In this document: one piece after another, positions 1 to 35,949 of the stretch | Layout of the letters: each line of letters begins with the position of its first letter | Position numbering within the stretch: position 1 is the first letter of the stretch | NCBI RefSeq assembly: GCF_026988555.1 | Contig: NZ_JALSLB010000058.1 | Location: 1 to 35,949, forward strand | Direction of reading: 5' to 3' | DNA: 35,949 nucleotides | From: Thermococcus sp. | GTDB taxonomy: Archaea > Methanobacteriota_B > Thermococci > Thermococcales > Thermococcaceae | Position numbers and translations under genes: made by a program | The notes under the pieces: generated by a model | Database searches by the model: none | Told to the model about the DNA's origin: nothing | The model's input: the letters and a program-made list of their open reading frames with translations, nothing else

Positions 1-281
1 GTGTTCAGATCCTTCATTGCCTTTATTTTCCTCTCGCGATCGCCTTTGACCATCACTCCGTCGGCGAAGTCCGCCAGGCCGTCGAGGTGAAGGAGGCCAA
101 TTGTGAAGTAAAGCGCGATAACCGCTAGGACGTTCGAGAGGGGAAGCCTTAAGTAGAGGACGAGCATTGGGAGCGCTGAACTAACCAATGCAACGAGTGG
201 AAAGGCCCAGAGCTCCTCGCGGGCTTTTTCGAAGTCGCTCATGACTGGCACCCGTGTCAAGAACGGCAGGAGGTTCCTCAT
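1..281 (-). CDS. cobS: CobS, adenosylcobinamide-GDP ribazoletransferase (N-terminal part, runs off window)
   Basis: CobS is the membrane enzyme that joins alpha-ribazole (phosphate) to adenosylcobinamide-GDP, the lower-ligand step of B12 assembly. The visible 93 codons begin [13 protein letters not shown], the usual CobS opening, and contain the family signature [16 protein letters not shown] near residues 63-78, followed by a charged segment ([13 protein letters not shown]). A hydrophobic stretch around residues 30-60 is a membrane segment. The start ATG (279-281) overlaps the cobZ stop in an ATGA junction, so the two genes are translationally coupled. The 3' end lies outside the window. The assignment is firm because the HLDGLAD motif is diagnostic; whether the full gene is intact cannot be judged. 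Confidence 0.93.
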
Positions 282-691
282 GGCCAGTCCGCCTCCGATT
301 CGAAGAGCCTCGTCATGCAGCCCGCTATGAAGCCACCTATTGCGTCGTCGAGGAATGGCGGTAGCCTACTCAAAACCCCTGGCTTCTTGGTGTCGTAGTA
401 AAAGAAGTTGAAAAGGGCCATTTTACCGCCGATGTATTCCGCTATGCTTATCCCAATAAGTTCATCGGCGACTAAGTTCACCGGATCGCCATCAACCCGG
501 AAGTTTTCCTCGAGCAGGAGCGCCGCCATGAGAAGGGACTGAACGTTAATGTCGTCAAGATAGCGGAGCATCGTCTCCTCCAGCAGTTCTCTAACGTCTC
601 CGGCATTTTCGCCGATGTAGAGCTCCATCGCGGTATCGAGCATCTTTTCAAGGGTTATTCCACTGGATTCGAGGAGTTCAATGAGTTCCAT
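278..691 (-). CDS. cobZ: CobZ, alpha-ribazole phosphatase (PgpA-like fold)
   Basis: This 137-residue protein belongs to the phosphatidylglycerophosphatase-A-like family used by archaea as CobZ, which removes the 5'-phosphate of alpha-ribazole phosphate or adenosylcobalamin phosphate. Family landmarks are visible in the C-terminal half: DELIG near residue 76, [12 protein letters not shown] near 94-105, and [14 protein letters not shown] near 111-124 with the paired aspartates. It is coupled to cobS by a 4-base overlap, which supports the B12 role over a phospholipid role, though the fold alone cannot separate them. The start ATG (689-691) has GGAGGGG about 11 bases upstream. That ribosome binding site and the start both lie inside the last codons of the upstream unknown gene, a 14-base overlap. 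Confidence 0.85.
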
Positions 692-2558
692 TATAAAAAC
701 CCCTCCTAAAGCTTGTACCCAAGGCCGAGGATTTAAGTTCTTTTAGGTAATCTCCAAGTGGTATGAGCTTTTCATCTTTGATGTCAAGAGTGTAAAATCT
801 GATATCTAGGGTTGGATACACTTGTTTCACTATTTTTATGAGTTTGGCAAACTCCTTGGCATGGAGGAATGCTGTAATTGGCTCAACAACAACCTTAACA
901 TTTCCTTGAGATTGCTCGTATTTTCTAAGAGTCTTGTGGATCTTTCCAAAACCTTCTTCAAATAACGTCTCGAACTCATAATTCTCATTGTTAAAGCAGA
1001 CATCAACAATAGCACCATTTTTTGGTTCTTCAGTCTTTATAAGATCTTTTATGAGTTTCCAATTTTTTCTTTTGCCTTTTGGCATCATTCCCTTCTTTTC
1101 GAGTTGTTTTATCAGCCAGCGAACAATGAATGCTTTTCCTCTTAGATGTTCTATGCTTTCATTCTCTCCTGGTTTGACGATACCCAAGATGTTGTAGTAT
1201 TCATCCCCAATCTCCTTAAGCTTCTCTTCATATTTGTCTTTACTCGCGTTAAGAACTGCATCCATTGAAACATTTGGGGGAGTTTCTCCTTTGAGATCCA
1301 CGAATCCAAAAAGTAAACCTGCAAGTTTGAGTTTTTCTTCAAACGAAAGTCTCCTAGGTATTAACTTAACAATTTTAGCTCCTAGGTGGAGCCGGCTCCA
1401 GTTTATTTCATTCAAGAGTGTTGCATATTCTTCAAAGATTTTGTCATTTTTGGTATAAAAGATCACAATCCCTTTCTTCTTTGAGAAAATTGCCCAGAGT
1501 CTATCAACCAAAGACTCTTTATCAATCTTAATCTTTACGTCTTTAGCATCCAGTTCAATCAGAAAAAGCTTTCCTTCATCAAGCCATTGTTCAATTTCCC
1601 TTTTGTTCCAATCTTCTCTGAGTGTAAGCTTTTTGACTTCTGGATATCCACCATGCTTTTCTCTGTAGATCCTAAGAATGAGGGTTTCAAACGTCTGGAT
1701 GTAACTATCATCTTCATAATCCTTGAACAATACTACAAGCGGCTCAACGTCTCTAACTTTCCGGGCACCATTACCGAATAAGAACTCTAGCGGGTCTTGA
1801 AGTTCTTCCCAGCTAACTTCCTCTTCTCCACTCCCTGTCTGTGCTTCGACTGCATAGGATGCCTTAGTAATCTCCTCTTGAGGCTGGATTGATTCCATCA
1901 ATTCTTTATTAATCTCTGCAACACTTTCCCTTCGAGCCTGAACAGTAGGCTGGGCTGAGTGGTGAATTAATCGGGGAGTTAAAACTTCCACATTCAATGA
2001 AGCCATCTCAAAGGACATTGAGGGCTTTTGAAAAACAAACTTGGGAATAAAAACTTTCCTTCCCTGCTTACTTATTGAGTAATCAATGTCAAGTCTGCCT
2101 TCTGAGAATTCAATAATTGACTTTAAGAGCTTAACGTTTGGGATTACAAGAGTACGAGTTTTTTTCCTGATTGGAAAGCTTGTATCGAGCTTAAAACCTA
2201 AAAACTCGAAAGCTGGAGGAAAAACCCTAAACTCTGGAACTATAAGCTGGTGTTCTTTCTTCTCTCTTGGATAATCTAAAGCTAATGATGCTGTTTTGAA
2301 AGATATAGCTGGCTCCCTCAAGTTGAGGACAGGAACCATGATGTTTTTCTCAATTTCTTTTGAAATCTCCTGAATTTGAGTTCTATCTTCTGTGCTCTTC
2401 TGGAGTTCCGGTTGTACAGGTGGCGTTTGGAGAGGTGGGACTTTGGAAGATTCTGTTTGTTTCTGTTTCTTAGCTTTTCTTCTCTCCCTTTCTCTTCGTT
2501 CTTCATAGTAATCCTCCCTGAATGCTCTCTTCGATTCTTGTTCTGGCATTATAACCAC
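678..2558 (-). CDS. Unknown protein: charged N-terminus, four 32-residue repeats, C-terminal PD-(D/E)XK-like domain
   Basis: I do not recognise this 626-residue protein. Residues 10-70 are charged and low in complexity. Residues 74-192 hold four tandem repeats of about 32 residues, each starting with a (V/I)P motif (VPVLNL at 75, VPEFRV at 107, IPNVKL at 139, IPKFVF at 171) and having a Phe and a Leu at fixed places; this suggests a beta-rich solenoid. Residues 467-600 resemble a PD-(D/E)XK nuclease core: E467 and H471/K475 on a helix, D519 in AIVDV, E528-x-E530 in YEFET, then K539/K542, followed by alternating beta and helix segments. No membrane segment is seen. The start may be the GTG at 2558, with GAGGT about 6 bases upstream, or the ATG at 2549, which shares one base with the stop of the partner gene. 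Its AT-rich composition differs from the flanks. Nuclease activity is inferred. Confidence 0.7.
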   Translation of the reverse strand: MVIMPEQESKRAFREDYYEERRERERRKAKKQKQTESSKVPPLQTPPVQPELQKSTEDRTQIQEISKEIEKNIMVPVLNLREPAISFKTASLALDYPREKKEHQLIVPEFRVFPPAFEFLGFKLDTSFPIRKKTRTLVIPNVKLLKSIIEFSEGRLDIDYSISKQGRKVFIPKFVFQKPSMSFEMASLNVEVLTPRLIHHSAQPTVQARRESVAEINKELMESIQPQEEITKASYAVEAQTGSGEEEVSWEELQDPLEFLFGNGARKVRDVEPLVVLFKDYEDDSYIQTFETLILRIYREKHGGYPEVKKLTLREDWNKREIEQWLDEGKLFLIELDAKDVKIKIDKESLVDRLWAIFSKKKGIVIFYTKNDKIFEEYATLLNEINWSRLHLGAKIVKLIPRRLSFEEKLKLAGLLFGFVDLKGETPPNVSMDAVLNASKDKYEEKLKEIGDEYYNILGIVKPGENESIEHLRGKAFIVRWLIKQLEKKGMMPKGKRKNWKLIKDLIKTEEPKNGAIVDVCFNNENYEFETLFEEGFGKIHKTLRKYEQSQGNVKVVVEPITAFLHAKEFAKLIKIVKQVYPTLDIRFYTLDIKDEKLIPLGDYLKELKSSALGTSFRRGFYNGTH

Positions 2559-3754
2559 CGTTCTACCTCTTTTACGAAATTATCATCGTAAATCAGCACA
2601 TCTGGTTCTTTTGCCGAGATTATCCTTGACAATCCTAAGAACAGTCTCGGACCAACTGTGTCAAGAAATTCTGGAAATGAGCATTTTGCTTGTTCGTGAA
2701 TATGCTTGTAGTAGCTTGGTGAGTATTTATTCCAGTACTCTAAAATGAAAACGCCATTAATTCTCAGATAATACTCAACTCCATATTCGTCGAGTCTCTT
2801 CAAACCAGATATTTTTGAGATGGTATACTGGGGAAGCAATTTCTCAACGAAACTTATGTAATCTTGCCTTAAGTTCTCAACTTCTGGAACAGCATAAGCA
2901 AGCACCTCTTTAATTTGGGATGGATATATGTCAGCGTGGTTAAGCATCCAAATTCTATCTTGTGAGACGTCAAAGAACAACCATAGTCTAATTTGCATCT
3001 GATATAAATTATTTGCAATTCCATCAACTTTGTGTCCCCAAATAGTATAATTCTTTTTGATCTCTTCACTTTCAACGTCTGGAACAAAAATCGGCTCAAG
3101 TCCTAAAAAGTCTTTTAACTCTTCAAAATTCTCTTTTAGCTTTGGATATGCTGCGATAATATATTTCCAGTGAAGGCCCGCAGTGCTTATAACAAAGAAT
3201 GTATAGTAGTTGTGGTTTGCACTGAAAGAAACACATGCCTTATAAAGGTCTTTTAATATGTCCAAAAGTTTATTTGGATCTTGGAGAATTTCATTGACTC
3301 CTATGTTATGTTGAGTTTCGATTTTGGCTTTTCGAAGAATTGTACTGCTAGCTTCATTGAGTCCCTTTATCATTCTCAAAAAGCTTATCTCTTTTTCATC
3401 TTTGGATTTTATTCTAACAGCCTTGAGTCCTTTCTCACCTACTTCTCCCACTGCAATACTAAACTCCCTCGGCTCGACATAAATGCCAAACATCAATTTA
3501 ATTAGCTTTGCAAGGCTTCTCTCCTTGTAGTTTCCGTTCTCATCAATGCCACCAACGAAGAAGGGCAGGAGCCTCTCATCATTATCCTTCACGGCTTTTA
3601 AAGACTTCCCGACGTATGGAAGGAGCTCATTCCTAAGTTCTAAAAGTGCTGTGGTAGATTTATAAATTGGCACAATGTATTCTTTAATGTAATTCTTCCA
3701 AGCCTCAACATCCCAATAGCGGAAGTTTGGAATCGTATCATAGTAGCTTCCCAT
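2549..3754 (-). CDS. Unknown 401-residue protein, partner of the nuclease-like gene
   Basis: This is an unrecognised soluble protein of 401 residues, rich in aromatic and charged residues, with no obvious membrane segment, nucleotide-binding loop or cysteine cluster. It ends where the 626-residue gene begins (TAATG or a 10-base overlap), so the two are translated as a pair and probably act together. The start ATG at 3754 is preceded by GGTGAT at a normal distance, and a TATA box at 3788-3795 sits where transcription would start about 12 bases before the ATG. Codon use is AT-rich across both genes, unlike the GC-richer cobamide and dph6 genes on either side, which points to transfer as a unit. 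I assign no function; a partner or regulator of the nuclease-like protein is only an inference from the pairing. Confidence 0.75.
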   Translation of the reverse strand: MGSYYDTIPNFRYWDVEAWKNYIKEYIVPIYKSTTALLELRNELLPYVGKSLKAVKDNDERLLPFFVGGIDENGNYKERSLAKLIKLMFGIYVEPREFSIAVGEVGEKGLKAVRIKSKDEKEISFLRMIKGLNEASSTILRKAKIETQHNIGVNEILQDPNKLLDILKDLYKACVSFSANHNYYTFFVISTAGLHWKYIIAAYPKLKENFEELKDFLGLEPIFVPDVESEEIKKNYTIWGHKVDGIANNLYQMQIRLWLFFDVSQDRIWMLNHADIYPSQIKEVLAYAVPEVENLRQDYISFVEKLLPQYTISKISGLKRLDEYGVEYYLRINGVFILEYWNKYSPSYYKHIHEQAKCSFPEFLDTVGPRLFLGLSRIISAKEPDVLIYDDNFVKEVERWL

Positions 3755-3787
3755 ATTACATCACCTGGTAGAAACACACCAGAAGAG

Positions 3788-3795
3788 AATTTAAA
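3788..3795 (-). promoter_or_regulatory. TATA box of the AT-rich two-gene island
   Basis: AATTTAAA on the minus strand, about 38 bases before the 401-residue gene's ATG. With the usual 25-base TATA-to-start spacing the leader would be about 12 bases and would hold the GGTGAT ribosome binding site. The island therefore seems to carry its own promoter. Confidence 0.6.
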
Positions 3796-3884
3796 CATTT
3801 CTCCGAGTTTTGCACATCATAAAGACTTCTTTTGTTCCAGCTGGCATTGCTCTCTATTTCTTGCTTTTGGCTCTCAATCATTTC

Positions 3885-4526
3885 TCATTCTCTCACCAGC
3901 CTGAACTTCAGCCACCAGTAGGTCTCGCTCTCATCCACCTTCTGCGGCTTCAGCTCAAAACTTCCCTCAAACAGCGGGCATTTTAAGACCACCGTGTGGA
4001 ACTCGGCGAACTCGCCGACCGGGTCAACGCCCGGGTTTTCGCTTAGGAATTCTTCCAAATCATCAACCGAGCGGAAGGTGTAGCCAAGCCATTCCCTTCC
4101 CAGCTTCTCCTTGTTGACGGCTATTATCGAGTATTCAAAGCCAGTTTTCAGGATTTCCTCGGCGAGTTCTCTCGTGCTCCTTCCCCAGGGGGGTTCGAAG
4201 GGCTTCACCCCCGCTTCTTCCGCAAAGTGTTCAATCCACCTCAGGTGGTCCTCCAGCGGGACGTCGCCCGCTATGAGGTAATCAACGCCGAGAGCTGAGA
4301 TGAACTCCGCCAGAGCCTCACTCCCTTTGGCCATGTCGAAGGTGAGGAGCTCCTTTCCCATAGCCTCGGCCAGCGTTTTTAATGCTTTAAAGTTCTCCCA
4401 GTGGGGCGAGAGACCGATGGTCGTTTTCAATGCGAGCAGGTAGGGAACTTCGATCCTGTTTTTCTCCGTCAGATGGAGAGCATAGAGTCCATCCTTGCCG
4501 CCCGAGAAGAAGGCAACACCCCTCAC
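3885..4526 (-). CDS. dph6: Dph6-type diphthine--ammonia ligase / PP-loop ATP pyrophosphatase
   Basis: This 213-residue protein is an N-type ATP pyrophosphatase of the Dph6 family, which amidates diphthine on elongation factor 2 with ammonia and ATP. The PP-loop is at residues 8-12 (SGGKDG). Typical family segments follow: ALKTTIGLSPHWEN near 32-45, LIAGDV near 84-89, EPPWGRSTRELA near 110-121 and PVGEFAEFHTVVL near 168-180. The start is a GTG (4524-4526) that overlaps the stop of the upstream zinc-ribbon gene as GTGA, with GGAAGGT just before it. Archaea often carry two paralogs of this family, so the exact substrate is less certain than the fold and chemistry. Confidence 0.82.
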   Translation of the reverse strand: MRGVAFFSGGKDGLYALHLTEKNRIEVPYLLALKTTIGLSPHWENFKALKTLAEAMGKELLTFDMAKGSEALAEFISALGVDYLIAGDVPLEDHLRWIEHFAEEAGVKPFEPPWGRSTRELAEEILKTGFEYSIIAVNKEKLGREWLGYTFRSVDDLEEFLSENPGVDPVGEFAEFHTVVLKCPLFEGSFELKPQKVDESETYWWLKFRLVRE

Positions 4527-4774
4527 ACCTTCCCCTCCGTTCTGAGTACTTCAAACTCCTCCCGAAGAATCGAGAGCTTGGTTCTGTTCACATAGGGTAT
4601 TAAGGCACCACAGTCGAGACAAAGCCATACTCTCCCGTACACGGCTTTGGTAAAAATCCCCGTGGTTTTGCTTTTCCAGGGCGGGACCCAGAAGTACGTC
4701 GAGTGTCCGTACGTTTCAACTTTACTCGGAACCATTCTGCCCCCGCAGAAGGGACACTTCCTCGTCTCTACCAT
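4523..4774 (-). CDS. Small zinc-ribbon protein
   Basis: An 83-residue protein beginning MVETRKCPFCGG. Two CxxC knuckles (CPFC at about residues 7-10 and CLDC at about 52-55) make one zinc ribbon; between them is an aromatic stretch (YFWVPPWKSK). I chose the ATG at 4774 because GGTGGT lies 4 bases upstream; an open frame continues 30 codons further to 4864 but would run into the divergent promoter region. It is coupled to dph6 by a 4-base overlap. Proteins of this size with one ribbon usually bind nucleic acid or protein partners, but no specific role can be read from the sequence. Confidence 0.75.
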   Translation of the reverse strand: MVETRKCPFCGGRMVPSKVETYGHSTYFWVPPWKSKTTGIFTKAVYGRVWLCLDCGALIPYVNRTKLSILREEFEVLRTEGKV

Positions 4775-4788
4775 GGAAACCACCAAAC

Positions 4789-4813
4789 CTATAAACCCCC
4801 TGGACTTTTTATC
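4789..4813. promoter_or_regulatory. Interleaved divergent promoters (zinc-ribbon gene and UDG gene)
   Basis: On the plus strand CCTATAAAC at 4788-4796 lies about 26 bases before the ATG at 4818, the spacing for a leaderless start of the glycosylase gene. On the minus strand GGATAAAAAGT at about 4804-4814 would start transcription near 4783, leaving a short leader holding the GGTGGT of the zinc-ribbon gene. Each TATA box thus lies downstream of the other in its own direction, so the two promoters cannot easily be occupied together. Inferred from spacing only. Confidence 0.5.
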
Positions 4814-4817
4814 CATT

Positions 4818-5564
4818 ATGCTCCTGAGGTTCGGGCAACTCAAGAAAGTCGGTGGGGTCCACATAAACCCGTCAAATCTTAAAGTAATTCCGTTAATCCT
4901 CCGCGACTGGAGGGATTTCCTGAGCTTGGACGAGAAGACATATGGGGTCTATGCAAGAACGATATACAACCCGATGGAGAGATTCCTCGTCGTGAACGGG
5001 GAAGATGAGAGAAAAGCCCGGGAGCTGGAAGGCCTCTACCGCGAGCTCCTCAAAGACCCCCTACGGTTCTGCCGCGAGGAGTACTACCGCTATCAGCTCA
5101 GGGTGGGCGAGTTCGATGGCCTTCCCTTCGCCAACGGCTGGGTTGGTTCAGGGGTTGTCCTTGTCGGCGAAGCGCCGGGAAGGAAGGGCTGCGGAAAGAC
5201 CGGGATATGCTTCTACCGCGACGCCTCGGGCATGTTGCTTAGGAAGACGCTCTTCACTCTGAGCATCAACCCGGACTTTCTTTACATCACCAACGTCGTG
5301 AAGTGCAACCCGCCAGATAACAGGCTGAGGGGCTTCGGCGAGGGCGAGCTTGAGCTACTCGCGAGGGAACTTGAAGCCCTGAAGCCGAGGACCATCTTCG
5401 CCATTGGCAGGACGGCCGAAAAGGCCCTGAAACGGCTCGGCTTTGAGTTCACGTACCTCAAACATCCAGCCTGGTACGTGCGGCGCGGAATCAGAGAGCC
5501 GAACGAGGGGATGCTGGAGGAGTATTCTGCCATAGGGGAGGTTTTCGGAGAATGGGGGTTCTGA
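4818..5564 (+). CDS. Uracil-DNA glycosylase superfamily protein (family-4-like, few cysteines)
   Basis: This 248-residue protein (numbered from ATG 4818) carries the catalytic core of the uracil-DNA glycosylase superfamily: VGEAPG at 116-121, the substrate-pocket stretch CFYRDASG at 131-138, [13 protein letters not shown] at 157-169 and the second-active-site histidine motif HPAWY at 216-220. Such enzymes remove uracil from DNA as the first step of base excision repair. Family 4 normally holds a [4Fe-4S] cluster by four cysteines in fixed places; here the cysteine usual before the LxxELExLxP helix is absent ([10 protein letters not shown]), and the four cysteines present (85, 125, 131, 163) are not in the usual pattern. 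The start is uncertain: the frame is open from 4647, but ATG 4818 fits a leaderless promoter. The end overlaps cbiB by 13 bases. Confidence 0.75.
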
Positions 5565-6436
5565 CGGTTTTCTTCCTTGCACTGCTCTGGGACTTGCTCC
5601 TTGGAGAACCGCCGGCGAAGCTTCACCCTGTGGTGTGGTTCGGAAAGATGGCGGGCTTTCTTGACAAAAGGTGGAAAAGAAAAAGCCCTCTCCGGGATTT
5701 TCTCGCAGGGACATTGGTTGCTCTCATCGTTGTCATCTTTGCCTTAGCTCTCTCGCTCCTCCCGTCTTATCTTCCTTTCCCGCTCAACTATGCTTTGGCC
5801 GTTTACCTCCTCAAGAGCTCCTTCGCGATTAGAAGTTTATACGAGCACGTGGCAAGGACCGTAACTAGGAAGGTCGAGGAAAAGAGGAAGGCCGTCTCGA
5901 TGATAGTGAGCAGAGACACCAGAGCTCTCGATGAGGCCCACCTCAACTCCGCTTCGATAGAGAGCCTGGCTGAAAACCTCAACGACTCAGTAATCGCCCC
6001 GCTGTTCTACTTCCTCCTCTTTGGCCTCCCAGGGGCCTTAATCTACCGTGCGGTGAACACTTTAGATGCTATGCTCGGCTACAGGAACGAGCGCCATGAA
6101 TATTTTGGCAAGTTTTCCGCCAGGTTGGATGACATCCTCAACTTCATTCCGGCCCGATTGACAGTTCTTCTCTACCTCCCGTTCGGCGGACGGAAAGTTT
6201 TGAGGTATTACCGCCTCGCCAGGTTCAAGCTCAACTCCGATAAGCCGATAGCTGCCATGAGTGCAGTCCTTGGTGTCTGGCTGGAAAAACCCGGCATTTA
6301 CCGCTTTCCAGGCAGGACTCCAGAGAACGATGATATCGGGCGAGCCCTGAGGGTTTATTGGTTCATCGTTGCTGAATGGGTGATTATCATTTCCCTACTC
6401 TTTGCAACGGAGGTGTTCCCATGCTTGAGCCCGTGA
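5552..6436 (+). CDS. cbiB: CbiB/CobD, adenosylcobinamide-phosphate synthase
   Basis: CbiB attaches (R)-1-aminopropan-2-ol phosphate to adenosylcobyric acid at the membrane. The 294-residue protein opens with the family's [20 protein letters not shown] at about residues 14-33, then has hydrophobic segments around 48-90 and 150-165, the conserved [20 protein letters not shown] near 119-138, and [12 protein letters not shown] near 143-154. [29 protein letters not shown] near 165-194 is also typical and is listed by position only. GGGGAGG precedes the ATG. It begins within the glycosylase gene (13-base overlap) and ends within the next gene (16-base overlap), so the three plus-strand genes form one transcript. 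Confidence 0.92.
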
Positions 6437-7389
6437 AGTTCTCGACCTACCACGGCGGAAGCAGGGAAGAAGGTTTGCTGGACTTCTCGGCCTCGCTGAA
6501 TCCCTATCCTCCGGAGTGGCTCGACGAGATGTTTGAGCGCTCCAAAGAGATAAGCGACAGGTATCCTTACTACGAGAAGCTTGAAGAAGGGCTTGCCGAG
6601 CTGATAGGGGCACCTCTAACCCTAACGGCCGGCATCACCGAGGCGCTCTATCTAATCGGCATCCTCGCGCTCCGCGGAAGGAGGGTGATAATCCCCCGCC
6701 ACACCTACGGCGAGTACGAGAGGGTTGCGCGGATTTTTGGGGCAGAGGTCGTCAAAGCTCCCAATGAGTCAGAAAGGCTGGCGGAACTCGTCGAGAGAAA
6801 CTCCGTTGCATTTTTCTGCAACCCCAACAACCCCGACGGAAGGTTTTACAGAATTAAGGAGCTCAAACCGCTCCTCGATGCTATCGAAGAGAAAAAAGCC
6901 CTCCTCATTCTCGACGAGGCCTTCATAGACTTCGTCAAAAACGCCGAGAGCCCCGAAGGGGAGAACGTTGTAAAGCTCAGAACCTTCACCAAGAGCTACG
7001 GTCTGCCCGGAATAAGGGTCGGCTACGTCCTCGGTTTTAAAGAGGCCTTCCGGAGCGTCAGAATGCCGTGGAGCATGGGCTTGACTGGGGTTGCCCTCCT
7101 TGAGCTTCTCCTCAGAGACGGCTTTGAACACTTAAGGAGGACCATGCCCCTAATCTGGCGCGAGAAGGAGAGGATTGAAAAAGCTCTGGGCGTTAAGAGC
7201 GACGCCAACTTCTTCATCAAGTGCGTTGGAAACGCTGGAGAATTCGTTGAGGCCCTCAAGATGCAGGGAATCCTCGTGAGGGACTGCGAGAGCTTTGGCC
7301 TGCCAGAATACGTCCGTTTTTCAGTCAGGAAACCAGAAGAGAACGATAAGCTGATTGATGCCTTCCGAGGGCTGGAGGTAAAATTTTAA
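6421..7389 (+). CDS. cobD: PLP aminotransferase-fold protein, probable L-threonine-O-3-phosphate decarboxylase
   Basis: A 322-residue fold-type I PLP enzyme related to histidinol-phosphate aminotransferase. Visible landmarks: [16 protein letters not shown] near 41-56, the PLP-phosphate region near 63-75, [12 protein letters not shown] near 135-146, [10 protein letters not shown] near 166-175, the Schiff-base lysine in [15 protein letters not shown] near 194-208, and a C-terminal [11 protein letters not shown] with the substrate arginine. Proteins of this type next to cbiB usually decarboxylate threonine phosphate to aminopropanol phosphate, the substrate for CbiB. A histidinol-phosphate aminotransferase role is possible but no histidine genes are nearby. 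The ATG at 6421 has GGAGGTG at a good distance; the frame opens earlier at 6376 inside cbiB, which I reject. Confidence 0.78.
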
Positions 7390-7417
7390 ACCTGAACCTA
7401 CATTCATTTTTGGTGGT
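7383..7417 (+). promoter_or_regulatory. Promoter and ribosome binding site of the methyltransferase gene
   Basis: ATTTTAAAC at 7383-7391, overlapping the end of the upstream gene, lies about 34 bases before the ATG. The expected short leader holds GGTGGT at 7412-7417, three bases before the start codon. Confidence 0.55.
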
Positions 7418-7420
7418 ACT

Positions 7421-8164
7421 ATGCACGATCTCTACACGGCCCTTGCCGAGTACTACGATGCAATCTACCGGCGAAGGGTCGAGCGGATTTCCCGGGAGAT
7501 TGACTTTGTGGAGGAGCTCTTCAAGAATGAAGCCGAACGAGAAGTGACTCGAATCCTCGACCTCGCCTGCGGAACCGGGATCCCGACTCTCGAACTGGCG
7601 AGGCGCGGTTATAGCGTGGTCGGTCTCGACCTCCACGGGGAGATGCTTGCCGTCGCGAGAAGAAAGGCCAAAGGGGAAGGGCTTAGCGTCGAGTTCATTC
7701 AGGGGAACGCGCCGGAGGTTGATTTCGAGGAGGACTTTGACGCCGTCACGATGTTCTTTTCATCTATTATGTATTTCGATGATTCTGCAATTCAGCAATT
7801 ATTTAATTCTGTAAAACGGGCTCTGAAACCGGGCGGGCTTTTCATCGCCGACTTCCCGTGCTGGCACTACGGCGGAAGCTCTCCGATAGTATGGGACGAG
7901 AGGAAGGGGGAGGAGAGGCTCGTCATAACCGACTGGCGTGAGGTCGAGCTCGCTTTCCAGAAGCTCCACTTCAAGAGACTGGTGCAGATAGTTAAGCCCG
8001 ATGGGAGCGTTAGGGCCTTCATGGTGGACGACGAGCTCAACATCTACACGCCGAGGGAGATGAGACTCCTAGCTGGGAAGCACTTCAGGAAGGTCAAAAT
8101 CTACGGAGATGGACACGAGCTGAGGCCCAACGACAGAAGGTACTGGCTGGTGGCGATGAAGTGA
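7421..8164 (+). CDS. SAM-dependent class I methyltransferase, substrate unknown
   Basis: A 247-residue Rossmann-fold methyltransferase. Motif I is DLACGTGIPTLELA at about residues 46-59, with the acidic end of strand 2 at VVGLDL near 66-71, then FIQGNAPEVDF near 88-98 and the post-motif stretch DAVTMFFSSIMYF near 106-118. KPGGLFIADFP near 136-146 is the usual strand-5 region. The C-terminal part (residues 150-247) is beta-rich, as in glycine/sarcosine N-methyltransferase-like proteins, but nothing fixes the substrate. It has its own promoter and stands apart from the cobamide genes. A short stretch around 7750-7820 is clearly AT-rich compared with the rest of the gene; it still encodes expected core residues, so I read it as codon drift. 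Confidence 0.85.
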   Translation: MHDLYTALAEYYDAIYRRRVERISREIDFVEELFKNEAEREVTRILDLACGTGIPTLELARRGYSVVGLDLHGEMLAVARRKAKGEGLSVEFIQGNAPEVDFEEDFDAVTMFFSSIMYFDDSAIQQLFNSVKRALKPGGLFIADFPCWHYGGSSPIVWDERKGEERLVITDWREVELAFQKLHFKRLVQIVKPDGSVRAFMVDDELNIYTPREMRLLAGKHFRKVKIYGDGHELRPNDRRYWLVAMK

Positions 8165-8210
8165 TATATAAATGCCTTCAGAGGACGTACAATGCTAATT
8201 TTCTGCGGAA

Positions 8211-8221
8211 AAGTTATATAG
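8211..8221 (+). promoter_or_regulatory. TATA box of the unknown two-gene operon
   Basis: AAGTTATATAG lies about 37 bases before the ATG at 8254, giving a predicted leader of roughly 10 bases (GGGTTGAGGC). Confidence 0.5.
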
Positions 8222-8253
8222 TTTTGGTCGGTAGTAAAGTCTTGGGTTGAGGC

Positions 8254-8808
8254 ATGGGGTACCTTTCACTAACCCACGATCAACAGGCGTTGATCTATCT
8301 GCTTCATGCCTACACTGGAACTCAGACAGATGGATTCTTATGGGTGAAGGAGCTCCATCTAAACGCGCTTATCTACCATCTGATAAAAGCAGGTGTTTTT
8401 GAGGAGTATGACTACGCTCCAAGCCTTGTAACTTTCCATGGTATCAAGATGTATGCAAAGATAAGCCAGGAAGTGCTATGGGACCTGGAGAGGTTCAGGA
8501 GAATCGGCATGGTACAGAAGCTCAAGCTTTCAAACAAGTATTACGATGATGTAGGTGCCTACCGGCTCCACAACGGTATCTCCAAGATAAGCAGGTTCGT
8601 ATCTATGGACGTCATGAACACGGTGGAAGAAGAGATTGGATGTGGCAAGGAGCGCTTGACGGTTCTTATCTCTGAGCATCCACAGAGGGGGAGGACAGTT
8701 CTGGACGCCTACCTCAGGTGCCCCCCAGAGGGAATGCGGAAGATAGACTTCTTTGACATAAGAAGGATAGCCTATTCTTCGAAGAGCTATCTGCCTGAGG
8801 TGGTATGA
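8254..8808 (+). CDS. Unknown 184-residue soluble protein, first gene of a coupled pair
   Basis: I do not recognise this protein. It is 184 residues long, has no membrane segment, and has a helical N-terminal half (HDQQALIYLLHAYTG near 8-22, LHLNALIYHLIKAGVFEEY near 34-52) that could be a winged-helix-like or coiled region. The C-terminal third is basic (ERLTVLISEHPQRGRTVLDAYLR near 138-160). The ATG at 8254 has GAGG almost touching it, so translation may instead depend on a nearly leaderless mRNA. It ends in an ATGATGA overlap with the next gene, so the two proteins should be made together and may interact. A DNA-binding role is only a guess. Confidence 0.7.
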   Translation: MGYLSLTHDQQALIYLLHAYTGTQTDGFLWVKELHLNALIYHLIKAGVFEEYDYAPSLVTFHGIKMYAKISQEVLWDLERFRRIGMVQKLKLSNKYYDDVGAYRLHNGISKISRFVSMDVMNTVEEEIGCGKERLTVLISEHPQRGRTVLDAYLRCPPEGMRKIDFFDIRRIAYSSKSYLPEVV

Positions 8809-10202
8809 TGGAGGCCAAGAGTTACATTCATCTACTTGGCAGAACCCGAATACTGATAACCGAATGGTTGCCCTTCGGTGAGAACACCATCTTGGAGCTT
8901 TCGAGGAAGCTTGAAACGGAGAGTGGAGAAGGCACTCACAGTATTCTGACGGAGGTTATAGATCCCGAGCCGCAGGAAATGATATTCAGAACCGATTCCA
9001 TCCCTACGGTGATCCAGGTAATCAGGAGCGAGGAAAGTAGAAGTATAGACTTCAAGTGTGCCGTGGCATACTCGGAGACCAACGCGGATATACAGGAGGA
9101 ACATTTCGGTGTGCACGTTGATAACCTTGGCAGGATAATCTATGGCCTTGAACTTCTTGAGGCAGGTGGCTCGCGTGGCAGGTACAGCATTGACAACGTG
9201 TCCTCTGTTATCGCTGATCTGGTTCATGACAGTTCCAAAATGCTGAATACCGTAATATCGAAGTATCAGAAGCGGCTTCTTGAGCTTATCTACTTCAACG
9301 AACCCCTACATCGTGACAAGTTCTTTTTGGTCTTTGCGGAGGGGATGGAGCCGAACATGGATGATGACTCACTGATGCAGTTTTTACAGGGAGTTCTTGA
9401 ACTCAAACAGGTGTTATCTTCGATTAAAACGGTAAAGACCCTTGAAGATGGGACTCTTATGATACTCGGGGCCCAGGGTGTAATAGCCGTGGGTGAAAAT
9501 GCGTTTGAATACGAACAGGTTCTGCTCACGTACGCGTTCATGAAGAGCATAGAGAACAGCCTAGAAAACGCCCTTGCAAGGCTCTGGCGTTCGTGGGATA
9601 TGTCGGAGGAGCTCAAGGACAGTGTGTTCTCCAAGGAGGGTACAAACTCACTTAGGGAAATAAACAGACGAATAAGCGAGCTTCAGAGTGACGTCTCAAT
9701 AGTCACCTCAGTTTTCAGGTACATAAAGGATACTTTGAGTTCACTCAGTAGTGTGATATTGGAGCTTCGGGGGGATTCAGTGTACGATCTTCTTGGGATA
9801 GACGGGAGACTGGAGATCCTAAGAAGACGTGTGGAGGATGCTATACCCGTTGCCGAAACACTCTCGAGGGAGGTGGAGATACTGGTCAGCGTTGCGGATA
9901 CTCTCCTGGACAACTCCATCGTAAAGCTCATGGACGCTGTTGAAGAAAACACGAAGAGATACGTAGCTATTGGAGAGGCCCTTGAGCTGCTTGAGGTGGG
10001 TATATTTGGGGTTTATGCGGTTGAGCTTATCCACATAGCGCTTCAGTACAGTGGGATAGAGGAGGACCTGATGAGGTTCAGCTTTCTGGGTCTCTCATTG
10101 GCTTTCTGGACGATACTCACCATAGGACTCGGCGGCATAATCTTTGCGTGGTACCTGCTGAAGCTGACCAAGAAGAGGGTAATGGGGGAACACGGAAACT
10201 GA
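8805..10202 (+). CDS. Unknown membrane-anchored protein: soluble N-domain, coiled coil, two C-terminal TM segments
   Basis: A 465-residue protein with no recognised family. The first ~250 residues look like a mixed alpha/beta soluble domain. Residues about 260-395 are helical with heptad-like hydrophobic spacing (repeated LSSLSS, LEILRRRVEDA, LSREVEIL, VADTLL). Two hydrophobic segments follow, about 398-418 and 428-456, with a short basic tail (KLTKKR). This resembles the layout of CorA-like channels (soluble domain, long stalk helix, two TM helices), but the GMN selectivity motif is absent, so transport is not supported. The upstream gene overlaps it; either ATG 8805 or ATG 8808 may be used, with GAGGTGGT just before. 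A membrane-tethered sensor or scaffold working with the 184-residue protein is an inference. Confidence 0.7.
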   Translation: MMEAKSYIHLLGRTRILITEWLPFGENTILELSRKLETESGEGTHSILTEVIDPEPQEMIFRTDSIPTVIQVIRSEESRSIDFKCAVAYSETNADIQEEHFGVHVDNLGRIIYGLELLEAGGSRGRYSIDNVSSVIADLVHDSSKMLNTVISKYQKRLLELIYFNEPLHRDKFFLVFAEGMEPNMDDDSLMQFLQGVLELKQVLSSIKTVKTLEDGTLMILGAQGVIAVGENAFEYEQVLLTYAFMKSIENSLENALARLWRSWDMSEELKDSVFSKEGTNSLREINRRISELQSDVSIVTSVFRYIKDTLSSLSSVILELRGDSVYDLLGIDGRLEILRRRVEDAIPVAETLSREVEILVSVADTLLDNSIVKLMDAVEENTKRYVAIGEALELLEVGIFGVYAVELIHIALQYSGIEEDLMRFSFLGLSLAFWTILTIGLGGIIFAWYLLKLTKKRVMGEHGN

Positions 10203-10282
10203 AAAGCCATCATACCGGGAAGCGCTATTCAAACACCTTAAAGATCAAAATGGTATTGTTCTCGTTGACAAACCTCGAAAAG

Positions 10283-10290
10283 TTTTTAAA
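10283..10290 (+). promoter_or_regulatory. TATA box for the candidate ncRNA
   Basis: TTTTTAAA centred near 10287 predicts transcription from about 10312. That is the first base of a perfect 10-base inverted repeat, not a start codon; the next start codon with a ribosome binding site is 160 bases further on. Confidence 0.55.
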
Positions 10291-10311
10291 GCGATGCATC
10301 GTTAGGGGCAT

Positions 10312-10421
10312 CGGTGGTGCCTATCGTCCACCGTAACGCCGATTTCGACCCGTGAATTTCACGCGTTCCGCGCTTCTCGGTTATCCTCCACTCCGGCACC
10401 ACCGGCGTTGCTAAGATTTTT
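10312..10421 (+). ncRNA. Candidate structured small RNA upstream of valS
   Basis: The 5' end CGGTGGTGCC (10312-10321) pairs perfectly with GGCACCACCG (10395-10404), closing a domain of about 93 bases. Inside, GCCGA (10339-10343) can pair with TCGGT (10377-10381), and CGTGA (10351-10355) with TCACG (10359-10363). A TATA box lies about 25 bases before the stem, and a run of five T (10417-10421) follows it. No open frame with a ribosome binding site fits here. The layout suits a stable RNA with its own promoter and terminator. I looked for H/ACA and C/D box features (ACA after the stem, RTGATGA/CTGA) and found none convincing, so the class is open. A valS leader element is the main alternative. 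Confidence 0.5.
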
Positions 10422-10424
10422 AAG
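10417..10424 (+). promoter_or_regulatory. TATA box of valS
   Basis: TTTTTAAG centred near 10420 predicts a start near 10446 and a 29-base leader ending in GGTGAT (10465-10470) before the ATG at 10475. The same T run could terminate the upstream RNA. Confidence 0.55.
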
Positions 10425-10474
10425 CCGCCCTTCTGAGGGTAACCCATCTTCAAAAAACCGAAAGGGTGATGCCC

Positions 10475-13147
10475 ATGCTTCCCAAGACCTACGAGCCCGA
10501 GAAAATTGAACCGAAATGGCAGAAGTTCTGGCTTGATGAGAAAATCTACAAGTACGAGCTCGACGAGAAGAGGCCGAGCTACGCTATAGACACACCTCCC
10601 CCGTTCACGAGCGGAACGCTCCACCTCGGTCATGTTTTGAGCCACACCTGGATCGACATCATAGCGCGCTACAAGAGGATGACCGGCTACAACGTGCTCT
10701 TCCCTCAGGGCTTCGACAACCACGGCCTCCCGACCGAGCTCAAGGTGGAGAAGGAGTTCGGGATAAGTAAGGATCAGCCTGAGAAGTTCCTCCAGAAGTG
10801 CGTCGAGTGGACCTGGCAGGCCATCGAGGCGATGAGAAACCAGTTCATCAGGATAGGTTATTCCGCCGACTGGGGCCTGGAGTACCACACGATGGACGAC
10901 TGGTACAGGGCTGCCGTTCAGAAGTCCCTCCTTGAGTTCTACGAGAAGGGCATGCTCTACCGCGACAAGCACCCTGTCTACTGGTGCCCGCGCTGCAGGA
11001 CGAGCCTTGCCAAGGCCGAAGTCGGCTACGTCGAGGAGGACGGCTACCTCTACTACATCAAACTCCCCTTAGCTGACGGCTCCGGCCACGTCCCCATAGC
11101 CACCACAAGGCCCGAGCTGATGCCGGCTTGTGTCGCTGTGTTCGTTCACCCGGACGACGAGCGCTACAAAGACGTGGTAGGTAAGAAGGTAAAGCTCTCG
11201 ATATTTGAGAGGGAAGTGCCGGTCATAGCCGATGAGGACGTTGACCCAGAATTCGGAACAGGTGCGGTCTACAACTGTACCTACGGTGACGAGCAGGACG
11301 TCGTCTGGCAGAAGCGCTACAACCTGCCGGTTATCATCGCCATCAACGAGGACGGCACGATGAACGAAAACGCCGGGCCCTACGCCGGCCTCAAGGCGGA
11401 AGAGGTGCGCGAGAGAATAGCGGAAGACCTCGAAAAGATGGGACTGCTCTACGACAGGAAGAAGGTCCACCACCGCGTGCTGAGGCACACCGAGAGGAGC
11501 TCCTGTATGGCGCCCATCGAGCTGCTCCCCAAGACCCAGTGGTTCATCAGGGTGAAGGACTTCACGGACGAGATAGTGAAGGTCGCGGAGGAGATCAACT
11601 GGTACCCCGAGGACATGTTCTTGAGGCTTAAGGACTGGGCCGAGAGCATGGACTGGGACTGGGTCATCAGCAGACAGAGGGTCTTTGGAACGACGCTCCC
11701 GTTCTGGGTCTGCAAGAACGGCCACGTGGTTCCGGCGAGGGAAGAAGACCTTCCGGTTGACCCGCGCTTTGATAAACCTCCGGTCGAGAAGTGCCCGGTC
11801 TGCGGTGCAGAGCTTGAGCCCGTAACTGACGTCCTCGACTGCTGGATTGACTCAAGCATAACCCCGCTCATCATAACCCGGTGGCACGAGGCCATGAAGG
11901 GCGACGAAGAGGCCAAGCGCTGGTTCGAGCACAACTTCCCAACGGCTCTAAGGCCGCAGGGAACGGACATCATAAGGACGTGGGCCTTCTACACAATATT
12001 CAGAACCCACGTGCTCACCGGCGAGAAACCTTGGAATGACGTCCTCATCAACGGAATGGTCGCCGGCCCGGACGGCAGGAAGATGAGCAAGAGCTACGGC
12101 AACGTCGTTGCACCGGACGAGGTCATACCGAAGTACGGCGCCGATGCGCTCCGCCTCTGGACCGCCCTCGCTCCGCCCGGAGAGGACCACCCGTTCAAGT
12201 GGGAGACCGTCGACTACAACTACAGGTTTTTGCAGAAGGTCTGGAACATCTACCGCTTCGCCGAGCGTCATCTGGTAGATTTTGACCCGAGCAGCGCTCC
12301 GGAGGAGCTTGAGCCGATCGACCGCTGGATACTCAGCAGACTTCACAGGCTGATAAAGTTCGCCACCGAGGAGATGGAGCGCTACCGCTTCAACCTGCTC
12401 ACCAGAGAGCTGATGACCTTCGTCTGGCACGAGGTCGCTGATGACTACATCGAGATGATCAAGTACCGCCTCTACGGCGACGACGAGGAGAGCAAGCTGA
12501 AGGCGAAAGCGGCACTCTACGAGCTGCTCTACAACGTGATGCTCCTCCTCGCACCGTTAGCCCCGCACATAACCGAGGAGCTCTACCAGGAGATGTTCAA
12601 GAGGCACGTTGGTGCCAAGAGCGTGCACCTCCTTGAGTGGCCGAAGTACAACGAGGGCAGGATAAGCGAGGAGGCTGAGAGGCTCGGGGAGCTCGCCCGC
12701 GAGATAGTCGGTGTCATGAGGCGCTACAAGAACAGCCACGGCCTGGCTCTCAACGCCAAGCTCAAGCACGTGGCCATCTACGCCACCGAGGGCTATGAGG
12801 CCCTGAAGGCCATTGAGAAGGACATCGCAGGAACCATGAACATCGAGAGGCTGGAAATAATCCAGGGCGAGCCGGAACTTGAGGAGCGCATCATTGAGAT
12901 AAAGCCCAACTTCAGGACTGTTGGACCGAGATACGGCAAGCTCGTGCCAAAGATCACCTCCTACCTCAAGGAGAACGCGGAAGCAGTTGCCAAGGCACTC
13001 AAGGAGACCGGAAAGGTTGAGTTTGAGGTTGAAGGCCAGACGGTCGAGCTGAGCAAGGATGACATCGTGCTCAGGAAGGCCGTGTTCAGCGAGGGCGAAG
13101 AGGTCGAGACGGCAGTCGTTTGGGATGCCGTTGTGGTGTTCTTCTGA
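10475..13147 (+). CDS. valS: Valyl-tRNA synthetase
   Basis: An 890-residue class Ia aminoacyl-tRNA synthetase that charges tRNA-Val with valine. The HIGH signature appears as HLGH at residues 50-53 in PPPFTSGTLHLGHV, the KMSKS loop near residue 536 in GRKMSKSYGN, and the editing (CP1) domain with ATTRPELMPACVAVFVHP near residues 208-225. Two zinc-ribbon-like cysteine pairs occur, CPRC near residue 170 and CPVC near residue 437. The tail from about 610 holds the anticodon-binding domain (DRWILSRLHRLI) and the last ~100 residues are an archaeal-type C-terminal extension. The frame also has a GTG at 10466 and an ATG at 10469, but these lie within the GGTGAT ribosome binding site, so ATG 10475 is the start. 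Confidence 0.97.
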   Translation: MLPKTYEPEKIEPKWQKFWLDEKIYKYELDEKRPSYAIDTPPPFTSGTLHLGHVLSHTWIDIIARYKRMTGYNVLFPQGFDNHGLPTELKVEKEFGISKDQPEKFLQKCVEWTWQAIEAMRNQFIRIGYSADWGLEYHTMDDWYRAAVQKSLLEFYEKGMLYRDKHPVYWCPRCRTSLAKAEVGYVEEDGYLYYIKLPLADGSGHVPIATTRPELMPACVAVFVHPDDERYKDVVGKKVKLSIFEREVPVIADEDVDPEFGTGAVYNCTYGDEQDVVWQKRYNLPVIIAINEDGTMNENAGPYAGLKAEEVRERIAEDLEKMGLLYDRKKVHHRVLRHTERSSCMAPIELLPKTQWFIRVKDFTDEIVKVAEEINWYPEDMFLRLKDWAESMDWDWVISRQRVFGTTLPFWVCKNGHVVPAREEDLPVDPRFDKPPVEKCPVCGAELEPVTDVLDCWIDSSITPLIITRWHEAMKGDEEAKRWFEHNFPTALRPQGTDIIRTWAFYTIFRTHVLTGEKPWNDVLINGMVAGPDGRKMSKSYGNVVAPDEVIPKYGADALRLWTALAPPGEDHPFKWETVDYNYRFLQKVWNIYRFAERHLVDFDPSSAPEELEPIDRWILSRLHRLIKFATEEMERYRFNLLTRELMTFVWHEVADDYIEMIKYRLYGDDEESKLKAKAALYELLYNVMLLLAPLAPHITEELYQEMFKRHVGAKSVHLLEWPKYNEGRISEEAERLGELAREIVGVMRRYKNSHGLALNAKLKHVAIYATEGYEALKAIEKDIAGTMNIERLEIIQGEPELEERIIEIKPNFRTVGPRYGKLVPKITSYLKENAEAVAKALKETGKVEFEVEGQTVELSKDDIVLRKAVFSEGEEVETAVVWDAVVVFF

Positions 13148-13192
13148 GTTAACCTTTTACACCCCTACTCCATTTTCTTCTGGGTGGTGAAG

Positions 13193-13363
13193 TTGGGGGA
13201 GGATGAACTCAGAAAGAGAATCGAGGAGATGGAAGCACTGCTTGAACTGATGGGCAGAAAGTACGCGGAGATGAAACGGGACAGAGAAGTCCTTAGGAGG
13301 GCAATATCAGAACTCAAAGGGGAGAACGCCAAATTAAAGGGTGAGGCCGATGGAAGAGCTTAG
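13193..13363 (+). CDS. Small coiled-coil protein, 56 residues, TTG start
   Basis: A short open frame of 56 codons almost wholly made of charged helix with heptad spacing (ELRKRIEEMEALLELM, then KRDREVLRRAISELKGEN). It starts at TTG 13193, preceded by GGTGGT at 13183-13188; an in-frame GTG at 13187 lies within that site. It overlaps the next small gene by 14 bases. No family is recognised. The good ribosome binding site, the overlap and the similar sequence style of the next protein (both contain ELRKR) support a real gene. The pair could form a heteromeric coiled coil, which is inference. Confidence 0.6.
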   Translation: MGEDELRKRIEEMEALLELMGRKYAEMKRDREVLRRAISELKGENAKLKGEADGRA

Positions 13364-13577
13364 AAAGAGGCTCCTGGAACTCTCCAAACAGGAAGCATCG
13401 CTCAACTTTAAGATGTACGAGCTTTTTGAAGAAAATCGGGTTCTGGCCATAAAACTAGCCGGTTACATCGCAGAAAACCGGCTCCTCGGTGGCAACTGGG
13501 ACAGTGAAGAGGTCAAGAGCGTTATGGATCGATACCTCATCGGGAAAACGGACAGGGGTGGGGAACCGCCGGAATGA
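13350..13577 (+). CDS. Small helical protein, 75 residues, paired with the preceding gene
   Basis: A 75-residue protein beginning MEELRKRLLELSKQEASLNFKM, amphipathic and helical up to about residue 40, then a second helix (LAGYIAENRLLGGNW) and a charged tail ending DRGGEPPE. The ATG at 13350 has GGTGAG about five bases upstream; an upstream in-frame GTG at 13341 is part of that site. It overlaps the 56-residue frame, and both probably come from the valS transcript or from a weak promoter in the 45 bases after valS. Function unknown. Confidence 0.6.
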   Translation: MEELRKRLLELSKQEASLNFKMYELFEENRVLAIKLAGYIAENRLLGGNWDSEEVKSVMDRYLIGKTDRGGEPPE

Positions 13578-13608
13578 TTTCAATGAAGAACATCTCTGTT
13601 CACAAAAC

Positions 13609-13618
13609 GTTTAAAAAG
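13609..13618 (+). promoter_or_regulatory. TATA box of the Ehr-like operon
   Basis: GTTTAAAAAG predicts a transcript start near 13640, about 84 bases before the first gene. This leader is much longer than the 10-30 bases implied at most other promoters in the window. Confidence 0.55.
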
Positions 13619-13639
13619 CATTGACGTTACCAACCCGCG

Positions 13640-13723
13640 GGCAAAATTCCGGGCGAAGGCGTCCGCCCTAATCGCCCCCCCGGGGCTAATGACGCCTGTT
13701 CTCCAATCCAGGAGGTGACGCCA
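13640..13723 (+). promoter_or_regulatory. GC-rich structured leader of the Ehr-like operon
   Basis: Three inverted repeats lie in this leader. GGGCG (13651-13655) can pair with CGCCC (13664-13668). AGGCGTC (13657-13663) can pair with GACGCCT (13691-13697), enclosing a third hairpin GCCCC (13674-13678)/GGGGC (13682-13686). The first two cannot easily form together because the second uses the loop of the first. The ribosome binding site GGAGGTGA (13711-13718) lies just past the structure. Whether the folds regulate anything is unknown. Confidence 0.35.
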
Positions 13724-14683
13724 TTGAACCCGGAAGGAAGGATGATAATAGGTGCAGTCCAGGTTATAGTAGTGCTCATGCTCTCTCCCCTGATGGTGGG
13801 GATACTGAAGAAAATCGAGGCAAGAATAGAGTCGAGGAAAGGAATAAGCATATTCCAGCCCTACTACGATTTAGCCAAATTCTTTAGAAAGGAGACTCTC
13901 ATTCCTGAAGGCGTTGGGCCTTTCTTTATCATGGCTCCATTCATAGCGTTCGGGGCCATGCTGACCCTTCCCTGGATGCTTCCCATAGTCGGCAACTTTC
14001 CGAGCTGGCTTGCGCCGACGGTTGACTTCTTTGGCGGAACGTTCATCTTCGGCCTGGCCGCGATGGTATCAATCCTTGCGACCGAGAGAACAGGAAGCTA
14101 CTACACGGGTATAGGGTCAACGAGGGCGATTAACTTTGGCGCCTTTGCCGAGCCCGTCCTGATAATGGTATTCTTCGGTGTTGCAATCCTAACGGGGACC
14201 AACAACCCGTTCCTTATGAACCACAGGGTAACCGCTGGGAGCTGGTACCTGTCACCAACCCACGTACTCATCACGGCGGCCTTCTTTATGCTCCTGCTCT
14301 TTGACACCGGGAAACTGCCCATCGAATTCCACGGGAGCAACGAACTCGGAATGCTCGACCAGGGAAAGGGCCTCGAGTACACCGGCCCGCTCTACGCCAT
14401 CAACTCGTGGGCAGGCTACATGAATTCCTTCATACTGATGGCGGTCTTCCTCAACGTCTTCGCCGTCCCCTGGGGGCTGGCAACGAGCGCGGGTCTGGTC
14501 GAGGTCGTCAAGGGGATAGTGGCCCTCTTTGTCAAGATGCTCGGCCTTATACTGGCTTTCGTTGTCGTTGAGGAGACCCTGGCGAAGATAAGGCTCTTCC
14601 GCATAATCGACTATCTCTCGGCGAGCTTCCTCCTTGCCATAATGGGGGTCATCAGCTTCCTTCTTGGGGGTGTGGTTCCATGA
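13724..14683 (+). CDS. NuoH/HyfC-like membrane subunit of an Ehr-like complex
   Basis: A 319-residue polytopic protein with about eight hydrophobic segments, related to complex I NuoH and hydrogenase HyfC/EchB. It is the membrane anchor joining the Fe-S arm to the ion-pumping arm. Typical segments are the cytoplasmic FQPYYDLAKFFRKE near residues 42-55 and DTGKLPIEFHGSNEL near 188-202 with the conserved acidic residues, followed by LEYTGPLYAINSW near 211-223. I place the start at TTG 13724, with GGAGGTGA six bases upstream; GTG 13715 lies inside that site. It overlaps the next gene by four bases. Confidence 0.88.
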   Translation: MNPEGRMIIGAVQVIVVLMLSPLMVGILKKIEARIESRKGISIFQPYYDLAKFFRKETLIPEGVGPFFIMAPFIAFGAMLTLPWMLPIVGNFPSWLAPTVDFFGGTFIFGLAAMVSILATERTGSYYTGIGSTRAINFGAFAEPVLIMVFFGVAILTGTNNPFLMNHRVTAGSWYLSPTHVLITAAFFMLLLFDTGKLPIEFHGSNELGMLDQGKGLEYTGPLYAINSWAGYMNSFILMAVFLNVFAVPWGLATSAGLVEVVKGIVALFVKMLGLILAFVVVEETLAKIRLFRIIDYLSASFLLAIMGVISFLLGGVVP

Positions 14684-15306
14684 TGAACATCGTAACGGAA
14701 GTGACCAGTCTCATCGGTGTCACTGTACTGCTTGTAGCGTTCCTCCTGCTGACTGAGTCCTACATGCACTCCCTTATTGACCTGATTGCCTTTCAATCCA
14801 TCCTCATCGGGGTCATCATTGGTCTCGTGGGCTGGCAGGAGAGGATAGCGGAGCTCATGATCCTTGCCGGGATAACCATCGTCTTCCGGGCGCTCATAAT
14901 CCCGTGGATTCTTCAGCGGGACATCAGAAACGAGAGGATATGGCGCAACAGGGAGATAAAGACGACCCACCATGCAATAGTCGTTGGTTTGACTGTCGCG
15001 GTCCTGGCGTATTTCCTCTACGTGCCGGTCTACAAGGTAACGGGCGACTGGGATGGGGTAATCCCTTTTGTTCTGCTCTTCCTCAGCATGCTGATTATAG
15101 TAGCGAGAAGGAACGCACTGGCCCAGGTCATAGGCTACGTCAGTGAGGAGAACGCCCTGCTGTACCTGGCGGTCATGCTGACTCCGATGCCCATGATACT
15201 GGAGTTTGGTATCCTGCTTGACATGATCGCCTTCGTTCTCTTGGCAGTCGTTCTGGGTGCGGAGAAACGTTACGGCCCTGTGGAAGTTGAGGAGCTGGTG
15301 GGGTGA
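14680..15306 (+). CDS. HyfE-like membrane subunit of an Ehr-like complex
   Basis: A 208-residue protein with about six hydrophobic segments, resembling HyfE, which is related to NuoK fused to a further membrane part. The N-terminal half has ESYMHSLIDLIAFQSILIG near residues 26-44 with a membrane-embedded acidic residue. A basic loop (RDIRNERIWRNREIKTTHH) near 74-92 separates two halves. It overlaps the stop of the preceding gene as ATGATGA, so ATG 14680 or 14683 may be used. It should form part of the ion-translocating arm. Confidence 0.8.
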   Translation: MMNIVTEVTSLIGVTVLLVAFLLLTESYMHSLIDLIAFQSILIGVIIGLVGWQERIAELMILAGITIVFRALIIPWILQRDIRNERIWRNREIKTTHHAIVVGLTVAVLAYFLYVPVYKVTGDWDGVIPFVLLFLSMLIIVARRNALAQVIGYVSEENALLYLAVMLTPMPMILEFGILLDMIAFVLLAVVLGAEKRYGPVEVEELVG

Positions 15307-15310
15307 TACC

Positions 15311-16669
15311 ATGGATGCGGTGTTCTATCTCTTGCTACTCCCCCTCATAGCGGTGTTCGTTTCAATTCCCTCTGAGAGATTGGGGAGGCTTCTAACCCCT
15401 GCACTTGCCTTTGCAACCGCTGCACTGGCTGCTTCTATGCTGTGGGGCGGCTACACCACATCGACCCACAGCTTCTACGTCGATGAGTACTCGCTAGTCA
15501 CGGCCAACATCATTGCGTGGGTCTACCTCTTCGCCTCGCTCGCCTCGCTCTACTACACGGAGCGCGTTGAGAGGCCGTTCTTTAACCTCCGCTACTACTG
15601 GAGCTTGCTCTCGCTCTTCGCCCTCAGCATGCTCTTCACTGCGGTGGTAGCGAACCTTGGCTGGATGTGGATCGGGCTTGAGGCAACCACTATAGTCAGC
15701 GCCCTCCTCGTAATAACCGACGGTAAGAGGCGGAACGTTGAGGGTGCGTGGCGCTACATGATAATCGCCTCCGCGGGACTTGGAATAGCCTTTCTGTCGG
15801 TCGTCCTTGCCTACAGCTCCGCCGGAACGCTCGACGTGAGGCAGCTGACCTTCACCTCAAAAGAGGGTATCCTCGTGTCCCTCCTTGCACTGATCGGCTT
15901 CGGCACAAAGGTCGGCCTGTTCCCCATGCACAGCTGGTTGCCAGACGCCCACGGGAGTGCACCGTCCCCCGTCAGCGCAATGCTCTCCGGAACGCTCCTT
16001 CCTACAGCTTTGCTGGTTTACTATAGAATTTTCAGCGCGGCAGGAATTAACGATGCTCCCGCTAGGGTAACACTCCTTGTTGGGCTCTCGACCATCATCG
16101 TTGCCTCAATCCTCATGGCCTCACAGCGCTTCGTGAAGAGGCTTCTGGCCTACTCCAGCATGGATATGATGGGCGTCGCGACCACGGGGATTGCACTGAG
16201 CTACTACCATCCGGCACTGCTTAAGCTTGTCTTTCTCCTCATAGCCGTCCACGCCTTTTCAAAGGGCGCACTCTTCATCTCAACGGGGAGCATTGTGAGG
16301 GCCTATGGAAGCCATGAAATCGGGGAAATAACCGGCCTGCTGAACTCCACCAAACTTACCGGGTATTCCTTTGTTCTTTCGGCACTTTCCGTAACCGGCA
16401 CGCCTCCGTTTGGAACGTTCATGGCCGAGCTGGGGATCGTCGGTGTTGCCCTTTCGAGAAGTTACTGGTGGGGGCTCCTCATCGGAACCGGCCTGCTGCT
16501 GTCGTTTCTGGCCTTGAACTGGCATGCCGCAAGGATGGCGTTTGGGGGGGCTGAGAAAGTGGAGATCCCGTTGGGAGAGGAGGCAATACCCTTTGCGATG
16601 ACCCTCGTGGCCCTTGGGATAAGCCTCTACGCATGGTATATCACCATCACAGGGGGTCTGATAATATGA
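15311..16669 (+). CDS. HyfF/NuoN-like antiporter subunit of an Ehr-like complex
   Basis: A 452-residue membrane protein of the NuoL/M/N-MrpA/D antiporter family. It carries the functional charges of that family: a glutamate in WIGLEATTIVSALL near residues 121-134 and a lysine in GFGTKVGLFPMHSWLPDAHG near 199-218. The HGSAPSPVSAML stretch completes the usual signature. These charges mean it probably pumps H+ or Na+. The start is ATG 15311 with GGGTGAT four bases upstream; the open frame extends to 15257 but overlaps the previous gene heavily. Its stop overlaps the next gene as ATGA. Confidence 0.9.
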   Translation: MDAVFYLLLLPLIAVFVSIPSERLGRLLTPALAFATAALAASMLWGGYTTSTHSFYVDEYSLVTANIIAWVYLFASLASLYYTERVERPFFNLRYYWSLLSLFALSMLFTAVVANLGWMWIGLEATTIVSALLVITDGKRRNVEGAWRYMIIASAGLGIAFLSVVLAYSSAGTLDVRQLTFTSKEGILVSLLALIGFGTKVGLFPMHSWLPDAHGSAPSPVSAMLSGTLLPTALLVYYRIFSAAGINDAPARVTLLVGLSTIIVASILMASQRFVKRLLAYSSMDMMGVATTGIALSYYHPALLKLVFLLIAVHAFSKGALFISTGSIVRAYGSHEIGEITGLLNSTKLTGYSFVLSALSVTGTPPFGTFMAELGIVGVALSRSYWWGLLIGTGLLLSFLALNWHAARMAFGGAEKVEIPLGEEAIPFAMTLVALGISLYAWYITITGGLII

Positions 16670-17871
16670 AGGTACTCTCAGCCGTTTTCAGGAGGGACGG
16701 AAGGTACCTGACGGTGTGGGTTGAATATGAAACCGGAAAAGCTGAGGTAATCCCCACGGATTCACTTCCCGACAGGAAAATCGCCCCGGCCCTCATCGGT
16801 GAGACGGCATCTTACGTAAGAATACCGGCGGGAACGAACGCAGTTCCGTTGACGTACGGACCAGCTGCGGGCGGTCTCGGTCAGGCCGGGGCCTTTGAGT
16901 TGCTCACATATGGAGAGAGAATAGTCGCCATAAGGCCTGTCTACGGCTACAAGAGGCGCGGGATTGAGGAGGAGATGCTCAACCGCCCGGTTGGGGAGTC
17001 CCTCGTGGTTCTTGAGAGGGCAGCAGGGAACTTCGCAATGGCCTACACCTACGCTTTCCTCCGCGCCTTGGAGGAAAACCCCGATGAAAAGGTTTGGGGG
17101 GTTAGGAAGGTTCTCCTTGAGCTGGAGAGGCTTTATAACCACTTCAACGTCATCCACAAACTGGCTGGGGCGGCATCACAGAAAGTCGCCACCATGCACT
17201 TCCACGCTCTGGAAGAGGATGTGCTGAGGGTTTTCTCAAGGCTCGTCGGTCACCGCTACGGATTTGGTGCTAACGGACCCGGTGAGGTCAGAATACTCGA
17301 CCGGAACGTGATTGAAAGGGTCAATGACATCAAACGGGAGTTCCTTGGCCTTCAGGAGGAACTCCTCGAGAGCAAGATATTCATCGACCGTCTTCACAAC
17401 ACATGCAGGCTCACCAGGGAAGACGTCATCGAGCTCGACGCCGTTGGAATAGCCGCGAGGGGTTCTGGGGTCCCGAGGGATGTTAGGGCCTTCGATCGGT
17501 TCTACTCCTATGAGCCGATTACTTGCCGTGAAGGGGATGCCCTCGCGAGGATGATGGTCCGCATGGAGGAGATAGAGAAGTCCTTTGAGATAATTGAGTC
17601 CGTTGACGTGAGGTCTGTGAAGTCCGATCCATCGGTTAAAGATGGCCTGAACCTTGGTCTTTCGGAGGCCGCACACGGCGACGTTCTCACGCTGGTGGAA
17701 GCTGAAGGTGGAAAGGTGAGATGGATTGGGCTCAGGGGGGCGTCGCGCATCAACTACATCGCCTTCGCAAGGGGCATAACCGGAAACATTTTTACGGACT
17801 TTCCTTTTGGCCTTGAGAGCTTCGGTTTGAACTTCGCCGACGCGGATCTCTGGCAGGGGGGTGAGGATTGA
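16666..17871 (+). CDS. Hydrogenase/NuoCD-like large subunit lacking all [NiFe] cysteines
   Basis: A 401-residue homolog of the group 4 hydrogenase large subunit and NuoD. Recognisable segments: PLTYGPAAGGLGQAGAFEL near 61-79, GYKRRGIEEEML near 94-105 and LELERLYNHFNVIHKLAG near 151-168. At the place of the first nickel motif (RICGIC in hydrogenases) the sequence is RAAGNF at 118-123. The C-terminal DPCxxC is replaced by ADADLW near 391-396. The only cysteines are 247 and 287, so a [NiFe] centre cannot be bound. The N-terminal ~90 residues are a reduced NuoC-like part. This matches energy-converting hydrogenase-related (Ehr) complexes, so the electron acceptor is unknown. It is coupled to both neighbours by overlaps. 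Confidence 0.87.
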   Translation: MKVLSAVFRRDGRYLTVWVEYETGKAEVIPTDSLPDRKIAPALIGETASYVRIPAGTNAVPLTYGPAAGGLGQAGAFELLTYGERIVAIRPVYGYKRRGIEEEMLNRPVGESLVVLERAAGNFAMAYTYAFLRALEENPDEKVWGVRKVLLELERLYNHFNVIHKLAGAASQKVATMHFHALEEDVLRVFSRLVGHRYGFGANGPGEVRILDRNVIERVNDIKREFLGLQEELLESKIFIDRLHNTCRLTREDVIELDAVGIAARGSGVPRDVRAFDRFYSYEPITCREGDALARMMVRMEEIEKSFEIIESVDVRSVKSDPSVKDGLNLGLSEAAHGDVLTLVEAEGGKVRWIGLRGASRINYIAFARGITGNIFTDFPFGLESFGLNFADADLWQGGED

Positions 17872-18476
17872 TGTGGATACTCAGGGGGCTTAGAAAGGGC
17901 GTGATGACAAGTGGGTACCCCGGGAAGGTCAGTGACGATGAGCTGGCACCGGATTTTCCTCTTAAGGAACCGGAGGAGTGTCCCTTTGGGGCTTTGGAGA
18001 ACGGGAAGTTCGACATCAAGAGATGCCTGAACTGCCGCCTCTGCAACGCCCCCTTGGGCAGGAAGCTTGACGTTGATGAGATACTGAACCCGATGAACTT
18101 CAAGAATTCCCTCCATGTTTTCTTCCTTGACGTCGGGACATGCCATGCATGCAACCGTGAGGTGGCCCAGCTGAGCAGTCCCTACTACGACGTTCACAGG
18201 CTGGGGATATTCTTTACACCAACACCAAAGCACGCGGATGTTCTCCTTGTCGCGGGCTGTCCAACGGATGACATGATCCCGGTTCTACGGGAGGCCTACG
18301 AACTGATGCCGGAGCCGAAACGCGTCCTTGCTCTTGGAGCGTGTGCAAATGGGAGTCTCTGCGGGAGAGACACAGGGGAGTTCGTCCCGGTTGATGGGTA
18401 CGTGGCCGGCTGTCCACCCGCGCCGGTTCAGATAATACGGGCACTCCTTAAGATCTCAGGGAGGGATGTGGAATGA
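17871..18476 (+). CDS. NuoB-like small subunit fused to an N-terminal [4Fe-4S] ferredoxin-like segment
   Basis: A 201-residue protein. Residues 85-195 are NuoB/HyfI-like and keep the four ligands of the N2-type [4Fe-4S] cluster: C91 and C94 (DVGTCHACNREV), C158 (GACANG) and C181 (VAGCPPAP). Upstream, C37 (CPFGAL) and C52, C55, C58 (RCLNCRLC) form a pattern that would bind one more [4Fe-4S] cluster, as half of a ferredoxin does. Related complexes usually have a separate ferredoxin-like subunit, so here that role may be reduced and fused. The start ATG 17871 shares a base with the previous TGA and has GGGGGTGAGG upstream. Confidence 0.88.
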   Translation: MWILRGLRKGVMTSGYPGKVSDDELAPDFPLKEPEECPFGALENGKFDIKRCLNCRLCNAPLGRKLDVDEILNPMNFKNSLHVFFLDVGTCHACNREVAQLSSPYYDVHRLGIFFTPTPKHADVLLVAGCPTDDMIPVLREAYELMPEPKRVLALGACANGSLCGRDTGEFVPVDGYVAGCPPAPVQIIRALLKISGRDVE

Positions 18477-20290
18477 ACCCTTACTACCTCATAACCATTG
18501 GTTTCGTGCTTTCTTCCCTCATTGCAGTGGGCTCACGCAGGGCCTCGTACTGGCTGAGCGCCGTCCTTTCAGCAACGCTGCTTGGACTTCTAGTGTTTCA
18601 GCCTGGCTCTCTCGATGAAACGGCACGTTACTTCATGCTGATTTCGTCAATAGTCTGGCTGGCGGCTTCTCTATTCAGCGTGAGCTACGACGACCACTAC
18701 CCGAGGCTCCTCGCCGGAGCGTTCTCGATGACGATGGCGGGGATGATGGTCATCCTGCTTGCGAAGGGAGCGGTTGGTTTCCTGATAGGTTGGGAAGTCA
18801 TGACCGTGGCGAGCTACCTCGGGATAACCGCGAAGGATAGGGAGGGTAAAGGTGCCTACAAGTTCCTTGCCTTCGGCGAGCTGAGCGCCCTTTTAATTCT
18901 GGCGGGCTTCGGTCTGCTCTCGATGGGGAGCGGCTCAACGAGTTTCTCCGCGTGGAAACCCTCACAGGTTTGGGACGTGGCCTTTTTCCTCGCGGCCCTT
19001 GGATTCGCCGTGAAGATGGCGGTATTTCCGTTTCACGTCTGGCTCCCAGACGCCCACGGTAACGCGCCGGCCAACCTCTCGGCCCAGCTAAGTGCAGTGC
19101 TCACCCTCATGGGGCTCTACGGGATCGTTAAGCTTCTCCTCATCGGGAGGCCTGCCGACTGGATCGGTGCGTTCTTCCTTCTCTTTGGAGGGATAACCGC
19201 TGTACTCGGTGCCGCGTACGCGGCCGGAACGGAGCACGTCAAGAGACTCCCGGGTTACAGCACGGTGGAGAACGATGGCATACTACTCGCCCTCTTCGGC
19301 GGAACCGTGGTGGCCCTCAACCACGGCGTAATGGACCTGGCCTCGTTCACTTTCCTATCCCTGCTGTTCTTCGCCTTCGCACACAGCGTTGCAAAAGGAC
19401 TGCTCTTTCTCATAGCAGGAAGGCTTGAGAACGGCACCGGACGCTTCCCCGAGGTCGTCCGTGGAAGACTCACCACGGTTGGCGTTGTAGCGGGCTATGC
19501 CTCCGCCCTCAGTCTTGCGGGAATCCCACCATTCCCCGGGTTCCTTGGGGAGTGGCTCGGCATAGAGAGCCTCCTGCAGAGCTTTAAAATACCTGATCCC
19601 GGGTTCAAGGTACTTATGATGCTCGTCGGATCCCTTGCGGCCCTGACGGCCGGGATAGCGGGCGTTGCCATGAGCAAGATGGTAACCCACGGCGCTCAGA
19701 GAGCAGGTGAAAAGAAAGGTCATCCCGTTGAGGACGCCGGCTACGCCTTCTTAACCCTGGTTCTCTTCACGGTCGGGATATTTCCGGGCCTCATTTTCCG
19801 TCTCATCAACGTGCCGATGACTGCCCTGACAGGGGAGAAGGCGACGAGTTTTCTGGGAGGTGCACTGGGCATACGGAACGGCTTCCTCGTGGTTGCCAAA
19901 GGATTCGGGGGGATCTCACCGACGTACCTTGCCACACTAGTCTTCCTCTTCGCCCTCGCTGGTTACATCACCGTCAGGGTCTTCAGGGGCCGGAACATCA
20001 GACGCGTCAGGGCCTGGAGTGGTGGCCTGAGCAACCCCGAGTACCCGCCGATAGCACACTCGGCAATACTCCTCATCACGGAAAGCTGGCTCTACGGGAC
20101 GAAGGAAGAAAACGGAAAACTTCACTGGCGTGAGAAGGTCAACCAGGCCTACAACTGGATGAGCAGGGGCTATCTGAGCTTCTCCGAATGGTTCAGGCAC
20201 AGCCTTATGAAGGGCTCTGACAGTGTTTACGTCGCCTACATACTGCTTGCGGTTATGGTGGGGTTGCTTTACCTTCTCCACGCCCTCTGA
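18473..20290 (+). CDS. HyfB/NuoL-like antiporter subunit of an Ehr-like complex
   Basis: A 605-residue membrane protein, the second antiporter-like subunit of the operon. The signature charges are a glutamate in GWEVMTVASYLGI near residues 104-116 and a lysine in GFAVKMAVFPFHVWLPDAHG near 178-197, followed by HGNAPANLSAQLSAVL. About fourteen hydrophobic segments are visible, and a hydrophilic C-terminal part (residues 505-580, with TESWLYGTKEENGKLHW) precedes a final membrane helix, as in other HyfB proteins. The ATG overlaps the small-subunit stop. It ends the operon; a T-rich stretch follows at 20292-20304 before the convergent trm10. Confidence 0.9.
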   Translation: MNPYYLITIGFVLSSLIAVGSRRASYWLSAVLSATLLGLLVFQPGSLDETARYFMLISSIVWLAASLFSVSYDDHYPRLLAGAFSMTMAGMMVILLAKGAVGFLIGWEVMTVASYLGITAKDREGKGAYKFLAFGELSALLILAGFGLLSMGSGSTSFSAWKPSQVWDVAFFLAALGFAVKMAVFPFHVWLPDAHGNAPANLSAQLSAVLTLMGLYGIVKLLLIGRPADWIGAFFLLFGGITAVLGAAYAAGTEHVKRLPGYSTVENDGILLALFGGTVVALNHGVMDLASFTFLSLLFFAFAHSVAKGLLFLIAGRLENGTGRFPEVVRGRLTTVGVVAGYASALSLAGIPPFPGFLGEWLGIESLLQSFKIPDPGFKVLMMLVGSLAALTAGIAGVAMSKMVTHGAQRAGEKKGHPVEDAGYAFLTLVLFTVGIFPGLIFRLINVPMTALTGEKATSFLGGALGIRNGFLVVAKGFGGISPTYLATLVFLFALAGYITVRVFRGRNIRRVRAWSGGLSNPEYPPIAHSAILLITESWLYGTKEENGKLHWREKVNQAYNWMSRGYLSFSEWFRHSLMKGSDSVYVAYILLAVMVGLLYLLHAL

Positions 20291-20291
20291 T

Positions 20292-20304
20292 GTTTTACTT
20301 TTTT
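20292..20304 (+). terminator. T-rich terminator after the Ehr-like operon
   Basis: TTTTAC followed by six T's (20299-20304) directly after the last stop codon, in the 25-base gap before the convergent trm10 gene. T runs are the usual archaeal intrinsic termination signal. Confidence 0.45.
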
Positions 20305-20315
20305 GGCGGCTGTGC

Positions 20316-21434
20316 TCAGCAGTTGTAGCAGAGCATGGCCGCTTTCTTGAGGAGTATCACCCGATAGACCTTCCCGTGCATGATCCGTGGGCTGGATATT
20401 TTGTTTAGGTGATGGATTCTCCTCTGCTCAAGGGCTATCAGGTTCAGTTCACGGAGAACCTTTGTGAAGTCCTCGGGGCGAATCTTGAGCCAGCCTGAGT
20501 AGTAGTCGAAGAGCTCCTTCTCCACGACGCGGTAAAGCTTTCCGTCTACCCTATAACGTATTGCATGCTTTGGCAGTTCCTTTCTCAGGCGCCAGCGGGC
20601 GTGTCGAGGTTCCTGAAACTCGTAAACCGCCTCGTCCATGGGCTTCCCTTCCACCATCATGGTCAGGACTATTCCGAGGATGCGGTTTATTCTGTCAGGA
20701 ACACCGATGACGTCTCCTTTCAGAGTGATCTTTCTCCTGTGAACCTGTATCCCTGCCCCCTCCATCTCCTCGGCGATCTTGGGGGTGGTCTTCCTCTTTG
20801 TTCCACCTGTGTCAACGATACCCCCGATTATGAAGGCTTTGGCATTAAAATCTTCCCTGCTCAGAACCTTCTCGGCCCAGGGATCTAGGAGGATCGCTTC
20901 GTTTATGCCGTTCTCTTTCAGGAACTCAGCGGTTGGTCCCTCGTGAACGGTTATTCTCTCCAGAGGTCCATGGAACATCCGCCTGAACTCATCGTTGGCC
21001 CAGGTAACGGTCAGTTCCCTTCCAGTGAGGTACCTCCTGAGAACGGAGTAACTCTGGTTTACCTGAAGGCAGAGCCGGCCCTTCTCCCTCTGACTGTGCC
21101 TGTCCCAGTGATAGAGGTCGATTATGAAGTAGGGCCACTCTGGGAGCTTTGAGAGGAGTCCCTCGGGGCTCAGAACCATCTCGAATTTATCCTTCATGCA
21201 TAAAGGGGCATATGCGTAGTATGAGCCTTCAACCCGATTTCCTTCCAGGTCCCACGCCACGAGGGTCCTCTCCGGGACGCGGAATACCGCTCCCTTGCCG
21301 TTGATGATCTCAAGGGCCATCTCCTGCAGCTTATCCATCGGTTTTCGAAATCTCTTCGAAAGTGCCCCAAGGCTCTCTACACCCATATCTCTCAGTGCTT
21401 CCCTGAAAACATCCCTGAGTGTCTTCATGGCCAT
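20316..21434 (-). CDS. trm10: Trm10, tRNA (purine-9 N1)-methyltransferase
   Basis: A 372-residue SPOUT methyltransferase of the archaeal Trm10 family, which makes m1G9 and/or m1A9 in tRNA; the Thermococcus kodakarensis enzyme does both. The SAM-binding knot region is visible: FIIGGIVDTGGTKRKTT near residues 202-218, then VHRRKITLKGDVIGVPDRINRIL near 233-255, listed by position. The N-terminal ~90 residues and the C-terminal ~90 (KELPKHAIRYRVDGKLYRVV) are the archaeal extensions. ATG 21434 is probably a leaderless start: CCTTTTAACC on the minus strand is centred about 26 bases upstream. It lies alone between a convergent operon and a divergent gene. Confidence 0.9.
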   Translation of the reverse strand: MAMKTLRDVFREALRDMGVESLGALSKRFRKPMDKLQEMALEIINGKGAVFRVPERTLVAWDLEGNRVEGSYYAYAPLCMKDKFEMVLSPEGLLSKLPEWPYFIIDLYHWDRHSQREKGRLCLQVNQSYSVLRRYLTGRELTVTWANDEFRRMFHGPLERITVHEGPTAEFLKENGINEAILLDPWAEKVLSREDFNAKAFIIGGIVDTGGTKRKTTPKIAEEMEGAGIQVHRRKITLKGDVIGVPDRINRILGIVLTMMVEGKPMDEAVYEFQEPRHARWRLRKELPKHAIRYRVDGKLYRVVEKELFDYYSGWLKIRPEDFTKVLRELNLIALEQRRIHHLNKISSPRIMHGKVYRVILLKKAAMLCYNC

Positions 21435-21453
21435 CGGTTGTGGGTCGAGAGGG

Positions 21454-21493
21454 GGTTAAAAGGTTTTCGAGGGAGAGGGAAAAATTAAATACT
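21454..21493. promoter_or_regulatory. Divergent promoters of trm10 and the GT-C-like gene
   Basis: Minus strand CCTTTTAACC (21454-21463) fits a leaderless trm10 start at 21434. Plus strand AAAAATTAAATAC (21481-21493) would start the next gene's transcript near 21512, leaving a leader of about 30 bases with GGGGGCG before ATG 21543. Confidence 0.5.
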
Positions 21494-21542
21494 CAAAAGT
21501 GTACATGAGACCGTCACTGGGCGACTTATCGGGGGCGAACTC

Positions 21543-23156
21543 ATGAACAGAGGGCTGCTCTATGCCATGTTCCCTATCATTTTGACCGTGGCTTTTGTGG
21601 GTAGCTTGGAGTCTATTCCAGGTCCTCCGTACGGAGGCGATCTGTATTTCCACAACGGCATTGCCGAGGCAATATTTCACGGTACTCCCTTCTTTAGAGA
21701 CCCAACGAACTACGAAGGCTACGCATTTTACCCCTGGTTCTATCATTTCATCGTTGCACTCCTCGGGCATATTGCTGGAGGGGTAATGCCCGTAACGGTC
21801 TATGTGATGCCCGTTTTCATACTTCTGCTGTCTATAATTACGGTGTACTTCCTCGTAGGTGAGCTGACAACAGAAAGCGTGGCTGTGCTGGCTCCCCTGC
21901 TCCCCATCTCGCTCCATTTCCCGGATCCTCATCCCCATACCCTCCTGCTGATGGTATTTATCCCTCTCTTCTATTTCGTGCTTGTTCGCTATCTAAAGGC
22001 CCCATCGACCAGAAATGGGATTTTTCTGGGGGTCTCCTGGGCCCTTGGGGGCCTAACCCATGTTCTGGGAACTTTTGGGATTGGGGCGGTGATTCTTTCG
22101 AACGTGGCTTGGGACGTTGGTAGGGATAGGGACCTGTCTGCGGTGAGGAGATGGATTATTCCGTTCCTTGTTGCCATCCCACCCTTACTCCTCTACTGGG
22201 GCCCACTTCTATTTGTCTACCACGCTAGAACCCCAAATCCCTACCAGAGCTTGGTCTGGGCCCATTATACAATCGTCAGCTTCACGGCCGATATGGTAAC
22301 GTTTTTTGTATCTTATTCCTGGAGGGGGGCACTTTCCCTTCTCGCCCTTGCTGGCCTGTATGCCCTTGTGAAAACCAGACCGTACCCTGCGGTTAGAATC
22401 TTTGTATCATCACTCCTGGGTATGTACGTAGAGGGGATCGTGTTTATACTGCTTGGAAACCCCCTGATTGCAAAGAAACTGAGCCTGTATTTCTTCACGC
22501 TGGATATTATACTGATCTCCGTAGGGATTACATACCTCCTCTCCAGATTCTCTCAAAAGAAGTCACTGGTCGTAGTGACTGCTATACTCCTGGTGCTCTC
22601 CGGGGCCACTGTGGTAGAGTCTGCATCCAACCCATGGGTCCAGATTGGTTTCCATGAGTTCCCCTTCGAAAGCCTTCAGGCATGGCTCCTTGAGAACACA
22701 AACGTTAATGATGTCATTCTCAGCAACTACGAGGCCTCTTTCATGCTGTTCTCAATATCTGGCAGAAAAACCGTGCTGTTTAGGAGAACCCATGCATCAC
22801 CCTTTGTTGACTACGATAAGAGAAGTGCCGATATAATGGTGGCACTGTTGGGGAACAACGGCACAAGAACACTTCAAATCCTGGAAAAATACCATGTAAA
22901 GTACATTTATGTGGATAAAAGTACTTCGAGTGATCCCCTCTGGGTTCCGGTTTCATACAAGGGCTACCTTGAGGTCAATGGGGTCCCCTGCCACGTCGAG
23001 TGGGTGAGGTACGATCCCGCCGACCCCAGTAGTGTAAAGATCAAAGCATGTGTTGCGCAGTTTAACATCTCCCGGTTGGTCCCATACCTCCAAGAGGTGT
23101 TTAGGAGGGGAGATTCTGTACTTTTTAGGGTATGTTATCCCGATGAACGGTGTTGA
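21543..23156 (+). CDS. Polytopic membrane protein, probable GT-C-fold glycosyltransferase
   Basis: A 537-residue protein with about ten hydrophobic segments in the first ~345 residues and a hydrophilic C-terminal domain of about 175 residues. The first extracytoplasmic loop carries PPYGGDLYFHNGIAEAIF near residues 28-45, with an aspartate where GT-C enzymes (STT3, Alg/ArnT-like) keep a catalytic acid, and a second loop has HFPDPHPHT near 124-132. These features suggest transfer of a sugar from a polyprenyl-phosphate donor on the outer face. The C-terminal domain (EKYHVKYIYVDKST near 446-459) is like those of archaeal dolichyl-phosphate-dependent transferases. The substrate is unknown. The next gene is another polytopic protein, so a role in surface glycans is likely but inferred. 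Confidence 0.6.
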   Translation: MNRGLLYAMFPIILTVAFVGSLESIPGPPYGGDLYFHNGIAEAIFHGTPFFRDPTNYEGYAFYPWFYHFIVALLGHIAGGVMPVTVYVMPVFILLLSIITVYFLVGELTTESVAVLAPLLPISLHFPDPHPHTLLLMVFIPLFYFVLVRYLKAPSTRNGIFLGVSWALGGLTHVLGTFGIGAVILSNVAWDVGRDRDLSAVRRWIIPFLVAIPPLLLYWGPLLFVYHARTPNPYQSLVWAHYTIVSFTADMVTFFVSYSWRGALSLLALAGLYALVKTRPYPAVRIFVSSLLGMYVEGIVFILLGNPLIAKKLSLYFFTLDIILISVGITYLLSRFSQKKSLVVVTAILLVLSGATVVESASNPWVQIGFHEFPFESLQAWLLENTNVNDVILSNYEASFMLFSISGRKTVLFRRTHASPFVDYDKRSADIMVALLGNNGTRTLQILEKYHVKYIYVDKSTSSDPLWVPVSYKGYLEVNGVPCHVEWVRYDPADPSSVKIKACVAQFNISRLVPYLQEVFRRGDSVLFRVCYPDERC

Positions 23157-23177
23157 GTTTTGACTTATCGATCGCTA

Positions 23178-23197
23178 AGATAAAAATTAAAAATAAT
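23178..23197 (+). promoter_or_regulatory. AT-rich promoter region of the DUF2079 gene
   Basis: GATAAAAATTAAAAATAATG, a long A/T tract just after the preceding stop codon, would place transcription near 23215. GAGGGTG lies about eight bases before ATG 23261. Confidence 0.45.
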
Positions 23198-23260
23198 GCT
23201 ACCCAACATAGCCCATCAGGCTCCACAAGTGCTCAGAATCATCAAGAGGGTGTTACAACA

Positions 23261-24361
23261 ATGCGTTCACGCTACAGTGTGGCGGTGATTGTGCTGGCCG
23301 TGGTTTATTTCATGTTCTTCACGCAGTATTCGATCCAAAGGACACATGTTTGGTACGAAACTCGCGGTAATTATGGTTTCGACCTGGAGGTCTTTTATTA
23401 CAGTCTCCTCAACACTATCCATGGGGACGGTTTCTTTTTTAATAATCTGGAATTCAAAATGTTCAATGCCACCAGCCACTTCGGTGTTCACAATTCACCT
23501 GTTTTAATACTACTACTTCCGCTGTTTGAGTTGGCCCCTAAAATCGAGACACTGCTGGTTCTTCAGTCTCTTTTTTTAGCGCTTTCAATCGTCATGTATT
23601 ATCTGTTCGGTTTAAAGGTTATGGGAGATGAAAAAAAGGCGCTGATGCTTGCCGCCGTGTACGCAGTGAATCCGGCATTGCATGGGCTCAATAGATTTGA
23701 GTTCCACCCGGTTTCCTTCGCTCCATTATTCATCTTTCTGTTTGCCTACTTATATGAGGCCCGTAAGTTTAGAACAGCCCTTACGTTTGCAGTTTTAACC
23801 CTTTCGGTAAAGGAGGACGCGGGGTTGGTTCTACTAGCATTGTCAGCTTTTTACGTGCTACGTTGTGGAGATATGGACGGCCAGGTTGTAAAATTTAACG
23901 TTCTGATCAGTGCATTGGCGATTTTTTGGATGTTTATAAGCTTGATATTCGTTATCCCACATTTTGCCCCGGTCTATGGTCAGTTTAGATGGTTCGCTCC
24001 CAACGTGCCCGTAAAATTGCTCTCGATGCTGCTTTTGGCGATGATACTATCCTTTGGATTGTTACCTCTTTTAAGACCAAAATACCTGTTGCCCTTCCCG
24101 ATCCTCCTTACTGAGCATCTCCTATTTGCAAACAAAACTAATCTCTTTATCTTCTGGAATCATTATGAATACATGATCATAACCTATCTTGCCATTGTTA
24201 CAGTATATGTTGTGAAAGAGAAGAACCTCCCCGCAAGGATCCTACTCTATGCGTTGGCAATAGCAGTTTTGACGTTCTTTATATCCTCGCCCGCGGTTTA
24301 TGAAGGCTTTCCCCTAGTGTTTGGGATAAGAATACCGTACCGTTTTCTGATTTTATACTGA
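23261..24361 (+). CDS. DUF2079-family polytopic membrane protein
   Basis: A 366-residue membrane protein. After an N-terminal helix comes the DUF2079 hallmark: GFDLEVFYYSLLNTIHGDG near residues 38-56, then ATSHFGVHNSPVLILLLPLFEL near 70-91 and a stretch with TLLVLQSLFLALSIVMYYLFGL, both given by position. FEFHPVSFAP near 147-156 and SVKEDAGLVLL near 184-194 are also typical. These proteins look like GT-C-type glycosyltransferases but are not characterised. I start it at ATG 23261 with GAGGGTG upstream; the open frame reaches back to 23150 over an AT-rich promoter region. It seems short for the family, ending without the usual hydrophilic tail just 45 bases before the tRNA, so a 3' truncation is possible. 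It is visibly more AT-rich than most genes here. Confidence 0.7.
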   Translation: MRSRYSVAVIVLAVVYFMFFTQYSIQRTHVWYETRGNYGFDLEVFYYSLLNTIHGDGFFFNNLEFKMFNATSHFGVHNSPVLILLLPLFELAPKIETLLVLQSLFLALSIVMYYLFGLKVMGDEKKALMLAAVYAVNPALHGLNRFEFHPVSFAPLFIFLFAYLYEARKFRTALTFAVLTLSVKEDAGLVLLALSAFYVLRCGDMDGQVVKFNVLISALAIFWMFISLIFVIPHFAPVYGQFRWFAPNVPVKLLSMLLLAMILSFGLLPLLRPKYLLPFPILLTEHLLFANKTNLFIFWNHYEYMIITYLAIVTVYVVKEKNLPARILLYALAIAVLTFFISSPAVYEGFPLVFGIRIPYRFLILY

Positions 24362-24385
24362 TGCATTTAGAAGAGACCCTGCTAT

Positions 24386-24390
24386 AAAAA
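24386..24390 (-). terminator. Terminator of tRNA-Glu
   Basis: Five T's on the minus strand, about 17 bases after the encoded CCA end of the tRNA. Confidence 0.5.
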
Positions 24391-24406
24391 GCGTCTTATA
24401 GAGTTC

Positions 24407-24484
24407 TGGTGCCCCGGCCGGGATTTGAACCCGGGGCGCGGGCTCGAAAGGCCCGCATGTTTGACCGGGCTACACCACCGGGGC
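24407..24484 (-). tRNA. tRNA-Glu, anticodon UUC, CCA encoded
   Basis: Read on the minus strand, the acceptor stem GCCCCGG (24478-24484) pairs with CCGGGGC at the 3' end, followed by the discriminator A and encoded CCA (24407-24409). The anticodon arm is CGGGC-CTTTCGA-GCCCG, giving anticodon TTC, which reads GAA and GAG. The T arm has the invariant GGTTCAAATCC. A TATA box (24507-24516) is 27 bases upstream and a T5 run lies downstream. No second copy of the tRNA 3' end was seen in the window, so there is no sign of an element integrated here. Confidence 0.97.
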
Positions 24485-24506
24485 TCGATATTAGGGAAGG
24501 GAGAGC

Positions 24507-24516
24507 GTTTAAAAAT
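24507..24516 (-). promoter_or_regulatory. TATA box of tRNA-Glu
   Basis: ATTTTTAAAC on the minus strand, centred 27 bases before the tRNA 5' end, the standard archaeal spacing. Confidence 0.7.
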
Positions 24517-24526
24517 CTTTCGACTC

Positions 24527-24883
24527 TCAGTCAATACCAACTAGGATGCTCCCCAGTACGATCAGCAGGACTCCCACCCACCTAATAGCCGCTACACTCT
24601 CTCTGAGGTAAGCGGCCGCTAGCAAGGTTGTTATTACATATGCGAGGCTCAACAGGGGGTACATTAAGCTTACCTCAAGATAAGAAAGGCTAACAAGCCA
24701 TAACACCGAGGATGCACCGTACAGTATTAACCCCATGATGGCATTCCTGTTCATTAGAAAGGCTCTTGCCATGGCGAGGTAGGGCCCCTTCTTGATGTTC
24801 ACTACCGCAAGCTTGAAGAATATAGGGCTTATCCCTGCAAACAATATGGACAGCGCTAAGCTTACGTAAGCAAGTTCTTTCAT
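24527..24883 (-). CDS. Four-TM EamA/SMR-like small transporter
   Basis: A 118-residue protein made of four hydrophobic helices with short loops, half the size of a standard EamA (DMT) transporter. FAGISPIFFKLAVV near residues 15-28, ASSVLWLVSLSYLEVSLMYPLLSLAYVITTLLAA (about 62-95, by position) and ESVAAIRWVGVLLIVLGSILV near 98-118 follow the pattern of SMR and ArnE/F-like proteins. Such half-size proteins work as dimers and can flip lipid-linked sugars or export cations. The two GT-C-like genes to the left make the lipid-sugar role attractive, but a tRNA gene lies between. I start at ATG 24883, right after GGTGGTGGTA; the longer frame to 24985 has a hydrophilic His-rich extension and overlaps the divergent gene. 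Confidence 0.72.
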   Translation of the reverse strand: MKELAYVSLALSILFAGISPIFFKLAVVNIKKGPYLAMARAFLMNRNAIMGLILYGASSVLWLVSLSYLEVSLMYPLLSLAYVITTLLAAAYLRESVAAIRWVGVLLIVLGSILVGID

Positions 24884-24949
24884 TACCACCACCATCTTGT
24901 GGTGATGGTTCCCTTTGATAAACTTTTTTAATATGACTCCCAGTTTTTC

Positions 24950-25954
24950 ATGATCCCAATGCTCGCCGTTAGAGTCTCCAAGCAAGAGGCCGAAAAAATC
25001 CGCAGGAGATTAATCGAACTCGGTGTCCTGTCCAGAGGGTATGCCCCTAAGCGGGAGGGCGAGTTCGTACTCTTTCCCGTCACAGGCTCAGTGGGGGGCT
25101 TCGAGCTCGTTGAGGCCGACTTTGAGAGGCTTGAGAGAAGGCCCCACAACTACCGTGAGATAGTTGAGATTCCGGATGAGGTTAGAGGGCTCCTCCCAAG
25201 CTCCTTCGACATCATCGGTTGGGTTGCTATAATCGAGCTTCCCGGGGAGTTGATGCCACACGGAAAAGCGATCGGAGAGGCCATCCTCAGGGTTCACCGG
25301 CACATAAAGGCCGTCTTCGCCAAGGGGGGCAAGGTTTCTGGAGAATATCGTGTGAGGGAGCTTATTCACCTTGCCGGCGAGAGGAGGACTGAAACCCTCC
25401 ACCGCGAGAACGGGGTAAGGCTGAAGCTCGACGTTGCTAAGGTTTACTTCTCCCCTCGCCTGGCCACGGAGAGGATGAGGGTTTTCGAGAAAACCCAGCC
25501 GGGGGAGGTTATATTTGATATGTTTGCCGGCGTCGGGCCCTATTCGATACTCTTAGCTAAAAAAGCCAAACTGGTCTTCGCCGTTGACTTGAACCCCTGG
25601 GCGATTCGCTACCTTGAGGAGAACATCAGGCTCAACAAAACCTCTAACGTGATTCCCATTCTCGGAGACGTGAAGAATGTTGCCGGAAAGCTCGAAGCTG
25701 ACAGAGTGATAATGAACCTCCCTAAGTTCGCCGACCGCTTTTTGAGGGAGGCCATGCTGAGCGTTAGGAAAGGTGGTGTAGTCCACTACTACGGCTTCGG
25801 CCCTGAAGAGAACCTGTTCTCAGAACACGAGGCGAAGATTAAAGCCATCGCGAAGGAGCTCGGCTTCACCTTTGAGATTCTCGAGCGGAGAAAAGTCCGT
25901 CCCTATGCACCGAGGCAGTTCAACATAGCGATTGACTTCAGGGTCCTGAAGTAA
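24950..25954 (+). CDS. trm5b: Trm5b-type tRNA (guanine-37 N1)-methyltransferase
   Basis: A 334-residue Trm5-family enzyme that makes m1G37 next to the tRNA anticodon, protecting the reading frame. Domain D1 covers about residues 1-70 and the central and Rossmann domains follow. Recognisable stretches are VSGEYRVRELIHLAGE near 128-143, VYFSPRLATERMRV near 165-178, the SAM motif DMFAGVGPYSI near 191-201, AVDLNPWAI near 212-220, the catalytic NLPKFADRF near 254-262 and the C-terminal YAPRQFNIAIDF. The presence of D1 and the NLPKFA form match Trm5b as in Methanocaldococcus. The start may be ATG 24950 or ATG 24959; neither has a clear ribosome binding site, and an A/T tract at 24917-24937 suggests a leaderless transcript. 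Confidence 0.9.
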   Translation: MIPMLAVRVSKQEAEKIRRRLIELGVLSRGYAPKREGEFVLFPVTGSVGGFELVEADFERLERRPHNYREIVEIPDEVRGLLPSSFDIIGWVAIIELPGELMPHGKAIGEAILRVHRHIKAVFAKGGKVSGEYRVRELIHLAGERRTETLHRENGVRLKLDVAKVYFSPRLATERMRVFEKTQPGEVIFDMFAGVGPYSILLAKKAKLVFAVDLNPWAIRYLEENIRLNKTSNVIPILGDVKNVAGKLEADRVIMNLPKFADRFLREAMLSVRKGGVVHYYGFGPEENLFSEHEAKIKAIAKELGFTFEILERRKVRPYAPRQFNIAIDFRVLK

Positions 25955-26030
25955 TGTCATGTGGGTGGAACATGCTTTAAAAAAAGTTGTTTTCCCAATA
26001 AGACACCCAAAAAGAGTAGAAAAAGGAAAA

Positions 26031-27356
26031 TCACTTCCCCGCTATTCTCACGTTCTCGAACTTTATGAAGGGTGTTATCATGGTGGTCATGAAGGGCATG
26101 ACCGTCTGCTCCCTCGTAACTTCGCTCGCCCCTTTCAACAGCTCGTAGACGTTGCCGGCTATGAGGAACACGCTCGCGCCCTTTACCTCGCCGTCCTCGA
26201 TGAGGAAGGCAGGGTTTGCAGTTACCGCGAAGTTACCGTTGTCGGGGTTGCTTGAGTGCGCACCCTGGAAGCCGTCCACAAGGTAGCCGCGCTTGATCTC
26301 GCCTATGATGTCCTCAAGCGCCCGACTTCCCTTCTCGATCACCATGCTGTGGAACCCGATTTTCACACCGCCGCTTCTTGTATCGCGCTTCCCGTTTCCG
26401 GTGCTCTCCGTACCGTGTACCCTGGCCCAGTAGTTGTCCCAGACGAAGCCCTTGAATGTCCCGTTCTCTATGAGGACGTTCTTCCTCGTCGGAACACCTT
26501 CGCCGTCCGCTATAACGGGTTCAATAGCGAGGGGATGGAACGGGTCGTCGTAGATCGTCAGGACCTCACTCGCTATCCTCTCATCAACCTTGTCAGCCAG
26601 TGGGGTCGTCCCTTTAATGAGTCTCTCTCCACTGAACGCTGGGAAGAGGGCGTAGCTCAGCAACCCAGCGATTGCCCATGGGCCGAGTATCACAGGAACC
26701 TCCTCGTTCTTGCTGGGGATGACGTTGTATGCCCATTTGACCTTCTGTGCCGCCCTTTCAACGACCCCGTCAACGTCCAGGTTTAGGTCTCTACGGGCAT
26801 CAAAGTCGAAGATACCGGGGGTTACGACACCTTCTTTTCTGCCGACGAACTCCAGGAAGAAGAACGCTGCCCCACCCTCCTGGGAAACATCCACCCCGTG
26901 TGAGTTCAGGATCCTGCTCTCTTCCCAGTCAACACCGCCCTCTCCTCCCGCAACTATGAGGTTCTCGTCCTTCTCGCGTGCGAGTTTTATGCCGCGGACG
27001 AGCATTTCGACGAGTCCATCCGGTGAGACCTCTTTGAGTTCATAGTTCGGCTTCGGCCTCTCCCGGTACTTTCCCGGCTCCGGAAGGGAAATCCACTTCT
27101 CGTCGGGGCTGTTGAGCTTGGCCATCTTCGCGGCCCTTTCTATAGCCTCCTTTACGCGGTGTTCCTCGTCGCTGTCCACTACGGCAAGGCCGAGACGCTT
27201 GTCCTTTATTCCGCGGATTACCGTCACAGCCCCGCTCCTAGTGGAGGCCATTGATATCTCGTTGAGCTCGACGCTCGCACTAACCTCTCTTGAACGGTAA
27301 ACGGCTATCTCAACCTCATCGAAAAGCTTCTCTGCGTAACGTACGAGGTTCTCCAT
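26031..27356 (-). CDS. tldE: TldE/PmbA-family subunit of the TldD-TldE protease
   Basis: A 441-residue member of the TldD/PmbA family. It follows tldD at once and lacks the HExxxH zinc motif, as TldE subunits do; the fold is shown by EVAVYRSREVSASVELNEIS-type N-terminal strands (residues about 14-30), the VPVILGPWAIAGLL stretch near 228-241, and the C-terminal GNFAVTANPAFLIEDGEVKG near 390-409. TldD-TldE is a heterodimeric zinc protease that digests unfolded peptides and, in bacteria, matures peptide antibiotics such as microcin B17. I start at ATG 27356, with GGTGAT four bases upstream; the ATG and GTG further up lie within that site. It ends 76 bases from the convergent trm5b. Confidence 0.88.
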   Translation of the reverse strand: MENLVRYAEKLFDEVEIAVYRSREVSASVELNEISMASTRSGAVTVIRGIKDKRLGLAVVDSDEEHRVKEAIERAAKMAKLNSPDEKWISLPEPGKYRERPKPNYELKEVSPDGLVEMLVRGIKLAREKDENLIVAGGEGGVDWEESRILNSHGVDVSQEGGAAFFFLEFVGRKEGVVTPGIFDFDARRDLNLDVDGVVERAAQKVKWAYNVIPSKNEEVPVILGPWAIAGLLSYALFPAFSGERLIKGTTPLADKVDERIASEVLTIYDDPFHPLAIEPVIADGEGVPTRKNVLIENGTFKGFVWDNYWARVHGTESTGNGKRDTRSGGVKIGFHSMVIEKGSRALEDIIGEIKRGYLVDGFQGAHSSNPDNGNFAVTANPAFLIEDGEVKGASVFLIAGNVYELLKGASEVTREQTVMPFMTTMITPFIKFENVRIAGK

Positions 27357-27366
27357 CTTCATCACC

Positions 27367-28734
27367 TCAGCCGATCAGTATTCCTCCATCGAACTTCATA
27401 TGCGGGCCTCCTGAGCTCACGAAGGCCGTCTGTCCCTTTCCGCAGAAGCCGACCTCAAGGCCGAAGTCCTTGCCGACCGCTGAAATCTTCTTGAGAGCCT
27501 CAATGGCAACGCCGGTAATCGAGGTGTCCCTTATCGGCTCGGCTATCTCACCGTTCCTGATGACGTAGCCCTCCTGGACGCCGACCTGGAAGGCGCTGTT
27601 GAGCTGGGCCTGTCCTCCCCTGAAGTCAACGACGTAGTAGCCGAATTTGATGTCCTCGATGAGCTCCTCGAAGGAGTGGTCGCCTGGTTCAAATACGGTG
27701 TTCCTCATCCTGATTATCGGCGGGTAGCGGTAGCTCTCGGCCCTGGCGTGGCCGTTCGGCTCCATGCCCCACTTGTGGGCGTATTCGCGGTTCAGCATTA
27801 TCTCCTTGAGGATTCCGTTCTCGATGATGTGGATGTCCCTCACAGGAACGCCCTCGTCGTCGTACTTGTCGTTTCCAAAGCCGCCCTCAACGTAGCGCTC
27901 GCTCATCGTGACGTACTCAGGGGCAATCTGCTTGCCTATGAGGTCCTTGAAGGGCGAGTTTATCGTTAAGTCTGCCTCTGCAAGGTGGCCCAAAGCCTCG
28001 TGTGCTATGATTCCAACGACGATCGGGCCCGCAACGATTGGGAACTCGCCGCGCTTCGGGGCAACGCCCTCAAGCTGGCTGTGCATCTTTCTAAGAACCC
28101 TCTCGGTGACTTTCTCGTTGGGCTCTCTATCCGTCATCAGCTCCCAGCCATAGTCCACAGCGCCAATACTGTCCCTCGCCATGGCCAGCTTTCCGTCGGC
28201 CTTTCCGGTGACGTAGGTTCCCTGGTAGAGATAGTTGTAATCCCATTCTACCCTTGTGCCCTCGTTAGTGAGGACAGCCTTTTTCCCGCTACCGTCCTCG
28301 TAGCGGATCTGGACGCTCTTAACGGCCTCGTCCTCCTTGAGGAACTTCTCAAGTTCCCGTAGGTGGGCGACCTTCTCCTCGATGTCCACTTCCCTCGGCT
28401 TGACCTTCATCCTGCTCTTCACGAAGTCCTCAACGGGTCTTATCTCGGCCAGATAAATTTTCTCCTTCTTGGTGGCCGCTGCGGCGTTTGCCAGTTTGTA
28501 CGCTTCTTCGATTTTCGTTTCCAGGTTGGTGAGGTCACTCGTCGATGAGAAACCCCACGCACCGTTGGCAAGAACTCGTATCGCTATTCCGCGGTTTAAC
28601 TTCCCGGTAAAGCTCGTGAAAACTCCGTCTTTTAATCCGAGTGTTGTCTTTCTCAAGTCCTCATATCGGAGCTCTATGTAGTCCGCTTTCAGGTTTTCCT
28701 CCGCCCATTTAAGGGCCCTTTCAAGTGCCTCCAT
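27367..28734 (-). CDS. tldD: TldD zinc metalloprotease subunit
   Basis: A 455-residue TldD. The zinc-binding HEALGH (HExxxH) lies near residue 245, in IIAHEALGHLAEADL, and the third ligand region is near the GFCGKGQ cysteine motif around residue 430. The C-terminal SSGGPHMKFDGGILIG is also typical. It is the catalytic partner of TldE, with only ten bases between the genes. The start is ATG 28734, with GGTGGT four bases upstream; the frame opens 13 codons earlier across the predicted leader. A TATA box lies at 28779-28787. The divergent neighbour encodes an exported Cys-rich protein, a possible substrate by position only. Confidence 0.93.
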   Translation of the reverse strand: MEALERALKWAEENLKADYIELRYEDLRKTTLGLKDGVFTSFTGKLNRGIAIRVLANGAWGFSSTSDLTNLETKIEEAYKLANAAAATKKEKIYLAEIRPVEDFVKSRMKVKPREVDIEEKVAHLRELEKFLKEDEAVKSVQIRYEDGSGKKAVLTNEGTRVEWDYNYLYQGTYVTGKADGKLAMARDSIGAVDYGWELMTDREPNEKVTERVLRKMHSQLEGVAPKRGEFPIVAGPIVVGIIAHEALGHLAEADLTINSPFKDLIGKQIAPEYVTMSERYVEGGFGNDKYDDEGVPVRDIHIIENGILKEIMLNREYAHKWGMEPNGHARAESYRYPPIIRMRNTVFEPGDHSFEELIEDIKFGYYVVDFRGGQAQLNSAFQVGVQEGYVIRNGEIAEPIRDTSITGVAIEALKKISAVGKDFGLEVGFCGKGQTAFVSSGGPHMKFDGGILIG

Positions 28735-28778
28735 GGTTACCACCGTTTCTATCTGTTCACTGATGAATCGCACGCCGG

Positions 28779-28787
28779 GTATAAAAG
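28779..28787 (-). promoter_or_regulatory. TATA box of tldD-tldE
   Basis: CTTTTATAC on the minus strand predicts a start near 28757 and a leader of about 23 bases that includes GGTGGT. Confidence 0.55.
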
Positions 28788-28896
28788 TCTTTTGAGCCTT
28801 TCGATATGGGTCGAAAAGAATCGTGCCAGGAATTACTATTAAAGATAGTGAATTGGATCTAACTGTATCTTTCCGGACTCCTTTTAAACGAAAGTG

Positions 28897-28905
28897 TTAT
28901 ATAAG
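28897..28905 (+). promoter_or_regulatory. TATA box of the Cys-rich exported protein gene
   Basis: TTATATAAG predicts a start near 28927 and a leader of about 23 bases with a run of eight G's just before ATG 28950. The rest of the 28735-28949 gap is AT-rich and holds a second TATA-like CTTTTAAAC at 28881-28889. Confidence 0.5.
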
Positions 28906-28949
28906 ATAAGTGAACATAATTCAATGCAAAAACCCGTTGGGGGGGGTCG

Positions 28950-29654
28950 ATGAGGAAGCGTGCACTGCTGGCCGTGATTGTGGTTTTGCTGTTGATCGGA
29001 GCCTACGGCGCCTACGTGGTCAGCTACCCCAGGTATCCTGAGGTGAAGGGCTGTGTGAACCCATTTGCGGTTACAAAACCCGTAAGCAGGGTTCAAGAGA
29101 ACTGGTCTACAGCTCACGTGTTCTTAAAGCTGGTAACGAGTAAGGACTTCTGGAAGCTGGCCAAACCATGGGACGTTGATTACTCTCACGTCAAAATTGT
29201 GAAGCACACGATTGAGTACAACGGTGAAAAGATAACCATGCTCGCCATGGGGATTCCGCTGAAGGACAAGAAACACGTGATAGCGCTGTACGAGTTTTCA
29301 AAACCAGTACAGGAGGTAAAAGAGAGAGCATTTTTATTTGAGATAGAGGGAACTCGCATAAAAGCTGAATCCTTAAGCACTAACGGATACGTGACGACAC
29401 TAACTTCATGCTCCCATGAGTGTAGCAGTAGTGATGACTGTGGATTCCTTGAGAGGTGTGAATGGTACCCATGTTCTACGAACTGGGATTGTGCCATCAG
29501 GTGCTGTCTAACAGGCGGGAGCGGTCTCTGTACTATCCCCTGTGTTATCTCAAGAACATTATGCATTGCATGTATAGCGGCTGCTTGTCCACTTTGTGTT
29601 GATTACTGCTCGGAAAGCGGTACGAAATGTGTTCCAATAACACCAGGTCCATAA
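28950..29654 (+). CDS. Exported Cys-rich protein, halocin-C8-like bacteriocin precursor candidate
   Basis: A 234-residue protein with a signal peptide or anchor (basic MRKR, then a hydrophobic segment at 5-24), a soluble middle domain (about 37-145), and a C-terminal domain with 16 cysteines between residues 154 and 227. The spacing falls into two blocks: six cysteines at 154-181, and ten at 185-227 in the pattern CC-x7-C-x3-C-x6-C-x2-C-x4-C-x2-C-x3-C-x6-C. The stretch GLCTIPCVISRTLC resembles VCTIGCSAAGGFIC of halocin C8, which also has ten cysteines and is cut from the C-terminus of a larger precursor. That similarity is from memory and short. A secreted disulfide-rich enzyme or structural protein is the alternative. 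The next two genes encode small membrane proteins, as expected of immunity or export partners. The 3' half is AT-richer than the 5' half. Confidence 0.65.
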   Translation: MRKRALLAVIVVLLLIGAYGAYVVSYPRYPEVKGCVNPFAVTKPVSRVQENWSTAHVFLKLVTSKDFWKLAKPWDVDYSHVKIVKHTIEYNGEKITMLAMGIPLKDKKHVIALYEFSKPVQEVKERAFLFEIEGTRIKAESLSTNGYVTTLTSCSHECSSSDDCGFLERCEWYPCSTNWDCAIRCCLTGGSGLCTIPCVISRTLCIACIAAACPLCVDYCSESGTKCVPITPGP

Positions 29655-29668
29655 TGGGGGGTGAGAAT

Positions 29669-30037
29669 ATGAAAAGCATGAGATTCCAAACATCTATTTT
29701 TATATTCTTTTTGGTGGGGTACTTCTTTTACCTAAAAGGATTCTATCCCTTTGAGATTGCTTTTTTAACGGCTACCATTACGGCAATTTTGGTTTATCTA
29801 ATCCCTGTGGGGTTAGTAGAATTTGTTAAAAAGAAGAGGCATGACCTTACAAGTGGACTACTCATTGCAACAATCTGGGAATTCAGTCTGGCAATTCTTA
29901 CGAGAGTACTAATTTCACCACTGTGGAGAAGTTTCCTGCTGGCAGGAGTCGGCGGAGCCCTCACAACAGTCTTCCTTGCGTTTGTGCGAAAAGGGAAGGA
30001 AAAACAAAATGAAAATGCCGCGAAACTCCAAATTTAA
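29669..30037 (+). CDS. Small four-TM membrane protein, possible immunity or export partner
   Basis: A 122-residue protein of unknown family with four hydrophobic segments (about 9-27, 31-54, 66-88 and 92-110) and a basic, hydrophilic tail (RKGKEKQNENAAK). It starts at ATG 29669, which has GGTGAG five bases upstream, only 14 bases after the stop of the Cys-rich protein gene, so the two are one transcript. Its size and layout are like immunity proteins or accessory membrane proteins of bacteriocin loci, but no sequence motif proves that. It is AT-rich like the 3' part of the gene before it. Confidence 0.65.
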   Translation: MKSMRFQTSIFIFFLVGYFFYLKGFYPFEIAFLTATITAILVYLIPVGLVEFVKKKRHDLTSGLLIATIWEFSLAILTRVLISPLWRSFLLAGVGGALTTVFLAFVRKGKEKQNENAAKLQI

Positions 30038-30052
30038 AACCGGGTGTCCCAA

Positions 30053-30295
30053 ATGCCAGTCTCCGTGAACGTGTGGGTCGGAATCCTCATAGTCCTCGGC
30101 ATCTCTCTCCTCATCTATTTATACTCCAGAAGACGAATGAGCGCCCCCAGAGCTGGTCTGATAGCAGTTACAACGTATATTCTCCTTGGGCTGACCTTAA
30201 TAGCCCTCGGCTGGAACATCAGCCCCTGGACAATAATCCTTCCCGGTCTCTTCGTGGCCTTCTTGGACGTCCTCCAGCTCAGACACCACTCTTAG
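30053..30295 (+). CDS. Small three-TM membrane protein
   Basis: An 80-residue hydrophobic protein: one helix near residues 8-24 (VGILIVLGISLLIYLY), a basic loop (SRRRMSAPR), and two more helices near 34-52 and 56-75. It begins 15 bases after the previous gene. The start could be ATG 30053 or GTG 30044; the ribosome binding site (GGGTG) is weak for either. GC content rises again compared with the preceding gene, so it may be older resident sequence instead of part of the Cys-rich cassette. No function can be given. Confidence 0.6.
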   Translation: MPVSVNVWVGILIVLGISLLIYLYSRRRMSAPRAGLIAVTTYILLGLTLIALGWNISPWTIILPGLFVAFLDVLQLRHHS

Positions 30296-30298
30296 CAA

Positions 30299-30308
30299 CC
30301 TTTTTATC
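30299..30308 (+). promoter_or_regulatory. Leaderless promoter of the cupin gene
   Basis: CCTTTTTATC is centred 27 bases before ATG 30331, with no ribosome binding site in between, so the mRNA probably begins at the start codon. Confidence 0.5.
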
Positions 30309-30330
30309 CTTATCTCTTAAACCAACAACC

Positions 30331-30675
30331 ATGAAGGCCGAAATCAAAAACCCCATAGACAGAGGCACCTACCGGAAGCTCCCGCTCTTCGAGGGCGAGC
30401 TCTCAGAAGGAGGCTACGCCCAGATAGTCGAGGTCAAGCCCGGGCAGACCGTCAGGAAGCACTACCATCTCCACCAGTACGAGCTGTTCTACATAATGGG
30501 CGGCGAGGCGAGGCTCGGCATCGGCGGAAGGGAATACCTCGCGAAGCCCGGCGATATCTTTCTGGTAAAGCCAAGAACCGTTCACTGGGTAATCAACGAG
30601 AAGGACGAACCCTTCAGGCTCTTCGTGGTGAAGCTGAACTACAGAGGGGACGACTCGATTTGGCTGGAGGGGTGA
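30331..30675 (+). CDS. Single-domain cupin protein
   Basis: A 114-residue cupin. Motif 1 is visible as KHYHLHQYELFYIMGGEARL near residues 43-62, with the metal ligands H44, H46 and E50, and motif 2 as PGDIFLVKPRTVHWV near 72-86, supplying the last histidine. It should bind a divalent metal; similar small cupins include sugar isomerases and regulators of mannose-phosphate metabolism, but the substrate is not readable. The open frame extends back to 30073 through the previous gene, which I reject because a TATA box fits ATG 30331. It converges on the oleate hydratase gene with a 36-base gap. Confidence 0.82.
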   Translation: MKAEIKNPIDRGTYRKLPLFEGELSEGGYAQIVEVKPGQTVRKHYHLHQYELFYIMGGEARLGIGGREYLAKPGDIFLVKPRTVHWVINEKDEPFRLFVVKLNYRGDDSIWLEG

Positions 30676-30711
30676 AGACCAAAAACGACAGAAACAAGAA
30701 AACCGGGAAAA

Positions 30712-32382
30712 TCAAAGCTTCCCGGAGAGGAACAGAGATAAGCTGTACTTCAGGAGCTCCTTTTTGTCGTCATCGACAAGCGTTTCGGCCGCTTTCAACA
30801 GAACCGGGATGCTCTGATATGGAGTGTAGGCTTCCGGAGCCTGCCTGCCGAGATCGATGAGGGTGTAGACGCCTATCATTGCCGACTTGACCGAGTACTC
30901 GACGGTGAAGACGCACTCTCCTGGTATCTCGACGTACTGACCGAGCAGGGCGAGGTTTCCGTAGTTTTCGGGGGCAACCGGAGGCCGGTCACCAGGCTTC
31001 CTCGGCATAAAGTGGGCCGTTATGTAGGGCATCATCGCCGTTCTGACGTTGATTACAGTCTCCAGGAGTTCGTCCTTCTCGTCGAGCCAGCCTAGGTGGT
31101 AGAGGAGCTCAAGGAATATCTCCTTCCCTGTTGCCTGGCTCATCGGCTTCTTGATGTAGTCGCCGGGCTTATCTACGAAGAGACTGTAGCCCCAGAGGAC
31201 TGTTATATCCTTCGGCTGGTCCCTGAAGTGGGGCTGTCTGAAGGCCACTATGGACATGAGCCAGGAGGAGTCTTTAAAGGTAACTAGGCCGCCGGTTCCG
31301 GTTTTGTTTCCGGTGAACTCCTCCAGCATTTTGAGGAACCGGTCTCCCCTGAAGGTTATCGTGAAAGACTCCCATTTGGTCTTGTCTACCTCCGAGGCGA
31401 AGACCTCCGGGTTGCCGAGGGACGGGTCCTTCTCGACGAGCTTTCTCCAGAGCGCCCAGCTGTCGCCCTCACCCCTGTTGAGGACGGGCGGGTGGTCAAG
31501 GTCACCGTATGTGGAGTTGTCAACCATGGATCCGAGCGTTATGAAGACAAGATCCCTCGGGCCGACCTCGATGACACCCTCTTTCTGCCCCCTGGTGTAG
31601 AGCTTGGTTATGTATTTCTTTCCGTCCCGTTCCTGAATTTCAACGTCAACGACCTTGGTGCCCACGATAAAGTTAACTCCCCTCTCCTGGAGCCACTCCT
31701 GAATCGGAAGGATTATCGAGTCGTACTGGTTGTACGGGGTCCTCTTAACGCCTTCTATCCTGTTCATGCCCGGAACGAGGTGCATGAAGCGGAGCATGTA
31801 ACGTCTCATCTCTGCAACACTGTGCCAGGGCTGAAAGGCGAACATAGTTGCCCAGAAGTACCAGAAGTTCGTTTCGAAGAAGTCCTTCGAGAACCACTGC
31901 TCTATGGTTACCCCCGCGAGCTTCTCCTCTGGAGTTAAGATAAGTTCGTTCATCTCGTTGAGGTGTCTCATGGTTAAGCCGTACTTCGAGAAGTCCACTT
32001 TTTTGCCCGGCGTTCCGACGAGACGGCACTTGGATGAGCCAACGTACTCCTCGTTGAATTCAACAACCTCGTCGAGTATCGTCTTCTTGGGGTCATCGAG
32101 CGAGGGTATCGAGCCGAGAAGGTCCCATGTGGCCTCATAATGCTCCTCGAACATCCTGCCTCCCCTGAGGAGGTAACCCCGCTCCGGATCGCCGGAGCCG
32201 TCGAGGCAACCCCCGTTGATTGGGGTCTTTTCAATGATGTAGATGTTTTCCCCGGGCATCCTGGCGTCCCGTATCAGAAAAACAGCGGCGGCGAGAGAAG
32301 CTATTCCACCGCCGACCATATAGGCCTTTCTCTCCTTTATATCCGGAATTCTTCTAGGTGTTACGCGTTTGTAATTCAGCAT
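30712..32382 (-). CDS. ohyA: Oleate hydratase (FAD-dependent fatty acid double-bond hydratase)
   Basis: A 556-residue protein of the oleate hydratase (myosin-cross-reactive antigen) family, which adds water to the cis-9 double bond of oleate to give 10-hydroxystearate. The FAD-binding MVGGGIASLAAAVFLIRDA is at residues 22-40, the family stretch RGGRMFEEHYEATWDLL at 73-89, YNQYDSIILPIQEWLQERG near 219-237 with the active-site tyrosine region, and GECVFTVEYSVKSAMIGVY near the C-terminus. The residue after RGGR is Met77, where many bacterial enzymes have the catalytic glutamate; as I recall, a monomeric Rhodococcus-type subfamily also has Met here. GGAGGGAG precedes ATG 32382. Archaeal membranes have isoprenoid ethers, so the substrate is probably external fatty acid. 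Acquisition from bacteria is likely. Confidence 0.92.
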   Translation of the reverse strand: MLNYKRVTPRRIPDIKERKAYMVGGGIASLAAAVFLIRDARMPGENIYIIEKTPINGGCLDGSGDPERGYLLRGGRMFEEHYEATWDLLGSIPSLDDPKKTILDEVVEFNEEYVGSSKCRLVGTPGKKVDFSKYGLTMRHLNEMNELILTPEEKLAGVTIEQWFSKDFFETNFWYFWATMFAFQPWHSVAEMRRYMLRFMHLVPGMNRIEGVKRTPYNQYDSIILPIQEWLQERGVNFIVGTKVVDVEIQERDGKKYITKLYTRGQKEGVIEVGPRDLVFITLGSMVDNSTYGDLDHPPVLNRGEGDSWALWRKLVEKDPSLGNPEVFASEVDKTKWESFTITFRGDRFLKMLEEFTGNKTGTGGLVTFKDSSWLMSIVAFRQPHFRDQPKDITVLWGYSLFVDKPGDYIKKPMSQATGKEIFLELLYHLGWLDEKDELLETVINVRTAMMPYITAHFMPRKPGDRPPVAPENYGNLALLGQYVEIPGECVFTVEYSVKSAMIGVYTLIDLGRQAPEAYTPYQSIPVLLKAAETLVDDDKKELLKYSLSLFLSGKL

Positions 32383-32396
32383 ATTGCTCCCTCCGA

Positions 32397-32415
32397 CATG
32401 TCGTATACAGACATG
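32397..32415. promoter_or_regulatory. Palindromic operator candidate at the oleate hydratase start
   Basis: CATGTCGTATACAGACATG is an inverted repeat: CATGTC (32397-32402) and GACATG (32410-32415) around a self-complementary GTATAC. It spans from the predicted transcription start (about 32415) into the leader, 15 bases upstream of the ATG. A bound dimeric repressor would block RNA polymerase. The motif is not one I know from Thermococcales regulators. Confidence 0.5.
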
Positions 32416-32436
32416 ATGGTCCTATTCATAGTCCCT

Positions 32437-32446
32437 CTTTAAAAGA
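32437..32446 (-). promoter_or_regulatory. TATA box of the oleate hydratase gene
   Basis: TCTTTTAAAG on the minus strand, centred about 26 bases before the end of the palindrome, predicts transcription from near 32415 and a 33-base leader. Confidence 0.5.
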
Positions 32447-32483
32447 TTTCGGGTTGGTCTTCGTTTTGATACCTGCCTAAACG

Positions 32484-32494
32484 TTTATATTTTT
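32484..32494 (+). promoter_or_regulatory. TATA box of the prolyl endopeptidase gene
   Basis: TTTATATTTTT predicts a start near 32515; GGTGGT lies a few bases before ATG 32524. The promoter looks intact although the gene is interrupted. Confidence 0.55.
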
Positions 32495-32523
32495 GTTTTC
32501 CAAACCTCTCTGGGTGGTTCCCT

Positions 32524-34371
32524 ATGGAAGACCCCTACGCATGGATGGAAAACCTCGAAGATGAGCGGGTTCTCGGGCTCGTTGAGGAGGAGAACAAACG
32601 CTTCAGGGAGTTCATTGGGGAGCTGAGTGACGAACTGTTCCCGGAGGTCTGGGAGTACTATTCGATGCCAACCCTCTACGGTGCGAAGCTCACCGAGAAG
32701 GGCATCATAGCGATGTACAAGGAGAGGGATAGACAGCTCATCAGGTGGCTCGGTGGAGACCTCATAGTCGACTCCAAGGCCCTTGAGGAGGAGCTCAACG
32801 ACGAGGTTCTGCTCCAAGGTTTCACAGCCGATGAAAAGGGAAGGTCCCTGGCTTACAGCTTCTCGATAGGTGGGGCAGACGAGGGGATAACGAGAATCGT
32901 AGACCTCAAAACCAGGGGGCTCATCGACGAGATTAGGCCCTCGGTCTGGAACGTGACCTTCCTCGGGGACGGCTACTACTTTTCCCGCTTCTACCGGCAC
33001 GGGGAGACGCCCGATGGGGTTAAGGCCCCAGCGGTGAGGCTCTTCTGGAAGGACGGCAGTGGGGAGAGAATGGTCTTCGGCAAGGGTCTCGGCTCCGGCT
33101 ACTTCATCTCGCTGAGGAAGAGCACCGACGGAAAGACTGCGATGGTAACGGTGACCTTCGGCTGGAACAGGGCGGAGATATACGTCGGGCCGATTGATGA
33201 GCCGGGAATGTGGGAGAAGGCCTATTCGGCGGAGGTTCCGGCGGAGCCGATTGATGTGGTCGACGGAAAGCTCTACGTCCTCACAAGGGAGGGGAAAGGT
33301 CTCGGAAAGGTAATAACTGTAGAAGACGGCGAAGTTACCGAGATCATCCCTGAAGGGAAATTCCCGCTGGAATGGGCGGTTATCGTGGACGGTAAAATCC
33401 TCGCCGGCAGGCTCGTCCACGCGAGCCACAGGATTGGGGTCTACTCGCTCGATGGGGGGAAGCTTGACGGGATGACCTTCGACCTTCCGGGGAGCGTCTA
33501 TCCACTCGACACCGATGGGAAGAAAGCTTTACTCCGCTACGAGAGCTTCACGGTTCCGTACAGGCTCTACGGCTTCGATGGAGAGCTCAACCTCATAGAG
33601 GGACAGGAGGTTGAAGGGGACTTCAGGGTCGAGGAGGACTTCGCGGTCTCGAAGGACGGGACGAGAGTTCACTACTTCCTCGTTAAGGGAACCAGAGATG
33701 AGAAGAAGGCATGGGTCTTCGGCTACGGCGGCTTCAACATAGCCCTGACCCCGAGGTTCTTCCCGCAGGCGATACCCTTCATAAAGCGCGGCGGAACCTT
33801 CGCCATGGCCAATCTCCGCGGAGGTTCCGAGTACGGCGAGGAGTGGCACCGCGCCGGAATGAGGGAGAACAAGGGGAACGTCTTCGATGACTTCATAGCG
33901 GTTCTGGAGAAGCTCAAAGGCAAGGGTTATAAGGTCGCCGCATGAGGAAGGAGCAACGGCGGGCTTCTGGTTTCTGCCACGCTCACCCAGAGGCCGGACG
34001 TGATGGACGCCGCGCTGATAGGGTATCCCGTCATAGACATGCTCCGGTTTCACAGGCTATACATCGGCAGCGTCTGGGTTCCCGAGTACGGCAACCCCGA
34101 CGACCCGAAGAACAGGGAGTTTCTACTGAGATACAGTCCCTACCACAACGTGAAAAAGCAAAAGCATCCGCCGACGCTCCTCTACACCGGCCTCCACGAC
34201 GACCGCGTGCATCCGGCACACGCCCTCAAGTTCTTCATAAAGCTGAAGGAAGTCGGTGCCCCCGTCTATCTTCGCGTGGAGACGAAGAGCGGCCACATGG
34301 GCGCCTCACCGGAAACGAGGGCAAGGGAATTGGCAGATCTCCTTGCATTCGTCGTTGAAGCACTGTTGTGA
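32524..34371 (+). pseudogene. Prolyl endopeptidase (S9 family) interrupted by one in-frame TGA
   Basis: The frame encodes a 615-codon prolyl oligopeptidase, close to the 616 residues I recall for the Pyrococcus furiosus enzyme, with an N-terminal YAWMEN motif, a beta-propeller (about residues 60-390) and an alpha/beta-hydrolase domain. At 33943-33945 a TGA stands at codon 474, where the sequence around it (KVAA*GRSNGGLL) calls for Trp TGG. The catalytic serine is codon 477, three codons later, the number known for the Pyrococcus enzyme. The rest is intact and in frame, with YGNPDDP, the aspartate in HDDRVHP and the histidine in SGHMG. Translation from 32524 gives 473 residues without the catalytic triad. 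The lesion may be a very recent mutation or a sequencing error; nothing else in the gene has decayed. Confidence 0.9.
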
Positions 34372-34423
34372 TGGGCCCCCTTTCGATTTTCCAGCGTTTC
34401 AAAGAACCGCGGAGGAAGGGAAT

Positions 34424-34434
34424 ACTTTTATAGG
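34424..34434 (+). promoter_or_regulatory. TATA box of the KaiC-like ATPase gene
   Basis: ACTTTTATAGG predicts a start near 34455 and a short leader with GGGGGAC before ATG 34464. Confidence 0.5.
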
Positions 34435-34463
34435 CAAACCGTGATTTTAATACGGGGGACCGT

Positions 34464-35180
34464 ATGGAGACGAGGCTTTCAACGGGGATAGAGGGGCTTG
34501 ACCGGATGTTGAACGGAGGGCTTCTCCCGGGCAGGGCTTATCTGGTGAAAGGTGCCCCTGGGACAGGGAAGACCACGCTCGCGATGCACTTTGCCATGGC
34601 CGGGGTGAGCAGGGGAGAGAGCGTTATGTACATAACCCTTGAAGAGTCTGGGGAGACTCTGAGGATTGATATGATGCGGCTTGGATTCAACCTCAACGAC
34701 CCGCACTTGACCATAATCGATGCAACCCCCATCGGCGATAACTACGTGTTCATGGACACCTTCTTCGATTCCTTTGCTAAGGGCTTTGACAAGATGGTGT
34801 CCGCGATAAAGGATGAACTTAGAACCAGGAGGTACACCCGCATAGTGATAGATCCCATAACGATGGTGAAGCTGACGTCGACCGATGAGATTGAGTACAG
34901 GCGCCTGTTTCTCTCGTTTCTCAAGTCCATGCACAAACGGGGCATCACCCTCGTTATGACATCGGAAGTTGAGAAGACGGACGTTGAGGAATACCTCGTT
35001 AGCGGTATAATCGAGCTCAAAAGCTTCGATTTGGAGGGAGAGCTTGTACGGGGAATAAGAATAACAAAACTGAGGGGAAGCGGTTTTGACACGGCCCTAC
35101 GCCCTTACGTTATATCCGACGGTGGCATCGTCGTGTTCACCGATAAAATCCTGAAGATCCCCGCCCCATGTAAGACGTGA
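34464..35180 (+). CDS. KaiC/RadA-like RecA-superfamily ATPase
   Basis: A 238-residue single-domain ATPase of the archaeal KaiC-like group. It opens LSTGIEGLDRMLNGGL, the usual KaiC start, with Walker A GAPGTGKTT near residues 31-39, the acidic ITLEES region near 57-62 and the Walker B strand RIVIDPITM near 129-137. The C-terminal SGIIELKSFDLEGELVRGIRITKLRGSGF (about 180-208) is also typical. Such proteins couple ATP binding to signalling or regulation, but few have a known partner. The GT2 gene 46 bases downstream has its own promoter, so no operon role can be read. GGGGGAC precedes the start. Confidence 0.87.
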   Translation: METRLSTGIEGLDRMLNGGLLPGRAYLVKGAPGTGKTTLAMHFAMAGVSRGESVMYITLEESGETLRIDMMRLGFNLNDPHLTIIDATPIGDNYVFMDTFFDSFAKGFDKMVSAIKDELRTRRYTRIVIDPITMVKLTSTDEIEYRRLFLSFLKSMHKRGITLVMTSEVEKTDVEEYLVSGIIELKSFDLEGELVRGIRITKLRGSGFDTALRPYVISDGGIVVFTDKILKIPAPCKT

Positions 35181-35226
35181 GATGGTCCGCGGGAATCGTT
35201 AAAAATTAAAAACCGTACCATGGTTC

Positions 35227-35949
35227 ATGTTCCGGATGTTGATCCTGATTATACCAGTCCTGTGGGATGCTTACTTTTTCATTAATTACCTAATTAGCCT
35301 TTTCAGGAATTACAGAATTAAAGAGTGGGAACCTAGGGTATCCCTCTTGATCCCGGCCTACAACGAGGGCAGAAACATTCTGAAGGCTGTGGAATCCGCC
35401 CTAGCTCAGGACTACCCGAACTTTGAGGTGATAGTTATCGATGATGGCAGCGAGGACGGAACCTACGAGAAGGCCGCGTCCGTGCACGACCCGAGGCTCA
35501 GGGTTTTCAGAATATCCCACCGCGGCAAGGCTGGGGCCCTGAACTTCGGTCTCTCCAAGGCAACAGGTGATGTAATAGCCACCACCGACGCGGACAGCGT
35601 GCTGGAAGAAGGGGCGATACAGGAGCTTGTGTTCCGCTTTTACTCCGATGAGGTTCTTGGGGTGGGTGGACAGGTTCGGGTTCTGGGCGGGGGTTTTCTT
35701 GAACGGGCGCAGGATATCGAGCATCTGAGGATAGCGATGTTCAGGCGGGCCAAAGAGCTGGATGATCTAAGCGTTGCTCCAGGGCCAATTTCCGCATTTA
35801 GGAGGACCTGTCTGGAGGACATAGGCGGATTTGTTGAAGACGCCGTGGAAGACTATACCACAACCCGGGAACTCAAGAGGAGAGGGAAGGTAGTCTATGC
35901 GCCCCGCGCCAGAGTCTGGACACGAATGCCCGGTGGTGTGGAGTTGCTC
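35227..35949 (+). CDS. Family 2 glycosyltransferase, membrane-anchored (3' end outside window)
   Basis: The frame from ATG 35227 stays open to the window end (241 codons). It opens with a hydrophobic segment (residues about 4-27), then a GT2 domain: VSLLIPAYNEGRNI near 39-52, VIVIDDGSEDGT near 69-80, KAGALNFGL near 101-109, the DxD motif TDADS near 119-123, and APGPISAFRR with VEDYTTTREL near 185-216. This order is that of processive enzymes of the BcsA/NodC/hyaluronan-synthase type or of N-acetylglucosaminyl transferases. An A/T tract at 35199-35212 fits a leaderless start at 35227; ATG 35236 is an alternative. The rest of the protein, probably with more membrane helices, lies beyond the window. 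Confidence 0.85.
   Translation, partial: MFRMLILIIPVLWDAYFFINYLISLFRNYRIKEWEPRVSLLIPAYNEGRNILKAVESALAQDYPNFEVIVIDDGSEDGTYEKAASVHDPRLRVFRISHRGKAGALNFGLSKATGDVIATTDADSVLEEGAIQELVFRFYSDEVLGVGGQVRVLGGGFLERAQDIEHLRIAMFRRAKELDDLSVAPGPISAFRRTCLEDIGGFVEDAVEDYTTTRELKRRGKVVYAPRARVWTRMPGGVELL

Follow-up and report, generated by a model that had tools for sequence, protein, structure and literature searches.

A previously undescribed two-gene module, patchy across archaea, that pairs a predicted nuclease-like protein with a helical partner and probably serves defense

Introduction

Knowledge of archaeal defense is sparse outside CRISPR, R-M, and BREX. Among PD-(D/E)XK nucleases, an E-x-E motif in place of E-x-K is known from BamHI. 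In a survey of BREX-related systems, inactive P-loop domains that serve as sensors beside restriction-endonuclease-like domains are a theme, and a word search of that survey found no mention of Thermococcales or of proteasome homologs (PMC12839542). A 2021 survey of orphan prokaryotic proteasome homologs, which covered 22 families, reported neither genomic context nor AAA+ co-occurrence (PMC8665760).

Here we describe a two-gene module that is previously undescribed and patchy across archaea. It has no family in Pfam, NCBIfam, PADLOC, or PHROGs, yet it recurs in two archaeal phyla and crosses genera. Its large protein, P0001, resembles CoiA-like and BamHI-like PD-(D/E)XK sites in motif order (an H/K helix, then E, D, E-x-E, and K) and in a predicted order of helix, strands, helix, and strand, but it lacks the Lys of the classical E-x-K, and searches with HMMs, PDB sequences, and folds gave no significant match. 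The pair shares its neighborhood with BREX or DUF499-centered BREX-related systems in at least four archaea, whereas no defining BREX gene lies within the module itself. In seven genomes, the companion of the pair is a proteasome-family homolog (PF00227), a recurrent context in contrast to the survey of such homologs, which gave none (PMC8665760). Finally, two relatives have a VapBC-like pair of type II at this junction of the operon, but P0001 and its partner, P0002, are unrelated to VapBC proteins and much larger.

Location and composition of the pair

The window, i.e., the whole stretch of DNA that was analyzed, comprises 35,949 nucleotides from Thermococcus sp. (contig NZ_JALSLB010000058.1). 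Two genes on its reverse strand interrupt a cobamide locus: the partner gene P0002 (positions 2549 to 3754; 401 aa) and, downstream of it, the large gene P0001 (678 to 2558; 626 aa from a GTG start or 623 aa if translation begins at the ATG at position 2549). The overlap of the two amounts to 10 nt for the GTG start and 1 nt for the ATG start. P0002, the first gene of the pair, is preceded by a putative TATA-like TGTTTAAATT (3788 to 3797, reverse strand) and by a putative Shine-Dalgarno-like AGGTGAT, both of which were read from the sequence. One side of the pair is formed by cobZ, encoding alpha-ribazole phosphatase (278 to 691, reverse strand; NCBIfam TIGR03161, E value of 1.2e-50), and cobS; on the other side, a gene for a dph6-like ATP pyrophosphatase of the PAB0415 family (3885 to 4526, reverse strand; NF052346, 5.6e-110) is followed by those for CbiB and a class I/II aminotransferase.

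The GC content of the pair is 0.37 to 0.39, versus 0.53 in the flanks. In codon use, the two genes (GC, 0.39/0.37; GC3, 0.36/0.38; codon bias, 0.69/0.67) are the most deviant in the window and fall outside the range of the 19 other window genes tested (GC3, 0.49 to 0.81; codon bias, 0.18 to 0.54). Coordinates of the open reading frames, GC content, and identities of the flanking genes thus bear out the first-pass annotation, which had described an AT-rich two-gene island splitting cobamide genes.

In seven relatives without the pair (L172, L173, L174, L175, L179, L183, and L186), the stop codon of the pyrophosphatase gene is part of an ATGA, the first three letters of which can serve as the start codon of cobZ, and in the window the pair is placed exactly at this junction. 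Because the end of P0001 overlaps the start of cobZ (678 to 691, reverse strand, from open reading frames and site comparison), translational coupling to cobZ is kept. The same junction is occupied in L176 and L184 by an 89-aa gene and a 142-aa gene with VapC-type motifs (apparent vapBC) and in L180, L182, L185, and L187 by a related VapC-like gene of 143 to 145 aa; the designation as VapBC was read from motifs only, and a PDB search with one of the VapC-like proteins gave no match. That the insertion lies at an ATGA junction filled elsewhere by a different small gene pair had been overlooked in the first reading.

The only other copy found at this site is that of G054, which belongs to the same genus. 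As the pair lies between cobZ and the PAB0415-family gene in both of these genomes, it could be taken to be part of B12 synthesis. We consider this extremely improbable, given that all other copies are located elsewhere and that the pair is missing from relatives that have the same cobamide genes; a B12 role is contradicted by the site comparison and was rejected.

Domain architecture of the two proteins

Residues 75 to about 202 of P0001 (1953 to 2336, reverse strand) form a beta-type repeat of 32 residues that occurs four times, starting at residues 75, 107, 139, and 171, with a motif spacing of 32-32-32 (P < 0.006 against shuffles). The beta-rich repeat region proposed earlier is thereby confirmed, with a period of exactly 32 residues, and the G027 and G087 homologs have a repeat of about the same period. 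An AlphaFold prediction made with eight sequences has low confidence in the repeats and good confidence over the greater part of the protein that follows residue 255 or so.

The middle alpha/beta domain (residues about 255 to 420; 1299 to 1796, reverse strand) resembles AAA+/RecA-like proteins in Foldseek searches, with matches to DnaA, DnaC, IstB, and p97 (best E values of 6e-4 in the PDB and 9.5e-5 in BFVD) that have probabilities of 0.96 to 1.0 but low TM-scores. The Walker A motif GxxxxGK[ST] was found in none of 34 P0001 homologs. The first-pass annotation had missed this domain.

The C-terminal nuclease-like domain (residues about 460 to 612; 723 to 1181, reverse strand) was delimited by conservation and by the order of AlphaFold elements. 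In an alignment of 32 homologs, from which L158 and L160 were excluded because neither has such an E-x-E-T stretch, D519, E528, E530, and T531 are invariant (32/32), and H471 (28/32), K475 (31/32), E510 (30/32), and K539 (29/32) are kept in most. Residues in the arrangement E..H...K / E / D / E-x-E / K, most of which had been pointed out in the window's protein, are thus present there and conserved in its homologs. AlphaFold predicts a helix (469-488), two strands (520-522 and 525-530), a helix (537-550), a strand (554-558), further helices, and a strand (586-592). This predicted topology, together with the motif order, fits a PD-(D/E)XK-like domain and is the basis of a tentative nuclease assignment, for which homology searches gave no confirmation. 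PD-(D/E)XK profiles yielded only HSDR_N_2, CoiA_nuc, PDDEXK_4, and Mrr_N at E values of 0.05 to 0.1, none of them significant, and no nuclease was returned for P0001 from sequence and fold libraries, including PDB sequences and Foldseek. Membership in the CoiA-like nucleases is not claimed, as only one member matched, at an E value of 0.07.

P0002 is confidently modeled as a mostly helical protein whose C terminus forms a beta part (AlphaFold pLDDT, 77.7; pTM, 0.80), and its model matched no PDB fold at an E value of ≤0.001. Neither protein gave a significant match in scans of Pfam, NCBIfam, PADLOC 2.0.0, and PHROGs or any match in PDB sequence searches, in agreement with the earlier description of the partner as unrecognized. 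Weak matches to Rad60-SLD (E value of 0.013) and a cobalt-precorrin methyltransferase (0.017) were discarded as chance.

Distribution, mobility, and decay

Among Thermococcales, 21 of 94 genomes contain a relative of P0001; for a second archaeal phylum (that of G087), the figure is 23 of 393, and one relative is found in a MAG named Thaumarchaeota. Named records with homologs are mostly Thermococcus MAGs. With such a distribution and a single other copy at the same site, the pair is not a housekeeping locus fixed in all relatives. The two genes travel together: of 36 P0001-type genes that are intact or nearly so, 34 directly follow a partner homolog encoded on the same strand, the exceptions being L153, where the gene is truncated, and L159, where an unassigned 371-aa open reading frame takes the partner's place. 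Spacing between partner and large gene is usually -35 to +36 nt, mostly with overlap, and the order is fixed. Because these loci also served to refine the partner profile, its E values are optimistic; many partners had already matched the first partner profile, before refinement.

The pair in the window is 38% and 34% identical to that of G054, at the same junction in the same genus, versus 60% and 63% identical to that of G106, at a different site in another genus; this order is inverted relative to LeuRS identity to the window genome (91% for G054 and 84% for G106). The GC content of the module is lower than that of its flanks at 33 of 33 loci, by 8.1 points on average. Copies in G027, G028, G041, and G052 are situated between what we take, from the sequence, to be a Trm5-like gene and RFC genes, and those in G107 and G111 adjoin a gene presumably encoding aIF2-gamma, likewise named from its sequence.

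Several copies are broken. The large gene is in three pieces in G023 and split in G107, in both cases with an intact partner; G105 retains a C-terminal remnant of the large gene, and in G030 an internal deletion fuses the two genes. Broken copies also occur in G028, G041, and G016, but these are draft genomes in which assembly error is possible, so that the case for decay rests mainly on the single-contig G023, G105, and G107. Searches of plasmid and phage collections with P0002 and of viral contigs gave no match; a haloarchaeal homolog matches one Halorussus plasmid, on which a 1403-aa homolog comes after a PLD-nuclease-like gene. Taken together, these sequence comparisons support the view that the pair is a horizontally acquired, dispensable unit.

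One kind of unit to be weighed here is a selfish, toxin-antitoxin-like addiction pair, in which P0001 would be a toxic nuclease and P0002 its antidote, cells that lose the pair being killed. The partner gene comes first and is translationally coupled, the partner is intact where the large gene is broken in G023 and G107, and the junction occupied in the window holds an apparent VapB-VapC pair in two relatives and a VapC-like gene alone in others, all of which would suit addiction. We nevertheless think it unlikely, since both proteins are far larger than those of usual type II pairs and since the recurrent BREX clusters and extra genes (proteasome homolog and AAA+) would be atypical for it. 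Furthermore, the copy in the G041 MAG has a broken partner and an intact large gene, although sequencing error is possible there. AT-richness and mobility, taken alone, suit addiction modules equally well, which counts against the defense reading.

Defense genes near the pair

In G242, the pair lies inside a BREX cluster, between PglX/PglZ and BrxC (PADLOC and PF08665), and in G136 it lies beside a BrxA-sized open reading frame, BrxB, BrxC, and PglZ, while in G364 PglZ, PglX, and BrxC are 13 to 26 kb away. Among six pair-bearing genomes with any PglZ match, three have PglZ within about 16 kb of the pair. The chance of such proximity is on the order of a few in ten thousand by rough, uncontrolled arithmetic (one or two matches in genomes of 2 to 4 Mb), for a proximity that was noticed among loci selected for the module and that in G364 amounts to 13 kb. 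In addition, DUF499 and DUF1156 genes adjoin the pair in G108, and a large N6-MTase gene, a helicase-like open reading frame, and a PADLOC TPR gene adjoin it in G292. Overall, a known defense system is nearby at about 5 of some 40 loci and at most loci there is none.

No known defense gene was recognized among the window genes tested; PglZ is absent from the window's genome, and the locus does not contain the combination of PglZ, BrxC, and PglX that marks BREX. The earlier proposal that a transferred nuclease and its partner form a defense or selfish module, to be sought near other defense genes, is therefore upheld in part: the pair is mobile and has a BREX, DUF499/DUF1156, or MTase-helicase context in some archaea, but it has no recognized defense gene beside it in the window.

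Proteasome-homolog and Cdc48-like companions

A four-gene row consisting of a proteasome homolog, a 304- to 311-aa protein, the partner, and the large gene is present in G023, G034, G054, G057, and G107. Only the last two genes of the row are present in G039, where the contig ends, and the row of G111 comprises three genes, without the 304-aa one. Strong matches to the companion proteasome homolog are confined to six pair loci among the 94 Thermococcales genomes, and its association with the pair is therefore exclusive in this order. In the distant G289, which belongs to another phylum, two partner-like genes, the large gene, and a proteasome homolog (PF00227, 4.5e-17) stand in a row, bringing the companion to seven genomes overall. 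PF00227 matches of the companions are 6.2e-5, 1.3e-6, and 4.5e-17, with that of G111 (4.4e-4) just under the cutoff, and the companion retains the Thr after the start Met and the SDSR and KKI positions. Directly downstream of the pair, G382 and G521 carry a Cdc48/VCP-like AAA+ gene, apparently split in two in G521. Neither kind of companion had been noticed in the first-pass annotation.

Because of these companions, we also considered protein quality control or regulated proteolysis, whereby proteasome-like or Cdc48-like machines would receive their substrates from the two proteins, and the nuclease-like domain would bind nucleotides or RNA without cutting. The gene rows in which the proteasome homolog keeps the positions named above and the adjacent Cdc48-type AAA+ genes are in line with such a role, as is the fact that some copies have translation genes as neighbors (dph6-like, aIF2-gamma, and Trm5-like, as read from sequence), but housekeeping neighbors may merely mark good insertion sites. 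Most copies have no such companion, a patchy and decaying distribution is unlike that of a quality-control system, and the strict conservation of D, E-x-E, and K would argue for catalysis. We therefore regard this role as quite unlikely.

Proposed function

Mobility, decay, AT-richness, and the defense context in some genomes make a conflict module the best reading of the pair. We propose that the pair is one representative of an archaeal conflict module of two genes, whose most likely role is defense against viruses or plasmids (probability of roughly 0.55); the BREX-type context and the extra genes favor defense over pure addiction. With its nuclease-like effector, whose biochemistry is predicted, the module is probably an archaeal defense module.

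For the nuclease mechanism, the sensor role, and a proteolytic switch, we infer the following scheme. P0002 and the repeat and AAA+-like regions of P0001 would form a sensing complex that keeps the C-terminal PD-(D/E)XK-like domain inactive. A signal from an invader would free this domain, and nucleic acid would then be cut via the D519/E528/E530 site. In genomes that encode a proteasome-like or Cdc48-like companion, its product may remodel or degrade the partner and thus turn the nuclease on or off, whereas the Thermococcus pair may act by itself or make use of the proteasome and Cdc48 of the host cell. That the module represents a new class of archaeal immunity is a tentative and rather doubtful extension. 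In this view, an atypical E-x-E nuclease would be combined with a dead sensor of AAA+-like type and with a partner whose fold has no match, and it would be switched by proteolysis when a dedicated proteasome homolog or Cdc48-like unfoldase processes the partner. If true, it would give orphan proteasome homologs their first functional setting; the companions in any case supply genomic context missing from the 2021 survey.

The pair is compact, it is found in a host group with workable genetics, and the residues for mutation are evident. One further companion was seen in G433, where another AAA+ gene accompanies the pair.

The junction at which the PAB0415-family ATP pyrophosphatase gene meets cobZ, occupied in the window by the AT-rich pair, looks like a recurrent insertion slot, because small inserts other than this pair lie at the same point in several Thermococcus relatives. 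By motif reading, the junction carries an apparent VapBC pair in two loci (L176, positions 934 to 1632, and L184, 786 to 1484) and a VapC-like gene alone in four (L180, 1905 to 2342; L182, 1055 to 1492; L185 and L187, both 1902 to 2333).

Elsewhere in the window, two overlapping genes of lowered GC content (0.50 and 0.43; positions 21543 to 24361), with a codon bias of 0.43 to 0.54, are possibly a further acquired segment; the second encodes a DUF2079 membrane protein. Two adjacent open reading frames (ORFs) of 184 and 465 amino acids (8254 to 10202; GC content, 0.48), neither with a Pfam match, are flanked by a methyltransferase gene and a class I tRNA synthetase gene, taken as that of LeuRS.

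In four Thermococcales loci, the pair belongs to a four-gene operon that includes a proteasome homolog and a 304- to 311-amino-acid protein of unknown family (L038, 8202 to 12693; L092, 7250 to 11714; L039, 8756 to 13259; L095, 8289 to 12811). Among 94 Thermococcales genomes, strong matches to this proteasome homolog were confined to these loci, to L096, which has three genes, and to L037, where the copy is broken in part. In genome G087 (L035, 8169 to 12003), the pair is preceded by two small genes that resemble a RelE-type toxin-antitoxin pair.

One BREX cluster, from a haloarchaeon (L155, 3836 to 16345), contains two PglX genes; there, the pair, a nucleotidyltransferase-like ORF, and a winged-helix-like ORF all lie between PglX and BrxC. 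On a Halorussus plasmid (NZ_CP035121.1; L190, 5133 to 9344), a region resembling the large protein of the pair forms the C-terminal end of a 1,403-amino-acid protein, whose N-terminal part is long and unknown; a PLD-nuclease-like gene precedes its gene.

Follow-up and report, generated by a model that had tools for sequence, protein, structure and literature searches.

Six overlapping plus-strand genes at 13724–20290 of the window, the 35,949-nucleotide stretch of a Thermococcus sp. contig analysed here, encode subunits of a group-4-hydrogenase-like complex that, from its sequence, is an energy-converting hydrogenase-related (Ehr, ehrABCDLS) complex headed by a fluoride riboswitch (Table 1). 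Control of the operon by fluoride is well supported by the sequence, and we favor, at a probability of roughly 60%, a reading in which fluoride induces an Ehr ion pump whose role is to rebuild the membrane gradient that HF influx and F− efflux dissipate. To our knowledge, no consensus on the function of Ehr complexes has been reached since the name was coined. If Ehr and the 'formate hydrogen lyase' entry of the fluoride regulon are one thing, fluoride stress would be the first concrete stimulus for an Ehr branch, and the accepted reading of that entry would be wrong for this branch. Thermococcus, a genetically tractable genus, would then allow experiments on which ion an Ehr complex moves, and the loci described below point to one fluoride-responsive complex common to archaea, actinobacteria, and betaproteobacteria.

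Table 1 Features of the ehr locus, with positions counted from the first nucleotide of the window.
Feature	Position	Strand	Evidence or remark
78-aa ORF	13341..13577	+	Partial similarity to coiled-coil protein of other fluoride-riboswitch operon
TATA-like element TTTAAAAA	13610..13617	+	Probable operon promoter
Fluoride riboswitch aptamer (RF01734)	13643..13705	+	41.0 bits; cut-off 34
Aptamer pseudoknot strand	13691..13696		
Shine-Dalgarno GGAGGTG	13711..13717	+	Runs into second GACGCC copy
Second GACGCC copy	13717..13722		
H subunit (NuoH/HyfC-like)	13724..14683	+	PF00146, E 3.2e-31; probable TTG start after Shine-Dalgarno, from leader comparison
E subunit (HyfE-like membrane protein)	14680..15306	+	HyfE model match
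F subunit (HyfF/NuoN-like antiporter module)	15311..16669	+	PF00361, E 5.2e-42; HyfF model match; ORF opens at 15257, probable ATG at 15311
L subunit (EhrL-like large, NuoCD-like; short NuoC-like N-terminus)	16666..17871	+	0/4 Ni-Fe cysteines; ORF opens at 16633 (residues numbered from there), probable ATG at 16666
S subunit (EhrS-like; single-cluster ferredoxin-like domain fused to NuoB)	17868..18476	+	
B subunit (HyfB/NuoL-like antiporter module)	18473..20290	+	HyfB model match

Subunits of the operon and the lost Ni-Fe site

The operon holds the six-subunit Ehr set of two antiporter-like, one NuoH-like, one HyfE-like, one large and one small subunit. Its neighbors are ileS, a 78-aa ORF, and trm10, and no formate dehydrogenase, CO dehydrogenase, hydrogenase maturation or electron-donor gene lies beside it. 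The ehr locus is present in 16 of 61 Thermococcus genomes. Purifying selection acts on all six genes, with dN/dS of 0.022–0.158 in 27 gene comparisons from five genome pairs, so the operon is neither decaying nor a product of chance. A decaying hydrogenase remnant, for which one could cite a single TAG near the C-terminus of the large subunit in one genome (G055), is contradicted by these values and by a C-terminal pocket stretch that hardly changes even where overall identity drops to 56%, and we give it almost no credence.

When aligned with E. coli HycE, the L subunit carries A/F/N/D at the four columns of the Ni-Fe cysteines. None of these cysteines is found in any of the nine Thermococcus ehr rows, and CCCC occupies the same columns in 5/5 bacterial hydrogenase rows and in 6/6 full-length hydrogenase-type Thermococcus paralogues. 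Such a large subunit cannot hold a Ni-Fe site, and the complex should be unable to handle H2, since without these ligands no H2 would be produced. An AlphaFold2 model of the L subunit built from 7 sequences has a mean pLDDT of 49.9, too poor for an argument about the cavity. In the S subunit, the N2 ligands Cys92, Cys95, Cys159, and Cys182 are invariant in 7/7 Thermococcus rows, as are all eight cluster cysteines; the ferredoxin-like N-terminus can ligate a single [4Fe-4S] cluster (CP...CxxCxxC), which leaves the subunit with ligands for two such clusters in total. A preliminary description of this DNA had listed all six subunits, RAAGNF and ADADLW in place of the cysteine motifs with all four Ni-Fe ligands gone, and retained N2 ligands, and the alignments agree with it throughout. 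Its further statement that the pump charges are intact holds for the two antiporter-like subunits, in which the glutamates and lysines that we take to matter are retained.

The subunit plan is common to E. coli formate hydrogenlyase (FHL) and hydrogenase-4, and FHL subunit 4 is the closest PDB entry to the H subunit, but the E. coli systems have a CCCC metal site with hycH, hycI, and hypA nearby, none of which the window has. Mbx/MBS of Thermococcales is, like the window complex, a relative without a full Ni-Fe site; the paralogue in the window's own genome (L051), presumably Mbx-like, differs in retaining two cysteines out of four (CECD) and falls with complex I in the large-subunit tree. The hallmarks of complex I NuoD are a quinone-site HPxxH loop and a tyrosine, and where complex I has GPQHPATHG and RLDYLG the window has GPAAGG and RAAGNF. 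Ehr, as described in PMC6688271, PMC7894505, and PMC6349859, has the same six kinds of subunit and likewise no Ni-Fe ligands. The window complex differs from it in the fluoride riboswitch, in the gene order H-E-F-L-S-B and in the fusion of the small subunit to a ferredoxin-like domain, while in the Thermococcus large subunit the GPVH histidine and EAPRG arginine are also replaced.

The fluoride riboswitch and its leader

The RF01734 match lies directly before the first gene of the operon with an E-value of 3.4e-8 for the whole window, and its score, over the gathering cut-off and upstream of the operon, is of the kind by which members of the fluoride regulon are recognized. The riboswitch occupies the same position in 15/15 orthologous loci having upstream sequence, scoring over the cut-off in 13 and just under it in two (33.9 and 32.5 bits), and the ehr leaders share the same short riboswitch–gene spacing and start region. 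A TTTAAAA run lies 5′ of the riboswitch in 14/15 leaders, the exception being that of G034, where the contig begins close by. P1 and the pseudoknot show no variation and are therefore uninformative on pairing; only P3 varies, with changes on both sides in two of its four pairs. Binding of fluoride by the window aptamer is a prediction, and the A that replaces U in the conserved GAUGG stretch of 9/15 ehr riboswitches, the window's included, counts against an assured affinity.

Two copies of GACGCC are present in 15/15 ehr leaders and one copy in 7/7 leaders of the other riboswitch operon of Thermococcales. The second copy could compete with the pseudoknot strand of the aptamer and may thereby act in switching. 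We offer this as a hypothesis because nested RNA folding, in which the Shine-Dalgarno sequence is mostly paired in both states, could not separate ON from OFF.

Phylogeny and fluoride-linked relatives

In a large-subunit tree of 37 rows, a 100/100 branch separates all Ehr sequences, including that of the window, from hydrogenases, Mbx, and complex I, the Ehr references being Ehr-like plasmid loci picked by ligand loss and gene set, which stand in for the canonical Geobacter Ehr. In two further trees the hydrogenases again split off, at 100/99 and 100/100; the partial row L058 was dropped from the trees, and further rows were deliberately omitted from some. Placement among active hydrogenases with cysteines lost only in this strain, which the preliminary description had named as the outcome that would refute it, was not found in the large-subunit phylogeny it called for, and the trees identify the window complex as Ehr rather than as a hydrogenase with cysteines lost in one strain.

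The H-E-F-L-S-B order recurs in Mycobacterium branderi, B. cenocepacia, and B. multivorans, and H-E-F-L-S in Caballeronia. The M. branderi, Burkholderia, and Caballeronia complexes have no Ni-Fe cysteines and their loci are preceded by fluoride riboswitches, with DUF190, CrcB, enolase, inorganic diphosphatase or MutS genes nearby where annotated. Scans for the riboswitch found none in 11 other Ehr loci (0/11) and none in five hydrogenase loci (0/5). The Rhodococcus row, whose locus has no riboswitch, is classed as Ehr in every tree. The fluoride-linked complexes form one group in the membrane-subunit tree at 100/100, with or without M. branderi. The corresponding large-subunit group depends on sampling, appearing in 14% of bootstrap trees and thus not recovered when Burkholderia and Caballeronia are the sole fluoride-linked bacteria, and by BLAST the E and B subunits are nearer some riboswitch-free Ehr. 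An Anaerolineae match (L087) proved to be ordinary complex I. An Alicyclobacillus plasmid carries a riboswitch-linked large subunit, but neighboring genes for other subunits were not found, nor was an F subunit anywhere on the plasmid.

A formate hydrogen lyase makes little sense in the fluoride regulons of aerobes. Regulons in Weinberg 2010 (PMC2864571), PMC11139923, and PMC8004769 list one, likewise a Hyf/Hyc-like operon behind crcB-motif RNA, and beyond these statements no Ehr–fluoride link was found in the open-licence papers searched. In contrast to what the label implies, the loci here have no Ni-Fe ligands and the annotated ones no adjoining formate dehydrogenase gene. Because the riboswitch-linked complexes lack the Ni-Fe cysteines, we re-identify the entry, in every locus inspected here, as an Ehr complex predicted to be unable to make H2.

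With a riboswitch at the head of the operon, the expected stimulus is fluoride rather than sulfur, formate, CO or peptides. The preliminary description was right that selection maintains a role unrelated to H2 chemistry and that the complex is kin to Ehr, as the 100/100 branch upholds, and incomplete on the stimulus, as it had missed the decisive riboswitch. Were the complex an ordinary Ehr serving energy metabolism on such substrates, as that description implied, the riboswitch would be incidental. Riboswitch-free Ehr complexes are indeed common and Geobacter Ehr is tied to formate in PMC7894505, but the riboswitch in all 15 loci, its return in bacterial relatives sharing this gene order and the absence of a formate or CO dehydrogenase gene beside the operon make this very unlikely.

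A proposed fluoride-induced pump and its alternatives

In the scheme we infer, electron donor, acceptor, and pumped ion included, binding of fluoride by the leader RNA would allow the message to be translated, reduced ferredoxin would reduce the N-terminal cluster of the small subunit, and from there electrons would move on through the N2-like cluster and reach an acceptor within the remodelled pocket, with H+ (or Na+) pumped out by the membrane arm. Fluoride would act as an uncoupler because HF diffusing inward would release H+ and exit of F− through a channel would spend membrane potential, and the extra pumping would restore pH and potential. According to PMC11139923, the proton-motive force falls under fluoride, and among riboswitch targets Na+/H+ antiporters rank in frequency directly behind exporters. 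Selection has retained the NuoH-like coupling subunit together with both antiporter-like modules, and such a pump probably aids survival in fluoride because the riboswitch sits directly before the operon.

CrcB was not found in the window's own genome (99.84% complete), unlike 47/49 good Thermococcus genomes, which is why the complex might be taken for a fluoride-defence machine able to replace Fluc/CrcB, its ex-hydrogenase framework and Mrp-like arm driving F− (or a compensating ion) out of the cell; we think this improbable. We also weighed, and rejected, replacement of CrcB by a CLC exporter, as the single CLC of this genome is genus-typical and explains nothing special when most of the genus has one too (at least one CLC protein in 57/61 Thermococcus genomes).

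The lack of CrcB also favors a fluoride-induced but non-redox, Mrp-like exchanger (Na+/H+ or F−/H+) with a structural iron-sulfur arm, as do the frequency of antiporters among riboswitch targets noted above and the missing electron-donor gene. The small subunit of M. branderi has lost all four N2 ligands, with the pump residues retained, so electron flow to the pocket would be dispensable in at least one relative, a point that also tells against the pump scheme above. Set against the invariant cluster cysteines of the Thermococcus S subunit and the ligands for three clusters kept by Burkholderia, an exchanger of this kind is a secondary possibility that deserves weight. The single-cluster docking domain and N2 ligands would also suit a fluoride-induced complex that, with enolase blocked, mainly discards surplus reduced ferredoxin and pumps secondarily, and enolase inhibition is a main fluoride effect according to PMC11139923. 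This is doubtful, however, as no acceptor was found and several other complexes of the superfamily in the genome could do the same job.

In Thermococcales, 3 of the 37 riboswitch loci examined head ehr and 34 head a prenyltransferase-like operon, which in several genomes has crcB downstream; the window's own genome has both riboswitch-headed operons. The 78-aa ORF shares 42–49% local identity (E 2e-5 and 4e-6) with 144-aa proteins of G000 and G034, and 45% identity (E 3e-11) with a 76-aa ORF of G010, and is possibly a member of the fluoride locus.

The ehr operon and its altered large subunit

The ehr operon comprises six overlapping genes (Table) in a 1.97-Mb genome of 68 contigs that carries several further complexes of the same superfamily. 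The solved structures that best match L are the membrane-bound hydrogenase 6cfw and the E. coli formate hydrogenlyase 7z0s. Gene calls and a 38-row large-subunit alignment, with the four HycE cysteines as reference columns, confirm the preliminary description of a hydrogenase-like operon without an [NiFe] site. These columns read CCCC in 5/5 bacterial hydrogenases and in 6/6 full-length hydrogenase-type Thermococcus paralogues, and A/T/V/G, F, N, D in all nine Thermococcus rows of L. In Thermococcus L, the EAPRG arginine, which in hydrogenases overhangs the metal site, is a histidine (His348, counted from the ORF opening at 16633), and the GPxH histidine is an alanine. Because the C-terminal stretch around the former metal site is nearly invariant while overall identity falls to 56%, and because dN/dS is 0.022–0.158 (27 gene comparisons, five genome pairs), these sequence signatures indicate a kept function, not decay. 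The claim that all four ligands are lost with the rest well kept thus stands, with 0/4 cysteines in 9/9 Thermococcus rows. In one genome, G055, L (L043 10035–11222) has a TAG at a tryptophan codon near the C-terminus and is about six residues shorter.

Table. Coordinates of the ehr locus and of related riboswitches
Feature	Sequence	Positions	Strand	Remark
ileS	window	10466–13147		upstream flank
Fluoride riboswitch RF01734	window	13643–13705	+	41.0 bits, cut-off 34
ehr operon	window	13724–20290	+	H NuoH-like, E HyfE-like, F HyfF-like, L NuoCD-like large, S NuoB-like small, B HyfB-like; order H-E-F-L-S-B
trm10	window	20316–21434	-	downstream flank
tRNA gene	window	24410–24484	-	Rfam match
M. branderi operon riboswitch	L088	4776–4849		Rfam; NUDIX gene intervenes
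B. cenocepacia riboswitch	L097	4086–4156		Rfam; before H
B. multivorans riboswitch	L148	5076–5146		Rfam; before H
Caballeronia riboswitch	L149	4886–4956		Rfam; before H
Alicyclobacillus riboswitch	L089	9330–9390		Rfam; before lone L

A fluoride riboswitch ahead of ehrH

The finding that matters at this operon is a fluoride riboswitch, detected by scanning window positions 13100–13760 against all Rfam families. Its end lies 18 bases from the probable TTG start of H, with the Shine-Dalgarno sequence GGAGGTG between, and only it and a tRNA exceed the Rfam cut-offs in the whole window. A survey of the phylum (115 genomes) gave two RF01734 matches in each of 15 genomes from the window's genus, and one in every other genus member that matched. 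One match stands directly before ehrH in 15/15 two-match genomes, over the cut-off in 13 and just under it in G034 (33.9) and G047 (32.5). The contigs of G038, G039 and G054 stop within the first two ehr genes, that of G039 just past the H start, and the contig of the sixteenth ehr genome, G052, begins inside L, so that no leader is visible. The locus is present in 16/61 genus genomes, with the riboswitch in 15/15 able to show one; a phylum search found L orthologs in 13/115 genomes, all of this genus. The pseudoknot strand GACGCC (13691–13696) is repeated beside the Shine-Dalgarno sequence (13717–13722) in 15/15 ehr leaders and is absent from there in 7/7 leaders of the genus's other riboswitch-headed operon; the repeat is possibly a decoy switch. 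Judged from sequence, we put the probability that the ehr operon is under fluoride control at about 0.9.

In the available text of the sources, crcB-motif RNAs were reported before 'formate hydrogen lyase' genes (Weinberg 2010, PMC2864571), a link repeated and interpreted as formate oxidation in PMC11139923, and Ehr is without established function (PMC6349859, PMC7304191, PMC10284858, PMC6688271, PMC7894505). A search of open-licence papers found none joining Ehr with a fluoride riboswitch.

In many ehr-free genomes (e.g. G002, G022, G025), the convergent genes ileS and trm10 adjoin, with about 53 bases between them. Two ehr-bearing genomes have this pair without ehr between, spaced by 420 bases in G037:C136 and by 908 in G047:C2, and carry ehr on another contig; the operon is therefore found at two or more sites and has probably moved.

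Bacterial relatives and descent

The best plasmid match of L is in Mycobacterium branderi (34%, E 5e-31), and those of H are in Burkholderia, Caballeronia and M. branderi (37–41%), the next being 33% and lower. The operons of these three share the Thermococcus gene order (read for H-E-F-L-S in Caballeronia) and a fused S, whereas other Ehr plasmid loci begin with B (Rhodococcus with S) and, apart from Allomeiothermus with its fused S, encode a short S. No fluoride riboswitch was found in the 11 other Ehr loci scanned (L090–L096, L103, L104, L150, L151; L095 and L150 are two copies in one Allomeiothermus plasmid) or in five hydrogenase loci (L098, L099, L100, L102, L105). On an Alicyclobacillus plasmid (L089 9330–11032), a fluoride riboswitch precedes an Ehr-like large subunit that stands alone; no F subunit was found on this plasmid.

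In a 37-row L tree, in which the program flagged long branches, all Ehr separate from hydrogenases, Mbx and complex I at 100/100, in support of the kinship with Ehr proposed earlier; the fluoride-linked group received 99/98 and other Ehr 94/91. The fluoride group was lost (14% of bootstrap trees) without M. branderi and Alicyclobacillus, and returned at 98/97 with M. branderi and without Burkholderiales. A tree built independently from the membrane subunits (H, E, F, B) gave it 100/100 both with M. branderi (17 rows) and without (14 rows). BLAST gave a mixed picture: H is clearly nearest the fluoride-linked relatives and L is nearest M. branderi but not Burkholderia, whereas F and S come close to a tie and E and B are nearer other Ehr. 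The fluoride-linked complexes likely descend from a common ancestor, as judged mostly from H, the order of the genes, the fusion in S and the riboswitch.

Fluoride, the ion gradient and CrcB

As the available text of PMC11139923 has it, the entry of HF makes the cytoplasm more acid and reduces the proton-motive force, fluoride export by Fluc spends membrane potential, and Na+/H+ antiporters rank next after exporters among riboswitch-linked genes. Inward HF and outward F- through a channel would bring in a net one H+, an uncoupler cycle which an additional pump, made only on fluoride sensing, would fit. We somewhat favour such a gradient-repair pump as the role of the ehr complex. In Thermococcus S, Cys38, 53, 56 and 59, ligands of one ferredoxin-type cluster, and Cys92, 95, 159 and 182, ligands of an N2-like cluster, are invariant in 7/7 rows, the latter as the preliminary description had stated; ligands for a second ferredoxin-type cluster are absent, whereas Burkholderia S has the double set and N2. 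Glutamates and lysines of the antiporter modules are retained in the Thermococcus rows, again as described, and in those of Burkholderia and M. branderi. M. branderi S (L088 10024–10818), in contrast, keeps one ferredoxin-type set and has lost all four N2 cysteines, as has the S of Allomeiothermus, an Ehr without riboswitch. Redox drive is therefore plausible in Thermococcus, where the cluster ligands are kept, and doubtful in M. branderi. The M. branderi loss is what speaks most against the pump model and most in favour of an ion exchanger in place of a redox pump, and we consider such an exchanger unlikely.

CrcB (PF02537) is present in 54/61 genus genomes and in 47/49 good ones. The window's genome (99.84% complete) has no PF02537 match, a CrcB protein query gave a best E of 0.15, which is not credible, and its other riboswitch-headed operon is present, yet without CrcB after it. 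G050, the other good genome without CrcB, may lack it through incomplete assembly, since its prenyltransferase-type riboswitch sits 1.2 kb from a contig end. CrcB is carried by 13/16 ehr genomes vs 41/45 ehr-free genus genomes; therefore ehr does not generally replace CrcB, and the single CrcB-less genome is a lead only. At the spot where relatives have CrcB, the window's genome (L141 1–7000) has a 253-aa membrane-protein ORF.

Among the 37 Thermococcales riboswitch loci examined, 3 lie before ehrH and the remaining 34 (31 distinct sites, 11 from other genera) before a prenyltransferase-like gene (PF00432). In the genus, this gene is followed by one for a DUF6062 protein and two for coiled-coil proteins, with CrcB further downstream in several genomes. 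The T. kodakarensis locus is related in arrangement: a crcB RNA precedes TK0513, which adjoins TK0514 crcB (PMC4247193, available text). A 78-aa ORF lies 5′ of the riboswitch in the window and is similar to one of these coiled-coil proteins, a further apparent tie between the two operons. At L141 5175–6761, the widespread Thermococcales fluoride riboswitch stands ahead of the genes for a prenyltransferase-toroid protein and a DUF6062 protein.
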